Source: Alphaproteobacteria bacterium | Lineage (GTDB): Bacteria; Pseudomonadota; Alphaproteobacteria; Micropepsales; Micropepsaceae | DNA: 41,476 nucleotides | Direction: 5' to 3' | Assembly (NCBI GenBank): GCA_028865545.1 | Contig: JAGWJY010000032.1 | Span: forward strand, 1-41,476 | Shown: positions 1 through 41,476 of the stretch, one piece after another | Numbering within the stretch: the stretch's first letter is position 1 | Layout of the letters: each line of letters opens with the position of its first letter | Made by a program: the position numbers and the translations under genes | Notes under the pieces: model-generated | What the model was told of the DNA's origin: nothing | The model's database searches: none | The model's input: the letters and a program-made list of their open reading frames with translations, nothing else

Positions 1-168
1 GCCGAACGCCTTGTTTCCGAAGCGAAAGCGGCGGGCATCGCGGCGGCTTTGATCGGCACCACCGGCGGCGGTAAGATCGCCGTGGAAGGGTCCGGCGAGA
101 TGGCGCTCGACCGTTTGCGCAAGGCGCATGAGACCTGGTTTCCGTCCTATATGGCGGGAGAACTCTGA
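1..168 (+). CDS. purL: Phosphoribosylformylglycinamidine synthase subunit PurL, C-terminal end (partial)
   Basis: The gene enters from the left edge; only the last 55 codons are present. The tail contains a GTTGGGKIAVEG stretch and ends near the residues WFPSYM, as the C-terminus of alphaproteobacterial PurL does. PurL converts FGAR to FGAM in purine synthesis, using glutamine-derived ammonia. Its stop codon overlaps the bolA start by one base (TGATG), which implies translational coupling. The identification rests on this short tail and on the purL-bolA-grxD gene order that is common in alphaproteobacteria. Confidence 0.8.
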   Translation, partial: AERLVSEAKAAGIAAALIGTTGGGKIAVEGSGEMALDRLRKAHETWFPSYMAGEL

Positions 169-401
169 TGGCGATGACCGCCAACGAAATCGAGAAGCTG
201 ATCAAGGACGCGTTCCCCGACGCGACGGTGTCGATCACGCCGCTGGCCGACGACAATGACCACTACGCAGCCATGGTTACCTCGGCGGCGTTCAAGGGGA
301 AGACCCGCGTGCAGCAGCACCAGATGGTCTACGACGCCCTGAAAGGCCGGATGGGCGGCGTGCTGCACGCCCTGTCGCTGCAGACCGCGGCGAAAGACTG
401 A
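168..401 (+). CDS. bolA: BolA family iron-sulfur/redox regulator
   Basis: A 77-residue protein, the usual size for the short BolA/IbaG type. It starts with an EIEKLIKDAFPDA helix and carries the helix-turn core DDNDHYAAMVTSAAFKGKT, followed by a QHQMVYDAL helix. BolA proteins pair with CGFS monothiol glutaredoxins to handle [2Fe-2S] clusters, and such a glutaredoxin lies two genes downstream at 699. The start ATG overlaps the purL stop. The family call is firm; which BolA subgroup it belongs to was not resolved. Confidence 0.9.
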   Translation: MAMTANEIEKLIKDAFPDATVSITPLADDNDHYAAMVTSAAFKGKTRVQQHQMVYDALKGRMGGVLHALSLQTAAKD

Positions 402-404
402 CGC

Positions 405-632
405 GTGAAGGTGCCTTATCAACAGAGGCACGAGTTTCTGGCCGTCCAGTTTGTCTGCCTTTTGATAGCGGTACTTGCCTCCTATGGCGTTATGCTGTTG
501 TTCCAGTATTGGTTCGGCACTCCAACTGAGGCGGACTATCTTGTAGTCAAGTGGGGCGTGCTCATAGCAACCTATTTTGCGTGTTTGTTGGGATGGCTAA
601 AATGGAAGGCCAAGCGCGCGAAGGTGCTATAA
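405..632 (+). CDS. Small two-helix membrane protein, unknown function
   Basis: A 75-residue ORF with a GTG start 3 bases after the bolA stop. The two hydrophobic segments, about residues 13-37 and 46-65, are probably membrane helices, and the C-terminus is Lys/Arg-rich (KWKAKRAK), so likely cytoplasmic. I do not recognise a family. The DNA is visibly less GC-rich than its neighbours and uses codons such as TTG, CTT and ATA more freely. It sits between bolA and grxD, which are normally adjacent, so it may be a late insertion into the cluster. No strong ribosome binding site is seen, so the start is uncertain. Confidence 0.55.
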   Translation: MKVPYQQRHEFLAVQFVCLLIAVLASYGVMLLFQYWFGTPTEADYLVVKWGVLIATYFACLLGWLKWKAKRAKVL

Positions 633-698
633 ACAGCCTGCTTGACGCTTGCGGGCGTCGCCCTTATCTCAGGACCACAGCTCAGAAAGCGTGAGACC

Positions 699-1031
699 AT
701 GGCCACCATCCACGACCGCATCGCCGCCGACGTCGCCTCCAACGACGTGCTTCTGTTCATGAAGGGCACGCCGGTGTTTCCGCAATGCGGCTTCTCCGCC
801 GCCGTGGTGCAGATACTTTCCGAACTCGGCGTCAAGTTCAAAGCGGTCGACGTGCTGAAGGATCCGGAAGTCCGCCAGGGCATCAAGGAATACTCCAACT
901 GGCCGACCATCCCGCAGCTCTATGTGAAGGGCGAATTCGTCGGCGGCTGCGACATCATCCGCGAGATGCACGAGAGCGACGAGCTCAAGACCTATCTCAC
1001 CGGCAAGGGCGTCACGCTCGAGAACGCCTAA
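699..1031 (+). CDS. grxD: Monothiol glutaredoxin, Grx4/GrxD type
   Basis: A 110-residue protein with the diagnostic active site CGFS at residues 30-33, preceded by the glutathione-binding lysine in VLLFMKGTP and followed by [19 protein letters not shown], the cis-Pro and GG turn of the fold. CGFS glutaredoxins bind and transfer [2Fe-2S] clusters, normally with BolA. The ATG at 699 is chosen over an in-frame TTG at 642 because it gives the family's usual length and N-terminus ([12 protein letters not shown]). It is convergent with the GST gene, and the two 3' ends overlap by 4 bases. Confidence 0.95.
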
Positions 1032-1663
1032 CCTTTCGGGAAGTGTTTCCTCCATATCGGCGCGATGACCGGACGCTGCGACAGCGCGTCCGCGACGGCG
1101 CATATCTTCGGCAGGTGTTCTTCGCGCCAACCTTCGCTGCGGCACTCGCGCCAGCGGCTGAACATGGCGGCATAGATGTCCACGGCCGAGAAGCCGCTTG
1201 CCAGGAACCAGGGCCCGGCGACCGCCTGTTCGGCGTCCAGCATGCGCGCCCGGATGCGGTCGCGCACTTTCAGCTTCAGCGCTTCCGCCGGCGCGCCTGC
1301 GGGCACGAAGCGGTCGGGATAATCGGCGATCTCCACCATCGGATAGATTTCCGAGGCCATGAAGGCGATCCAGCGCATCGCCTGGGCGCGCGCCGGCGTG
1401 GCGACCGGCGGCAGCAACCCGGCATCGGGATAGCGTTCGGCCACCACGAGCAGCAGCGCCGCGGTTTCGGTGACGATGTCGCCGGACGGCAAACGCAGCG
1501 CCGGAACTTTGCCGCTGGGATTGATCGCCAGAAACGCCGGCGAACGCTGCTCGTTCTTGTCGAGCGAGACCGGCTGGAAGGTGTAGGTCGCGCCGGCTTC
1601 CGCCAGCGCCGCCTCGACGCAAAAGGCGCCCGAACCGTTTTCGCCGTACAGCGTGTAGCTCAT
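1028..1663 (-). CDS. Glutathione S-transferase family protein
   Basis: A 211-residue protein with the GST two-domain layout. The N-terminal thioredoxin-like half has the glutathione site [14 protein letters not shown] and the [14 protein letters not shown] segment (Glu/Thr where Glu-Ser is usual). An all-helical C-terminal half begins at about residue 90, with [12 protein letters not shown] followed by [17 protein letters not shown], the N-capping region of the C-terminal fold. The substrate cannot be inferred. It lies downstream of rpsD but beyond a strong terminator, so it is probably a separate unit. Confidence 0.85.
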
Positions 1664-1682
1664 CGCGCGCCTCCAAAACGAA

Positions 1683-1709
1683 AAGACCGCGGAAAGCTTC
1701 CGCGGTCTT
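1683..1709 (-). terminator. Rho-independent terminator of rpsD
   Basis: Arms at 1683-1694 and 1698-1709 pair perfectly over 12 bp with a 3-base loop. On the minus strand the stem is followed by TTTT and then more T-rich sequence. It lies 45 bases past the rpsD stop, ahead of the GST gene. Confidence 0.8.
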
Positions 1710-1711
1710 CA

Positions 1712-1752
1712 TCTTTTGATCGCTGGATGGCCGGGTCAAGCCCCGCCACGGT
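1712..1752. repeat. Fragment of a common alphaproteobacterial intergenic repeat
   Basis: The stretch around GATGGCCGGGTCAAGCCCC resembles the short intergenic repeat whose spurious translations (VAGLDPAI on one strand, GSSPAT on the other) are widespread in alphaproteobacterial genomes. It sits between rpsD and its terminator. No second copy was found in this window, so the call rests on recognition rather than on comparison. Confidence 0.4.
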
Positions 1753-1754
1753 GC

Positions 1755-2369
1755 TCAGCGAGAATAGAATTCGACGATCAGATGCGGATGCATCTGCGAG
1801 GCGTAGGGCACATCGGCCAGCTTGGGCGTGCGCAGGAACTTCGCCTTCTTGCCTTCTTCGACTTCGATATAGTCGGGCGTGTCGCGCTCGGGGCTCTTGG
1901 AGGCTTCGAGCACCAGACCCATATCGCGCGCCTTCTGCGTCAGCTCGATGACGTCGCCTTCCGCCACGATGTAAGAGGCGATGGTGACGCGCTTGCCGTT
2001 GACCTTCACATGGCCGTGGGACACCAGCTGGCGGGCCGAGAACGGCGACGGCGTGAACTTGCAGCGATAGACCACCGCATCGAGACGGCGCTCGAGCAGG
2101 CCGATCATGTTCTCGCCGGTATCGCCGGGACGGCGCGCCGCTTCGGTGTAGTATTTGCGGAACTGCCGCTCGGTGATGTTGCCGTAATAGCCCTTCAGCT
2201 TCTGCTTGGCCTGCAGCTGCGTGCCGTAGTCCGACAGCTTCTTGGCGCGGCGCTGGCCGTGCTGGCCGGGGCCATAAGAGCGCTTGTTGACCGGGCTCTT
2301 GCCACGGCCCCAAATGCTTTCGCCCATGCGGCGGTCGATCTTGAATTTTGCGGTAGCGCGCTTGGTCAT
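1755..2369 (-). CDS. rpsD: 30S ribosomal protein S4
   Basis: A 204-residue protein matching bacterial S4 along its length. It has the N-terminal [15 protein letters not shown] region of the alphaproteobacterial type, then [13 protein letters not shown], then the S4 RNA-binding domain at about 94-160 ([30 protein letters not shown]). It ends with the conserved HLIVEFYSR tail. S4 binds 16S rRNA early in small-subunit assembly. The gene stands alone with its own promoter (2424-2451) and terminator (1683-1709), typical for alphaproteobacteria, where S4 is outside the alpha operon. Confidence 0.98.
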
Positions 2370-2423
2370 TCGTCGTCCTGGTTTGCAGAAGGGACGGGAC
2401 GGTGTTGTCCCGGAAAGGCGCGC

Positions 2424-2451
2424 AATATAGCGGCGGGTCTTGCTCTGTCAA
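2424..2451 (-). promoter_or_regulatory. Sigma-70-type promoter for rpsD
   Basis: On the minus strand TTGACA (2451-2446) and TATATT (2429-2424) are separated by 16 bases. This is close to the sigma-70 consensus and lies about 55 bases upstream of the rpsD start. It fits a strong ribosomal-protein promoter. Confidence 0.7.
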
Positions 2452-2584
2452 TGGCAAACAACGTATTGTAACAGCTGATGTTTTTCCAGGTGACTCGACT
2501 AAAAGTTGCATATCTCCCGACTTCGCTGCGGTATGCGGCGGCTTGCGGGACGGCGTGTTTTGCAGCAACTGACCGGTCGATCTT

Positions 2585-2673
2585 GGCCCCGTGGCGGAAT
2601 TGGTAGACGCAACGGACTTAAAATCCGTAGTTCCGAAAGGAACGTGCCCGTTCGAGTCGGGCCGGGGCCACCA
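2585..2673 (+). tRNA. tRNA-Leu (anticodon TAA)
   Basis: The acceptor stem GGCCCCG (2585-2591) pairs with CGGGGCC (2663-2669), followed by discriminator A and an encoded CCA (2671-2673). The D arm is class-II-like. The anticodon stem ACGGA/TCCGT holds the loop CTTAAAA, giving anticodon TAA. A long variable arm precedes the T arm with TTCGAGT. The length and long variable arm are those of a leucine tRNA. Confidence 0.96.
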
Positions 2674-2689
2674 GGCTTTGCCTGCATCG

Positions 2690-3099
2690 CAGGCTATGCC
2701 TCGCAAGCCAGTCTTCAGTCGTGCGCCTGCGTCGCGGCAAGCCGTCCCCTTCTTTTGACGCCGCAGGGCCAGCTCCGCTTTCACCATCGCCATCGAGCAT
2801 TTCAGGCGCCGCAGCGCGGCGCGGACTTCGGCCTTCAACGCCTTCATCTCGGCGGTCCGGCCGCCATGGGTAACAGCGTTGCGGTTGCCGCGCGGCGCGC
2901 CGGCGCCTTTGCGGTTCTTGCCGCCGTTCGGCGTTTCATAACGCGGGCAGAGGTTTGTGGAATTTTCGGCAAGATAATTGTTTGCCGAATTTTCACAGGG
3001 GCATACCCCTGTCCTGCTCTTTTGCCGGCGGCGCGCACGACGCTGCGCCACCGCGAGGATGCGCGGCGTCTGCGGGCGGGAAAGAGCGTGCGTCTTCAT
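2690..3099 (-). pseudogene. Remnant or small ORF of the GAPRGNRNA-motif family
   Basis: Translation from an ATG at 3099 gives a basic protein. It contains GGKNRKGAGAPRGNRNAVTHG followed by a helical, Arg/Lys-rich region with KALKAEVRAALRRLK. Short proteins with a GAPxGNRNAxxHG motif are common unnamed ORFs in alphaproteobacteria and also occur at the N-terminus of some phage-related proteins. The frame has no stop before it runs antisense through tRNA-Leu and into rpsD, so the natural end has probably been lost and the left limit given here is arbitrary. Function unknown. Confidence 0.35.
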
Positions 3100-3292
3100 G
3101 CGCCCATTATACGGCCGAGTCGGCGTCACCGGGATAAGTCGAGACGACACGAACGAAGTGCGTGATCGCGCTGAAGAATTTCAACGATCGAAAACGGGAT
3201 AAGTTTTGCGCGGCGGGCGCCCGGGCCACAAAGGCAGACGCGGAGGAAACGTCAGCATCTTCCTGTCTGCGCGCCTTCGGGCCGGAGGAATT
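3100..3292. other. Non-coding stretch, no recognised feature
   Basis: No convincing gene, RNA or terminator was found between the small remnant ORF and the 3' end of the aspartic protease gene. Short open frames here lack ribosome binding sites and recognisable motifs. Confidence 0.4.
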
Positions 3293-4225
3293 TCAATCCG
3301 CGTCGGCCGAGGTGGCGTAGAGATAACCTTCGCCATAGGCGATGTAGAGGTGCAGCTGACGCAGGATGCTGATGCCGATGATCGGTTCGAACCGTTGACG
3401 GCCAAACCCGGCGTACTTGTCGGGAACCAGTGTGATTGCCGGGTTGTCCACTGCGATTTCACCGAATGTAATCTTGCTGAACGGATAGACATAGGCGTGC
3501 GGATCGGTCGCTTTCTCGCCCGGAGCCGGCTTCAGCTCGAGCGGGTCCTTGTCCCAGCCGAACTCGCGCCGCGTTGCTTCCAGACTGATGATCGTCCAGG
3601 GCGAACCGGTGTCAAGATTTGCGCGTGCCTGATGGCCGTCCAGTTCGGCATCAACGCTGATCTGCTGCTGCGTGCTCACGCGAAGAGGCACACGGGCGAA
3701 AGGCTGCGTCGTCCAATAGACCACCTGCCCCGGGCAGTGCTTCTGCCGGAAGAAGTTCATCTTGCCGTGCTTGAAATCGAACTCGACATCGAAGGTGCTC
3801 AGGATATCCGGCGCGAGAGTGCCGTCGAGCCCCGGCGGCAAATCCCCGTCGGGCATGATCACAAAATCGGTCGAACCACTGTGCATCTGACCCAGCGTGA
3901 TACGGTCGGCAACACCGTAGGTGTTCAGCCTGAGCCCGCCATACTGCGTGAAATAGACGGCCTCCGGCTCGAAATGGCGCAGAGAAAGATTGAGTGCCTT
4001 CACCACAGTCTCGCTGAGCGTGCTCGAGATTCCGCCCGTGTCGACCAGCATGCGCTCATCGTGCCCGTTCACGCTCATCACCACATAGACTTCGCCCGAC
4101 GCGTCCGTGTGCAGGTCGAGTGAAGCAAGCATATGGAGGTGACAGTCGGGTTGATCGTCCGCGCGTGCCGCACCCGCCAGCGCCATGGCGATGAATGAAA
4201 CGAGAAGCAGCCCGGATTTCCGCAT
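3293..4225 (-). CDS. Exported retropepsin-like aspartic protease
   Basis: A 310-residue protein with a signal peptide (MRKSGLLLVSFIAMALAGAARA, likely cleaved at about residue 22). It has two aspartic protease motifs: DTG at 62-64 in MLVDTGGISS, and DTG at 205-207 in ANLDTGSPWT. Each is followed by a flap-like strand region, so the chain looks like a two-lobed retropepsin-type protease. Its ATG lies 8 bases after the TPR gene stop; an upstream in-frame ATG at 4294 would overlap that gene and bury the signal peptide. The partnership with the exported TPR protein upstream suggests a shared envelope role, but no substrate can be named. Confidence 0.8.
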   Translation of the reverse strand: MRKSGLLLVSFIAMALAGAARADDQPDCHLHMLASLDLHTDASGEVYVVMSVNGHDERMLVDTGGISSTLSETVVKALNLSLRHFEPEAVYFTQYGGLRLNTYGVADRITLGQMHSGSTDFVIMPDGDLPPGLDGTLAPDILSTFDVEFDFKHGKMNFFRQKHCPGQVVYWTTQPFARVPLRVSTQQQISVDAELDGHQARANLDTGSPWTIISLEATRREFGWDKDPLELKPAPGEKATDPHAYVYPFSKITFGEIAVDNPAITLVPDKYAGFGRQRFEPIIGISILRQLHLYIAYGEGYLYATSADAD

Positions 4226-4233
4226 CAGCGCAC

Positions 4234-5076
4234 CTATTTCAGACGCGCCAGTTCGGCTTTGGCGCCGTCGATCTCGATGTAGTCCTTCGGGCATTCGCCC
4301 GGCACGGCGGCGAGCATGGCCTTGGCGGCCGCGGTTTCACCGCGGACGAGATGCCATTCGCCGCCATAAAAGTCGGTCTCGCAGATTCGGCCCTTTTGGG
4401 CGTCGCCTTCGTCGCCGTACCGGTCCTTGGCCCATTCGACCTTGACGCTCTCGGGCGTCCCGTCGCTGCGATAAAGATCGATCAATGGTCCCGGCCAATA
4501 CGAGGTGTTGATGCGGTCGAGCGTGGCGAAGGCCGGGCTGAGGTCCTGTTTGCCGCGCGCAAGACTCATCGCCATCCAGAGCACGCCATAGCCATCGGTC
4601 GGGGCAAGGTGCAGATAGGACCCGCAATCACTTGCCGCCACTTGATACTGCGCCGCTTCGAAGTCGATCTGGCAACGCAGGAAATAGAGCAATGGTCTGG
4701 CAGGCGCTTCCTGGATCGCGTGCGCGGCATCGGCCATCGCGACATCGTATTGCCCAAGATCGCGATAGAGCACCGCGTGAGCCTCAAGCACGGCCACATC
4801 GTTCGGCGAGGCTTTCTCGGCGGCGTCCAGATCGGCCTTGGCGAGGTCGAATTGCTTCTTCTCCTGATAGACCAGTCCGCGATCCAGCAGAGCCACCGAT
4901 CTCAGATCGGGAATCAGCTCCGTGCTGGCGAGGGCGCTGGTGAAGAAGCCGATGGCTTCGTCATAACGCTCGAAGTGATATGCCGTGAGGCCATGATTGA
5001 AATCATCATATCCGCCTGCGACGGCAGGGCCGGAGAACACGGCGCAGCCCGCAAGACACAATAAAATCCTGCGCAA
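4234..5076 (-). CDS. Exported tetratricopeptide-repeat protein
   Basis: A 280-residue protein starting at a TTG (5074-5076) with the strong ribosome binding site GGGGGAG 6 bases upstream. This start leads directly into a signal peptide (MRRILLCLAGCAVFSGPAVAG); an in-frame ATG at 5157 would place 27 non-signal residues before it. The body has TPR-like helix pairs, for example YHFERYDEAIGFFTSALAS, ALLDRGLVYQEKKQFDLAKADLDAA, and VAVLEAHAVLYRDLGQYDVAMADAA. TPRs mediate protein contacts. It is co-transcribed with the aspartic protease 8 bases downstream. Function unknown beyond that. Confidence 0.8.
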   Translation of the reverse strand: MRRILLCLAGCAVFSGPAVAGGYDDFNHGLTAYHFERYDEAIGFFTSALASTELIPDLRSVALLDRGLVYQEKKQFDLAKADLDAAEKASPNDVAVLEAHAVLYRDLGQYDVAMADAAHAIQEAPARPLLYFLRCQIDFEAAQYQVAASDCGSYLHLAPTDGYGVLWMAMSLARGKQDLSPAFATLDRINTSYWPGPLIDLYRSDGTPESVKVEWAKDRYGDEGDAQKGRICETDFYGGEWHLVRGETAAAKAMLAAVPGECPKDYIEIDGAKAELARLK

Positions 5077-5395
5077 TTTCTTCTCCCCCGAATGCCGCAA
5101 CTCTATCCATAGTTGTGCTATCCGGCAAGTTATCCGAGCTTCCCCGGAGGCCGGCACTTTGCTGGGGCAAAGTCGCTCTGTGCGAGATGTTCGTTTGATC
5201 TGTCGCCGGGCAATTGTTGGACCAAGGGGACGCCGTCAGCCGGCATGGTTACACCGGTTCGTATCGCTCAAGACTGTCGCTCGCACAAAGTCGTCACCTG
5301 CGCTTTGGCACAGTCTAGCGCCTATTCGGACGGGCACGAATGGCGCGTTATGGCGCAAAGCGGCGAGTCTCGCGGCAGGAGCGCACAGCCCGGCG
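5077..5395. other. 319-base gap with no recognised gene
   Basis: This must hold the upstream control region of the TPR/protease pair on the minus strand. No clear sigma-70 hexamers, palindrome or terminator could be picked out. Open frames on the plus strand here have no family resemblance. Confidence 0.4.
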
Positions 5396-5575
5396 TCACG
5401 CCTTACTCCACTTGCCGCCCTTGATGTCGAACTTCACTTTTCCTTCGGTGCGCATCCGCATCAGCAACTCCTGCAGGGCGTCGGTGCTCTTGTTGCTGGG
5501 GTCGAGCCGTTGCTGCAGCGAATAGAGCGCGCGGGGTTTGTCCAGCGCGGCCAGCACGTCTTCTTCTCTCGTCAT
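5396..5575 (-). CDS. Small winged-helix-like protein, unknown function
   Basis: A 59-residue protein (MTREEDVLAALDKPRALYSL...). The ATG at 5575 is preferred over longer in-frame starts because the upstream extension is Arg/Pro-rich and not protein-like. The pattern of two helices, a TDALQELLMRMRTEGKVKF helix and a strand ending in KGGKW resembles a small winged helix, where a turn plus basic C-terminal strand binds nucleic acid. This is inference from pattern only; no named family is recognised. Confidence 0.5.
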   Translation of the reverse strand: MTREEDVLAALDKPRALYSLQQRLDPSNKSTDALQELLMRMRTEGKVKFDIKGGKWSKA

Positions 5576-5753
5576 GACCGATGCCTTTCTGTCTGCATCC
5601 ATGCAGGCCATAGCCGGAACAGAGCGTTCCGGCAATGGCGGGTATTGCCGCAAAGCGGAGGGCCCCGCGGCGAGACTGAGAGGGCGACTCAGGCGCCGCC
5701 TACGAATCGGGCGATGACAATGCAAGTGAAGATCGGCTACGACGCTAACGGCG

Positions 5754-6040
5754 GACGCCGGCATGCCAGCTGGCGCGGCCACGAAAACCGTGAAGGCGGA
5801 ACGACAATGGCGATATCGCTCTACGGCGCAGACGTGACCCGCTGCCTGCAGACCCTGGACGCCATGAGCGCCTTACCGGGAATGGGCTCACGCATCACCG
5901 CGCGCGCGGCAGCGATCTCGAAGAAATGGTCGAGACGCGCCGCCTTCCTGATATGCGACGTTTCCGTTCCGAGATACATTCGGTGGTCCTTCATTCCACC
6001 GGTGCGATCGAAGCCGTCGAAAGTGGTGTTCTGCGCTTGG
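5754..6040. repeat. Direct repeat, copy A (duplicates 7506-7791)
   Basis: From about ACGCCGG at 5754 to CTGCGC near 6036 the DNA matches 7506-7791 closely. The match includes non-coding leader sequence (CTGGCGCGGCCAC) upstream of the start codon. The copies are about 1752 bases apart and bracket the porin gene. Similarity ends abruptly about 60% of the way through the DUF1993 gene. Confidence 0.85.
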
Positions 6041-6060
6041 ATGATGGTGCTCCGCACTTA
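5807..6060 (+). pseudogene. Truncated, frameshifted DUF1993 gene
   Basis: Starts MAISLYGADVTRCLQTLDAM, matching the intact DUF1993 protein at 7559 (MAISLYDASVTCYLQTLAAV). The frame then shifts: the matching MVETRRLPDMRRFRSEIHSV and STGAIEAVESGVLRL segments are in another frame. The distance from ATG to the shared GTCGAG is 122 bases here and 123 in the intact gene, so one base has been lost. The 3' part of the gene is missing, replaced by sequence leading to the porin. Non-functional. Confidence 0.8.
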
Positions 6061-6148
6061 TCTCGCAAGCGCCGGCAGGCTCCTCCTGGTTCGCATCGTT
6101 CGACCTACGATCGCTTACTGAACGCCGATAGCGTATTGAGGAATTGTC

Positions 6149-7474
6149 ATGACGGCATTGTCGAATGCTCGCCGCGCGACGATCATGGCGCTCGCCACCT
6201 TGTCCTTGGCAGGCGGCGCACGGGCCGGTCAGGCGATGGAGGACTGGTCGCTGCACGGTCAGGCCACCTTCGTCGAGCAGTATCATCCCGCGTTCAAATC
6301 ACCCTATCGCGGCACAAACAGTCTCGATCCCGGCAGCCGCGGCGACGAGACCTTCGACGCGACGCTGTTCGCGGGCGTTCGGCTGTGGGACGGCGGCGAA
6401 GCTTACATAAACCCGGAAGTCGACCAGGGGTTCGGACTGAGCAACACGCTCGGAATCGCCGGATTTCCAAGTGGCGAAGCCTACAAGGTGGGCGAATCGA
6501 CGCCTTATTTCCGGCTGCAACGCGTGTTCTTCCGCCAGACATTCGACCTCGGTGGTAATGCCGAGAATATCGAAGCCGACGCCAACCAGCTGGCCGGGAC
6601 ACGCACGGCGGACAACCTCGTCGTCACCTTGGGGAAGTTCTCGGTTACCGACATCTTCGACGACAACGCATACGCCCACGATCCGAGGAACGACTTCTTC
6701 AACTGGTCGATCATCGACTCGGGCGCGTTTGATTATGCCGCCGATGCCTGGGGCTACAGCTACGGCATCGCCGCAGAATGGACGCAAGCCTGGTGGACGC
6801 TGCGTGCCGGTCTGTTCGACCTGTCGCGTGTTCCCAACACCACAGCGCTGGTTCGTGGCTTCGGTCAGTATGAACTGGTCGCCGAAGCTGAAGCGCGGCA
6901 CAGCTGGTGGGGCGAGCCCGGCAAGGTAAAGCTGCTCGGCTTCGTCAACCGGGGACAGATGGGGTCATATAGCGACGCCGTCGCCCTCGCACTCGCCACG
7001 CAAGCGACACCCAGCACCGCTCTCGTGCGCAAGCCGGCCTCGCGCCCGGGCGCGGCGCTCAATCTCGAGCAGCAGATCACCGACAATCTCGGCGTCTTCC
7101 TGCGCGCCAGCCTGAACGACGGCAGCAAGGAAGCCTACGAATTCACGGAAATCAATCGCTCCCTTGCGCTCGGTCTGTCTCTGACAGGCTCGGTTTGGGG
7201 GCGTCCCGCCGATACGGTTGGCGTGGCCGGCGTCACGAACACGCTGTCGACCGCCGCACGCAACTATTTTGCCGCCGGAGGCATGGGCATATTGATCGGC
7301 GACGGTCGGCTTCCCCGTTACGGCACCGAAGAAATCGGCGAAGTCTATTACAGCGCACAGATGACGGACTGGCTTGCCGCCAGCGGCGACTATCAGCTCA
7401 TCGTCAATCCGGCCTACAGCCGGGATCGCGGGCCCGTATCGGTGGTGTCCGTTCGATTGCACGCACATTTCTGA
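6149..7474 (+). CDS. OprB-family carbohydrate-selective porin
   Basis: A 441-residue outer-membrane beta-barrel with a signal peptide ending near GGARAG. OprB hallmarks are present: the WSLHGQATFVEQYHPAFKSPY start, then GEAYINPEVDQGFGLS, LGKFSVTDIFDDNAYAHDPRNDFFNWSI, AEWTQAWWTLRAGLFD, and a C-terminal strand ending in Phe (RLHAHF) as Bam-inserted barrels do. OprB porins let sugars cross the outer membrane. The start ATG follows an AGGA box 6 bases upstream. The gene lies between a broken and an intact copy of a DUF1993 gene, so it was probably placed there by a duplication or insertion event. Confidence 0.9.
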   Translation: MTALSNARRATIMALATLSLAGGARAGQAMEDWSLHGQATFVEQYHPAFKSPYRGTNSLDPGSRGDETFDATLFAGVRLWDGGEAYINPEVDQGFGLSNTLGIAGFPSGEAYKVGESTPYFRLQRVFFRQTFDLGGNAENIEADANQLAGTRTADNLVVTLGKFSVTDIFDDNAYAHDPRNDFFNWSIIDSGAFDYAADAWGYSYGIAAEWTQAWWTLRAGLFDLSRVPNTTALVRGFGQYELVAEAEARHSWWGEPGKVKLLGFVNRGQMGSYSDAVALALATQATPSTALVRKPASRPGAALNLEQQITDNLGVFLRASLNDGSKEAYEFTEINRSLALGLSLTGSVWGRPADTVGVAGVTNTLSTAARNYFAAGGMGILIGDGRLPRYGTEEIGEVYYSAQMTDWLAASGDYQLIVNPAYSRDRGPVSVVSVRLHAHF

Positions 7475-7505
7475 AGCGCGAAGGCGGCGGCCAGGCTGAC
7501 GAACG

Positions 7506-7791
7506 ACGCCGGTGTGCTAATCTGGCGCGGCCACCAAAACCATGACGGCGGACCGGCAATGGCGATATCGCTCTACGACGCAAGCGTGACCTGCTACCTG
7601 CAGACCCTGGCAGCGGTCAGCGGCTTTTTGGAAAAGGGGCTGGCGCATTGCCGCGACAACGGCATCGATCCGGCCGAGATCGTCGAGACGCGCATCGTCG
7701 CCGACATGCGGCCGTTTCGTTTCCAGATCCATTCGGTGGTCTTCCATTCCGCCGGTGCGATCGAAGCCATCCGCAGCGGCGTCCTGCGCCT
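7506..7791. repeat. Direct repeat, copy B (duplicates 5754-6040)
   Basis: This is the copy containing the 5' part of the intact DUF1993 gene and its leader. It matches copy A through the ribosome binding region and the first 75 or so codons. Confidence 0.85.
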
Positions 7792-8080
7792 GCCGGGCGA
7801 AAGGCCCGCCCATGACTATGCGGCCCTGCAAGCGCTGGTCGTCGAAGCCCATGACAGCCTGGCGAAGCTGACGCCCGAGGACATCAACCCCCGCGAAGGC
7901 GCCGAGGTGGTGTTCGAGGTGCGCGATACGAAACGGCTGTTCACCGCCGAAGGTTTCCTGCTCTCCTTCTCGCTGCCCAATTTCCATTTTCACGCCACCA
8001 CCGCCTACGACATCCTGCGCGCCAAGGGCGTGCCGCTGGGCAAGCGCGATTATATGGGGGCGCTGCGGCTGAAAAACTGA
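7559..8080 (+). CDS. DUF1993 family protein
   Basis: A 173-residue cytoplasmic protein with the DUF1993 pattern: MAISLYDASVTCYLQTLAAVSGFLEKG at the start, RPFRFQIHSVVFHSAGAIEA in the middle, and FSLPNFHFHATTAYDILRAKGVPLGKRDYMG near the end. DUF1993 proteins resemble the DinB/YfiT four-helix-bundle fold. The conserved histidines (IHS, FHS, FHFHATTAYD) could bind metal, but the reaction is unknown. The ATG at 7559 matches the start in the broken copy, which supports it over the upstream in-frame ATG at 7514. Confidence 0.85.
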   Translation: MAISLYDASVTCYLQTLAAVSGFLEKGLAHCRDNGIDPAEIVETRIVADMRPFRFQIHSVVFHSAGAIEAIRSGVLRLPGERPAHDYAALQALVVEAHDSLAKLTPEDINPREGAEVVFEVRDTKRLFTAEGFLLSFSLPNFHFHATTAYDILRAKGVPLGKRDYMGALRLKN

Positions 8081-8166
8081 AGGAACCGACTTGGATAAAG
8101 AGGTCGCGGCCCGTGCGTGACGGCAATCGACGATCCCAGGACATCGAAAATGGGTCCATTCTGGCG

Positions 8167-9558
8167 CTAGTCCGGCGCGAGCCATAAACGGATCAGCGCG
8201 CCGCCCTCCGGCGCCGCGTCTATCGTGATGCGCCCGCCATGCGCTTCGGCGATGCGATTGACGATGGCAAGCCCAAGCCCGCTGCCATCCGTCTTGCTGC
8301 GGTCGCCGCGCCAGAAGCGCTTGAGAACCTGTTCGCGTTTCTCCGGCGCGATGCCCGGACCGTGATCGCGCACCGCGATCACCGCGCCGGGACCCGCCGT
8401 CACCTCCACATCGCTGCCTTCGGGCGTATGCAGCAGCGCGTTTTCCACCAGATTGCGGACGGCACGGCCGATGGCTTCGGCGTGTCCCTCGATGCGGACG
8501 GGGTGTTCGTCGATGAAGCGGATGTTGCGCCCCTTGCGAACGGCGAGCGGCGTCAATTGCGTCACCACCTGGGCGCCGATGGCGCTGAGATCCGCCACCG
8601 TGCCATGCGGCACCAGCAAGGCATCGGCCGAGGCCATGTCCAGCATCTGGCCGACGGAGCGCGTCATGTTGGCGACATCCTCGCGCAGCTTCTGCTTCGG
8701 CGCGCCGTCCGGCAGCTCGTCGACTTCCATCGACATGATGGCGAGCGGCGTGCGCAATTCGTGCGCGGCATCGGCGGTGAAGTCGCGCAAGGCCCGGATG
8801 GCCCGTTCGATCCGGTTCAAGGCGCCGTTCACCGCACCGACCAGCCGGCGCACTTCGCGCGGCGATTCCGGCATGGCGAGGCGGCGCTCGATCCGGCGCG
8901 GCTCCAGCGCTTCGACCTCGCGCGCGGCGACGGACAGCGGGTTCAGCGCCCGGCGCACCACGACGACGTTCAAGGCAAGCAGCAGCAGAGCAAGCGGCAG
9001 CAGCGGCACGGCGACATGCTCGATCACCTCGTTGGCGATGACCGGCCAGAACGGACGCAAGCCGCGTCCCTGGATATTCATCACGACCCAGATCGGCTGG
9101 CCGGCGGCCGCAAGACGCCGCGCCCCATGCAGGAAGAAACCCGTCGCATGATCGTCCCGCCGCGTTTCCGAACTCACCGAGGTGATCGGCGGGGTCAGCG
9201 CCTGGGCGAGACCCCAGGGCCCGTCGAGCGCGATCTCCCGGCCGCGGTGGTCGTAAACCGCAAAGGCAAGCTGGGCCGAGCCGATGGGCTCGCGATAGAG
9301 ACGCGACGGATCGAACCGCAGCCGAGAACCGTCGGCCTTCACGGCTTCGGCGATTTCGTCCGCCTGCAGGGTCAGAAGGCGCTGTCCGAGCCCTTCCTGA
9401 TCGCGCACATAGGTGAGCACGACAAAGGCGATATCGAGCAGCGCAAACAACAAGACGACGGAGAAAAGACGGCGGGCGATGATCGCCGCCATGCCGTCGC
9501 CGCCGAAAATCGGCCAGACCGCCGGCTTCAGAAAGGAAAGAAAAGGTTTTGCCGCCAC
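8167..9558 (-). CDS. Two-component sensor histidine kinase (QseC/PmrB-like)
   Basis: A 463-residue inner-membrane kinase. TM1 is at about 26-49, a sensor region at about 50-180 is periplasmic, TM2 is at about 183-201, and a HAMP-like linker follows. The H-box is DAAHELRTPLA with phospho-acceptor His266, the N-box is NLVENALLHT, and the G-boxes are DHGPGIAP and GSGLGLAIV. The GTG start lies 4 bases after the response-regulator stop and has an AAGGA box upstream; a shorter start at an ATG (9492) would keep TM1. It is the last gene of the PepSY/cytochrome b/regulator operon. The stimulus is unknown; the operon suggests redox or metal stress. Confidence 0.92.
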   Translation of the reverse strand: MAAKPFLSFLKPAVWPIFGGDGMAAIIARRLFSVVLLFALLDIAFVVLTYVRDQEGLGQRLLTLQADEIAEAVKADGSRLRFDPSRLYREPIGSAQLAFAVYDHRGREIALDGPWGLAQALTPPITSVSSETRRDDHATGFFLHGARRLAAAGQPIWVVMNIQGRGLRPFWPVIANEVIEHVAVPLLPLALLLLALNVVVVRRALNPLSVAAREVEALEPRRIERRLAMPESPREVRRLVGAVNGALNRIERAIRALRDFTADAAHELRTPLAIMSMEVDELPDGAPKQKLREDVANMTRSVGQMLDMASADALLVPHGTVADLSAIGAQVVTQLTPLAVRKGRNIRFIDEHPVRIEGHAEAIGRAVRNLVENALLHTPEGSDVEVTAGPGAVIAVRDHGPGIAPEKREQVLKRFWRGDRSKTDGSGLGLAIVNRIAEAHGGRITIDAAPEGGALIRLWLAPD

Positions 9559-9562
9559 GCCG

Positions 9563-10246
9563 TCAGTCCTTTGCGCCCGACGGCATCAGCGCATAGCCGA
9601 TACCGTGGGCGGTGTGCAGGGTGACATCGGCGCCGGCCGCCGCCAAACGGCGCCGCAACCGGGAGGCCGCCGCTTCCAGGGCATTGGGCGACACCTCCTG
9701 CCCCATCGAATACAAACTGTTCTCGAGACTGGCGCGCGCCACGACCTGACCGGACCGGCGCATCAGAAGCTCCAGCAGCGACAGTTCGCGCGGCGGCAAT
9801 TCCAGGCGCTTCTCCGCCACGCGGGCCTCGTGGGCGTTGCTGTCCAAGGTAAGATTGCCGGCCGTCAGCACGCTGCCCAGAACGCCGCCCGGCCGGCGCA
9901 AGAGCGCACGGCAGCGCGCCGCCAGTTCCGCCGTGGCGAAGGGTTTGACGAGATAATCGTCGGCGCCGAGATCGAGCCCGGAGATGCGGTCGTCGAGCCC
10001 GTCGCGCGCCGTCATCACCAGGATCGGAACCGCCAGCGCGCGCGACCGCAGGGATTTGACCAAGGTCAGCCCGTCGCCATCCGGCAGGCCGAGATCCAGC
10101 AAAACGAGATCGTAGCTTGCGGCCTCGAGAAAATCCTGCGCGGCGCGCAGCGTCTGCGCCGTGTCCACCGCAAAGCCGTCCGTCACCAGGGCGCGACGGA
10201 CCAGTTCCGAAAACCGCGCATTATCCTCGACCAGAAGCAGGCGCAT
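9563..10246 (-). CDS. OmpR/PhoB-family response regulator (QseB/PmrA-like)
   Basis: A 227-residue protein. The receiver domain is at 1-115, with the acidic pocket VEDN, phospho-acceptor Asp51 in YDLVLLDLGLPDGDG, the conserved Thr in VMTARD and Lys in LVKPF. The winged-helix DNA-binding domain is at about 125-220 (LPPRELSLLELLMRRSGQVVAR, VSPNALEAAASRLRRRL). The ATG at 10246 begins the canonical MRLLLVEDN and overlaps the cytochrome gene by 26 bases, so translation is coupled. OmpR-family dimers bind tandem repeats with about 11-bp period; just such repeats lie at 11181-11248 at the head of this operon, which suggests autoregulation. Confidence 0.93.
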   Translation of the reverse strand: MRLLLVEDNARFSELVRRALVTDGFAVDTAQTLRAAQDFLEAASYDLVLLDLGLPDGDGLTLVKSLRSRALAVPILVMTARDGLDDRISGLDLGADDYLVKPFATAELAARCRALLRRPGGVLGSVLTAGNLTLDSNAHEARVAEKRLELPPRELSLLELLMRRSGQVVARASLENSLYSMGQEVSPNALEAAASRLRRRLAAAGADVTLHTAHGIGYALMPSGAKD

Positions 10247-10829
10247 GGGCGATGTCGCTTCCACCGGGCGCACGCTTGCGTCCGGTGATCATGGACCAGA
10301 TCAGATTTTCGCGATGGCGCACACTTTCCCGGACTGCGGCCAAAACATGCACCGCCGCCAAGGCCAGAATCGTATAGGCGGCCACCTTGTGGACCGTCTG
10401 CACCCAGAGCACGCCCCAGTAAGCATCGAGGCCCTGCATCCAGCCGGTGACGCCGGTCACGATCAATAACAGAATGAGTGTCATCATCATGATCGCGGCG
10501 GCGGGATTGTGCCCGATATATCGCGGCTCACGCCGGTTCAGCAGCGCCTTGCCATAGGCCCAAAGGCGCGCCGGTTTGGGGATGAAGTCGGAGAAGCGGG
10601 CATGCGGCGAACCGACAAATCCCCAAATCAGGCGAACGAGAACGGCTGTCAGGATCGTATAGCCGACCCAACGATGGACGAACTTGCCTTCCTCGTTGAG
10701 GAACATGTTGGCGATGAAGCCCGCCACCACCAACCAGTGAAACACGCGCACGACCGGATCCCACACCGCGATGGATCCTGCGCGATGGGCCGCGGAAGGT
10801 GCCGTTGCGAGATGCGAGGGCGAGGACAT
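10221..10829 (-). CDS. Cytochrome b561-like membrane protein
   Basis: A 202-residue protein starting MSSPSHLATAPS, with four predicted membrane helices. Candidate haem-ligand histidines are seen in VRVFHWLVVAG, FVHRWVGYTI, VQTVHKVAAY and LAAVHVLAAV, the pattern of b-type cytochromes of the b561/Ni-Fe-hydrogenase cytochrome-b type. WDPVVRVFHW is a typical opening. Such proteins pass electrons between the quinone pool and periplasmic partners. It follows the PepSY-like gene by 11 bases and overlaps the regulator, so it belongs to the signalling operon. Confidence 0.88.
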   Translation of the reverse strand: MSSPSHLATAPSAAHRAGSIAVWDPVVRVFHWLVVAGFIANMFLNEEGKFVHRWVGYTILTAVLVRLIWGFVGSPHARFSDFIPKPARLWAYGKALLNRREPRYIGHNPAAAIMMMTLILLLIVTGVTGWMQGLDAYWGVLWVQTVHKVAAYTILALAAVHVLAAVRESVRHRENLIWSMITGRKRAPGGSDIAHAPASGRG

Positions 10830-10840
10830 GCGCGTGCTCC

Positions 10841-11125
10841 TTATTCGCCGTCGACGTTCTTCTGGACGACGGAACCGTCGACCGGATTGAAATAGACCTC
10901 GGCCTTCTTCTTGTCGGCGGTGAAGCCGTAGATTTCGTAACAACTGCCCGTCTTCTGGAAGACGCGGATCTTGGTATAGCCCATTTTGGCGATCTTTTCC
11001 TTCATCGCCGCTTCGCTGAGCCACTTGCTCTCCGGCTGGGTGGTGCATTTGGGGCTGGCCAGGGCGGGCGCAGCCGCACCGATCGTCACGGCCAGACCGA
11101 CAAGCAGGGGAACAATCTTTCGCAT
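10841..11125 (-). CDS. Small periplasmic PepSY-like protein
   Basis: A 94-residue protein with a signal peptide (MRKIVPLLVGLAVTIGAAAPALA). The mature part is SEAAMKEKIAKMGYTKIRVFQKTGSCYEIYGFTADKKKAEVYFNPVDGSVV, a single PepSY-type alpha/beta unit with two cysteines. The start at 11125 has GGAG 6 bases upstream; an ATG 12 bases earlier lies inside that box and is less likely. Exported PepSY proteins often sit with QseBC-like two-component systems and cytochrome b561. It is the first gene of the operon, downstream of the 11181-11248 operator. Confidence 0.82.
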   Translation of the reverse strand: MRKIVPLLVGLAVTIGAAAPALASPKCTTQPESKWLSEAAMKEKIAKMGYTKIRVFQKTGSCYEIYGFTADKKKAEVYFNPVDGSVVQKNVDGE

Positions 11126-11180
11126 CACTTTCTCCATCAGGGGCGGACCATTTCCGCCGTGGTCCGCGAGACTGTCCGAT

Positions 11181-11248
11181 GCGCCTGACCAAGTCCTGAC
11201 GGAGGCCGCAAATTATTTTCCGCACCCCGTCAGGACTTCGTCAGGCGC
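11181..11248. promoter_or_regulatory. Bidirectional OmpR-type operator: two facing tandem repeats
   Basis: The left arm (11181-11202) and right arm (11227-11248) are reverse complements over 22 bases with one mismatch. Each arm is itself a tandem direct repeat: CCTGAC at 11184 and 11195, and GTCAGG at 11229 and 11240, each with an 11-bp period. An AT-rich spacer (AAATTATTTT) lies between them. This is the layout expected for binding sites of OmpR-family dimers. It sits between the divergent PepSY operon and rubrerythrin gene. Confidence 0.75.
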
Positions 11249-11301
11249 CACGACGATTGTCGCGGCGTTGCGGATGGCGCAACGAAACGGAGAGCATGAC
11301 G

Positions 11302-11778
11302 ATGCGAATTTCACGGACTCTTGCGGCTGCGGCCGCCCTTACCTTTGGCCTGGTCTCGGCCAACGCGGCGCTGGCGGGAGATCTCAGCGCCAGGACCAAA
11401 AAGAATCTCGACGCGGCGATGCATGGCGAGGCCTTCGCCAATCTCAAATACCGCGCCTATGCGGAGATGGCGCGCGACAGCGGCAAGCCGGAGCTGGCGA
11501 AGCTGTTCGAGCAATCCGCGAACGTCGAAGCCAACGAACATTTCGTCCGCGAGGCCGACGCGCTGAAACTCGCCAAGAGCAACGAAGCCAATCTGCTCGA
11601 TGCGGCGACCGGCGAGCATTACGAGAACACCAAGATGTACAAGGAATTCGCGGCGCAGGCGCGCCAGGACGGCGACGTCGCCGTGGCGAAACTGTTCGAT
11701 CAGATCGCCTCGGACGAAGGCGATCACTACGAAGCCTACAAGGCCGCGCTGAAGCAGCTGAAGACGCAAAGCAAATAA
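11302..11778 (+). CDS. Exported rubrerythrin-like ferritin-fold protein
   Basis: A 158-residue protein with a signal peptide (MRISRTLAAAAALTFGLVSANAALAG). The mature part is a rubrerythrin-like four-helix bundle with carboxylate/histidine motifs GEAFANLKYRAYAEMA, VEANEHF, GEHYENTKMYKEFA and SDEGDHY. It lacks the C-terminal rubredoxin domain. Rubrerythrins are diiron peroxidases, usually cytoplasmic; this one appears to be periplasmic. The ATG at 11302 is preferred over 11296 because GGAG is 9 bases away rather than 3. It is divergent from the two-component operon and shares its operator region, so it is a probable regulon member. Confidence 0.85.
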   Translation: MRISRTLAAAAALTFGLVSANAALAGDLSARTKKNLDAAMHGEAFANLKYRAYAEMARDSGKPELAKLFEQSANVEANEHFVREADALKLAKSNEANLLDAATGEHYENTKMYKEFAAQARQDGDVAVAKLFDQIASDEGDHYEAYKAALKQLKTQSK

Positions 11779-11820
11779 GGTCTCAACGCGCGGTCAGCCC
11801 CCTCCACCGCGTGAAGAGCT

Positions 11821-11855
11821 GGGCCGCCATCGCATGCGATGGCGGCCCTGTTTTT
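11821..11855 (+). terminator. Rho-independent terminator after the rubrerythrin gene
   Basis: A perfect 28-base palindrome (11821-11848) is followed by TG and five T residues. It lies 43 bases after the stop codon at 11778. Confidence 0.85.
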
Positions 11856-11967
11856 CGGGGCGGCCCGCATCTCATGCGTCCCCATGCCGCGAGGGCGCGG
11901 CGCCGGGCGGACGCAAAATGGCCTTGCCGGCACCCTATATAAAGAGCGTGCGCCAGGAGCCCGCGCC

Positions 11968-12747
11968 ATGCCCTTTGTCCGGACCGAATTCGCCGATCAC
12001 ATCGGCACCATCGCCCTGGATCATTACAGCAAGCGCAACGCGCTGAGCCGCGCGCTGATCGCCGACATGCTTGCCGCTTTCGACGACTTCAGAAAGAAGC
12101 CGGCGCGCGCCGTGGTGCTGCGCTCCGCCACGAACGAAAAGGTGTGGTCGACGGGGCACGACGTCACCGAACTGCCCAAGGCCAACATCGATCCCTTGCC
12201 TTACGGCGATCCGCTGGAACAGCTGATGCGGGCGGTGAAGGGCTTCCCCGCGCCGGTGATCGCCATGGTGCACGGCTCGGTGTGGGGCGGCGCCTGCGAA
12301 CTGATCATGGCCTGCGATATCGTCATCGCCGACGACACCGCCAGCTTCGCCATCACGCCGGCGCGGCTCGGCCTGCCCTACAATGCCGCGGGCTTCCAGA
12401 ACTTCATCAGCCGACTGCCGCTGACCATCGTGAAAGAGATGTTCTTCACGGCCGATCCGATCGCGGCGGCGCGCGCCGAACGCGTCGGCATCGTCAATCT
12501 GGTGGTGCCGCAGGCGGAGCTGGAGAGCCGCACCTATGCGATGGCGAAAACCATCGCGCAGCGCTCGCCCGCGGCGATCGCCGCCTACAAGGAAGCCATC
12601 CGCGTGCTCAGCGAAGCGGTGGCGGTGAATCCCGACACCTATGAATATCTGCACGGCCTGCGCCGCGCGGTGTATTTCGGCCCCGATTATCAGGAAGGCA
12701 TCCAGGCCTTCCTCGAAAAACGTCCGCCGCAGTTCCGCAGCGTGTAA
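11968..12747 (+). CDS. scpB: Methylmalonyl-CoA decarboxylase-like crotonase
   Basis: A 259-residue crotonase-fold protein that tracks E. coli ScpB/YgfG closely from memory: KRNALS near the start, VWSTGHDVTELP, DPLEQLMRAVKGFPAPVIAMVHGSVWGGACE (oxyanion-hole GSVWGGA), ITPARLGLPYN, VKEMFFTADPI, and the C-terminal RRAVYFGPDYQEGIQAFLEKR. ScpB decarboxylates (R)-methylmalonyl-CoA to propionyl-CoA. The ATG at 11968 has an AGGAG box; upstream in-frame codons overlap the previous terminator. No mutase or CoA-transferase partner lies nearby, unlike the E. coli sbm operon. Another crotonase activity cannot be excluded. Confidence 0.82.
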   Translation: MPFVRTEFADHIGTIALDHYSKRNALSRALIADMLAAFDDFRKKPARAVVLRSATNEKVWSTGHDVTELPKANIDPLPYGDPLEQLMRAVKGFPAPVIAMVHGSVWGGACELIMACDIVIADDTASFAITPARLGLPYNAAGFQNFISRLPLTIVKEMFFTADPIAAARAERVGIVNLVVPQAELESRTYAMAKTIAQRSPAAIAAYKEAIRVLSEAVAVNPDTYEYLHGLRRAVYFGPDYQEGIQAFLEKRPPQFRSV

Positions 12748-12921
12748 GACCCGCAAACGCCGCTGGGACAAAAAAGAGACGCGACCGCCTTTCCCGCATT
12801 CCGTAACGGGCGGCGCCACAAAACGGCTGCAAGTGCCGCAAAACCGCCCAGCTTTGGTCCCTCGACGACCCCAAGACGCCTCCTAGGCTTCGCAGGCGAA
12901 AACGATCCATAGGAGACTGCG

Positions 12922-13440
12922 ATGAGCGATCTACGAGGATTCGAAACGAACAACACCGAGACGGCGGGCCCGGCCAGCAAGATCGCGGCCGCCGCCATCG
13001 TGGCCGTCGCCATCGGCGCGCTCGGCTTCTACAGTTCCGCACCGGGCCTGTGGCAGGCGGCACCGCCGCCGCAGCGCGTCGCGGCCAACACCATGCGTCC
13101 CGTGTCGCCGCCGGTCGCGCCGCCGGCTGCTCCGCCACTGGCGACCACGCCGCAGAACGATGCGGCGGCAGACCCTGCGACGACGCCGGACCCGGCACCG
13201 GCCAAGACGGTGCACAAGCATGTTCACAAGAAAATCATGACGGACACGACCAAGACGTCTCCGGCGGCGACGCCTGTCGATCCGGCACCGCCGGAAAACA
13301 CCGCGCCGGATGCGCCGACGCAAGCGGCGCCCGATCCGGTAACGCCCGCGCCGCAAAGCGCGCCGGACGCCATGCCGCCGCAAACCACGCCGGCAACGCC
13401 GCCGCAGCAGCAGACACCGCCGCAGCAACCGCAAGAATAA
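12922..13440 (+). CDS. Pro/Ala-rich anchored protein, unknown function
   Basis: A 172-residue protein with one membrane helix at about 20-38 (IAAAAIVAVAIGALGFY) and a long low-complexity tail rich in Pro, Ala and Thr, interrupted by a basic segment (KTVHKHVHKKIM). It ends in a Pro/Gln-rich stretch (PPQQQTPPQQPQE). Such tails are flexible periplasmic spacers or wall-spanning linkers. The start follows AGGAG (12912-12916). No known family is recognised; composition alone could mislead, so expression is not assured. Confidence 0.6.
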   Translation: MSDLRGFETNNTETAGPASKIAAAAIVAVAIGALGFYSSAPGLWQAAPPPQRVAANTMRPVSPPVAPPAAPPLATTPQNDAAADPATTPDPAPAKTVHKHVHKKIMTDTTKTSPAATPVDPAPPENTAPDAPTQAAPDPVTPAPQSAPDAMPPQTTPATPPQQQTPPQQPQE

Positions 13441-13452
13441 GCGACGGCGCGT

Positions 13453-13483
13453 CTTCCCCCGTCCGCAAGGTGGATGGGGGAAG
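13453..13483. terminator. Possible bidirectional terminator hairpin
   Basis: Arms 13453-13464 and 13472-13483 form a 12-bp stem with one G-T wobble and a 7-base loop, between convergent genes. There is no T-run, so it may be a weak or Rho-assisted terminator. Confidence 0.45.
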
Positions 13484-13487
13484 GTGC

Positions 13488-14117
13488 TTACGCCTTCACC
13501 TGCGCCATGAGAGCAAGCGGGCGGCCTTCCTCGTCGTTGAAGAAGGCCATCCATTCCTCGGTGCCGTCGTCGTGGCGATGGATCATGTGCGGCGCGTTGA
13601 CGAAGACGACGCCGCGCGCGGCGAGCTGGGCGTGGGCGGCGCGGATGTCGGCGACCTTGAAATAGAGGATCGACTCGTTCTGCCCCGCCGCGCTGTCCTG
13701 CGACAGGAACAGACGCACGCCGCCGCAATCGAAGAAGGCGAGATCGCCGAAGGAATACAGATGCGGCAGGCCGAGCACCTCGCCGTACCAGCGCCGCGCG
13801 GCGGCGACATCCTTCACCCGGCGCGCGATCTGGCCGAGCGGACCCATCTGCAATTCCGTTCCCATCTTCGTCTCCTGTGCGGACAATGCGCTGCCGCGCG
13901 CCACGCCGTCCCAGCGGCGCAGCGCCTTGCGGTCGGCAAGGCCGAGTTTCGCGAATGCGTTGGCAAGATGATATTTGACGGCGTCGAGGCTGATGGCGCG
14001 GCGCGCGGCGATCTCGCGATTGCTCATGCCGTGGCGCACCGCCTCGACGATGCGCCATTCGCCGGGCGTCAGAATATCGGTGTGCGGCGGGCGGCCGCGC
14101 TGCTTCCGAGTTGCCAT
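13488..14117 (-). CDS. LuxR-type HTH fused to a glyoxalase/VOC domain
   Basis: A 209-residue two-domain protein. Residues about 14-72 form a LuxR/GerE helix-turn-helix (LTPGEWRIVEAVRHGMSNREIAARRAISLDAVKYHLANAFAKL). Residues about 92-207 form a VOC domain (GQIARRVKDVAAARRWYGEVLGLPHLY, FFDCGGVRLFLSQ, ILYFKVADIRAAHAQLAARGV, EEWMAFFNDEEGRPLALM). The joint is short. The VOC half could sense or convert a small molecule while the HTH binds DNA. Similar fusions are known to me from other alphaproteobacteria, so the architecture is rare but not unique. The ligand is unknown. Confidence 0.85.
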   Translation of the reverse strand: MATRKQRGRPPHTDILTPGEWRIVEAVRHGMSNREIAARRAISLDAVKYHLANAFAKLGLADRKALRRWDGVARGSALSAQETKMGTELQMGPLGQIARRVKDVAAARRWYGEVLGLPHLYSFGDLAFFDCGGVRLFLSQDSAAGQNESILYFKVADIRAAHAQLAARGVVFVNAPHMIHRHDDGTEEWMAFFNDEEGRPLALMAQVKA

Positions 14118-14306
14118 GCGCGCAGGCTAGCAAAGCGGCGGGGGATTTTCCCTCCCCCGCCGGACGGCCGCCACGCCGTCGGCGCCAGCTGTGGCAAAGC
14201 TGTGACATGAGGCCGGGCGCGTCCATTTCGACTCCTCAGGCGCCAGCATTTCCGCTTCAGTTGCCGGCCTTGGGGCAGCCGTGGGGGCGAACCTCGAAAG
14301 GCGTAC

Positions 14307-14720
14307 ATGTCCGCGTTGTCACTCCGCAGCCTTGCCAAGCCGCCGCGCGGCGGCGACGCCGAAGAATTGCCCGTGTCGCATCTCGGGCGGGCGCTCACCG
14401 TCAAAGGCATTCTCGACACCGACGGCGAGATCCGCATTCGCGGGACGGTGCTGGGGCGCATCAACGCCGACCGGCTGGTGCTGGACGCCGGCGGCCGGGT
14501 GGAAGGCGACGTCGTGGCGCGGGACGTTCAGGTCGGCGGCCGGATGAACGGGCGCATCTTCGCGCTGCATGTGACCATCGACAGTTCGGCGGACGTCACC
14601 GGACGGGTTTTCCACCACACCATCGCCGTGGCGAAAGGGGCGCGGATCGACGGCCGCATGCCCTGGCGGCCGCTCAACTATTTCGAAAAGCTCGAACAAC
14701 TTCCGGAGGCGCGACAATGA
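14307..14720 (+). CDS. Bactofilin, first of a pair
   Basis: A 137-residue protein dominated by the bactofilin (DUF583) beta-helix: LTVKGILDTDGEIRIRGTVLGRI, then DAGGRVEGDVVARDVQVGGRMNGRIFA, and DSSADVTGRVFHHTIAVAKGARIDG. Repeats of about 17-18 residues form the right-handed helix of these filament-forming cytoskeletal proteins. The flanking tails are short. The next gene overlaps its stop codon (ATGA) and encodes a second bactofilin, so the two are probably co-translated and could co-polymerise. Confidence 0.9.
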   Translation: MSALSLRSLAKPPRGGDAEELPVSHLGRALTVKGILDTDGEIRIRGTVLGRINADRLVLDAGGRVEGDVVARDVQVGGRMNGRIFALHVTIDSSADVTGRVFHHTIAVAKGARIDGRMPWRPLNYFEKLEQLPEARQ

Positions 14721-15274
14721 CCATGTTCACACGCAACGACAAACCGTCCGAAGCGGACGGCGGCGCGAAGGCGGCGGCGCGCGAAGACACACCGGCGCCA
14801 GCCGAGACGAAGCGGCCGCAAGCGACGGCGCAGCCGCTGTCGCATCCGGCGCCAACGGCAACAACGGCCTCGATGGTGTCGGTCATCAGCAGAGCCCTCA
14901 AGATCACGGGCCAGCTGGAAAGCACCGAAGACATTCAGATCGACGGCGTGGTGGACGGCGACGTGCGCGGCGTTTCGGTGACGGTGGGAAGCGACGCCAA
15001 GATCAAGGGCGCGGTGTATGGCGACGAGGTCAAACTGTCGGGAACGGTGGACGGCAAGATCGAAGCGCAGAAGGTCATTCTCACCAGCACCGCGCACATG
15101 TCCGGCGACGTGGTTCACCAGAACATCAAGATCGAAGCCGGCGCTTTCATCGACGGCCATTGCCGGCCCGACTTCGGCAAGCCGGGCAGCAAAGCCGTTC
15201 CGCCGGTCCACAAACCCGCCGCGCGCGAACCGGCGGCGGAGCCAAGGCGGGACGCCTCCTTCGGCACGCCGTAA
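14717..15274 (+). CDS. Bactofilin, second of a pair
   Basis: A 185-residue bactofilin. A disordered Ala/Pro-rich N-terminal tail (1-50) precedes the beta-helix at about 58-150: VSVISRALKITGQLESTEDIQIDGVVDGDVRG, SDAKIKGAVYGDEVKLSGTVDGKIEA, and AHMSGDVVHQNIKIEAGAFIDGHC. A charged Pro-rich tail follows. The start overlaps the first bactofilin stop by 4 bases and has GGAGG 8 bases upstream. Bactofilins scaffold cell-shape and stalk-related functions; no dedicated peptidoglycan hydrolase lies next to this pair. Confidence 0.93.
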   Translation: MTMFTRNDKPSEADGGAKAAAREDTPAPAETKRPQATAQPLSHPAPTATTASMVSVISRALKITGQLESTEDIQIDGVVDGDVRGVSVTVGSDAKIKGAVYGDEVKLSGTVDGKIEAQKVILTSTAHMSGDVVHQNIKIEAGAFIDGHCRPDFGKPGSKAVPPVHKPAAREPAAEPRRDASFGTP

Positions 15275-15280
15275 GGACGC

Positions 15281-17503
15281 TTATCCCGCCTTCAGCAGCG
15301 CCGGATCGATCGGCAGGCTGCGGATGCGCCTGCCGGTGGCGGCGAAGATGGCGTTGCACAGCGCCGGAATGGCCGGCGGCAGCGGCGGTTCGCCCAGACC
15401 GGTCGGCGAATTGTCGGTCTTGACGAAATGCACTTCCACCGGCGCCGCCTGCGACAGGCGCAGCGGCTCGAAGCCGTCGAAATTCTCCTCCACGACGCGC
15501 CCGTTCCGGATGGTGATCTTCTGGTTCAGCGCCGCGCCGAAGCCGTCGAGCACGGCGCCCTGCGCCATGTTCTCCGCGGCGATCGGGTTGATGATCTGGC
15601 TGCCGACGTCGCAGGCCACCCACACCTTGTTGATCTGCACGAAACCGTTGGCGGCGACGGCCACTTCCACCACTTCGGCGGTGTAGCCGAGATGACTGTA
15701 ATAGACGGCGACGCCGAGGCCGCTGCGCGCCGGCAGGCGGCGTTTGCCCCAGCCGGAAATCTCGCGCACCTTTTCCAGCACGCCGCGGACGCGGCCGGTG
15801 TTGAAACCGGCGCCGTTGCCCGGCAGCATTTCGGATTTGCCGAGCAGATCGATCTGGAACTGCAGCGGATCCTTGCCGGCGGCATGCGCCAGCTCGTCAA
15901 TGAAGGATTGGAAGACGAAGGCCAGCGCGTTGTCGCCGGGCGCACGCAGCGGCCCGGTCGGCACGCCGGATTCCATCATGGTGGCGCCGTAAGAGAGATT
16001 CGGCACCCGGCCCGCCGGGAAGGCGCGCGGATCCAGGCCCGCCGAACTGGCGAACTTGCCGTTGCTGCCGAAGGTGACGAAGTGCTGCTGCCAGGCGACG
16101 ACGCGCCCGTCGGCATCCACGCCGCCCTTGAAGAAATGCCAGCCGGCCGGACGATAGAAATCATGCTGGATGTCGTCGGTGCGGTCCCACACCAGCTTCA
16201 CCGGCGCGCCGGCGACTTTGGAAATGTAGGCGGCTTCCACCATGTAGTCGTTCATCAGACGCCGGCCGAAGCCGCCGCCGATGCGCGTCATGTGGACGAG
16301 GACATTCTTTTCGTCGAGGCCGAGAGTTTGCGCCACCAGCTTGCGGCCGGACTCGGGATTCTGCGACGGCGCCCAGAGCTCCGCCTTGTCGCCCTGCACA
16401 TGCGCCGTGCAATTCATCGGCTCCAGCGTGGCGTGGGCGATGAAAGGATAAGAGTACGCCGCTTCCACCACATGCGCGGCGGTCTTCAGCGCGCCGGCCG
16501 CGTCGCCGTCGTTGCGCAAGATCTTGGCCGGCGTCTTGGGGCCGAGCGCGGCAGCCTGCTTGGCGAAGCCTTCGCTGCTTTGCTGGGCGGTGGGCCCTTC
16601 GTCCCATTTCACCTCGAGCTTGCGGCGCGCCTTGTCCGCCCGCCACCAGCTGTCGGCGACGATGGCGACGCCGGACGACAACCCGTTCTGCTGCATGGCG
16701 CCTTCCGCCATGAAGCTCAGCTTTTCACCGGCGCCGACAAGAAACGCGTGCTTCACGCCGGGCAGCTTCTTGATGACCTCGAGATTGGCGCTGACGACGC
16801 GGCCGCCGAACACCGGGCATTTCTGGAACACGGCATAGAGCATGCCCGGCACGTCCGTATCGATGCCGAACAGCGGCTTGCCGGTGACGATCGCCGGCAC
16901 GTCGACGCCGCGCGTCGAATGACCGATGATCTTGAAGTCCTTCGGATCCTTGAGCTTGACGCTGTTGAGATCCGGCACCGGCAGTTTCGCCGCCGCCGAA
17001 GCCAGCGCGCCATAGGTCAAGGTGCGGCCGCTGGGTTTGTGATGCACCTGGCCGGAGGCCGTCTCGCATTCGCTTTCGGAGACTTTCCAGGTTTTGGCGG
17101 CGGCGGTCACCAGCATCTGGCGCGTCGCCGCGCCGACGCGGCGCATCGGCTCCCAGTTGAGCGGCGTCGCCATGCTGCCGCCGGCGAACTGGCCTTCATA
17201 CAGATCGGTGTCGAGATCGGCCTGCTTGCTGCGCACCTGGCTCCAATCGACGTCGAGCTCTTCGGCGATCAGCATCGGCAGCATGGTTTTGACGCCCTGC
17301 CCGATCTCGGGGTTCTTCGCCATGATGGTGACGATGTCGTCGGGCGCGATGCGCACATAGGCGTTGAGCGTGGCGCTCTTGCCGCCGGCCGCATCGGCGA
17401 TGCCGGGCAGGCTGAAGCTGATCAGCATGCCGCCGCCCGCGGCGGCGCTCACTTTGAGGAAGGTGCGGCGCGAAGGTTGGCGCATGACGGTTTCCTGCAG
17501 CAT
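15281..17503 (-). CDS. Xanthine dehydrogenase-family molybdopterin subunit (IorB-like)
   Basis: A 740-residue large subunit with a Tat signal (RRTFLKVSAAAGGGMLISFSL). The layout is that of isoquinoline 1-oxidoreductase-type beta subunits: the domain of MPMLIAEELDVDWSQV, a central GGFGRRLMNDYMVEAAYISK, GPLRAPGDNALAFVFQSFIDELA, and a C-terminal WVACDVGSQIINPIAAENMAQGAVLDG followed by PPLPPAIPALCNAIFAATGRRIRSLP. These enzymes hydroxylate N-heterocycles or oxidise aldehydes in the periplasm, using a Mo-cytosine-dinucleotide cofactor. It starts 3 bases after the [2Fe-2S] subunit stop. The substrate is not determinable here. Confidence 0.92.
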   Translation of the reverse strand: MLQETVMRQPSRRTFLKVSAAAGGGMLISFSLPGIADAAGGKSATLNAYVRIAPDDIVTIMAKNPEIGQGVKTMLPMLIAEELDVDWSQVRSKQADLDTDLYEGQFAGGSMATPLNWEPMRRVGAATRQMLVTAAAKTWKVSESECETASGQVHHKPSGRTLTYGALASAAAKLPVPDLNSVKLKDPKDFKIIGHSTRGVDVPAIVTGKPLFGIDTDVPGMLYAVFQKCPVFGGRVVSANLEVIKKLPGVKHAFLVGAGEKLSFMAEGAMQQNGLSSGVAIVADSWWRADKARRKLEVKWDEGPTAQQSSEGFAKQAAALGPKTPAKILRNDGDAAGALKTAAHVVEAAYSYPFIAHATLEPMNCTAHVQGDKAELWAPSQNPESGRKLVAQTLGLDEKNVLVHMTRIGGGFGRRLMNDYMVEAAYISKVAGAPVKLVWDRTDDIQHDFYRPAGWHFFKGGVDADGRVVAWQQHFVTFGSNGKFASSAGLDPRAFPAGRVPNLSYGATMMESGVPTGPLRAPGDNALAFVFQSFIDELAHAAGKDPLQFQIDLLGKSEMLPGNGAGFNTGRVRGVLEKVREISGWGKRRLPARSGLGVAVYYSHLGYTAEVVEVAVAANGFVQINKVWVACDVGSQIINPIAAENMAQGAVLDGFGAALNQKITIRNGRVVEENFDGFEPLRLSQAAPVEVHFVKTDNSPTGLGEPPLPPAIPALCNAIFAATGRRIRSLPIDPALLKAG

Positions 17504-17506
17504 GGC

Positions 17507-17995
17507 TCAGGCTCCCTTCGGGGCGGCGGCGGCGCCGAGCGTTTCCCTGGCCGCCTGCTTGATGGCGTCGCGGATGCGCAGATAGGTGGCGCAGCGGCAG
17601 AGATTGCCGTCCATGGCGCCTTCGATCTCCGCGTCGGTCGGCGCCTTGTTGCGCGCCAGCAGCGCGGCGGCGGTCATGATCTGGCCGGCCTGGCAATAAC
17701 CGCATTGCGGCACGTCGATCTCGAGCCAGGCCTTTTGCAGCTTGGCGCCGACGGGCGTGGCGCCGATGCCTTCGATGGTGGTGATGGCGGATTCGCCGAC
17801 CGACGACACGCGCATGCGGCAGGAATGCACCGCCTCGCCGTCGACATGGACGGTGCAGGCGCCGCACAGCCCTATGCCGCAGCCGAACTTGGTGCCTTTC
17901 AGATCGGCCGCATCGCGCAGCACCCAGAGCAACGGCGTGTCGGCGTCGACATCGACCGTGTGCTTCTTGCCGTTGATATTGAGCGTGTATTGCAT
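17507..17995 (-). CDS. [2Fe-2S] subunit of the molybdenum hydroxylase (IorA-like)
   Basis: A 162-residue protein with two [2Fe-2S] clusters. The N-terminal plant-type ferredoxin domain has the cysteines in FGCGIGLCGACTVHVDGEAVHSC, and the C-terminal helical domain has CGYCQAGQIM and CRCATYLRIR. It relays electrons from the molybdenum site of the neighbouring large subunit to an external acceptor, often a cytochrome. The ATG at 17995 gives the family's N-terminus (MQYTLNINGKKHTVDVD); the upstream in-frame extension is not protein-like. First gene of the two-gene operon. Confidence 0.94.
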   Translation of the reverse strand: MQYTLNINGKKHTVDVDADTPLLWVLRDAADLKGTKFGCGIGLCGACTVHVDGEAVHSCRMRVSSVGESAITTIEGIGATPVGAKLQKAWLEIDVPQCGYCQAGQIMTAAALLARNKAPTDAEIEGAMDGNLCRCATYLRIRDAIKQAARETLGAAAAPKGA

Positions 17996-18373
17996 GGCTA
18001 CCTCGCGATTACGCATTCGAGGCTTGAGAGCGGACATGCCAGCGGCACGTGCACGACATCCATCAAGCAAAACATCGCAGCACAATTCGCGCCGCGATGG
18101 AACATGCCGCGACTTCAAATCTTCATGACAGTGCGAACTGTTCGCGCATCGGACGCGAGAAGGCCGGTGCAGGCGGCGACAACACGCGTCGACGAAGACC
18201 CTGCAAGGTTATGATAAATGGTTTATTGTCAGGGACCGATCCCAGCCGCATGTCATCGCACTTTTCCGTGCTTCGGTTGACAAGCACGAACCGGCAAAAA
18301 TACTGTCCTGGCGACGCGAAACGCGTTGCGATCATGGTGCTGCGCAGCAAAAGCGCGGACCAAAGGAAACGCC
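17996..18373. other. Divergent intergenic region (378 bases)
   Basis: It lies between the molybdenum hydroxylase operon (minus) and the TolB-like gene (plus). It holds a probable plus-strand promoter at 18277-18306. A slightly AT-rich pocket near 18208-18228 (GGTTATGATAAATGGTTTATTG) could be a control site or minus-strand promoter; no palindrome was confirmed. Confidence 0.5.
18277..18306 (+). promoter_or_regulatory. Probable promoter of the TolB-like/VOC/esterase run
   Basis: A consensus -35 TTGACA (18277-18282) is followed after 18 bases by TACTGT (18301-18306), a weak -10. It lies 68 bases upstream of the GTG start at 18374. Confidence 0.5.
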
Positions 18374-19924
18374 GTGAGGACAATCTTGCATCGCCAGTTC
18401 CTGGCCTGCGCCGGCGTCGGCCTCCTGTTGATCTGCGCGCCATTGCAGGCCGCGCCGAGCGCCATCGGCCTCTTCGACGGCCAGTCGGACGTCGGCCGCG
18501 TCACGCCGCCGGGCACCGCCAGCTACGATCCCGCGAGCGACAGCTACACGCTGACCTCCGCCGGCATCAACACCTGGTACCGGGCGGACGCCTTCCATTT
18601 CCTCTGGAAGCAGATGTCCGGCGACGTGTCGCTGACCGCGGACATCGCTTTTCCGCCGACGGCCTACAGCCATGCGCCGAACCCGCACCGCAAAGCCATG
18701 CTGATGATCCGCCAGACGCTGGACGCCGGCAGCGTCTATGCCGACGCGGCGCTGCACGGCGTGGGCCTCACCGCGCTGCAATACCGGCGCGAGAGCGGCG
18801 CCGACACGCAGGACATCGAGATGAACATCGCGGCGCCGCAAACGCTGCGGCTGGTGAAACGCGGCGACACGCTGACGATGTATCTCAGCATGCATGGCGA
18901 AGCGCTGCACCAGGTCGGCGCCTCCACCAAATTGCATTTCGACGCGCCGTTCTATGTCGGGCTCGGCGTCACCTCCCACGACATCGATACCACCGACAAG
19001 ATCGTGTTCTCGCATGTCCGTCTGGAGACGCCGCCGCCCGAGACGCAGCCCTTGGTGGCCTATTCGACGCTGCAGACGCTGCAGCTGGCCGACCAGGCGC
19101 GCATCGCCACCGTGATCCTGACGAAGCCGGGCATCTTCGAGTCGCCGAACTGGACGCCGGACGGCAAGGCGCTGCTGATCAACGAGAACGGCAGCTTCCG
19201 GAAAATCCCCTTGCTCGATCCGCCGGCCGGCGGCACGCCGGTGCCCTTCGACACCGGCGAGGCGCATGGCTGCTGGGGCGAGCACGGCTTTTCGCCGGAC
19301 GGCAAATGGCTGGCGGTGAGCTGTTCGTCGCCGGGGCAGAAGGGTCCCAATGTCTATATCGTGCCGGCCGAAGGCGGCGCGGCGCGGCAGCTGACGCATC
19401 AGCCGGTCTCGTTCTTCCATGGCTGGTCGCCGGACGGAAAGACCATCGTCTTCACCAGCATCTGCGACGGCCACGAAGACATCTATACGATCCCCGCGGC
19501 GGGCGGGACGGAGACGCGGCTGACGCACAGCGGCATCAACGACGCGGCGGAATACACGCCGGACGGCACATATCTCTATTTCAATTCCGACCGCAGCGGG
19601 CTGATGCAGATCTGGCGCATGCATCCGGACGGCAGCGCGCTGGAGCAGATCACCGCCGACGAGCATAACAACTGGTATCCGCACATCTCGCCGGATGGAA
19701 AGTCGATGGTGTTCATCAGTTATGCCAAGGCCGACACCGGCCTGCATCCGCCGATGAAGGATGTGGCGTTGCGTCTGATGGAACTCGACAGCGGACTGAT
19801 CCGCACGCTGGTGCATCTGACCGGCGGCCAAGGGACGATCGACTCGCCGTGCTGGGCGCCCGACAGCCAGCACATTGCTTTCGTCAGCAACCAGATGCTT
19901 CCCGCAAGCGACGCGGACCAATAA
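18374..19924 (+). CDS. Exported TolB-like beta-propeller protein with N-terminal beta-sandwich
   Basis: A 516-residue protein with a GTG start preceded by AAAGGAAA, leading straight into a signal peptide (LACAGVGLLLICAPLQA). Residues about 28-215 look like a DUF1349/concanavalin-type sandwich (GINTWYRADAFHFLWKQMSGD). From about 225 on there are PD40/TolB propeller blades with repeated SPDGKWLAVS, WSPDGKTIVFTS, TPDGTYLYFNSDRSG, ISPDGKSMVFIS, and WAPDSQHIAFVS motifs. Propellers of this type bind proteins or glycans in the periplasm. It leads a run with the VOC protein and carboxylesterase. The role is unknown. Confidence 0.85.
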   Translation: MRTILHRQFLACAGVGLLLICAPLQAAPSAIGLFDGQSDVGRVTPPGTASYDPASDSYTLTSAGINTWYRADAFHFLWKQMSGDVSLTADIAFPPTAYSHAPNPHRKAMLMIRQTLDAGSVYADAALHGVGLTALQYRRESGADTQDIEMNIAAPQTLRLVKRGDTLTMYLSMHGEALHQVGASTKLHFDAPFYVGLGVTSHDIDTTDKIVFSHVRLETPPPETQPLVAYSTLQTLQLADQARIATVILTKPGIFESPNWTPDGKALLINENGSFRKIPLLDPPAGGTPVPFDTGEAHGCWGEHGFSPDGKWLAVSCSSPGQKGPNVYIVPAEGGAARQLTHQPVSFFHGWSPDGKTIVFTSICDGHEDIYTIPAAGGTETRLTHSGINDAAEYTPDGTYLYFNSDRSGLMQIWRMHPDGSALEQITADEHNNWYPHISPDGKSMVFISYAKADTGLHPPMKDVALRLMELDSGLIRTLVHLTGGQGTIDSPCWAPDSQHIAFVSNQMLPASDADQ

Positions 19925-19940
19925 CCACAGGAGAAGTCTC

Positions 19941-20867
19941 ATGAAGCTCACCTATGCGGCGGCCGCCTCGCTGGCGGTTATGGTAGCGTTACCGGCCGGA
20001 GCGGCGGCGGTTCGTCCGCCGCTCACCAGCGTTTCGCATCTGGCGATCTATGCCGCGGACATGGCGGCGGCGGACCAGTTCTTCACGCACAATCTCGGCG
20101 CCGCCAAGCGCAGCGATCCGGAAGACGCCCAAGGCGTGCGCTATTACTTCAATCCGATCCAGTTCGTGGAAGTGCTGCCGCTGCCCGCCAAGGAGGGGGA
20201 GTCCAAGAACCGCATGGATCACATGGCCTACAACACCACCGACGTGAAGGCGCTGAAGCGCTATCTGGCGGCACACGACATCAAGGCGACGGGCGGCATC
20301 CATGACGGTTCCGACGGCAGCGCCTGGTTCGACGTCAAGGATCCGGAAGGCAATGTCGTGCAATTCGTGCAGCCGCCGAAGGATCCCAAGCCCGTCGCCG
20401 ACAATCCGCTGAGCGACCACATCATCCATTTCGGTTTCATCGTGCACGATCCCGACAAGGAGAACGCCTTCTACCGCACGGTGCTGGGCTTCCGGCCCTA
20501 TTGGTGGGGCGGCATGCACGACAAGGCGCAATGGATCTCGCAACAGCTGCCCGACAGCACCGACTGGGTGGAATACATGGTGGTGAGCGGCCCGCAGAAG
20601 GAAGGCATTCCCGCCGACATGTCGCAAGCGGACGCCGGCGTGCTCGATCACTTCGCGCTGGGCGTCGGCAATATGGAGAAGACGGTGACGCTGCTGACCG
20701 GCGGCGACCGCATCTCGGAAAAGAACGACGGACCGAAGATCGGCCGCGACGGCAAGTGGCAGTACAACATGTACACCCCGGACGGCACACGCACCGAGTT
20801 CATGGAATTCCACGCCGTGACCAAGCCCTGCTGCTCGCCCTTCACCGCCAGCGATCCGGAGAAATAG
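19941..20867 (+). CDS. Exported two-domain VOC (glyoxalase-fold) protein
   Basis: A 308-residue protein with a signal peptide (MKLTYAAAASLAVMVALPAGAAA). It carries two VOC modules: about 30-155 (VSHLAIYAADMAAADQFFTHNLGA, WFDVKDPEGNVVQFVQPP) and about 165-300 (IIHFGFIVHDPDKENAFYRTVLGFRPYWW, DHFALGVGNMEK, MYTPDGTRTEFMEFHAV). The His/Glu pattern suggests a metal site like that of extradiol dioxygenases and glyoxalases, here placed in the periplasm. The ATG at 19941 has AGGAGAAG upstream. It begins 16 bases after the TolB-like gene, so it is likely co-transcribed. Confidence 0.85.
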   Translation: MKLTYAAAASLAVMVALPAGAAAVRPPLTSVSHLAIYAADMAAADQFFTHNLGAAKRSDPEDAQGVRYYFNPIQFVEVLPLPAKEGESKNRMDHMAYNTTDVKALKRYLAAHDIKATGGIHDGSDGSAWFDVKDPEGNVVQFVQPPKDPKPVADNPLSDHIIHFGFIVHDPDKENAFYRTVLGFRPYWWGGMHDKAQWISQQLPDSTDWVEYMVVSGPQKEGIPADMSQADAGVLDHFALGVGNMEKTVTLLTGGDRISEKNDGPKIGRDGKWQYNMYTPDGTRTEFMEFHAVTKPCCSPFTASDPEK

Positions 20868-20943
20868 AAAATCCGCCGGCGGCGACGCCCCGTCATTACG
20901 TCTGCAAAACGCACAACACCGAGAACAGACCCAGGAGAAGATC

Positions 20944-22665
20944 GTGGCACATTCCTTCGACCGTCGCAGCATTTTGAAAACCGGTGCGGCCGCAGTCGCC
21001 GCACCTTATCTGTGGCTGCCGGCGCGCGCCAAAGCTGCCGATTGGCATGCCGAGCAAAATGCCCTCTGGGTCACCAAGACGGTGGGCCCCTTCGTCGAGG
21101 TCGAGATCGCGAGCGGACGCATCCGCGGCGGGCACAGCCGCGGCGCGCTGGCCTTCAAAGGCATTCCTTATGCCGGCCCGGTGTCGGGCAAGAACCGCTT
21201 CAAGGCGGCGCCGCCGGTCACGCCCTGGAAAGGCGTACGCGACGCTCTTCGTCTCGGCCCGCCGGCGCTGCAGGGACCGGGCACCACTTTTGGCGAACAC
21301 GAGCCCGCCTACAGCGAAGATTGTCTGGTGCTCAATGTCTGGACCCCGGCGGTGAACGACGGCCGCAAACGGCCGGTGATGTTCTATTGCCATGGCGGCG
21401 GCTGGACCACCGGCTCCGGCGGCCAGAACATCCAGGACGGCGCGCATCTGGCGGCGGCCTATGACGTGGTGGTGGTGGCGCTCAATCACCGCCTCGGTCT
21501 GCTCGGCTTCCTCTATCTCGGCGAGCTGGGCGGCGAGGAATACGCCACCTCCGGCAATCAGGGCATGCTCGACATCGTCGACGCGCTGAAGTGGGTGAAA
21601 CAGAACATCGCCACCTTCGGCGGCGATCCCGGCAATGTGTTCGTATTCGGCGAATCCGGCGGCGGCTTCAAGACTGGTGCGGTGATGGCGATGCCGGCGG
21701 CGCAGGGCCTGTTCCACAAGGCGGGGATGCAAAGCGGCGCCATGCTGCGCGGCACGCCAAAGGACATCGCCACCGAAACCGCGCGGCGCGTGCTGGCGGG
21801 ACTCGGCATTTCGCCGAAAAACCTCGACAAGCTCGCCGAGGTGCCCGCCGAAAAGCTCGTCGCCATCCAGCTCGACGGCGAAAAGGGCCAGGGCCCGCTG
21901 GCGACGCCGACCGAATGCTGGAACACCACCCATGCCGCGCCGCCGTCGGGCTGGGCGGCGCTGCGGACCGCACGTCCCGGCGGCTGGGGCCCGGTCGTGG
22001 ACGGCACGTATCTGCCGCACAACCCGTTCGATCCCGTCGCACCGGCGATCTCCGCATCCGTGCCGCTGCTGATCGGCAACATGCTCGAAGAGGCCATCTT
22101 CTCGGAGCGCAACAACCCGGCGTTCTTTCATATGGACGAGGCCGCCGTGACCGCGCTGGCGCGCCAGCACCTGGGCGAGGCCGCGGACCGCATCCTTGCG
22201 GTCTACCGCCAGGCCATGCCGAAGGCGACACCGGTGGAACGCGCCATCGCCATCGAGACGGGGCTGTTCATGGGCAACAACACCTTCGTCCTGGCCGACC
22301 GCAAAGCCGCGCAGCCCGCGCCGGTCTATCGCTACATCGACGGCTACCAGTCGAATTTTCCGATCCAGGGCACGGACCGGACCTACGGCTCCGGTCACGC
22401 CAGCGATATCTCGGTGGCATTTCTCAATTACAAAATCTACGACCTGCAGGGGAACGGACCGGGCCTGGCCGAAGCTGCGAAAGCGATGAGCAGCTATTTC
22501 GCCAGCTTCGCGCGCAACGGCGTGCCGACGGCCGAGGGCCAGCCCGCCTGGCCGCGCTACGACACGGACAAGCGCGCGACCATGCTGCTCAACAGCGAAT
22601 GCCGGGTGGCCGATGACCCGCAGAGCGAGGAACGCAAGCTCTGGGAGTCGCTCGGCTGGGGCTGA
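20944..22665 (+). CDS. Type-B carboxylesterase, probably Tat-exported
   Basis: A 573-residue alpha/beta hydrolase of the carboxylesterase/lipase type-B family. It has an RRSILKTGAAAVAAP Tat-like signal, EDCLVLNVWTPA, the oxyanion HGGGWTTGSGG, and nucleophile Ser238 in GESGGGFKTG. The catalytic His is likely in YGSGHASDISVAFLN. The nucleophile elbow reads GESGGG where GESAGG is usual. The GTG start follows AGGAGAAGATC. With the VOC and propeller proteins upstream it may form an export-located ester-cleaving set. Substrate unknown. Confidence 0.9.
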   Translation: MAHSFDRRSILKTGAAAVAAPYLWLPARAKAADWHAEQNALWVTKTVGPFVEVEIASGRIRGGHSRGALAFKGIPYAGPVSGKNRFKAAPPVTPWKGVRDALRLGPPALQGPGTTFGEHEPAYSEDCLVLNVWTPAVNDGRKRPVMFYCHGGGWTTGSGGQNIQDGAHLAAAYDVVVVALNHRLGLLGFLYLGELGGEEYATSGNQGMLDIVDALKWVKQNIATFGGDPGNVFVFGESGGGFKTGAVMAMPAAQGLFHKAGMQSGAMLRGTPKDIATETARRVLAGLGISPKNLDKLAEVPAEKLVAIQLDGEKGQGPLATPTECWNTTHAAPPSGWAALRTARPGGWGPVVDGTYLPHNPFDPVAPAISASVPLLIGNMLEEAIFSERNNPAFFHMDEAAVTALARQHLGEAADRILAVYRQAMPKATPVERAIAIETGLFMGNNTFVLADRKAAQPAPVYRYIDGYQSNFPIQGTDRTYGSGHASDISVAFLNYKIYDLQGNGPGLAEAAKAMSSYFASFARNGVPTAEGQPAWPRYDTDKRATMLLNSECRVADDPQSEERKLWESLGWG

Positions 22666-22680
22666 ACGGCGCCATCGGTC

Positions 22681-23196
22681 TCATTTCGCCCATTGCGCCA
22701 GCCAGTCGGCAATGGCTTGCGGCGTCATGTGACTGGCGTCTTCGAGGGCCGCGATGTTGTTCCGGTTGACGAAGGTGCCGTCGGGTTCGGCCACGACGAC
22801 GGCGGGAACGCCCTCCTTCTTCAGATGGTCGACGATGCCGAAGCGATCGAGGATCTGCGTGTTCTTGTCGAAGCGCCCGACATCGACTTTGACAAATTCG
22901 AAATGCGCCGCCATGAAGCGTTTCATCTCGGGAAGCAGCACCAGATTGGCGAGCACGACGCAGTCGCCGCACCAATTGCCGCCGAAATCGATCATCACCC
23001 GCTTGCCGCTTTTCCTGGCGCGGGCAAAGGCGACGGCCAGGTCGGCATTGGCGTCGGCGTCCGTGTCGTAGGGCACGCGCTCGACGACTGGCAGCTGCGC
23101 CAGGGAGGCGATGCTCATCCGGGGCGCCGGCGCCGCCGCGGCGGCCGCAAGAAACGGCAACATAACCAAGGGCAAAAGCAATCTTCTAATGTGCAT
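22681..23196 (-). CDS. Exported thioredoxin-fold protein with WCGDC active site
   Basis: A 171-residue protein with a signal peptide (MHIRRLLLPLVMLPFLAAAAAA) and a thioredoxin-fold domain at about 55-170. The active site is WCGDC (Cys76, Cys79) within VMIDFGGNWCGDCVVLANLVL, and the cis-Pro region is KKEGVPAVVVAEPDG. WCxDC active sites occur in periplasmic thiol reductases and thioredoxin-family (thioredoxin_7-like) proteins. It converges with the esterase gene, 15 bases from its end. The redox partner is unknown. Confidence 0.87.
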   Translation of the reverse strand: MHIRRLLLPLVMLPFLAAAAAAPAPRMSIASLAQLPVVERVPYDTDADANADLAVAFARARKSGKRVMIDFGGNWCGDCVVLANLVLLPEMKRFMAAHFEFVKVDVGRFDKNTQILDRFGIVDHLKKEGVPAVVVAEPDGTFVNRNNIAALEDASHMTPQAIADWLAQWAK

Positions 23197-23356
23197 CGAT
23201 CACACCCTGCGGCAATCATGGTCGATTTGCGAAAAGACGCGATGCGCCTATCCTAGCGGCCCGGTGCGCAAATCGCGCGCGAAAAATTGAACGCCGGGTG
23301 CAGGCGGCCGACCTTAAGATCACAGCCTGATCCGCGCATAATCCTTGGGGGGACAC

Positions 23357-25231
23357 ATGAAGCGCATCATCCTTGCCGCCGCACTGGCTTTCACGCCGCT
23401 GCTGGCTCCGGCGCACGCCGCCGACACGGAAAAAACCAATCCCGCTTACATGTGGGACCTCGGCGATCTCTACACCTCGCCCGAGGCCTGGACGGCGGCG
23501 CGCGACAAGGCGATGGCCGACGCAAACAAGCTCGAGCACTACAAAGGCACGCTGGGCAAAAGCGCCGCCGACATGCTGGCGGCGCTGAGCGCGATCAGCG
23601 ACGTGCACAAGCAAGCCGACCGGCTGGGCGTCTACGCCTCGCTGAAAGCCGACGAAGACGTGCGCATCGCCGTCAACCAGGAACGCGAGCAGCTGGCGCA
23701 GGCGCTGGCCACCACGCTCGGCGAGAAGACCGCCTGGCTGACGCCGGAAATCCTGGCCGTCGGCGCCGACAAAGTGAAGGCCTTCGAAGCGGCCTCGCCG
23801 GACCTCAAGCGCCGCTTCGGCTTCTTCCTCGACAATGTGCTGCGCGCCGCGCCGCATACGCTGGACGCGCAGGCCGAAGGCGTGATGGCGGCGGCCAGCA
23901 ATGTGCTGGCGCAGCCCGACAACATCTACAGCCAGCTGTCCAACGGCGAGCTGCCGTTCCCCACGGTGACGCTGTCCGACGGCACCACGGTGCGCCTCGA
24001 CCAGTCGGCCTATGCCAAATACCGGCAGGCGCCGCTGCGCGCCGACCGCCAGAAGGTGTTCGACGCCTTCTGGGGCGCCTGGAAGAAATACGAAGGCACG
24101 TTCGGCGCCTCGCTGAACACGCAGGTGCTGGGCGAGGAATTCGACGCCAATGTGCGCCACTACCCCAACGCATTGTCCGACGCGCTGTTCGCCGACAACA
24201 TGCCGGAGGGCGTCTACCGCCAGCTGGTGGCGCAGGCCAATGCCGGGCTGCCGACCTTCTATCGCTATCTGAAGCTGCGCAAGAAGCTGCTCGGCATCAA
24301 GGACGACCTGCAGTATTACGACATGTATCCTTCGATGTTCACGCTGGCCAAGCCGCTGCATTTCAGCGTGGCGGACGCCGAGCGCATCGGACTGGACGTG
24401 ACCTCGGTCTACGGCCCGGAATACACGGCGATGCTGAAGAAGGGCTTTTCCGGGCGCTGGATGGATGTGCTGCCGCGCGAGGGCAAAGCGGCCGGCGCCT
24501 ATATGAACGGCTCGGCCTATGACGTGCATCCCTATCTGCACCTCAACCACAACGACGATTACGAGTCGTTGTCGACCTTCGTGCACGAATGGGGGCACGC
24601 CGTGCATACGTTGCTGGACGACGAGACGCAGCCCTACGAGACCTCCAACTACTCCACCTTCATCGCCGAGACGGCGTCGATCTCCAACGAGATGCTGCTC
24701 AACGACTATATGGTGGCGCACGCCAAATCGAAGGCGGAGAAGCTGTACTATCTCGGCCAGGGGCTGGAGCTGATCCGCACCACCTTCTTCCGCCAGACCA
24801 TGTTCGGCGAATTCCAGCTGGCGATCCACGAAGAGGTCGAGAAGGGCAAGGCGCTGTCAGGCAAGCGGATGACCGACATCTATTGCGGATTGCTGAAGCG
24901 CTATTACGGCGATGCCGAGGGCGTGACCAAGATCAACCCGGCCTATTGCATCGAATGGGCCTTCATCCCGCACTTCTATTACGGCTTCTATGTCTATCAA
25001 TATGCCACCTCGATGGCGGGCGCGGCGGCGTTCACCCAGGCGATCGAACGCCACGATCCGGGCGTGCGCGGACGCTTCATCACCATGCTGAAGGCAGGAG
25101 GTTCGGATTATCCCTATGACCTCTACAAAAAGGCGGGCTTCGACATGGCGACGCCGGCCCCCTATCAGGCGCTGGTGGCGCGCATGAACCACCTGATGGA
25201 CGAGATCGACGCGCTGGAAGCGGAGAAATAA
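23357..25231 (+). CDS. pepF: M3-family oligoendopeptidase F with signal peptide
   Basis: A 624-residue metallopeptidase. The zinc motif is HEWGH (His410-Glu411...His414) in TFVHEWGHAVHT, and the third ligand Glu is in FIAETASISNE. Other PepF blocks are YALNxxPxM-like YPNALSDALFADNMPEGVY, YDVHPYLHLNHNDDYESL, and IEWAFIPHFYYGFYVYQYATSM. The chain begins with a signal peptide (MKRIILAAALAFTPLLAPAHA), so this version acts in the periplasm, unlike most PepF, which are cytoplasmic. The ATG at 23357 is chosen because it starts the signal peptide. PepF cleaves short peptides. It ends at a strong terminator. Confidence 0.93.
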   Translation: MKRIILAAALAFTPLLAPAHAADTEKTNPAYMWDLGDLYTSPEAWTAARDKAMADANKLEHYKGTLGKSAADMLAALSAISDVHKQADRLGVYASLKADEDVRIAVNQEREQLAQALATTLGEKTAWLTPEILAVGADKVKAFEAASPDLKRRFGFFLDNVLRAAPHTLDAQAEGVMAAASNVLAQPDNIYSQLSNGELPFPTVTLSDGTTVRLDQSAYAKYRQAPLRADRQKVFDAFWGAWKKYEGTFGASLNTQVLGEEFDANVRHYPNALSDALFADNMPEGVYRQLVAQANAGLPTFYRYLKLRKKLLGIKDDLQYYDMYPSMFTLAKPLHFSVADAERIGLDVTSVYGPEYTAMLKKGFSGRWMDVLPREGKAAGAYMNGSAYDVHPYLHLNHNDDYESLSTFVHEWGHAVHTLLDDETQPYETSNYSTFIAETASISNEMLLNDYMVAHAKSKAEKLYYLGQGLELIRTTFFRQTMFGEFQLAIHEEVEKGKALSGKRMTDIYCGLLKRYYGDAEGVTKINPAYCIEWAFIPHFYYGFYVYQYATSMAGAAAFTQAIERHDPGVRGRFITMLKAGGSDYPYDLYKKAGFDMATPAPYQALVARMNHLMDEIDALEAEK

Positions 25232-25240
25232 GAAGCGAGA

Positions 25241-25268
25241 AGCCGGAAGAGCCGCTCTTCCGGCTTTT
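25241..25268 (+). terminator. Rho-independent terminator of the pepF gene
   Basis: Arms 25241-25251 and 25255-25265 pair perfectly over 11 bp with a 3-base loop and are followed by TTTT. It lies 10 bases past the stop codon. Confidence 0.85.
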
Positions 25269-25367
25269 GCGCTTGACCGAAGCCGATCAATTTCGTCCGC
25301 ACGTCACGATGGGCGGGCTCACGACGGATGGGCGAGCCCGCCCTTGGCGAGAGAACAAGCAATCCGC

Positions 25368-26081
25368 TTACTTGATCTCCCAGGTGATGGTGACGTTGGC
25401 CGATACGCTCTGCTCGCCGCCGGCGATGGGCGGTGGTGCGGCCTCCATCGACTTGGCCATCATCGCGAAGACGGGGCGTGGTCCTTCGTTTTGACCTTCC
25501 TGAATCGACAGGATCGGACCCAACGTCACGCCCGCCGCCTTGGCGTAGGTTTGGGCGCGGGCGATGGCGTCCTGCACGGCTGCGGCGCGCGCCTGGGCCA
25601 GCAACGGTTTGGTGTCGTGAATGGAAAAACTGATGCCGCCGATCTGGTTGGATCCGGAGGAGACCAATGCATCGAGCACCGCGCCGGTCTTCTTCATATC
25701 CTCGACGGTGACATCGACGGTGTTGGAGACTTCGTACCCCACCACGCGCAGCGGGCAGCTCACATCCGGCCGGCACACCTGATATTGCGGCGACAGCGAG
25801 AAGTTGGAGGTCCGGATATCCTTGTCGGGGATGTCGAGCTTCTTGAGGGTGGCGAAGACGGCGTTCATGGCCCGCGAATTGGCGGCGAGCGCCTGGCTGG
25901 CGGTGACACCCTGGGTGGTGACCCCGGCGGTGAAGCCGGCTTCATCGGGTGCGGCGCTGACCATGCCCTGCCCCGACATGGTCATGCTGCGCGGCGCGGC
26001 CTGATCGGCAAAAGCCGCGCCCGCAGCCGCAAAAGCGGCGACGGCTGCAAAAAGCACGAGGCGGCGGAGATTTGAGGCCAT
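25368..26081 (-). CDS. SIMPL domain (DUF541) exported protein
   Basis: A 237-residue protein with a signal peptide (about 1-26, LFAAVAAFAAAGAAFA). The SIMPL/DUF541 pattern is clear: SMTMSGQGMVSAAPDEAGFTAGVTTQG, MNAVFATLKKLDIPDKDIRTSNFSLSPQY, VGYEVSNTVDVTVEDMKKTGAVLD, ISFSIHDTKPLLAQARAAAVQDAIARAQTYA, and a C-terminal ANVTITWEI strand. SIMPL proteins are periplasmic or surface-located, with oxidative-stress roles reported in E. coli; the molecular function is unclear. It is a single-gene unit convergent with pepF. Confidence 0.9.
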   Translation of the reverse strand: MASNLRRLVLFAAVAAFAAAGAAFADQAAPRSMTMSGQGMVSAAPDEAGFTAGVTTQGVTASQALAANSRAMNAVFATLKKLDIPDKDIRTSNFSLSPQYQVCRPDVSCPLRVVGYEVSNTVDVTVEDMKKTGAVLDALVSSGSNQIGGISFSIHDTKPLLAQARAAAVQDAIARAQTYAKAAGVTLGPILSIQEGQNEGPRPVFAMMAKSMEAAPPPIAGGEQSVSANVTITWEIK

Positions 26082-26192
26082 GGTCTGCTCCCTTTCCTGG
26101 AACCCTCCGGCGCAGTCTAGTACAAAGCAGGCGGCAAAACTTGGGCGTGGATTGCCGCCCCCCTTTCCTGATATGCAGCGCCTCCTGCATTG

Positions 26193-26269
26193 GGGCCTGT
26201 AGCTCAGTTGGTTAGAGCTGACCGCTCATAACGGTCTGGTCGCAGGTTCGAGTCCTGCCGGGCCCACCA
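26193..26269 (+). tRNA. tRNA with CAT anticodon, probably tRNA-Ile2 (lysidine type)
   Basis: Acceptor GGGCCTG (26193-26199) pairs with CGGGCCC (26259-26265), followed by A and an encoded CCA. The anticodon stem GACCG/CGGTC holds loop CTCATAA, giving CAT. The variable region TGGTC and the GGGCC acceptor resemble tRNA-Ile2, whose C34 is converted to lysidine, more than elongator Met. The isoacceptor choice is an inference. Confidence 0.9.
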
Positions 26270-26323
26270 GTCTTTTGGCCGATTCCGCTGTCCATGTTGA
26301 AAAGAAATAGACCCTAGCCGATG

Positions 26324-28660
26324 TTAACGTGGGTACGGGCTCATAGAAAAGGGGCGATCCTCGGGCTGGGTCGCCCATTGCGTATTGGGCTCAGCCTGCA
26401 TGACGAAGCGAAGCTCGCCGCCCGCCATGATCTCTTGCTGCGTAATGAAGCTCTTCGCCAGCAGCTGCCCATTCAGCGTGACCGAGCTGATATAGGGGTG
26501 GGCGTCCGATAGCCCATCAGCCACCACGGTGAAACGTTTGCCGTTCGGCAGATGCAGCACCGCGCGCGAAACGAACGGCCGGCCGATCACGTATTCGTTG
26601 CTCGCCGGCGCGACCGGGTAGAAGCCAAGCGCCGTGAAGATGAACCAGGCCGACATCTGACCGCAATCGTCGTTGCCGACGAGGCCGTCTGGCATCGGCG
26701 CATATTGTGAATCCATGATCTGCTTCAGCCGCGCCTGCGTCTTCCAGGGCGCACCCGCATAGTCGTAGAGATAAGCGATATGGTGGCTCGGCTCGTTGCC
26801 ATGCGCGTAATAGCCGATGAGGCCGGAGATATCCTCGACATTGGCGAATTCCTTGGGATCGACCTTGCTGTCGAACACAGCGTCGAGTTTGGCAATCAAG
26901 GCTTGGTCGCCGCCGAGCGCGGTGATCAAGCCACCAATATCCTGCGGCTCGTACCAGGAATATTGCCAAGCGTTGCCTTCGGTGTAGTCGGAGCCGTAAC
27001 CCACTGCCGCCGGATCAAATGGCTCGTGGAAACTGCCGTCACTCAACCGCGCACGCACGAAGCCGGTCTTGGAGTCGAACACGTTGTGCCAGTTTTCAGC
27101 ACGCTTGTCGAAGCGGGCGGCAATATCGTCGCGCTTCATCGCACGGGCCATGCGCGCGATGGTATAATCGTCGAAGGCATATTCGAGCGTCTTTGACGCT
27201 GCTTCCGGCGTGTGATCGATGGCGACGTAACCGAGTTTCATGTAATCGCCGAGCCCGCCATAGGGCGCGTAGGTCGCCGTCGCCACCATCGCTTTCAGCG
27301 CGGCGTCGGCCGAATAACCGCGGATACCCTTCACATAGGCGTCGGCGATCACCGCTACGGCGTGGTAGCCGATCATGCACCAGGTCTCCAGCCCCGCAAA
27401 CGACCATACCGGCAGCATGCCGTAAGGGCTCTCCTGCTGGAATGCGATCAGTGAGTTGACGATGTCGTCGGTGCGACGCGCAGGCTGGATCAGCGTCAGA
27501 AGCGGATGTTCGGCGCGATAGGTGTCCCACAGCGAGAAGGTGGAATAGAAATCGAAGCCGTTGGCCCGGTGCACTTCGTTGTCGGGCCCGCGATAGCGCC
27601 CGTCGCTGTCCATGTCGAGTGTGGGCGCCAGCATCGTGTGGTAGAGCGCGGTATAGAAGCTCTTTTTCATATCCGGCGCCGCATCGACGTCGAACACGGA
27701 GAGCGCTTTCGTCCATGCCTGGCGCGCCTTGTTGCGGACGGCGTTGAAATCCCAGCCCCGCATGTCCGCGTTCAGATTGGCGACGGCATTGTCCTCGCTG
27801 ACCGGCGAGATCGCGACTTTCACGATCAGCGGCGTCTTCAGGACCCCGAAATCGAACACGCCCACAAGGCCGCGGCCTTCGATCTGCGCGCGCTCCTCGG
27901 GCGCGTCGGCGGCCGGCGGGGCGAACCCGTGATAAGGCGGCGGCTCTTCGAGGTCTTGCAGCGAATGCCCCGTCATCGGCGCCGAGAACCGCATCGCGAA
28001 ATAAAGCTGGCGGCCCGGCGCCCAGCCGCGCGTTTCGCGGAATCCTGTCACCGTGCCGTCGGCGCGGACGCGCAGACGCGACCACAAAACCTTGCCCGGC
28101 CAATTGTAGATGCTGGAGCGCAGATCGATCAGCACATGTGCCGGTTTGACGGACGGAAAAGTGTAACGATGAACGCCGACGCGGCGTGTCGCCGTCAACT
28201 CGGCGCGGATACCGTAATCTTCCAGCGTCACAGCGTAATAGCCCGGCTGCGCGATTTCGCTCTTATGGTCGAAGCGCGAGCGGTAACCGCTCTGCGGTTT
28301 GTCGATTTCGCCGGGATCGAGCCGCACCTCGCCCGCAATCGGCATGATCAGCACGTCGCCGAGGTCCGAATGGCCGGTGCCCGAGAAATGCGTGTGCGAG
28401 AAGCCAAGGATCGTCGTGTCGTCGTAGCGATAACCCGCCGCCCAGCCGTAACTTTTCTTGAATGGAAGAATTTGCGTATCGGGGCTCAGCTGGATCATTC
28501 CGAAGGGGACGGTGGCGCCCGGATAGGTATGACCGCCGCCGCCCGTGCCGATGAAGGGGTCGACATCGCGATAGCCATCGTCCGGGCCTGCGGCCAGCGC
28601 CGCTGTCGCGAACATGGCGCCGAGTGCGCCCACCATCATCACGAGCTGTCGTAACCGCAT
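26324..28660 (-). CDS. GH92-family exported glycosidase, probably alpha-mannosidase
   Basis: A 778-residue protein with a signal peptide (MRLRQLVMMVGALGAMFATAALAAG). Hallmark GH92 blocks are present: VDPFIGTGGGGHTYPGATVPFGMIQLSPDT at the N-terminus, GFSHTHFSGTGHSDLGD, and the catalytic half with GNDDCGQMSAWFIFTALGFYPV near the C-terminus. GH92 enzymes are calcium-dependent exo-alpha-mannosidases acting on alpha-1,2/1,3/1,4/1,6 linkages. The ATG at 28660 is chosen for the signal peptide. It is divergent from a GH47 gene with a 127-base gap, so the two are probably co-regulated to act on the same glycan. The exact linkage is not predictable. Confidence 0.94.
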   Translation of the reverse strand: MRLRQLVMMVGALGAMFATAALAAGPDDGYRDVDPFIGTGGGGHTYPGATVPFGMIQLSPDTQILPFKKSYGWAAGYRYDDTTILGFSHTHFSGTGHSDLGDVLIMPIAGEVRLDPGEIDKPQSGYRSRFDHKSEIAQPGYYAVTLEDYGIRAELTATRRVGVHRYTFPSVKPAHVLIDLRSSIYNWPGKVLWSRLRVRADGTVTGFRETRGWAPGRQLYFAMRFSAPMTGHSLQDLEEPPPYHGFAPPAADAPEERAQIEGRGLVGVFDFGVLKTPLIVKVAISPVSEDNAVANLNADMRGWDFNAVRNKARQAWTKALSVFDVDAAPDMKKSFYTALYHTMLAPTLDMDSDGRYRGPDNEVHRANGFDFYSTFSLWDTYRAEHPLLTLIQPARRTDDIVNSLIAFQQESPYGMLPVWSFAGLETWCMIGYHAVAVIADAYVKGIRGYSADAALKAMVATATYAPYGGLGDYMKLGYVAIDHTPEAASKTLEYAFDDYTIARMARAMKRDDIAARFDKRAENWHNVFDSKTGFVRARLSDGSFHEPFDPAAVGYGSDYTEGNAWQYSWYEPQDIGGLITALGGDQALIAKLDAVFDSKVDPKEFANVEDISGLIGYYAHGNEPSHHIAYLYDYAGAPWKTQARLKQIMDSQYAPMPDGLVGNDDCGQMSAWFIFTALGFYPVAPASNEYVIGRPFVSRAVLHLPNGKRFTVVADGLSDAHPYISSVTLNGQLLAKSFITQQEIMAGGELRFVMQAEPNTQWATQPEDRPFSMSPYPR

Positions 28661-28704
28661 GCGCTGCCCCTTCCCGCCGGCATTCCTGTTTGGCACTGCG
28701 CGCC

Positions 28705-28733
28705 TTGGCGCACAAGATATGCCAGGCTACAGT
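28705..28733 (+). promoter_or_regulatory. Possible promoter for the GH47 gene
   Basis: TTGGCG (28705-28710) and TACAGT (28728-28733) are 17 bases apart, in the short divergent gap between the GH92 and GH47 genes. A small palindrome (TGCGC...GCGCA, 28697-28712) overlaps the -35 and could be an operator. Confidence 0.4.
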
Positions 28734-28787
28734 ACCGCGCCTTCACGGTCTTTTGTCGTAGCTCCAACCGTCAGGGGAATGGAAAAC

Positions 28788-30191
28788 ATGCCTGTCGATC
28801 GGACGCTTGGCGCCTTGCTGCACGATGCCGCTATTGCGCTCGCCTGCATCTTTTGCCTCACGCTCGTGGCGATGCCGGCGGCCGCGCAGACCGGAAAATT
28901 CAGCAAAGTGGAAGCCGCGAAGCTGGCGGGCCAAGTAAAGCGCGAATTCCTGCATGCCTGGACCAATTACGAGACCTATGCCTGGGGCCATGACGAGCTC
29001 CGCCCGCTCTCGCGCACGGCGAAGGATTGGTACGGCCAGCCGCTGCTGATGACGCCCGTCGATGCGCTCGACACGCTGATAATCATGCATCTGGACGGGG
29101 AGGCGAATAAGGCGCGCAAACTGATAGACACGAAGCTTTCCTTCGACCGCGACATCTCGGTCAAGAATTTCGAGATCACGATCCGCCTGCTCGGCGGGTT
29201 GTTGTCGTCCTACGAGATGAGCAACGATCCCAGACTGCTCGAATTGGCGCATGATCTGGGCGACCGGCTGCTGCCGGTATTCGCCTCACCGACAGGTCTG
29301 CCCTATGTGAATGTCAATCTGCGCACCGGCGCTGTGAGCGGAACCGATACGAATCCGGCGGAGACAGGCTCGCTCATTCTCGAGTTCTGCACCTTGTCGC
29401 GGCTGACGGGAAATCCGGTCTATTGCGCCAAGGCCAAACGTGCGCTGGTTGAAACTTTCAGGCGCCGCTCGCCGATCGGGCTGGTGGGCGACGGTCTCGA
29501 TGCCGCGACCGGCAAATGGACGAGCCCGGATTCGCATGTCTCGGGCGGCATAGACTCCTATCTCGAATATCAATGGAAATGTTGGAAGCTACTCGGCGAT
29601 CGCGATTGTCTCGACATGTGGAAGGCGAGCATTGCGGCGGTGAACAAATACGACGCCGACGAGCGTGGCGGCGAACTCTGGTACGGCCATGTCGACATGA
29701 ACACCGGCCGTCGCACCGCGACGGAGTGGGGTGCGCTCGATGCCTTCTTTCCCGGCCTATTGGCGTTCTCCGGCGATATCGCCCGCGCGCGGCGTTTGCA
29801 GGATTCGTCCTTCGAGATGTGGAACGTAACGGGCGTCGAGCCGGAGATATACAACTACGCGACCGGCAAAATCGAAGATCCGCATTACGAACTGAGGCCG
29901 GAGATCGTAGAGTCCACCTATTATCTGTGGCGGCTGACGGGCGATCCCAAATACCGCCGCATGGGCGCCAAGATGTTCGCCGATTTCGTCGCGGCCTGCC
30001 GCGTGCCCTACGGCTATGCCGCGCTGGACGACGTGGTTACCAAACAAAAGGCGGACCGGATGGAAAGCTTCGCCTTCGCAGAGACGTTCAAATATTTCTA
30101 TCTTCTGTTCGCGCCCAGGACTGCGCTCGATTTCGACCGCGTCGTCTTCAACACGGAAGCTCATCCGCTCAAGCGTCTAGCACCGCAATAG
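28788..30191 (+). CDS. GH47-family exported alpha-mannosidase (class I type)
   Basis: A 467-residue protein with a signal peptide (about 1-33). It has the GH47 (alpha/alpha)7-barrel pattern: FLHAWTNYETYAWGHDELRPLS, LDTLIIMHLD, ETGSLILEFCTLSRLTGNPVY, HVSGGIDSYLEYQWKCW, and the C-terminal VFNTEAHPL, whose Thr ligates the catalytic calcium. GH47 is best known from eukaryotic ER/Golgi N-glycan processing; bacterial members such as the Caulobacter enzyme are few but established as alpha-1,2-mannosidases. The start at 28788 was preferred over 28779 for its ribosome binding site spacing; the choice is uncertain. No other CAZymes lie alongside. Confidence 0.93.
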   Translation: MPVDRTLGALLHDAAIALACIFCLTLVAMPAAAQTGKFSKVEAAKLAGQVKREFLHAWTNYETYAWGHDELRPLSRTAKDWYGQPLLMTPVDALDTLIIMHLDGEANKARKLIDTKLSFDRDISVKNFEITIRLLGGLLSSYEMSNDPRLLELAHDLGDRLLPVFASPTGLPYVNVNLRTGAVSGTDTNPAETGSLILEFCTLSRLTGNPVYCAKAKRALVETFRRRSPIGLVGDGLDAATGKWTSPDSHVSGGIDSYLEYQWKCWKLLGDRDCLDMWKASIAAVNKYDADERGGELWYGHVDMNTGRRTATEWGALDAFFPGLLAFSGDIARARRLQDSSFEMWNVTGVEPEIYNYATGKIEDPHYELRPEIVESTYYLWRLTGDPKYRRMGAKMFADFVAACRVPYGYAALDDVVTKQKADRMESFAFAETFKYFYLLFAPRTALDFDRVVFNTEAHPLKRLAPQ

Positions 30192-30347
30192 GCTTGAATT
30201 CGCGGACCTCTAATACCCAAGTCATACCGATCAGACCCCATGGGCCCAATCGCGAAGGTCGATGGACATAATGGTCCAGAGCTAATCGACGAGGCTGTTC
30301 CAAACGCTTTGTCGCGCATCAGCCTGCTTCGCAAGTCCGCTTTCGGC

Positions 30348-30551
30348 TCAGTTGAAGGCGTTGCCCGGCTTGATCCCGAGTTTGCGGAAGACGATGGCGG
30401 CAGGACAGAAGCCGGTGACGCTCGCCTGGATCATGTTCAGGCCGGCAAAGGCGCTGAGCAGCAGCCACCAGGGACTGTAAAGCTGGGCCAGCACGAGGCC
30501 GGCAAGTACGACAAGACCGGCGAAGAAAAGAACGGCGCGATCAACGTTCAT
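30348..30551 (-). CDS. DUF2892/YgaP-like small membrane protein
   Basis: A 67-residue protein starting MNVDRAVLFFAGLVVLAG, with two membrane helices (about 6-24 and 27-43) and the DUF2892 C-terminal pattern GFCPAAIVFRKLGI, including one Cys in the FCP motif. DUF2892 proteins accompany rhodaneses and SQRs in sulfur-stress loci, and the YgaP C-terminal membrane domain is related. The ATG lies 20 bases after the SQR stop with AAGGAG upstream, so it is co-transcribed with the SQR gene. Confidence 0.88.
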   Translation of the reverse strand: MNVDRAVLFFAGLVVLAGLVLAQLYSPWWLLLSAFAGLNMIQASVTGFCPAAIVFRKLGIKPGNAFN

Positions 30552-30571
30552 GGTGATGTCTCCTTTTCTGT

Positions 30572-31849
30572 TCAGCGGGCGCGGCGCAGGCGGCGGATGC
30601 CAAAAGTTTCCATCGCCCAGCGTTCGTAGAAGGGTTCGCTTTCGCCGCGGCGCACCTTGCGCATGAAGTATTTCTCGAAGGCGATCTTGGCGTAATGCAC
30701 CCACCGGCCCTTCGACGACCAGTTGAGATTGCGCGGTGGAATCTGCGGCTCGGCGACAAAGGCCACGCCGCCATCGCCGAAGTCGGCGAGGCAGATCGCG
30801 TTCCAGCTTGCCTCTTCCGTCACCTCGGCGCCCTTCAGCAGAGCGCCGATGTTGTGCGCGGTCGCGGTCACCATGGACTCGATCATGAAGCCGGTCTTCG
30901 GCACGCCCACGGGCACGGGCGTCGGCCCCACCGGCGCGATCGCCACGCAAACGCCGATGCCGAAGACATTCGGATAGGTTGGATTGCGCTGCTTTTTATC
31001 GACAACGATGAAGCCGCGCGGATTGGTCAGGCCTTCGAGACCGAGCACGGCTTTCACGCCGCGGAAGGCCGGCAGCATCATGGAGAAACCGAACGGCAAC
31101 TCATGCGTCTTGCGCACCGCGCCATCGTCGCCAACTTCTTCCACCGTCATCTTGCCGGCCTCGACCTGGCGAACGCGAGCGCTGGTGATCCATTTGATGT
31201 GATGTTCGCGCAGCTGCCCTTCGAGAAGGCCTTTGGTGTCGCCGACGCCATCGAGGCCGAGATGGCCGATATAAGGTTCCGAGGTGACGAAGGTCATCGG
31301 CACCTTGTCGCGAATCTTCCGCTTGCGCAGTTCGGCGTCGAGGATGAAGGCGAATTCGTAAGCCGGACCGAAACAAGAGGCGCCCTGCACGGCGCCGACA
31401 ACGATGGGGCCCGGATTCTTGACGAAGTCCTCGAACGCCGCATGCGCCCGCTCGGCGTGATCGACATGGCAGATGGACTGCGTATGCGCCAGGGGACCAA
31501 GGCCGACGATTTCGTCGAAGGCAAGGTCGGGACCTGTGGCAATGACCAGATAATCATAAGAGACGTTGGAGCCGTCGTTGAGCTCGACCCGGTTCTCCTT
31601 CGGGTGGACGCGCTTGGCGCCCTGCGACTGATAATTGATACGTTTGCGCGCCATCACTTCGTGCAAGTCGATCTCGATTTCGGCGCGCTGCCGCCAACCG
31701 ATCGCAACCCACGGATTGGACGGCACGAAATGATAACGCTGGTCCTGACCGACGATGGTGAGGCGGTCGCTCGGCCCGATAAAGGGCAGCAATTCATAGG
31801 CCATCAGCGTTCCGCCGAGGCCCGCTCCAAGCACTACGATGTCAGCCAT
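30572..31849 (-). CDS. sqr: Sulfide:quinone oxidoreductase
   Basis: A 425-residue FAD protein with a Rossmann motif VLGAGLGG at 7-13. Cysteines at 127, 159 and 353 match the spacing of the three redox/sulfur-binding cysteines of Acidithiobacillus ferrooxidans SQR (128, 160, 356); a fourth, Cys301, lies near the flavin region (GIGVCVAIAP). SQR oxidises sulfide at the membrane, passing electrons to quinone and forming polysulfide or persulfide. The C-terminal Arg/Lys-rich amphipathic segment (about 380-425) suits peripheral membrane binding. The ATG at 31849 is preferred for its GGGAGG box. Divergent from a SqrR-like repressor, which probably controls it. Confidence 0.92.
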   Translation of the reverse strand: MADIVVLGAGLGGTLMAYELLPFIGPSDRLTIVGQDQRYHFVPSNPWVAIGWRQRAEIEIDLHEVMARKRINYQSQGAKRVHPKENRVELNDGSNVSYDYLVIATGPDLAFDEIVGLGPLAHTQSICHVDHAERAHAAFEDFVKNPGPIVVGAVQGASCFGPAYEFAFILDAELRKRKIRDKVPMTFVTSEPYIGHLGLDGVGDTKGLLEGQLREHHIKWITSARVRQVEAGKMTVEEVGDDGAVRKTHELPFGFSMMLPAFRGVKAVLGLEGLTNPRGFIVVDKKQRNPTYPNVFGIGVCVAIAPVGPTPVPVGVPKTGFMIESMVTATAHNIGALLKGAEVTEEASWNAICLADFGDGGVAFVAEPQIPPRNLNWSSKGRWVHYAKIAFEKYFMRKVRRGESEPFYERWAMETFGIRRLRRAR

Positions 31850-31952
31850 GGCCACCTCCCGTGTCGACGACAAATTGACGGCGATTCGGGGCGCCGTCGT
31901 TGATTTGCCGCAATGTTTTCCGCAGCGAGCCGGTGTTCTTTAACATCGGCGC

Positions 31953-31983
31953 TTGACTATATATACGAACAAACGTATATACG
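31953..31983. promoter_or_regulatory. Divergent promoter with SqrR-type palindromic operator
   Basis: On the plus strand TTGACT (31953-31958) and TATATA (31976-31981) are 17 bases apart, a near-consensus promoter for the repressor gene. The spacer holds the palindrome TATATACG-AACAAA-CGTATATA (31960-31981), which overlaps the -10 and would block RNA polymerase when bound. On the minus strand the symmetric TATATA (31965-31960) could be the -10 for sqr. Confidence 0.8.
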
Positions 31984-31988
31984 CAAAT

Positions 31989-32345
31989 ATGAAAATAAAA
32001 CCTGACCAGATGCTGGCTTCGGCCGGCGAAGCCGAGGAGCTCCTGAAGGCGATCGCCAACCGGCACCGCCTGACGATCCTCTGTCAGCTGATCGACGGCG
32101 AACGCTCGGTCGGCGAACTTGCGGACATCCTGGCGCTGCGCGATTCGACGGTGTCACAACACCTGGCGCTGCTGCGCAAGGACGGCCTCGTCTCCACGCG
32201 GCGCGACGGCCAGACCATCTGGTACGCCATCGCCAGCACCCCGGCGCGGAAACTTCTGGAAACGCTTTATCAGATCTATTGCGCGCCTGCGGCCATCTGC
32301 AAACCGGTCGCCGCCAAGCGCGCTAACCCGAAAGCAGGCAAATGA
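31989..32345 (+). CDS. ArsR-family repressor of the SqrR/BigR persulfide-sensing type
   Basis: A 118-residue winged-helix protein with the ArsR core ANRHRLTILCQLIDGERSVGELADILALRDSTVSQHLALLRKDGLV and an RDGQTIWYAIA wing. From the ATG at 31989, cysteines lie at 32 and 98, 66 residues apart. That equals the spacing of the dithiol pair in SqrR (41/107) and BigR (42/108), which form a polysulfide bridge on persulfidation and release DNA. An in-frame TTG at 31953 is rejected because it is the -35 box. It overlaps the rhodanese start (ATGA) and is divergent from sqr, the known target type. Confidence 0.9.
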   Translation: MKIKPDQMLASAGEAEELLKAIANRHRLTILCQLIDGERSVGELADILALRDSTVSQHLALLRKDGLVSTRRDGQTIWYAIASTPARKLLETLYQIYCAPAAICKPVAAKRANPKAGK

Positions 32346-32692
32346 GCATCACGAATCTCTCAGCGAGCGAGCTTGCGCGCGCCTTCAAGGAAGACAGCGT
32401 CCTTCTCATCGACGTGCGCGAGCCAGGGGAATACGCCGCCGAACGCATTCACGGCGCGCTGCTGTTTCCGCTCTCCACCTTCGATCCGCATGCCTTGCCG
32501 GACTGCGGCAAACGCACCGTCGTGTTTCAGTGCGGCTCCGGCGTGCGCTCGGCACGCGCCGTCGCCGCCTGTCAGCGGGCGGGGCTACCGCATGACACGC
32601 ATCTGAGGGGCGGCATCCAGGCCTGGAAGATGTCCGGGCTTCCCACCATCACCGTTGATCCCGCGACAGGCCACACGCGCGACCGCAGATAG
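32342..32692 (+). CDS. Single-domain rhodanese
   Basis: A 116-residue rhodanese domain: LLIDVREPGEYAAERIHGALLFPLS, then the active-site loop CGSGVR (Cys64 to Arg69) within VVFQCGSGVRSARAVAACQRAG, then LRGGIQAWKMSGLP. Rhodaneses move sulfane sulfur via a cysteine persulfide, here probably handling the product of SQR. The start overlaps the repressor stop by 4 bases, so the two are translated together. Confidence 0.93.
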   Translation: MSITNLSASELARAFKEDSVLLIDVREPGEYAAERIHGALLFPLSTFDPHALPDCGKRTVVFQCGSGVRSARAVAACQRAGLPHDTHLRGGIQAWKMSGLPTITVDPATGHTRDRR

Positions 32693-32702
32693 GATTCAGA
32701 CG

Positions 32703-33704
32703 ATGGGCTTCCTCGCCAGCATTCTCGCCTTCTTCGGACTCGGCGGACATCCGGCTCCTCCCCCGCCGGCGCCGCCGAAGACCTATCTGGTGGCGCCTAC
32801 CATGGTGGCTGACGAGAAAGCGGTGTTCGCCACCATCGAGTCGGCGAATGTTGTGCCGGCGCGCGCGCGCATCGGCGGCACCATCATCGAACTCCATGTC
32901 CGGCAAGGCGACCGCGTCGAGCAGGGGCAGTTGATCGCCACCGTCGGCGACCCGAAGCTGGCCTTGCAGGTGAGTTCCTACAGCGCTCAGGTACAGGCGG
33001 CCCAAGCACAACTGGCTCAGGCGAAACTCGATTACGACCGGGCGCAAAGATTGATCGCGGCCGGCGCCATCGCCAAGAACGCCTTCGATCAGGCGCGCAC
33101 GGCATATAATGTGGCGGCCTCCAATGTGCGCTCGCTGGATGCGCAGCGCGCGGTGATACAGCAGCAATCCGTGGAGGGTCAGGTGCTGGCGCCGACGGCC
33201 GGCCGCGTCATTACCGTACCGGTGACGTCAGGAACCGTGCTGCTGCCCGGCGATACGGTGGCGACCGTGGCCGAGCAGAATTTCGTGCTGCGCCTGGAAG
33301 TGCCCGAACGCCACGCCCGCTATATCAAGGTCGGCGATCCCATACGTCTGGATGGCACCGACATCGGCCTGGATGGGCCGCGCTTCGGCACCATCAAGCT
33401 GGTCTATCCGCAAATCGCGGACGGCCGCGTCATGGCGGACGCCACCGTGGACGGGCTCAGCGACTATTTCGTCGGCGAGCGCGTGCGCGTCTGGGTGTCG
33501 GCGGGCGACCGCAAGACCATCGTGGTGCCGGCGAATCTGATCGTCACCCGTTCGGGCATCGACTACGCCAAACTGCGGCTCAAGAGCGGCGCAGCGATCG
33601 ACGTGCCGGTGCAGCGGGGCGAGACGATCCAAACACCCAAACAGCATGACGGCCTCGAGATCCTTTCCGGACTGCAATTCGGCGACAGGCTGCTCAAGCC
33701 ATGA
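32703..33704 (+). CDS. RND-pump periplasmic adaptor (HlyD/membrane-fusion family)
   Basis: A 333-residue protein. The N-terminal anchor is hydrophobic (about 3-12), followed by a Pro-rich linker. Then come the lipoyl-like ARIGGTIIELHVRQGDRVEQGQLIATVG, an alpha-hairpin at about 80-145 (QVQAAQAQLAQAKLDYDRAQRLIAAGAI), and beta-barrel/membrane-proximal strands. Adaptors connect an inner-membrane RND pump to an outer-membrane channel. The next gene starts inside its stop codon (ATGA). The gene starts 10 bases after the rhodanese stop and so belongs to the repressor-led operon. Confidence 0.9.
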   Translation: MGFLASILAFFGLGGHPAPPPPAPPKTYLVAPTMVADEKAVFATIESANVVPARARIGGTIIELHVRQGDRVEQGQLIATVGDPKLALQVSSYSAQVQAAQAQLAQAKLDYDRAQRLIAAGAIAKNAFDQARTAYNVAASNVRSLDAQRAVIQQQSVEGQVLAPTAGRVITVPVTSGTVLLPGDTVATVAEQNFVLRLEVPERHARYIKVGDPIRLDGTDIGLDGPRFGTIKLVYPQIADGRVMADATVDGLSDYFVGERVRVWVSAGDRKTIVVPANLIVTRSGIDYAKLRLKSGAAIDVPVQRGETIQTPKQHDGLEILSGLQFGDRLLKP

Positions 33705-36700
33705 GACTAGGACTTTCGGGACGCCTGACGCGCGCGACCATCCAATCGCCGCTGACGCCCCTCTTTCTGCTTGCCGCCATCGTCTTCGGCATTGTGGCGC
33801 TGGCGACCATTCCGCGCGAGGAAGAACCGCAGATCAGCGTGCCGATGGTCGACATCTTCGTCACCGCCAACGGCTTGAAGGCACCGGATGCCGCCGAACT
33901 GGTGACCAAGCCGCTGGAAGAAATCGTCAAGGGCATTCCGGGCGTCGAGCACGTCTACAGTCAGACGCAGGACGACCGGGTTCTGGTGACGGCGCGCTTC
34001 TTCACCGGCACCGATGCCGACGAAGCTATCCTGCGCGTACAGGCCAAGCTCCGCGCCAATTACGACAAGCTGCCGCTCGGCATACCGGAACCGCTGATCG
34101 TCGGCCGCGGCATCAACGACGTGGCGGTGGCGGTGCTCACCCTGTCGCCGAAGCCGGACGCGGCGGCGCGCTGGAATGAGGAAAATCTCTACACCCTCGC
34201 GACCAAGGTGCAGGCGCGCCTCAGCCAGGTCGACAATGTCGGCCTTACCTATATCGAAGGCGGTTCCGCGGACGAGATCAGCGTCGAACCCGATCCCGAG
34301 AAGCTTTCGCTCTATGGCGTCACGCTGCAGCAGCTCGAGGCCAAGATTCAGGGCGCCAACCGCTCCTTCCTGGCGGGCGCGCTACGCGAAAACGACAAAA
34401 TGTTCCAAGCTGTCGCCGGCAAGACGCTGTCGGGCGTGCCGGACATCGGCTTGCTGCTGATCACCACCCGCGACGGCCGGCCGGTCTATGTGCGCGACGT
34501 CGCCAAGGTGATTATCGGGCCGAGCCCCGCCGAGCATCATGTCTGGACGCTCAGGCGCCAGGGCAAGAATTGGTCGACGGCGCCGGCGGTCAGCGTCGCC
34601 TTCGCCAAGCGGACGGGTTCCAATGCCGTAGTGGTGGCCGAGCAACTGATCCAGCGTGTCGACGGACTGAAAGGCACGCTGATTCCCAGCGACATCAACG
34701 TCGAGGTGACACGCGATTACGGCAAGACCGCCAACGACAAAGCCAACGAGCTTCTGTTCCATCTGACGCTGGCGACCGTGTCGATCGTGCTGCTGATCGG
34801 ATTCGTCATCGGTTGGCGCGAAGCGGCAGTGACATTGATTGTCATCCCGACCACGATCCTGCTCACCCTCTTCGCCGCCAATCTGATGGGTTACACCATC
34901 AACCGCGTCAGCCTGTTCGCGCTGATCTTCTCCATCGGTATCCTGGTCGACGACGCCATCGTGGTGGTGGAGAACATCGCCCGGCATTGGGACATGCAGG
35001 ACGGGCGAACGCGCCTTCAAGCAGCCATCCAAGCCGTCGCCGAGGTAGGAAACCCGACGGTCGTGGCGACGCTGACGGTGATCGCCGCGCTGCTGCCGAT
35101 GCTGTTCGTCTCCGGCATGATGGGCCCCTACATGGCGCCCATTCCCGCCAACGCCTCGGCGGCGATGCTGTTCTCCTTCTTTGTCGCTATGGTGGTGGCG
35201 CCCTGGGCGCTGCTGCGCCTGGCCGGCAAAGGCAAAGGCCCGCCGCCGGGCGAGTTCCACACCGAAGGCGCCATCGGACGCTTCTATCGCCGCATGGCGG
35301 CGCCCATCGTCAGTTCGAAACGCAACGCCAAGCGCTTCCTCGCCTATGTCGCCATCGGCACGGTGCTGGCCTGCATGCTGTTCGTCACCAAGGACGTGAC
35401 GGTGAAACTGCTGCCCTTCGACAACAAATCCGAGCTGGAAGTGATGATGGATCTGCCGGAAGGCGCCACGGTGGAAGACACCTCGCGCGCCCTGCTGCGC
35501 GCCGCCGCCGTCACCGAAGGCCTGCCGGAGGTGACGTCCATCCAGGTTTATGCCGGCACCCCCGCGCCGTTCAACTTCAACGGTCTGGTGCGGCATTATT
35601 ATCTGCGCGAAAATCCCGAACAGGGCGAGTTGCAGGTCAATCTCGCCGACAAGTCGAACCGCGACCGCGAAAGCCATGCCATCGCACTCGACCTGCGCCA
35701 CAAGCTCGACGCCATGTCCTGGCCGAACGGCACCGTGGTGAAGGTGGTGGAAGTGCCGCCCGGTCCGCCGGTGCTGGCGACGCTGCTGGCGGAAATCTAC
35801 GGCCCCGACCTGAAGACGCGCCGCGCCGAGGCGGAAGAGGTCAAGAAAATATTCAAATCGGTGCCGTATATCGTCGACGTCGACGACTCCTATGGTCAGC
35901 CTCGGCCGCGCCTGCGCATCACCATCGACCAGGACAAGCTGGAATATTTCGGTGTTGACCAAAGCGACGTCTACGACACGCTGAGCATGCTGCTGGGCGG
36001 CGTGCCGGTCGGCTATTCGCATCGCGGCCAGGACCGTAACCCGATCGAGATCGTGGTGCGCGAGCCGAAGAGCGACCTTACCTGGACCCAAAGACTGGCC
36101 TCGACGCCGGTGCCCGCCAACACCGTGCCCGGCAGCAAGGCGGTGGTCGAACTGGGCGACATCGTGCATGTGACGCGCGAAGCCGGCTCGCCGGTGATCT
36201 TCCGTCGCGACATGCATTACGCCGACATGATCACCGGCGAATTGGCCGGCGAATACGAAGCGCCGATCTACGGCATGTTCGCCGTAGACAAGCTCATACA
36301 GTCACATGACTGGGGCAAGCTGCAGCGGCCGACGATCCTGTTCCACGGCCAACCGACCGACGAAACCCATCCCTCGCTGTTGTGGGACGGAGAATGGGAA
36401 GTCACCTATGTCACCTTCCGCGATATGGGCGCCGCCTTCATCGTCGCCCTTTTGGGAATCTATGTCCTGGTGGTCGCGCAATTCGGCAGTTTCAAGCTGC
36501 CGCTGGTGATCCTGACGCCGATCCCGCTGACGCTGATCGGCATCGTGCTCGGCCATTGGCTGTTCGGCGCGCCGTTCACCGCCACCTCGATGATCGGCTT
36601 CATCGCCCTGGCCGGCATCATCGTACGAAACTCCATCCTGCTGGTGGACTTCATACGCCACGGCAAAGGCGAAAGCGGCAAGCCGCTGCGCCAAGTACTT

Positions 36701-36985
36701 CTTGATGCCGGCGCGACACGCTTCAGGCCGATCCTGCTCACCGCGCTGGCGGCGATGATCGGCGCGGCGACCATCCTCACGGATCCGATCTTCCAGGGGC
36801 TGGCGATCTCGCTGTTGTTCGGCCTGACATCGTCGACACTATTGACCGTGCTGGTGATCCCGGCGATCTATATCTGGCTGCGCGATCCGGAGAGCCCGGT
36901 GCAGACGACGCCGGATGGCTGGCGCATGGTCTATGCGGCGAACAGCAGGCTGCAGGGCTTCATCGGACGATTCTTCCGCAAATGA
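33701..36985 (+). CDS. RND-family efflux pump permease
   Basis: A 1094-residue transporter with the 12-helix RND layout. TM1 is at about 21-37, the porter domain includes REEEPQISVPMVDI and PLEEIVKGIPGVEHVYS, a first TM cluster at about 350-530 includes IGILVDDAIVVVENIARHW, and a second cluster from about 905 includes VALLGIYVLVVAQFGSFKLPL and IGFIALAGIIVRNSILLVDFIRHG. The VDDAIVVVENI acidic pair is the proton relay. No outer-membrane channel gene is nearby, so it may use a shared TolC. The substrate is unknown; the operon with rhodanese and a SqrR-type repressor suggests a sulfur compound or something formed under sulfide stress. Confidence 0.95.
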   Translation: MRLGLSGRLTRATIQSPLTPLFLLAAIVFGIVALATIPREEEPQISVPMVDIFVTANGLKAPDAAELVTKPLEEIVKGIPGVEHVYSQTQDDRVLVTARFFTGTDADEAILRVQAKLRANYDKLPLGIPEPLIVGRGINDVAVAVLTLSPKPDAAARWNEENLYTLATKVQARLSQVDNVGLTYIEGGSADEISVEPDPEKLSLYGVTLQQLEAKIQGANRSFLAGALRENDKMFQAVAGKTLSGVPDIGLLLITTRDGRPVYVRDVAKVIIGPSPAEHHVWTLRRQGKNWSTAPAVSVAFAKRTGSNAVVVAEQLIQRVDGLKGTLIPSDINVEVTRDYGKTANDKANELLFHLTLATVSIVLLIGFVIGWREAAVTLIVIPTTILLTLFAANLMGYTINRVSLFALIFSIGILVDDAIVVVENIARHWDMQDGRTRLQAAIQAVAEVGNPTVVATLTVIAALLPMLFVSGMMGPYMAPIPANASAAMLFSFFVAMVVAPWALLRLAGKGKGPPPGEFHTEGAIGRFYRRMAAPIVSSKRNAKRFLAYVAIGTVLACMLFVTKDVTVKLLPFDNKSELEVMMDLPEGATVEDTSRALLRAAAVTEGLPEVTSIQVYAGTPAPFNFNGLVRHYYLRENPEQGELQVNLADKSNRDRESHAIALDLRHKLDAMSWPNGTVVKVVEVPPGPPVLATLLAEIYGPDLKTRRAEAEEVKKIFKSVPYIVDVDDSYGQPRPRLRITIDQDKLEYFGVDQSDVYDTLSMLLGGVPVGYSHRGQDRNPIEIVVREPKSDLTWTQRLASTPVPANTVPGSKAVVELGDIVHVTREAGSPVIFRRDMHYADMITGELAGEYEAPIYGMFAVDKLIQSHDWGKLQRPTILFHGQPTDETHPSLLWDGEWEVTYVTFRDMGAAFIVALLGIYVLVVAQFGSFKLPLVILTPIPLTLIGIVLGHWLFGAPFTATSMIGFIALAGIIVRNSILLVDFIRHGKGESGKPLRQVLLDAGATRFRPILLTALAAMIGAATILTDPIFQGLAISLLFGLTSSTLLTVLVIPAIYIWLRDPESPVQTTPDGWRMVYAANSRLQGFIGRFFRK

Positions 36986-37773
36986 CCACCGTTCAGATTA
37001 TCCTGTCTTTGCTGTCAGGCGGTGTCGTCGGCTTGTCGCTGGGTCTGGTCGGCGGCGGGGGTTCCATTCTAGCCGTGCCGCTGATGGTCTATGTCGTCGG
37101 CGTTTCGTCGCCACATGTCGCCATCGGCACCAGCGCCGTGGCGGTTGCCGCCAACGCCCTGACCAATCTCTTCGGCCATGCGCGCGACCGCAATGTGAAA
37201 TGGCCGTGCGCCTCGGTGTTCGCGGTGGCGGGGATCGTCGGCGCGGCATTGGGCGCGGAGTTCGGCAAAGCCGTCGACGGCGCCAAGCTGCTGGCTGGAT
37301 TCGGCCTGCTGATGATTGTCATCGCGGCTTTGATGCTGCGTCCCAGGCGCGGCGGTGATGATCCGCAGGTGCGTCTTGAAGCGGCGTCCGCGCCGCGCCT
37401 GCTGCCGCCCCTGGCGGGCACAGGTTTCGGTGTCGGCGCCTTGTCAGGATTTTTCGGCATCGGCGGCGGCTTCCTCATCGTGCCGGGCCTCGTCACCGCG
37501 ACATCGATGCCACTGCTCAATGCCATCGGCTCATCGTTGGTGTCGGTGGCGGCCTTCGGCGCCACGACAGCGGTGAGTTATGCGATCTCCGGCATGGTCA
37601 ATTGGCCGCTGGCGGCACTCTTCATCGCCGGCGGCGCGCTCGGCGGCTTCGCCGGCATACGCCTGGCCCGTAAGCTTGCCGCAAGGCGGCGCGCGCTCGG
37701 CCTGATCTTCAGCGGCGTGGTCGCCACCGTCGGCATCTATGTTCTGGTAAAGGGCATCGCCGGGCTTCTCTGA
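36982..37773 (+). CDS. TauE/SafE-family membrane exporter
   Basis: A 263-residue protein with seven or eight helices and the TauE/SafE signatures: LSLGLVGGGGSILAVPLMVYVVG, AIGTSAVAVAANALTNL, and, in the second half, GALSGFFGIGGGFLIVPGLV and NAIGSSLVSVAAFGA. Family members export sulfite, sulfoacetate or related organosulfur anions. Overlap with the RND pump stop (ATGA) makes it the last gene of the repressor-led operon. A role in removing sulfite or thiosulfate made from sulfide fits the context, but is inference. Confidence 0.92.
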   Translation: MTTVQIILSLLSGGVVGLSLGLVGGGGSILAVPLMVYVVGVSSPHVAIGTSAVAVAANALTNLFGHARDRNVKWPCASVFAVAGIVGAALGAEFGKAVDGAKLLAGFGLLMIVIAALMLRPRRGGDDPQVRLEAASAPRLLPPLAGTGFGVGALSGFFGIGGGFLIVPGLVTATSMPLLNAIGSSLVSVAAFGATTAVSYAISGMVNWPLAALFIAGGALGGFAGIRLARKLAARRRALGLIFSGVVATVGIYVLVKGIAGLL

Positions 37774-37950
37774 CATAGCGGCAAACCGCCGTGTTAACGC
37801 AATCACGATCCCGGGTCGCGCGAACGGGTGAGACTTTCCCGTATCCGCGCTGCGACCATTCGCGCCACGGCGGAAAATCCGCCGCATTGTCCCCCCAAGC
37901 TGAAGGTGCATGCTGTCCTGGGGCAACGTTCTTAGAAAACATTCAGGTCA

Positions 37951-38685
37951 ATGGATCAGCAAATCGACGACATTGGCCAGCTGGCTCTGGTCAAGCCTGT
38001 TATTCCGTACGCCGACGATACGACGGCACCGGATTATCTGCTGCTCCATTATTGGTGGGCCTATGCCCATCCCTGGGCGGTGAAGTTCTTCGACCGCCAT
38101 TGGATCATCAATCTCATCCTGCTGGGAAATTACCGGCGGCTGCGCGACGTTGCGCTGACCGAATTCGGCAAGGCTATCTCCGGCAACACGCTGCAGCTGG
38201 CCTGCGTCTATGGCGATCTCACCTGCCAATTGGCCAGGCGCGTCGTTGCCGGCGGCGGTAATCTGGACATTGTCGACATCCTGCCGATCCAGCTGCGGAA
38301 TCTGAAATGGAAACTTCCCTGCCGGTCGCCGGTGCGGCTGCTGCGCATGGACACCACGGCCCTCGAGCTGCGAGACGAGAGTTACGACCGTGTGCTTCTG
38401 TATTTTCTGCTGCACGAACAGCCCGCCAGCGAGCGCAAAAGAACACTGCGCGAAGCGCTGCGCGTCGTGAAACCGGGCGGCAAAGTCATGGTCCTGGATT
38501 TCGCCTCGCCCTATTGGTGGAATCCTCTGCGCTACATCTGGCGGCCTTTGCTGGCGCTGCTCGAGCCTTTCGCGCTCGACCTGTGGCGAACGGACATCGC
38601 GGAGCTGCTGCCGCCGCTTTATACGGACATCCGGCGCGAGCGCTTCTTCGGCGGTTTCTTTCAAAAAATCGTCATAACCCGCTGA
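37951..38685 (+). CDS. rquA: RquA-like rhodoquinone biosynthesis enzyme
   Basis: A 244-residue protein with a class-I methyltransferase-like fold that resembles RquA from memory: DYLLLHYWWAYAHPWAVKFFDRHW, ILLGNYRRLRDVAL, VYGDLTCQLA, DIVDILPIQLRNLKWKLP, RVLLYFLLHEQP, and WWNPLRYIWRPLLALLEPFALDLWR near the C-terminus. The SAM motif I, normally ExGxGxG, reads LACVYGD, an RquA-type deviation. RquA converts ubiquinone to rhodoquinone using SAM as amino donor, giving a low-potential quinone for anaerobic fumarate reduction. It stands alone, 177 bases after the sulfide locus. Confidence 0.82.
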   Translation: MDQQIDDIGQLALVKPVIPYADDTTAPDYLLLHYWWAYAHPWAVKFFDRHWIINLILLGNYRRLRDVALTEFGKAISGNTLQLACVYGDLTCQLARRVVAGGGNLDIVDILPIQLRNLKWKLPCRSPVRLLRMDTTALELRDESYDRVLLYFLLHEQPASERKRTLREALRVVKPGGKVMVLDFASPYWWNPLRYIWRPLLALLEPFALDLWRTDIAELLPPLYTDIRRERFFGGFFQKIVITR

Positions 38686-38715
38686 GGCCGACATCCATCG
38701 ACACCCATGCTACCT

Positions 38716-38730
38716 GTCGTTGCAAACGAC
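38716..38730. promoter_or_regulatory. Small perfect palindrome between rquA and the next gene
   Basis: GTCGTT-GCA-AACGAC lies just upstream of the small membrane gene. It could be an operator or a weak hairpin after rquA; there is no immediate T-run. Confidence 0.3.
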
Positions 38731-38827
38731 TGCGGCAGGATTTTTCCCATCTTTGCGTGTAGGATGGCGCCGCGCACGGCCCGCAAGAGACCGGCAGCAC
38801 CATCATGGGATCAACTCGGAGGGAATG

Positions 38828-39121
38828 ATGCATCCGTTCTTTTTTTTCGGCGCCATTCATCACGCCGTCTTGCTGGCCGTTCTGGCATTCTTCGTTCTGT
38901 TTGCCGCCAGCAAGGCCGACGGCTTTGTCAAGATTCTCGGTAACGTCCTCGGCTATCTGCTGCTGATTTGCGTGGTCCTCTGGATCATCGCTGTCGTCCT
39001 GGGACCGGTGCTCGGTATTCATCCCTTCGGGACGATGAGCTTTAACGACATGCATCCGGGCATGGGACCGCATTGGGCCCATCCGCCCATGCAACCAATG
39101 CAAGCGCCGCCGGCCAAATAA
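38828..39121 (+). CDS. Small membrane protein with His/Met/Pro-rich tail
   Basis: A 97-residue protein with the start ATG at 38828, six bases after a GGAGG box; an adjacent ATG at 38825 is too close to it. Two membrane helices at about 8-26 and 34-56 are followed by an exposed tail rich in His, Met and Pro (DMHPGMGPHWAHPPMQPMQAPP). Such tails can bind copper or other soft metals, but this is only a composition-based guess. No family is recognised. It ends just before a strong terminator. Confidence 0.6.
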   Translation: MHPFFFFGAIHHAVLLAVLAFFVLFAASKADGFVKILGNVLGYLLLICVVLWIIAVVLGPVLGIHPFGTMSFNDMHPGMGPHWAHPPMQPMQAPPAK

Positions 39122-39147
39122 TTCGTCAAGCGCCAAGTTGGGATTTC

Positions 39148-39180
39148 GGCGGCGAAGACACGGTCTTCGCCGCCTTTTTT
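39148..39180 (+). terminator. Rho-independent terminator
   Basis: Arms 39148-39159 and 39163-39174 pair perfectly over 12 bp with a 3-base loop, followed by six T residues. It ends the small membrane gene unit. Confidence 0.92.
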
Positions 39181-39266
39181 ATGCCCATCGCCTCGTTATT
39201 CTGTAGAAATAGCCTGTGGAGACCGGATGAAAACGGTCCCAGGAAAACCAAGAGAGGCCCGGAAAC

Positions 39267-40289
39267 ATGCCCCAGACACGCCGTACGTTCCTCGCAACAG
39301 GAGCTGCGCTGACGGCCGCCGCTTATGCCGAAGCCGCGCCCGAGCCCTTCGGCACTGTGCAGCGGCTGAGCCCGAAGCTCGACGCGCTCATCGCGCCGGA
39401 CGCCATCGTCGAGCGACTTGGCGGCGGCGTCAAATGGGCTGAAGGTCCGGTGTGGGTGAAGAACGGTTCCTATCTGCTGTTCAGCGATCCGCCGAAGAAC
39501 ACCATGTATCGCTGGTCGCAAAAGGATGGCATCAGCGTATTCCTGCATCCGTCAGGCTATGCCGGCGACGATCTCAAGCCGTTCCGTGAACCCGGATCGA
39601 ACGGGCTGGCGATCGACGCCAGGGGCGCGCTGATCGCTGCTGATTCCGGCAACCGCGGGCTGACGCACATCGACCTCAAAACCAAACGCAAGCACGTTTT
39701 CGTCGACCGCTATGAAGGCAAGCGCTTCAACAGCCCCAACGACCTGTGCATCGCCCGTTCGGGTGCGATCTATTTCACCGATCCGCCTTACGGCCTCGCC
39801 GGGCTCGAGAAATCGCCGGCCAAGGAATTGCCCTTCAGCGGTGTCTATCGCTGGACCCCCGACGGCAAGGTGGCGCTGATCGATCAGACCTTCCTCTATC
39901 CCAACGGCGTCGCGCTGTCGCCGGACGAGACCACGCTTTACATTTCCAACACCGACGTCAAACAGCCGATCATCCGCGCCTATCAACTCGGCGCCGACGG
40001 CATGCCGACCAGCTTCTCAACACTGTTCGACACCACCCCGCTGATCAAACCCGGCGTACCGGGCATGCCGGACGGTATGAAGGTCGACGCCGCCGGCAAT
40101 CTGTTCGCCGCGGGGCCGGGGGGCATCATGGTGCTGACCAAGGAAGGCGAATTGCTGGGCATCATCAGCGCCGGCAAACGCGCCATGCCGAACTGCGCCT
40201 TCGGCGAGGACGGTCACAGCCTATTCCTAGCGGCGACGGATTCCATCGCGCGGATCCGGGTGAAGACCCACGGCCAGGGCTGGACGTAA
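39267..40289 (+). CDS. SMP-30/gluconolactonase-like exported protein
   Basis: A 340-residue beta-propeller hydrolase with a Tat signal (RRTFLATGAALTAAAYAEA). SMP-30/gluconolactonase blocks are present: WAEGPVWVKNGSYLLFSD, NGLAIDARGALIAAD, NSPNDLCIARSGAIYFTDPPYG, YPNGVALSPDETTLYISN, and MPDGMKVDAAGNLFAA. The Glu, Asn and Asp of these blocks are the metal ligands. The family hydrolyses sugar lactones; the exact lactone is unknown. It lies between a strong terminator and the convergent lpdA gene. Confidence 0.9.
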   Translation: MPQTRRTFLATGAALTAAAYAEAAPEPFGTVQRLSPKLDALIAPDAIVERLGGGVKWAEGPVWVKNGSYLLFSDPPKNTMYRWSQKDGISVFLHPSGYAGDDLKPFREPGSNGLAIDARGALIAADSGNRGLTHIDLKTKRKHVFVDRYEGKRFNSPNDLCIARSGAIYFTDPPYGLAGLEKSPAKELPFSGVYRWTPDGKVALIDQTFLYPNGVALSPDETTLYISNTDVKQPIIRAYQLGADGMPTSFSTLFDTTPLIKPGVPGMPDGMKVDAAGNLFAAGPGGIMVLTKEGELLGIISAGKRAMPNCAFGEDGHSLFLAATDSIARIRVKTHGQGWT

Positions 40290-40295
40290 CCGTCC

Positions 40296-41476
40296 TCACA
40301 TCTGCATCGTCCAACCTTCGACGCCCATCGCCGCCTGACGCACAGCTTCGGTGAGAGTGGGATGGGCGTGCGAGGTACGCGCGATGTCTTCAGAGGCGAT
40401 GCCGAGTTCGACGGCCAGCGCCGCTTCGGCGATCAGGTTGCCGGCCTCGGGGCCGAGAATGTGCACGCCGAGCACCCGATCGGTCTTGGCGTCGGCGAGA
40501 ACCTTGGCGAAACCGTCGGTCGCGGCGATGGTCTTGGCGCGCGCATTGGCGGTGAAGGGAAACTTGCCGACCTTGTAGGCGATGCCGGCCGTCTTCAGTT
40601 CCTCTTCGGTCTTGCCGACAGAGGCCACTTCCGGCGCGGTGTAGACCACGGCCGGGATGGCGTCATAATTCACATGCCCCGCCTTGCCGGCAATGCGTTC
40701 GGCGCAGGCCACCGCTTCATCTTCGGCCTTGTGGGCGAGCATGGCGCCTTCGCGACAGTCGCCGATGGCATAGATGCCCGGTACGTTGGTCTTGAAATGT
40801 GCGTCGGTGACGATGCGGCCGCGCACGTCCAGTGCCACACCGATCTTGTCCAGTCCGAGACCATCCGTATACGGACGGCGACCTATGGAGACCAGCAGCA
40901 CGTCGGTGTCCACTGTCTGGCGGTCGCCGCCGGCCGCTGCTTCCAGGCTGACGCGCAGTGACTTGCCGATCTTCTCGACGCCGACCACCTTGGTGGAAAG
41001 CTGGAACTTCATGCCCTGCTTCTGCAGGATGCGCTGGAACTGCTTGCCGATCTCGCCGTCGAGGCCCGGCGTGATGCGATCGAGGAATTCCACGACCAGC
41101 ACTTCGCTGCCGAGCCGCCGCCACACCGAGCCAAGCTCGAGGCCGATATAGCCGCCGCCGACCACCAACAGACGCTTGGGCACTTCCTTGAGGGCCAGCG
41201 CGCCGGTGGAGCTGACGATCTGCTGCTCATCGACGGTGACGCCGGGCAGCGGCATCACATCCGAGCCCGTGGCGACGATGATATGCTTGGTCTCCAGCGT
41301 GCGCAGCGTGCCGTCCGCCGCTTTGACCTCGACCTTGCCGGGGGCTGCGATGCGCGCCTCGCCGACGATGGCTTCCGACTTGTTCTTCTTGAGCAGGAAT
41401 TCGACGCCCTTGGTGAGTTCGCCGACCACCTTGTCCTTGTGCGCCATCATGGTGGGAAGATCGAGACTGACCTGGG
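40296..41476 (-). CDS. lpdA: Dihydrolipoamide dehydrogenase (E3), N-terminus cut off by window edge
   Basis: About 393 C-terminal codons are present; the start and the FAD redox-disulfide region lie beyond the right edge. Visible parts are the FAD/NAD segments (HIIVATGSDVMPLPGV, RLLVVGGGYIGLELGSVWRRLG), AIGDCREGAMLAHKAEDEAVACAERIAG, and the dimer interface ending SHAHPTLTEAVRQAAMG with the catalytic His-Glu pair. E3 reoxidises lipoyl groups of the 2-oxoacid dehydrogenase complexes. An ATG at 41450 is internal and not the true start. Confidence 0.95.
   Translation of the reverse strand, partial: QVSLDLPTMMAHKDKVVGELTKGVEFLLKKNKSEAIVGEARIAAPGKVEVKAADGTLRTLETKHIIVATGSDVMPLPGVTVDEQQIVSSTGALALKEVPKRLLVVGGGYIGLELGSVWRRLGSEVLVVEFLDRITPGLDGEIGKQFQRILQKQGMKFQLSTKVVGVEKIGKSLRVSLEAAAGGDRQTVDTDVLLVSIGRRPYTDGLGLDKIGVALDVRGRIVTDAHFKTNVPGIYAIGDCREGAMLAHKAEDEAVACAERIAGKAGHVNYDAIPAVVYTAPEVASVGKTEEELKTAGIAYKVGKFPFTANARAKTIAATDGFAKVLADAKTDRVLGVHILGPEAGNLIAEAALAVELGIASEDIARTSHAHPTLTEAVRQAAMGVEGWTMQM

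Follow-up and report, generated by a model that had tools for sequence, protein, structure and literature searches.

Rhodoquinone is an electron carrier for low-oxygen life, and the gene described here adds a member to the known family of RquA enzymes. It lies in a window of 41,476 nucleotides, the whole contig C100 of a 3.4-Mb draft genome (95.7% complete) of the genus Rhizomicrobium (Micropepsaceae), a soil bacterium. The gene encodes an authentic RquA, an identity as sure as sequence permits. Very probably, RquA provides rhodoquinone to a complex II run in reverse, as a stable and largely vertically inherited trait of one clade, and the unit for sulfide:quinone oxidoreductase (SQR) in the same window is independent of it. 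RquA would replace a ubiquinone methoxy group with an amino group donated by SAM, yielding rhodoquinone; the ubiquinone substrate can be supplied by the encoded oxygen-independent UbiTUV route. At low oxygen, complex I and other donors would hand their electrons to this carrier, and rhodoquinol would pass them on to complex II, which in reverse would act as fumarate reductase. The enzyme's identity, the pathway genes and the pattern of clade and neighbourhood can be read from the sequences, and from them we infer enzyme activity, rhodoquinone production and the reversal of complex II.

Features of the window discussed in the text
Feature	Position	Strand	Basis or remark
small YgaP-like membrane protein	30348..30557	-	PF11127, 43.1 bits (cut-off 25.3)
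SQR, sulfide:quinone oxidoreductase, A. ferrooxidans-like	30572..31873	-	482.7 bits to 3sz0
FNR/FixK-type box TTGATTTGCCGCAA	31900..31913	+	predicted; at SQR promoter
palindrome CGTATATACG	31974..31983		likely BigR operator; sole window site with at most one mismatch
BigR-like ArsR regulator	31989..32345	+	NF033788 (ArsR subfamily), 87.7, over cut-off 55
rhodanese	32342..32692	+	PF00581, 56.2 bits
HlyD/RND periplasmic adaptor	32655..33704	+	TIGR01730, 112.9 bits (cut-off 94.9)
RND efflux permease	33701..36985	+	PF00873, 493 bits
TauE/SafE sulfite exporter-like	36982..37773	+	PF01925, 166.8 bits
GCCGCATTG element, promoter-like	37881..37889	+	70 nt before rquA ATG
rquA, predicted SAM-dependent ubiquinone-to-rhodoquinone enzyme	37951..38685	+	NF038261 score, tree, structure model
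small ORF, 133 aa	38720..39121	+	no Pfam/NCBIfam match; 3' of rquA in five genus genomes
SMP-30/gluconolactonase-like (SGL) gene	39267..40289	+	PF08450, 137.8 bits; frequent rquA neighbour (synteny)
lpd, dihydrolipoyl dehydrogenase-like (name presumed)	40296..41450	-	listed from internal ATG, probably cut by contig end

Identity of the RquA protein

The rquA open reading frame is intact from ATG to stop and encodes 244 aa; the antisense frame (37948-38694) is likewise open, and the RquA family match is on the plus strand. Over model positions 2-218 of 218, the product scores 263.1 bits against the RquA equivalog model of NCBIfam (NF038261, cut-off 175), whereas the UbiE-type models TIGR01934 and NF001244 give 45 and 41 bits against cut-offs of 158 and 216. 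Pfam detects a generic UbiE/methyltransferase domain (PF01209, 50 bits). The preliminary description had pointed to RquA-like blocks and a non-canonical SAM motif, and both are found. All three blocks are present (YWWAYAHPWAV at residues 34-44, LPIQLRN at 111-117 and FLLHEQP at 152-158), and SAM motif I, TLQLACVYGDLT, differs in the alignment from that of three annotated UbiE/MenG proteins (VLDIAAGTGDLT, VLDLAGGTGDLT and CLDLCCGTGDLT): RquA reads LQLACVYGDLT where the UbiE type has LD.A.GTGDLT, and the other RquA rows are altered likewise.

Among 93 aligned RquA rows, D109 is aspartate in every one. The position of D134 is aspartate in 81 rows, asparagine in 10 and serine in 2, one asparagine being counted twice as L039 and L072 are identical (one duplicated locus); in the near relative L051 this position is asparagine. 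Compared with published residue numbers, the spacing of 25 between D109 and D134 equals that of D118 and D143 in R. rubrum RquA. Replacement of D118 and D143 together is reported to abolish rhodoquinone synthesis, and the first 40 residues of the R. rubrum enzyme are described as dispensable (PMC9814641). An AlphaFold model of the window protein (mc57bccff05b2, pLDDT 87.8, pTM 0.85) shows a Coq5-like fold, with SAM-bound yeast Coq5 (PDB 4obw) as its best match among solved structures; the low confidence of residues 1-17 agrees with the dispensable N terminus of R. rubrum RquA.

A tree of 94 rows separates 91 RquA sequences from two UbiE and one UbiE-like sequence at 100/100 and places the window protein on the RquA side. 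Its outgroup consists of UbiE and UbiE-like sequences, without UbiG. Placement with ordinary UbiE methyltransferases, which the preliminary description had named as the outcome that would speak against RquA, was not found in this tree. An earlier tree with distant methyltransferases was distorted by long branches and was rebuilt minus eight of nine of these, L048 and one MenG. The root of the rebuilt tree falls inside Rhizomicrobium, to which we attach no meaning; a split with 100/98 support divides the Rhizomicrobium copies from the other 74 RquA rows.

The window protein therefore resembles R. rubrum RquA and the NF038261 family in its over-cut-off score, altered motif I, equally spaced aspartates and unordered N terminus. 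With the UbiE/Coq5 C-methyltransferases it shares the fold and a distant sequence similarity, but its motif I is changed and its scores lie far below the UbiE cut-offs. A mislabelled member of the UbiE/UbiG group, with ordinary C- or O-methyltransferase activity, would fit the fold, the Coq5 structural match and the weak PF01209 similarity, but we consider it highly improbable in view of the RquA score, the split from UbiE and a motif I altered as in other RquA rows.

Inheritance and neighbourhood of rquA in Rhizomicrobium

A degenerate-pattern scan of 84,980 species genomes at a loose threshold returned 424 places encoding relatives of the query, and the best 80 of the 424 were kept. Within the genus, rquA is over the cut-off in 14 of 60 genomes (8/37 and 6/23). 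In a combined LPD and SdhA tree of 59 genomes, 11 of them with under half of the columns, a single branch (92/99) divides all 14 from the rest. Without a root, this tree does not distinguish a gain of rquA from the retention of an ancestral copy. In the tree of SdhA alone, the 11 rquA-bearing rows with SdhA again lie on one side (99); in that of LPD alone, the rquA pattern needs three changes, not one. rquA looks like the inherited mark of one branch of Rhizomicrobium. It had been described as rare and patchily distributed, and the patchiness fails inside this genus, where the carriers make up one side of the housekeeping tree; rquA can thus persist in a clade as a stable trait and keep its site. 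U32 (ubiU/ubiV-type) genes accompany rquA in all 14 carriers as against 8 of the 46 other genomes. The Fisher p of 1.8e-8 for this co-occurrence takes kin genomes as independent and is thus overstated; on the tree it represents one independent contrast.

The usual neighbour of rquA is lpd, not SQR. The two genes adjoin in 12 of the 14 rquA-bearing genomes, mostly with the SGL gene between them; the exceptions are G066, which has the SGL gene and no lpd in the stretch seen, and G082, which has neither. Around lpd in 20 rquA-less genomes, no SGL gene or rquA turned up; three of these stretches end too soon past lpd to tell. The 133-aa ORF follows rquA in G000, G021, G031, G067 and G072. The Rhizomicrobium copies differ from other RquA both in their separate grouping and in their usual place beside lpd.

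All 13 rquA copies of the lpd/SGL site have a GCCGCATTG-type element upstream, 62 to 71 nt ahead of the start codon that our script selected, in G066 and G067 as one-base variants. The extra rquA copies of G007 and G032 are without it, and neither G082 copy passed the start finder. This conserved element argues for a separate rquA transcription unit, despite a simple scan that found no sigma-70 promoter-like site in 36900-39300. Sharing of the element with ubiTUV was considered and rejected: with at most one mismatch it precedes ubiT in 3 of 13 cases, at differing distances (ubiT was located in 13 of 15 loci). A genome-wide search for the pattern with spacings of 14-18 gave four matches and its reversed control two; these spacings exclude the rquA site itself (19), so the search says nothing on a regulon.

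Three genomes, G007, G032 and G082 (loci L039, L040, L273 and L274), carry two rquA each. In the RquA tree, the extra copies of G007 and G032 cluster with the two G082 copies in a separate set (99/95); L039 and L274 have asparagine at the second key aspartate. According to PMC5953543, no organism holds both Group A and Group B RquA. The idea that these three genomes combine the two groups was dropped, the extra copies being one set. Elsewhere, four Rhodoplanes genomes and Rhodovulum sp. PH10 (L066, L067, L068, L071 and L082) have two divergent rquA within a locus of about 20 kb. A further rquA occurs in a metagenome-assembled genome labelled Anaerolineales (Chloroflexota; L097) and is placed among proteobacterial sequences; this contig is likely mis-binned. 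Transfer by plasmid or phage was also rejected, as the 4 + 4 records matched in the plasmid and phage collections are weak and partial (27-32% identity over no more than 59% of the query) and none is an RquA.

No paper on rhodoquinone in Rhizomicrobium was found in our literature search, and none on rhodoquinone with Micropepsaceae or Micropepsales was among the matches listed. A 2026 survey extended predicted rhodoquinone to 24 orders (PMC13386864), and its table of these orders may include that of the window. Our results place rhodoquinone in a Rhizomicrobium clade with a cultured rquA-bearing member, R. electricum DSM 21034 (L062), so that its formation, its control by oxygen and its use with succinate dehydrogenase are open to experiment.

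Rhodoquinone and complex II

The preliminary description held that the organism, if the enzyme is active, makes rhodoquinone and can run fumarate reduction. Rhodoquinone production is strongly predicted from the identity of RquA; fumarate reduction, for which no dedicated frd was found, stands less firmly. In E. coli, expression of an rquA from a different phylum is reported to have yielded no rhodoquinone (PMC13386864). For an oxygen-independent ubiquinone supply, the ubi genes looked at comprise ubiT, ubiU and ubiV, each over its own cut-off on contig C6, and a ubiD-family gene. The oxygen-independent pathway is reported from 73 of 84 RquA genomes (PMC11707229). Beside ubiTUV, contig C6 encodes a FixL-like sensor kinase and cytochrome bd subunit I, both short of their model cut-offs (474 against 850 bits and 754.6 against 968 bits, respectively). 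Locus L279 is a low-oxygen island of the same genome: within about 10 kb it holds ubiTUV together with genes for response regulators, a FixL-like kinase and cytochrome bd subunit I. The genome encodes the 49-kDa subunit of complex I and two Crp/FNR-family regulators over the cut-off, one with an N-terminal cysteine cluster; no menD was over the cut-off in the genome. A second protein of the complex I 49-kDa/30-kDa type, encoded at L293 (706-2199), matches NiFe-hydrogenase below the cut-off and is reminiscent of group 4 hydrogenase or Hyf-type complexes.

A genome search for fumarate reductase, as the preliminary description had proposed, yielded one complex II flavoprotein. It is of the sdhA type (best label 'sdhA_forward', 968 bits) and is preceded by sdhC and sdhD. 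No second flavoprotein of a dedicated frd type was found in the 95.7%-complete draft, the only other substantial match being at the level of L-aspartate oxidase. Nor was sdhB found among the ORFs tested in the stretch around and after sdhA, which slightly lowers our confidence in the preferred explanation. Following sdhA, L278 (4746-7502) holds a regulator, an epimerase and an ORF ending in a near-copy of the last sdhA residues, a layout suggestive of an insertion that duplicated the 3' part of sdhA.

With one forward-type complex II and no frd, rhodoquinone-linked fumarate reduction would need succinate dehydrogenase to work in reverse. Complex II in reverse is the rhodoquinone partner described in eukaryotes (PMC5953543). 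This precedent speaks against a use of rhodoquinone chiefly with donors or acceptors other than fumarate, a reading that agrees with the missing dedicated fumarate reductase and that we hold to be unlikely. Rhodoquinone-dependent fumarate reduction is thus credible here, and the reversal of complex II is a weaker prediction than rhodoquinone production itself.

The sulfide unit and its relation to rquA

The preliminary description placed rquA just downstream of an SQR locus and asked which quinone receives the electrons of sulfide at low oxygen. SQR is real: it keeps the three expected cysteines (SICHVDHAE, GASCFGPAYE and NAICLADFG in the alignment to 3sz0), which we take to be catalytic, and its start is more likely the ATG near 31849. 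The two genes are not adjacent, SQR lying on the opposite strand and separated from rquA by the BigR-like, rhodanese, HlyD, RND and TauE genes. The BigR-like regulator scores 89 bits against NF040642, below the cut-off of 155. Its first listed start, a TTG at 31953, lies over the promoter and the operator, and the ATG at 31989 is therefore the more likely start. Across the genus, SQR is found in 16 of 60 genomes, in a module with the YgaP-like, BigR-like, rhodanese, HlyD and RND genes; the YgaP-like gene is beside SQR in 14 of 16 loci. No TauE/SafE match stood beside RND in five other SQR units of the genus with a whole RND gene. As in the BigR operon described for Xylella and Agrobacterium (PMC5823870), a BigR-type repressor is found beside sulfide-oxidising genes; the window unit differs in that its repressor is accompanied by SQR, rhodanese and an RND pump, and the genes examined include no Blh-type fusion.

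The divergent SQR/BigR promoter (31900-31983) combines an FNR/FixK-type box and a BigR-type palindrome, both kept across the genus. The TTGATTTGCCGCAA site is the only FNR/FixK-type match in 30.3-40.4 kb. Among 14 SQR upstream regions of the genus (two of 16 loci are cut by contig ends), 11 have such a box, where dinucleotide shuffles give a mean of 0.17 and a maximum of 3, and 12 have the palindrome (10 exact, two one-base variants; absent in G029 and G035). The conserved box makes sulfide oxidation at low oxygen plausible and slightly sharpens the question of which quinone would then serve SQR. Among the 11 box-bearing genomes, seven are rquA-less (G005, G024, G029, G030, G033, G035 and G061).

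Upstream of the window rquA, neither an FNR/FixK-type box nor a BigR palindrome was found. A FixK-type box precedes none of 18 Rhizomicrobium rquA copies, or 1/18 with another scoring (one region is a duplicate; two loci near a contig end were left out). Other taxa differ: while Rhizomicrobium rquA has its own upstream element, FNR/FixK-type boxes precede 26 of 73 non-Rhizomicrobium rquA genes, many of them related to one another (shuffles: mean 1.1, maximum 5), or 24 of 73 with the alternative scoring (mean 2.67, maximum 8). These sites suggest that low oxygen regulates rquA in many taxa. The matches listed in our literature search for FNR/FixK control of rquA held no rquA; PMC11707229 treats both rquA and FNR, with FNR sites described before ubiTUV, and novelty of the boxes before rquA is thus not claimable. 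In the window's genome, one box precedes cydA and no box at the strict threshold precedes ubiT. By their predicted elements, rquA and SQR have separate control sites.

The SQR unit adjoins rquA only in the three-species clade of the window, as seen in G000 and G031 and deduced for G067, where TauE precedes rquA and SQR is on another contig. In the other four genomes with both genes, SQR lies 54 kb off (G082) or on a different contig (G007, G032 and G062). A link of rquA and SQR in gene order or control beyond this one clade was looked for and not found. On this comparison the two are independent modules whose juxtaposition is lineage-specific, and the closeness of rquA to sulfide genes seems a chance arrangement confined to a single small lineage.

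The alternative is a functional pairing of rquA with the sulfide unit, in which SQR, induced at low oxygen and by sulfide, would pass electrons through rhodoquinone and complex II to fumarate, and sulfide would be detoxified without oxygen. Adjacency in the window's clade would suit such a pair (for G067 across two contigs), as would the box at 11 of 14 SQR promoters and the two Crp/FNR-family regulators, one of them with the cysteine cluster. From other organisms, C. elegans is reported to need rhodoquinone to survive sulfide, with both quinones reported as used by sqrd-1 (PMC11422605), and a sulfur-oxidising symbiont with rquA and frd has been described (PMC8269255). We nevertheless regard a functional pair as unlikely. 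SQR occurs in 7 of 14 rquA-bearing and 9 of 46 rquA-less genomes, which on the tree gives one independent contrast, not favouring a link; SQR is distant or on another contig in the remaining four genomes with both; and seven rquA-less genomes also carry the box. Moreover, the palindrome is missing before the window rquA and the FixK-type box before the 18 Rhizomicrobium copies. Among the 80 rquA loci kept as the best of the 424 places, flanks often being short, a close SQR match is found only in L052 (= G031), a member of the window's clade.

Somewhat less probable still is the specific proposal that SQR under BigR and FNR/FixK control, once brought beside rquA, feeds rhodoquinone and a reversed succinate dehydrogenase in this clade. 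If true, it would be a bacterial counterpart of the sulfide-rhodoquinone-fumarate chain of C. elegans, built on RquA and not on the animal route. Like C. elegans with SQRD-1, rhodoquinone and complex II (PMC11422605), the window's organism would unite SQR, a route to rhodoquinone and complex II; C. elegans makes rhodoquinone from kynurenine-pathway precursors via COQ-2, not RquA, and the system here is predicted from genes. In the preferred reading of two independent modules, the SQR/BigR unit stands upstream of rquA in the window's small lineage only. R. electricum DSM 21034 (G062) also has the SQR unit, so that the sulfide question can be tested in the same organism as rhodoquinone production. 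In another locus, L129, a flavin oxidoreductase matching SQR at 26% directly follows rquA.
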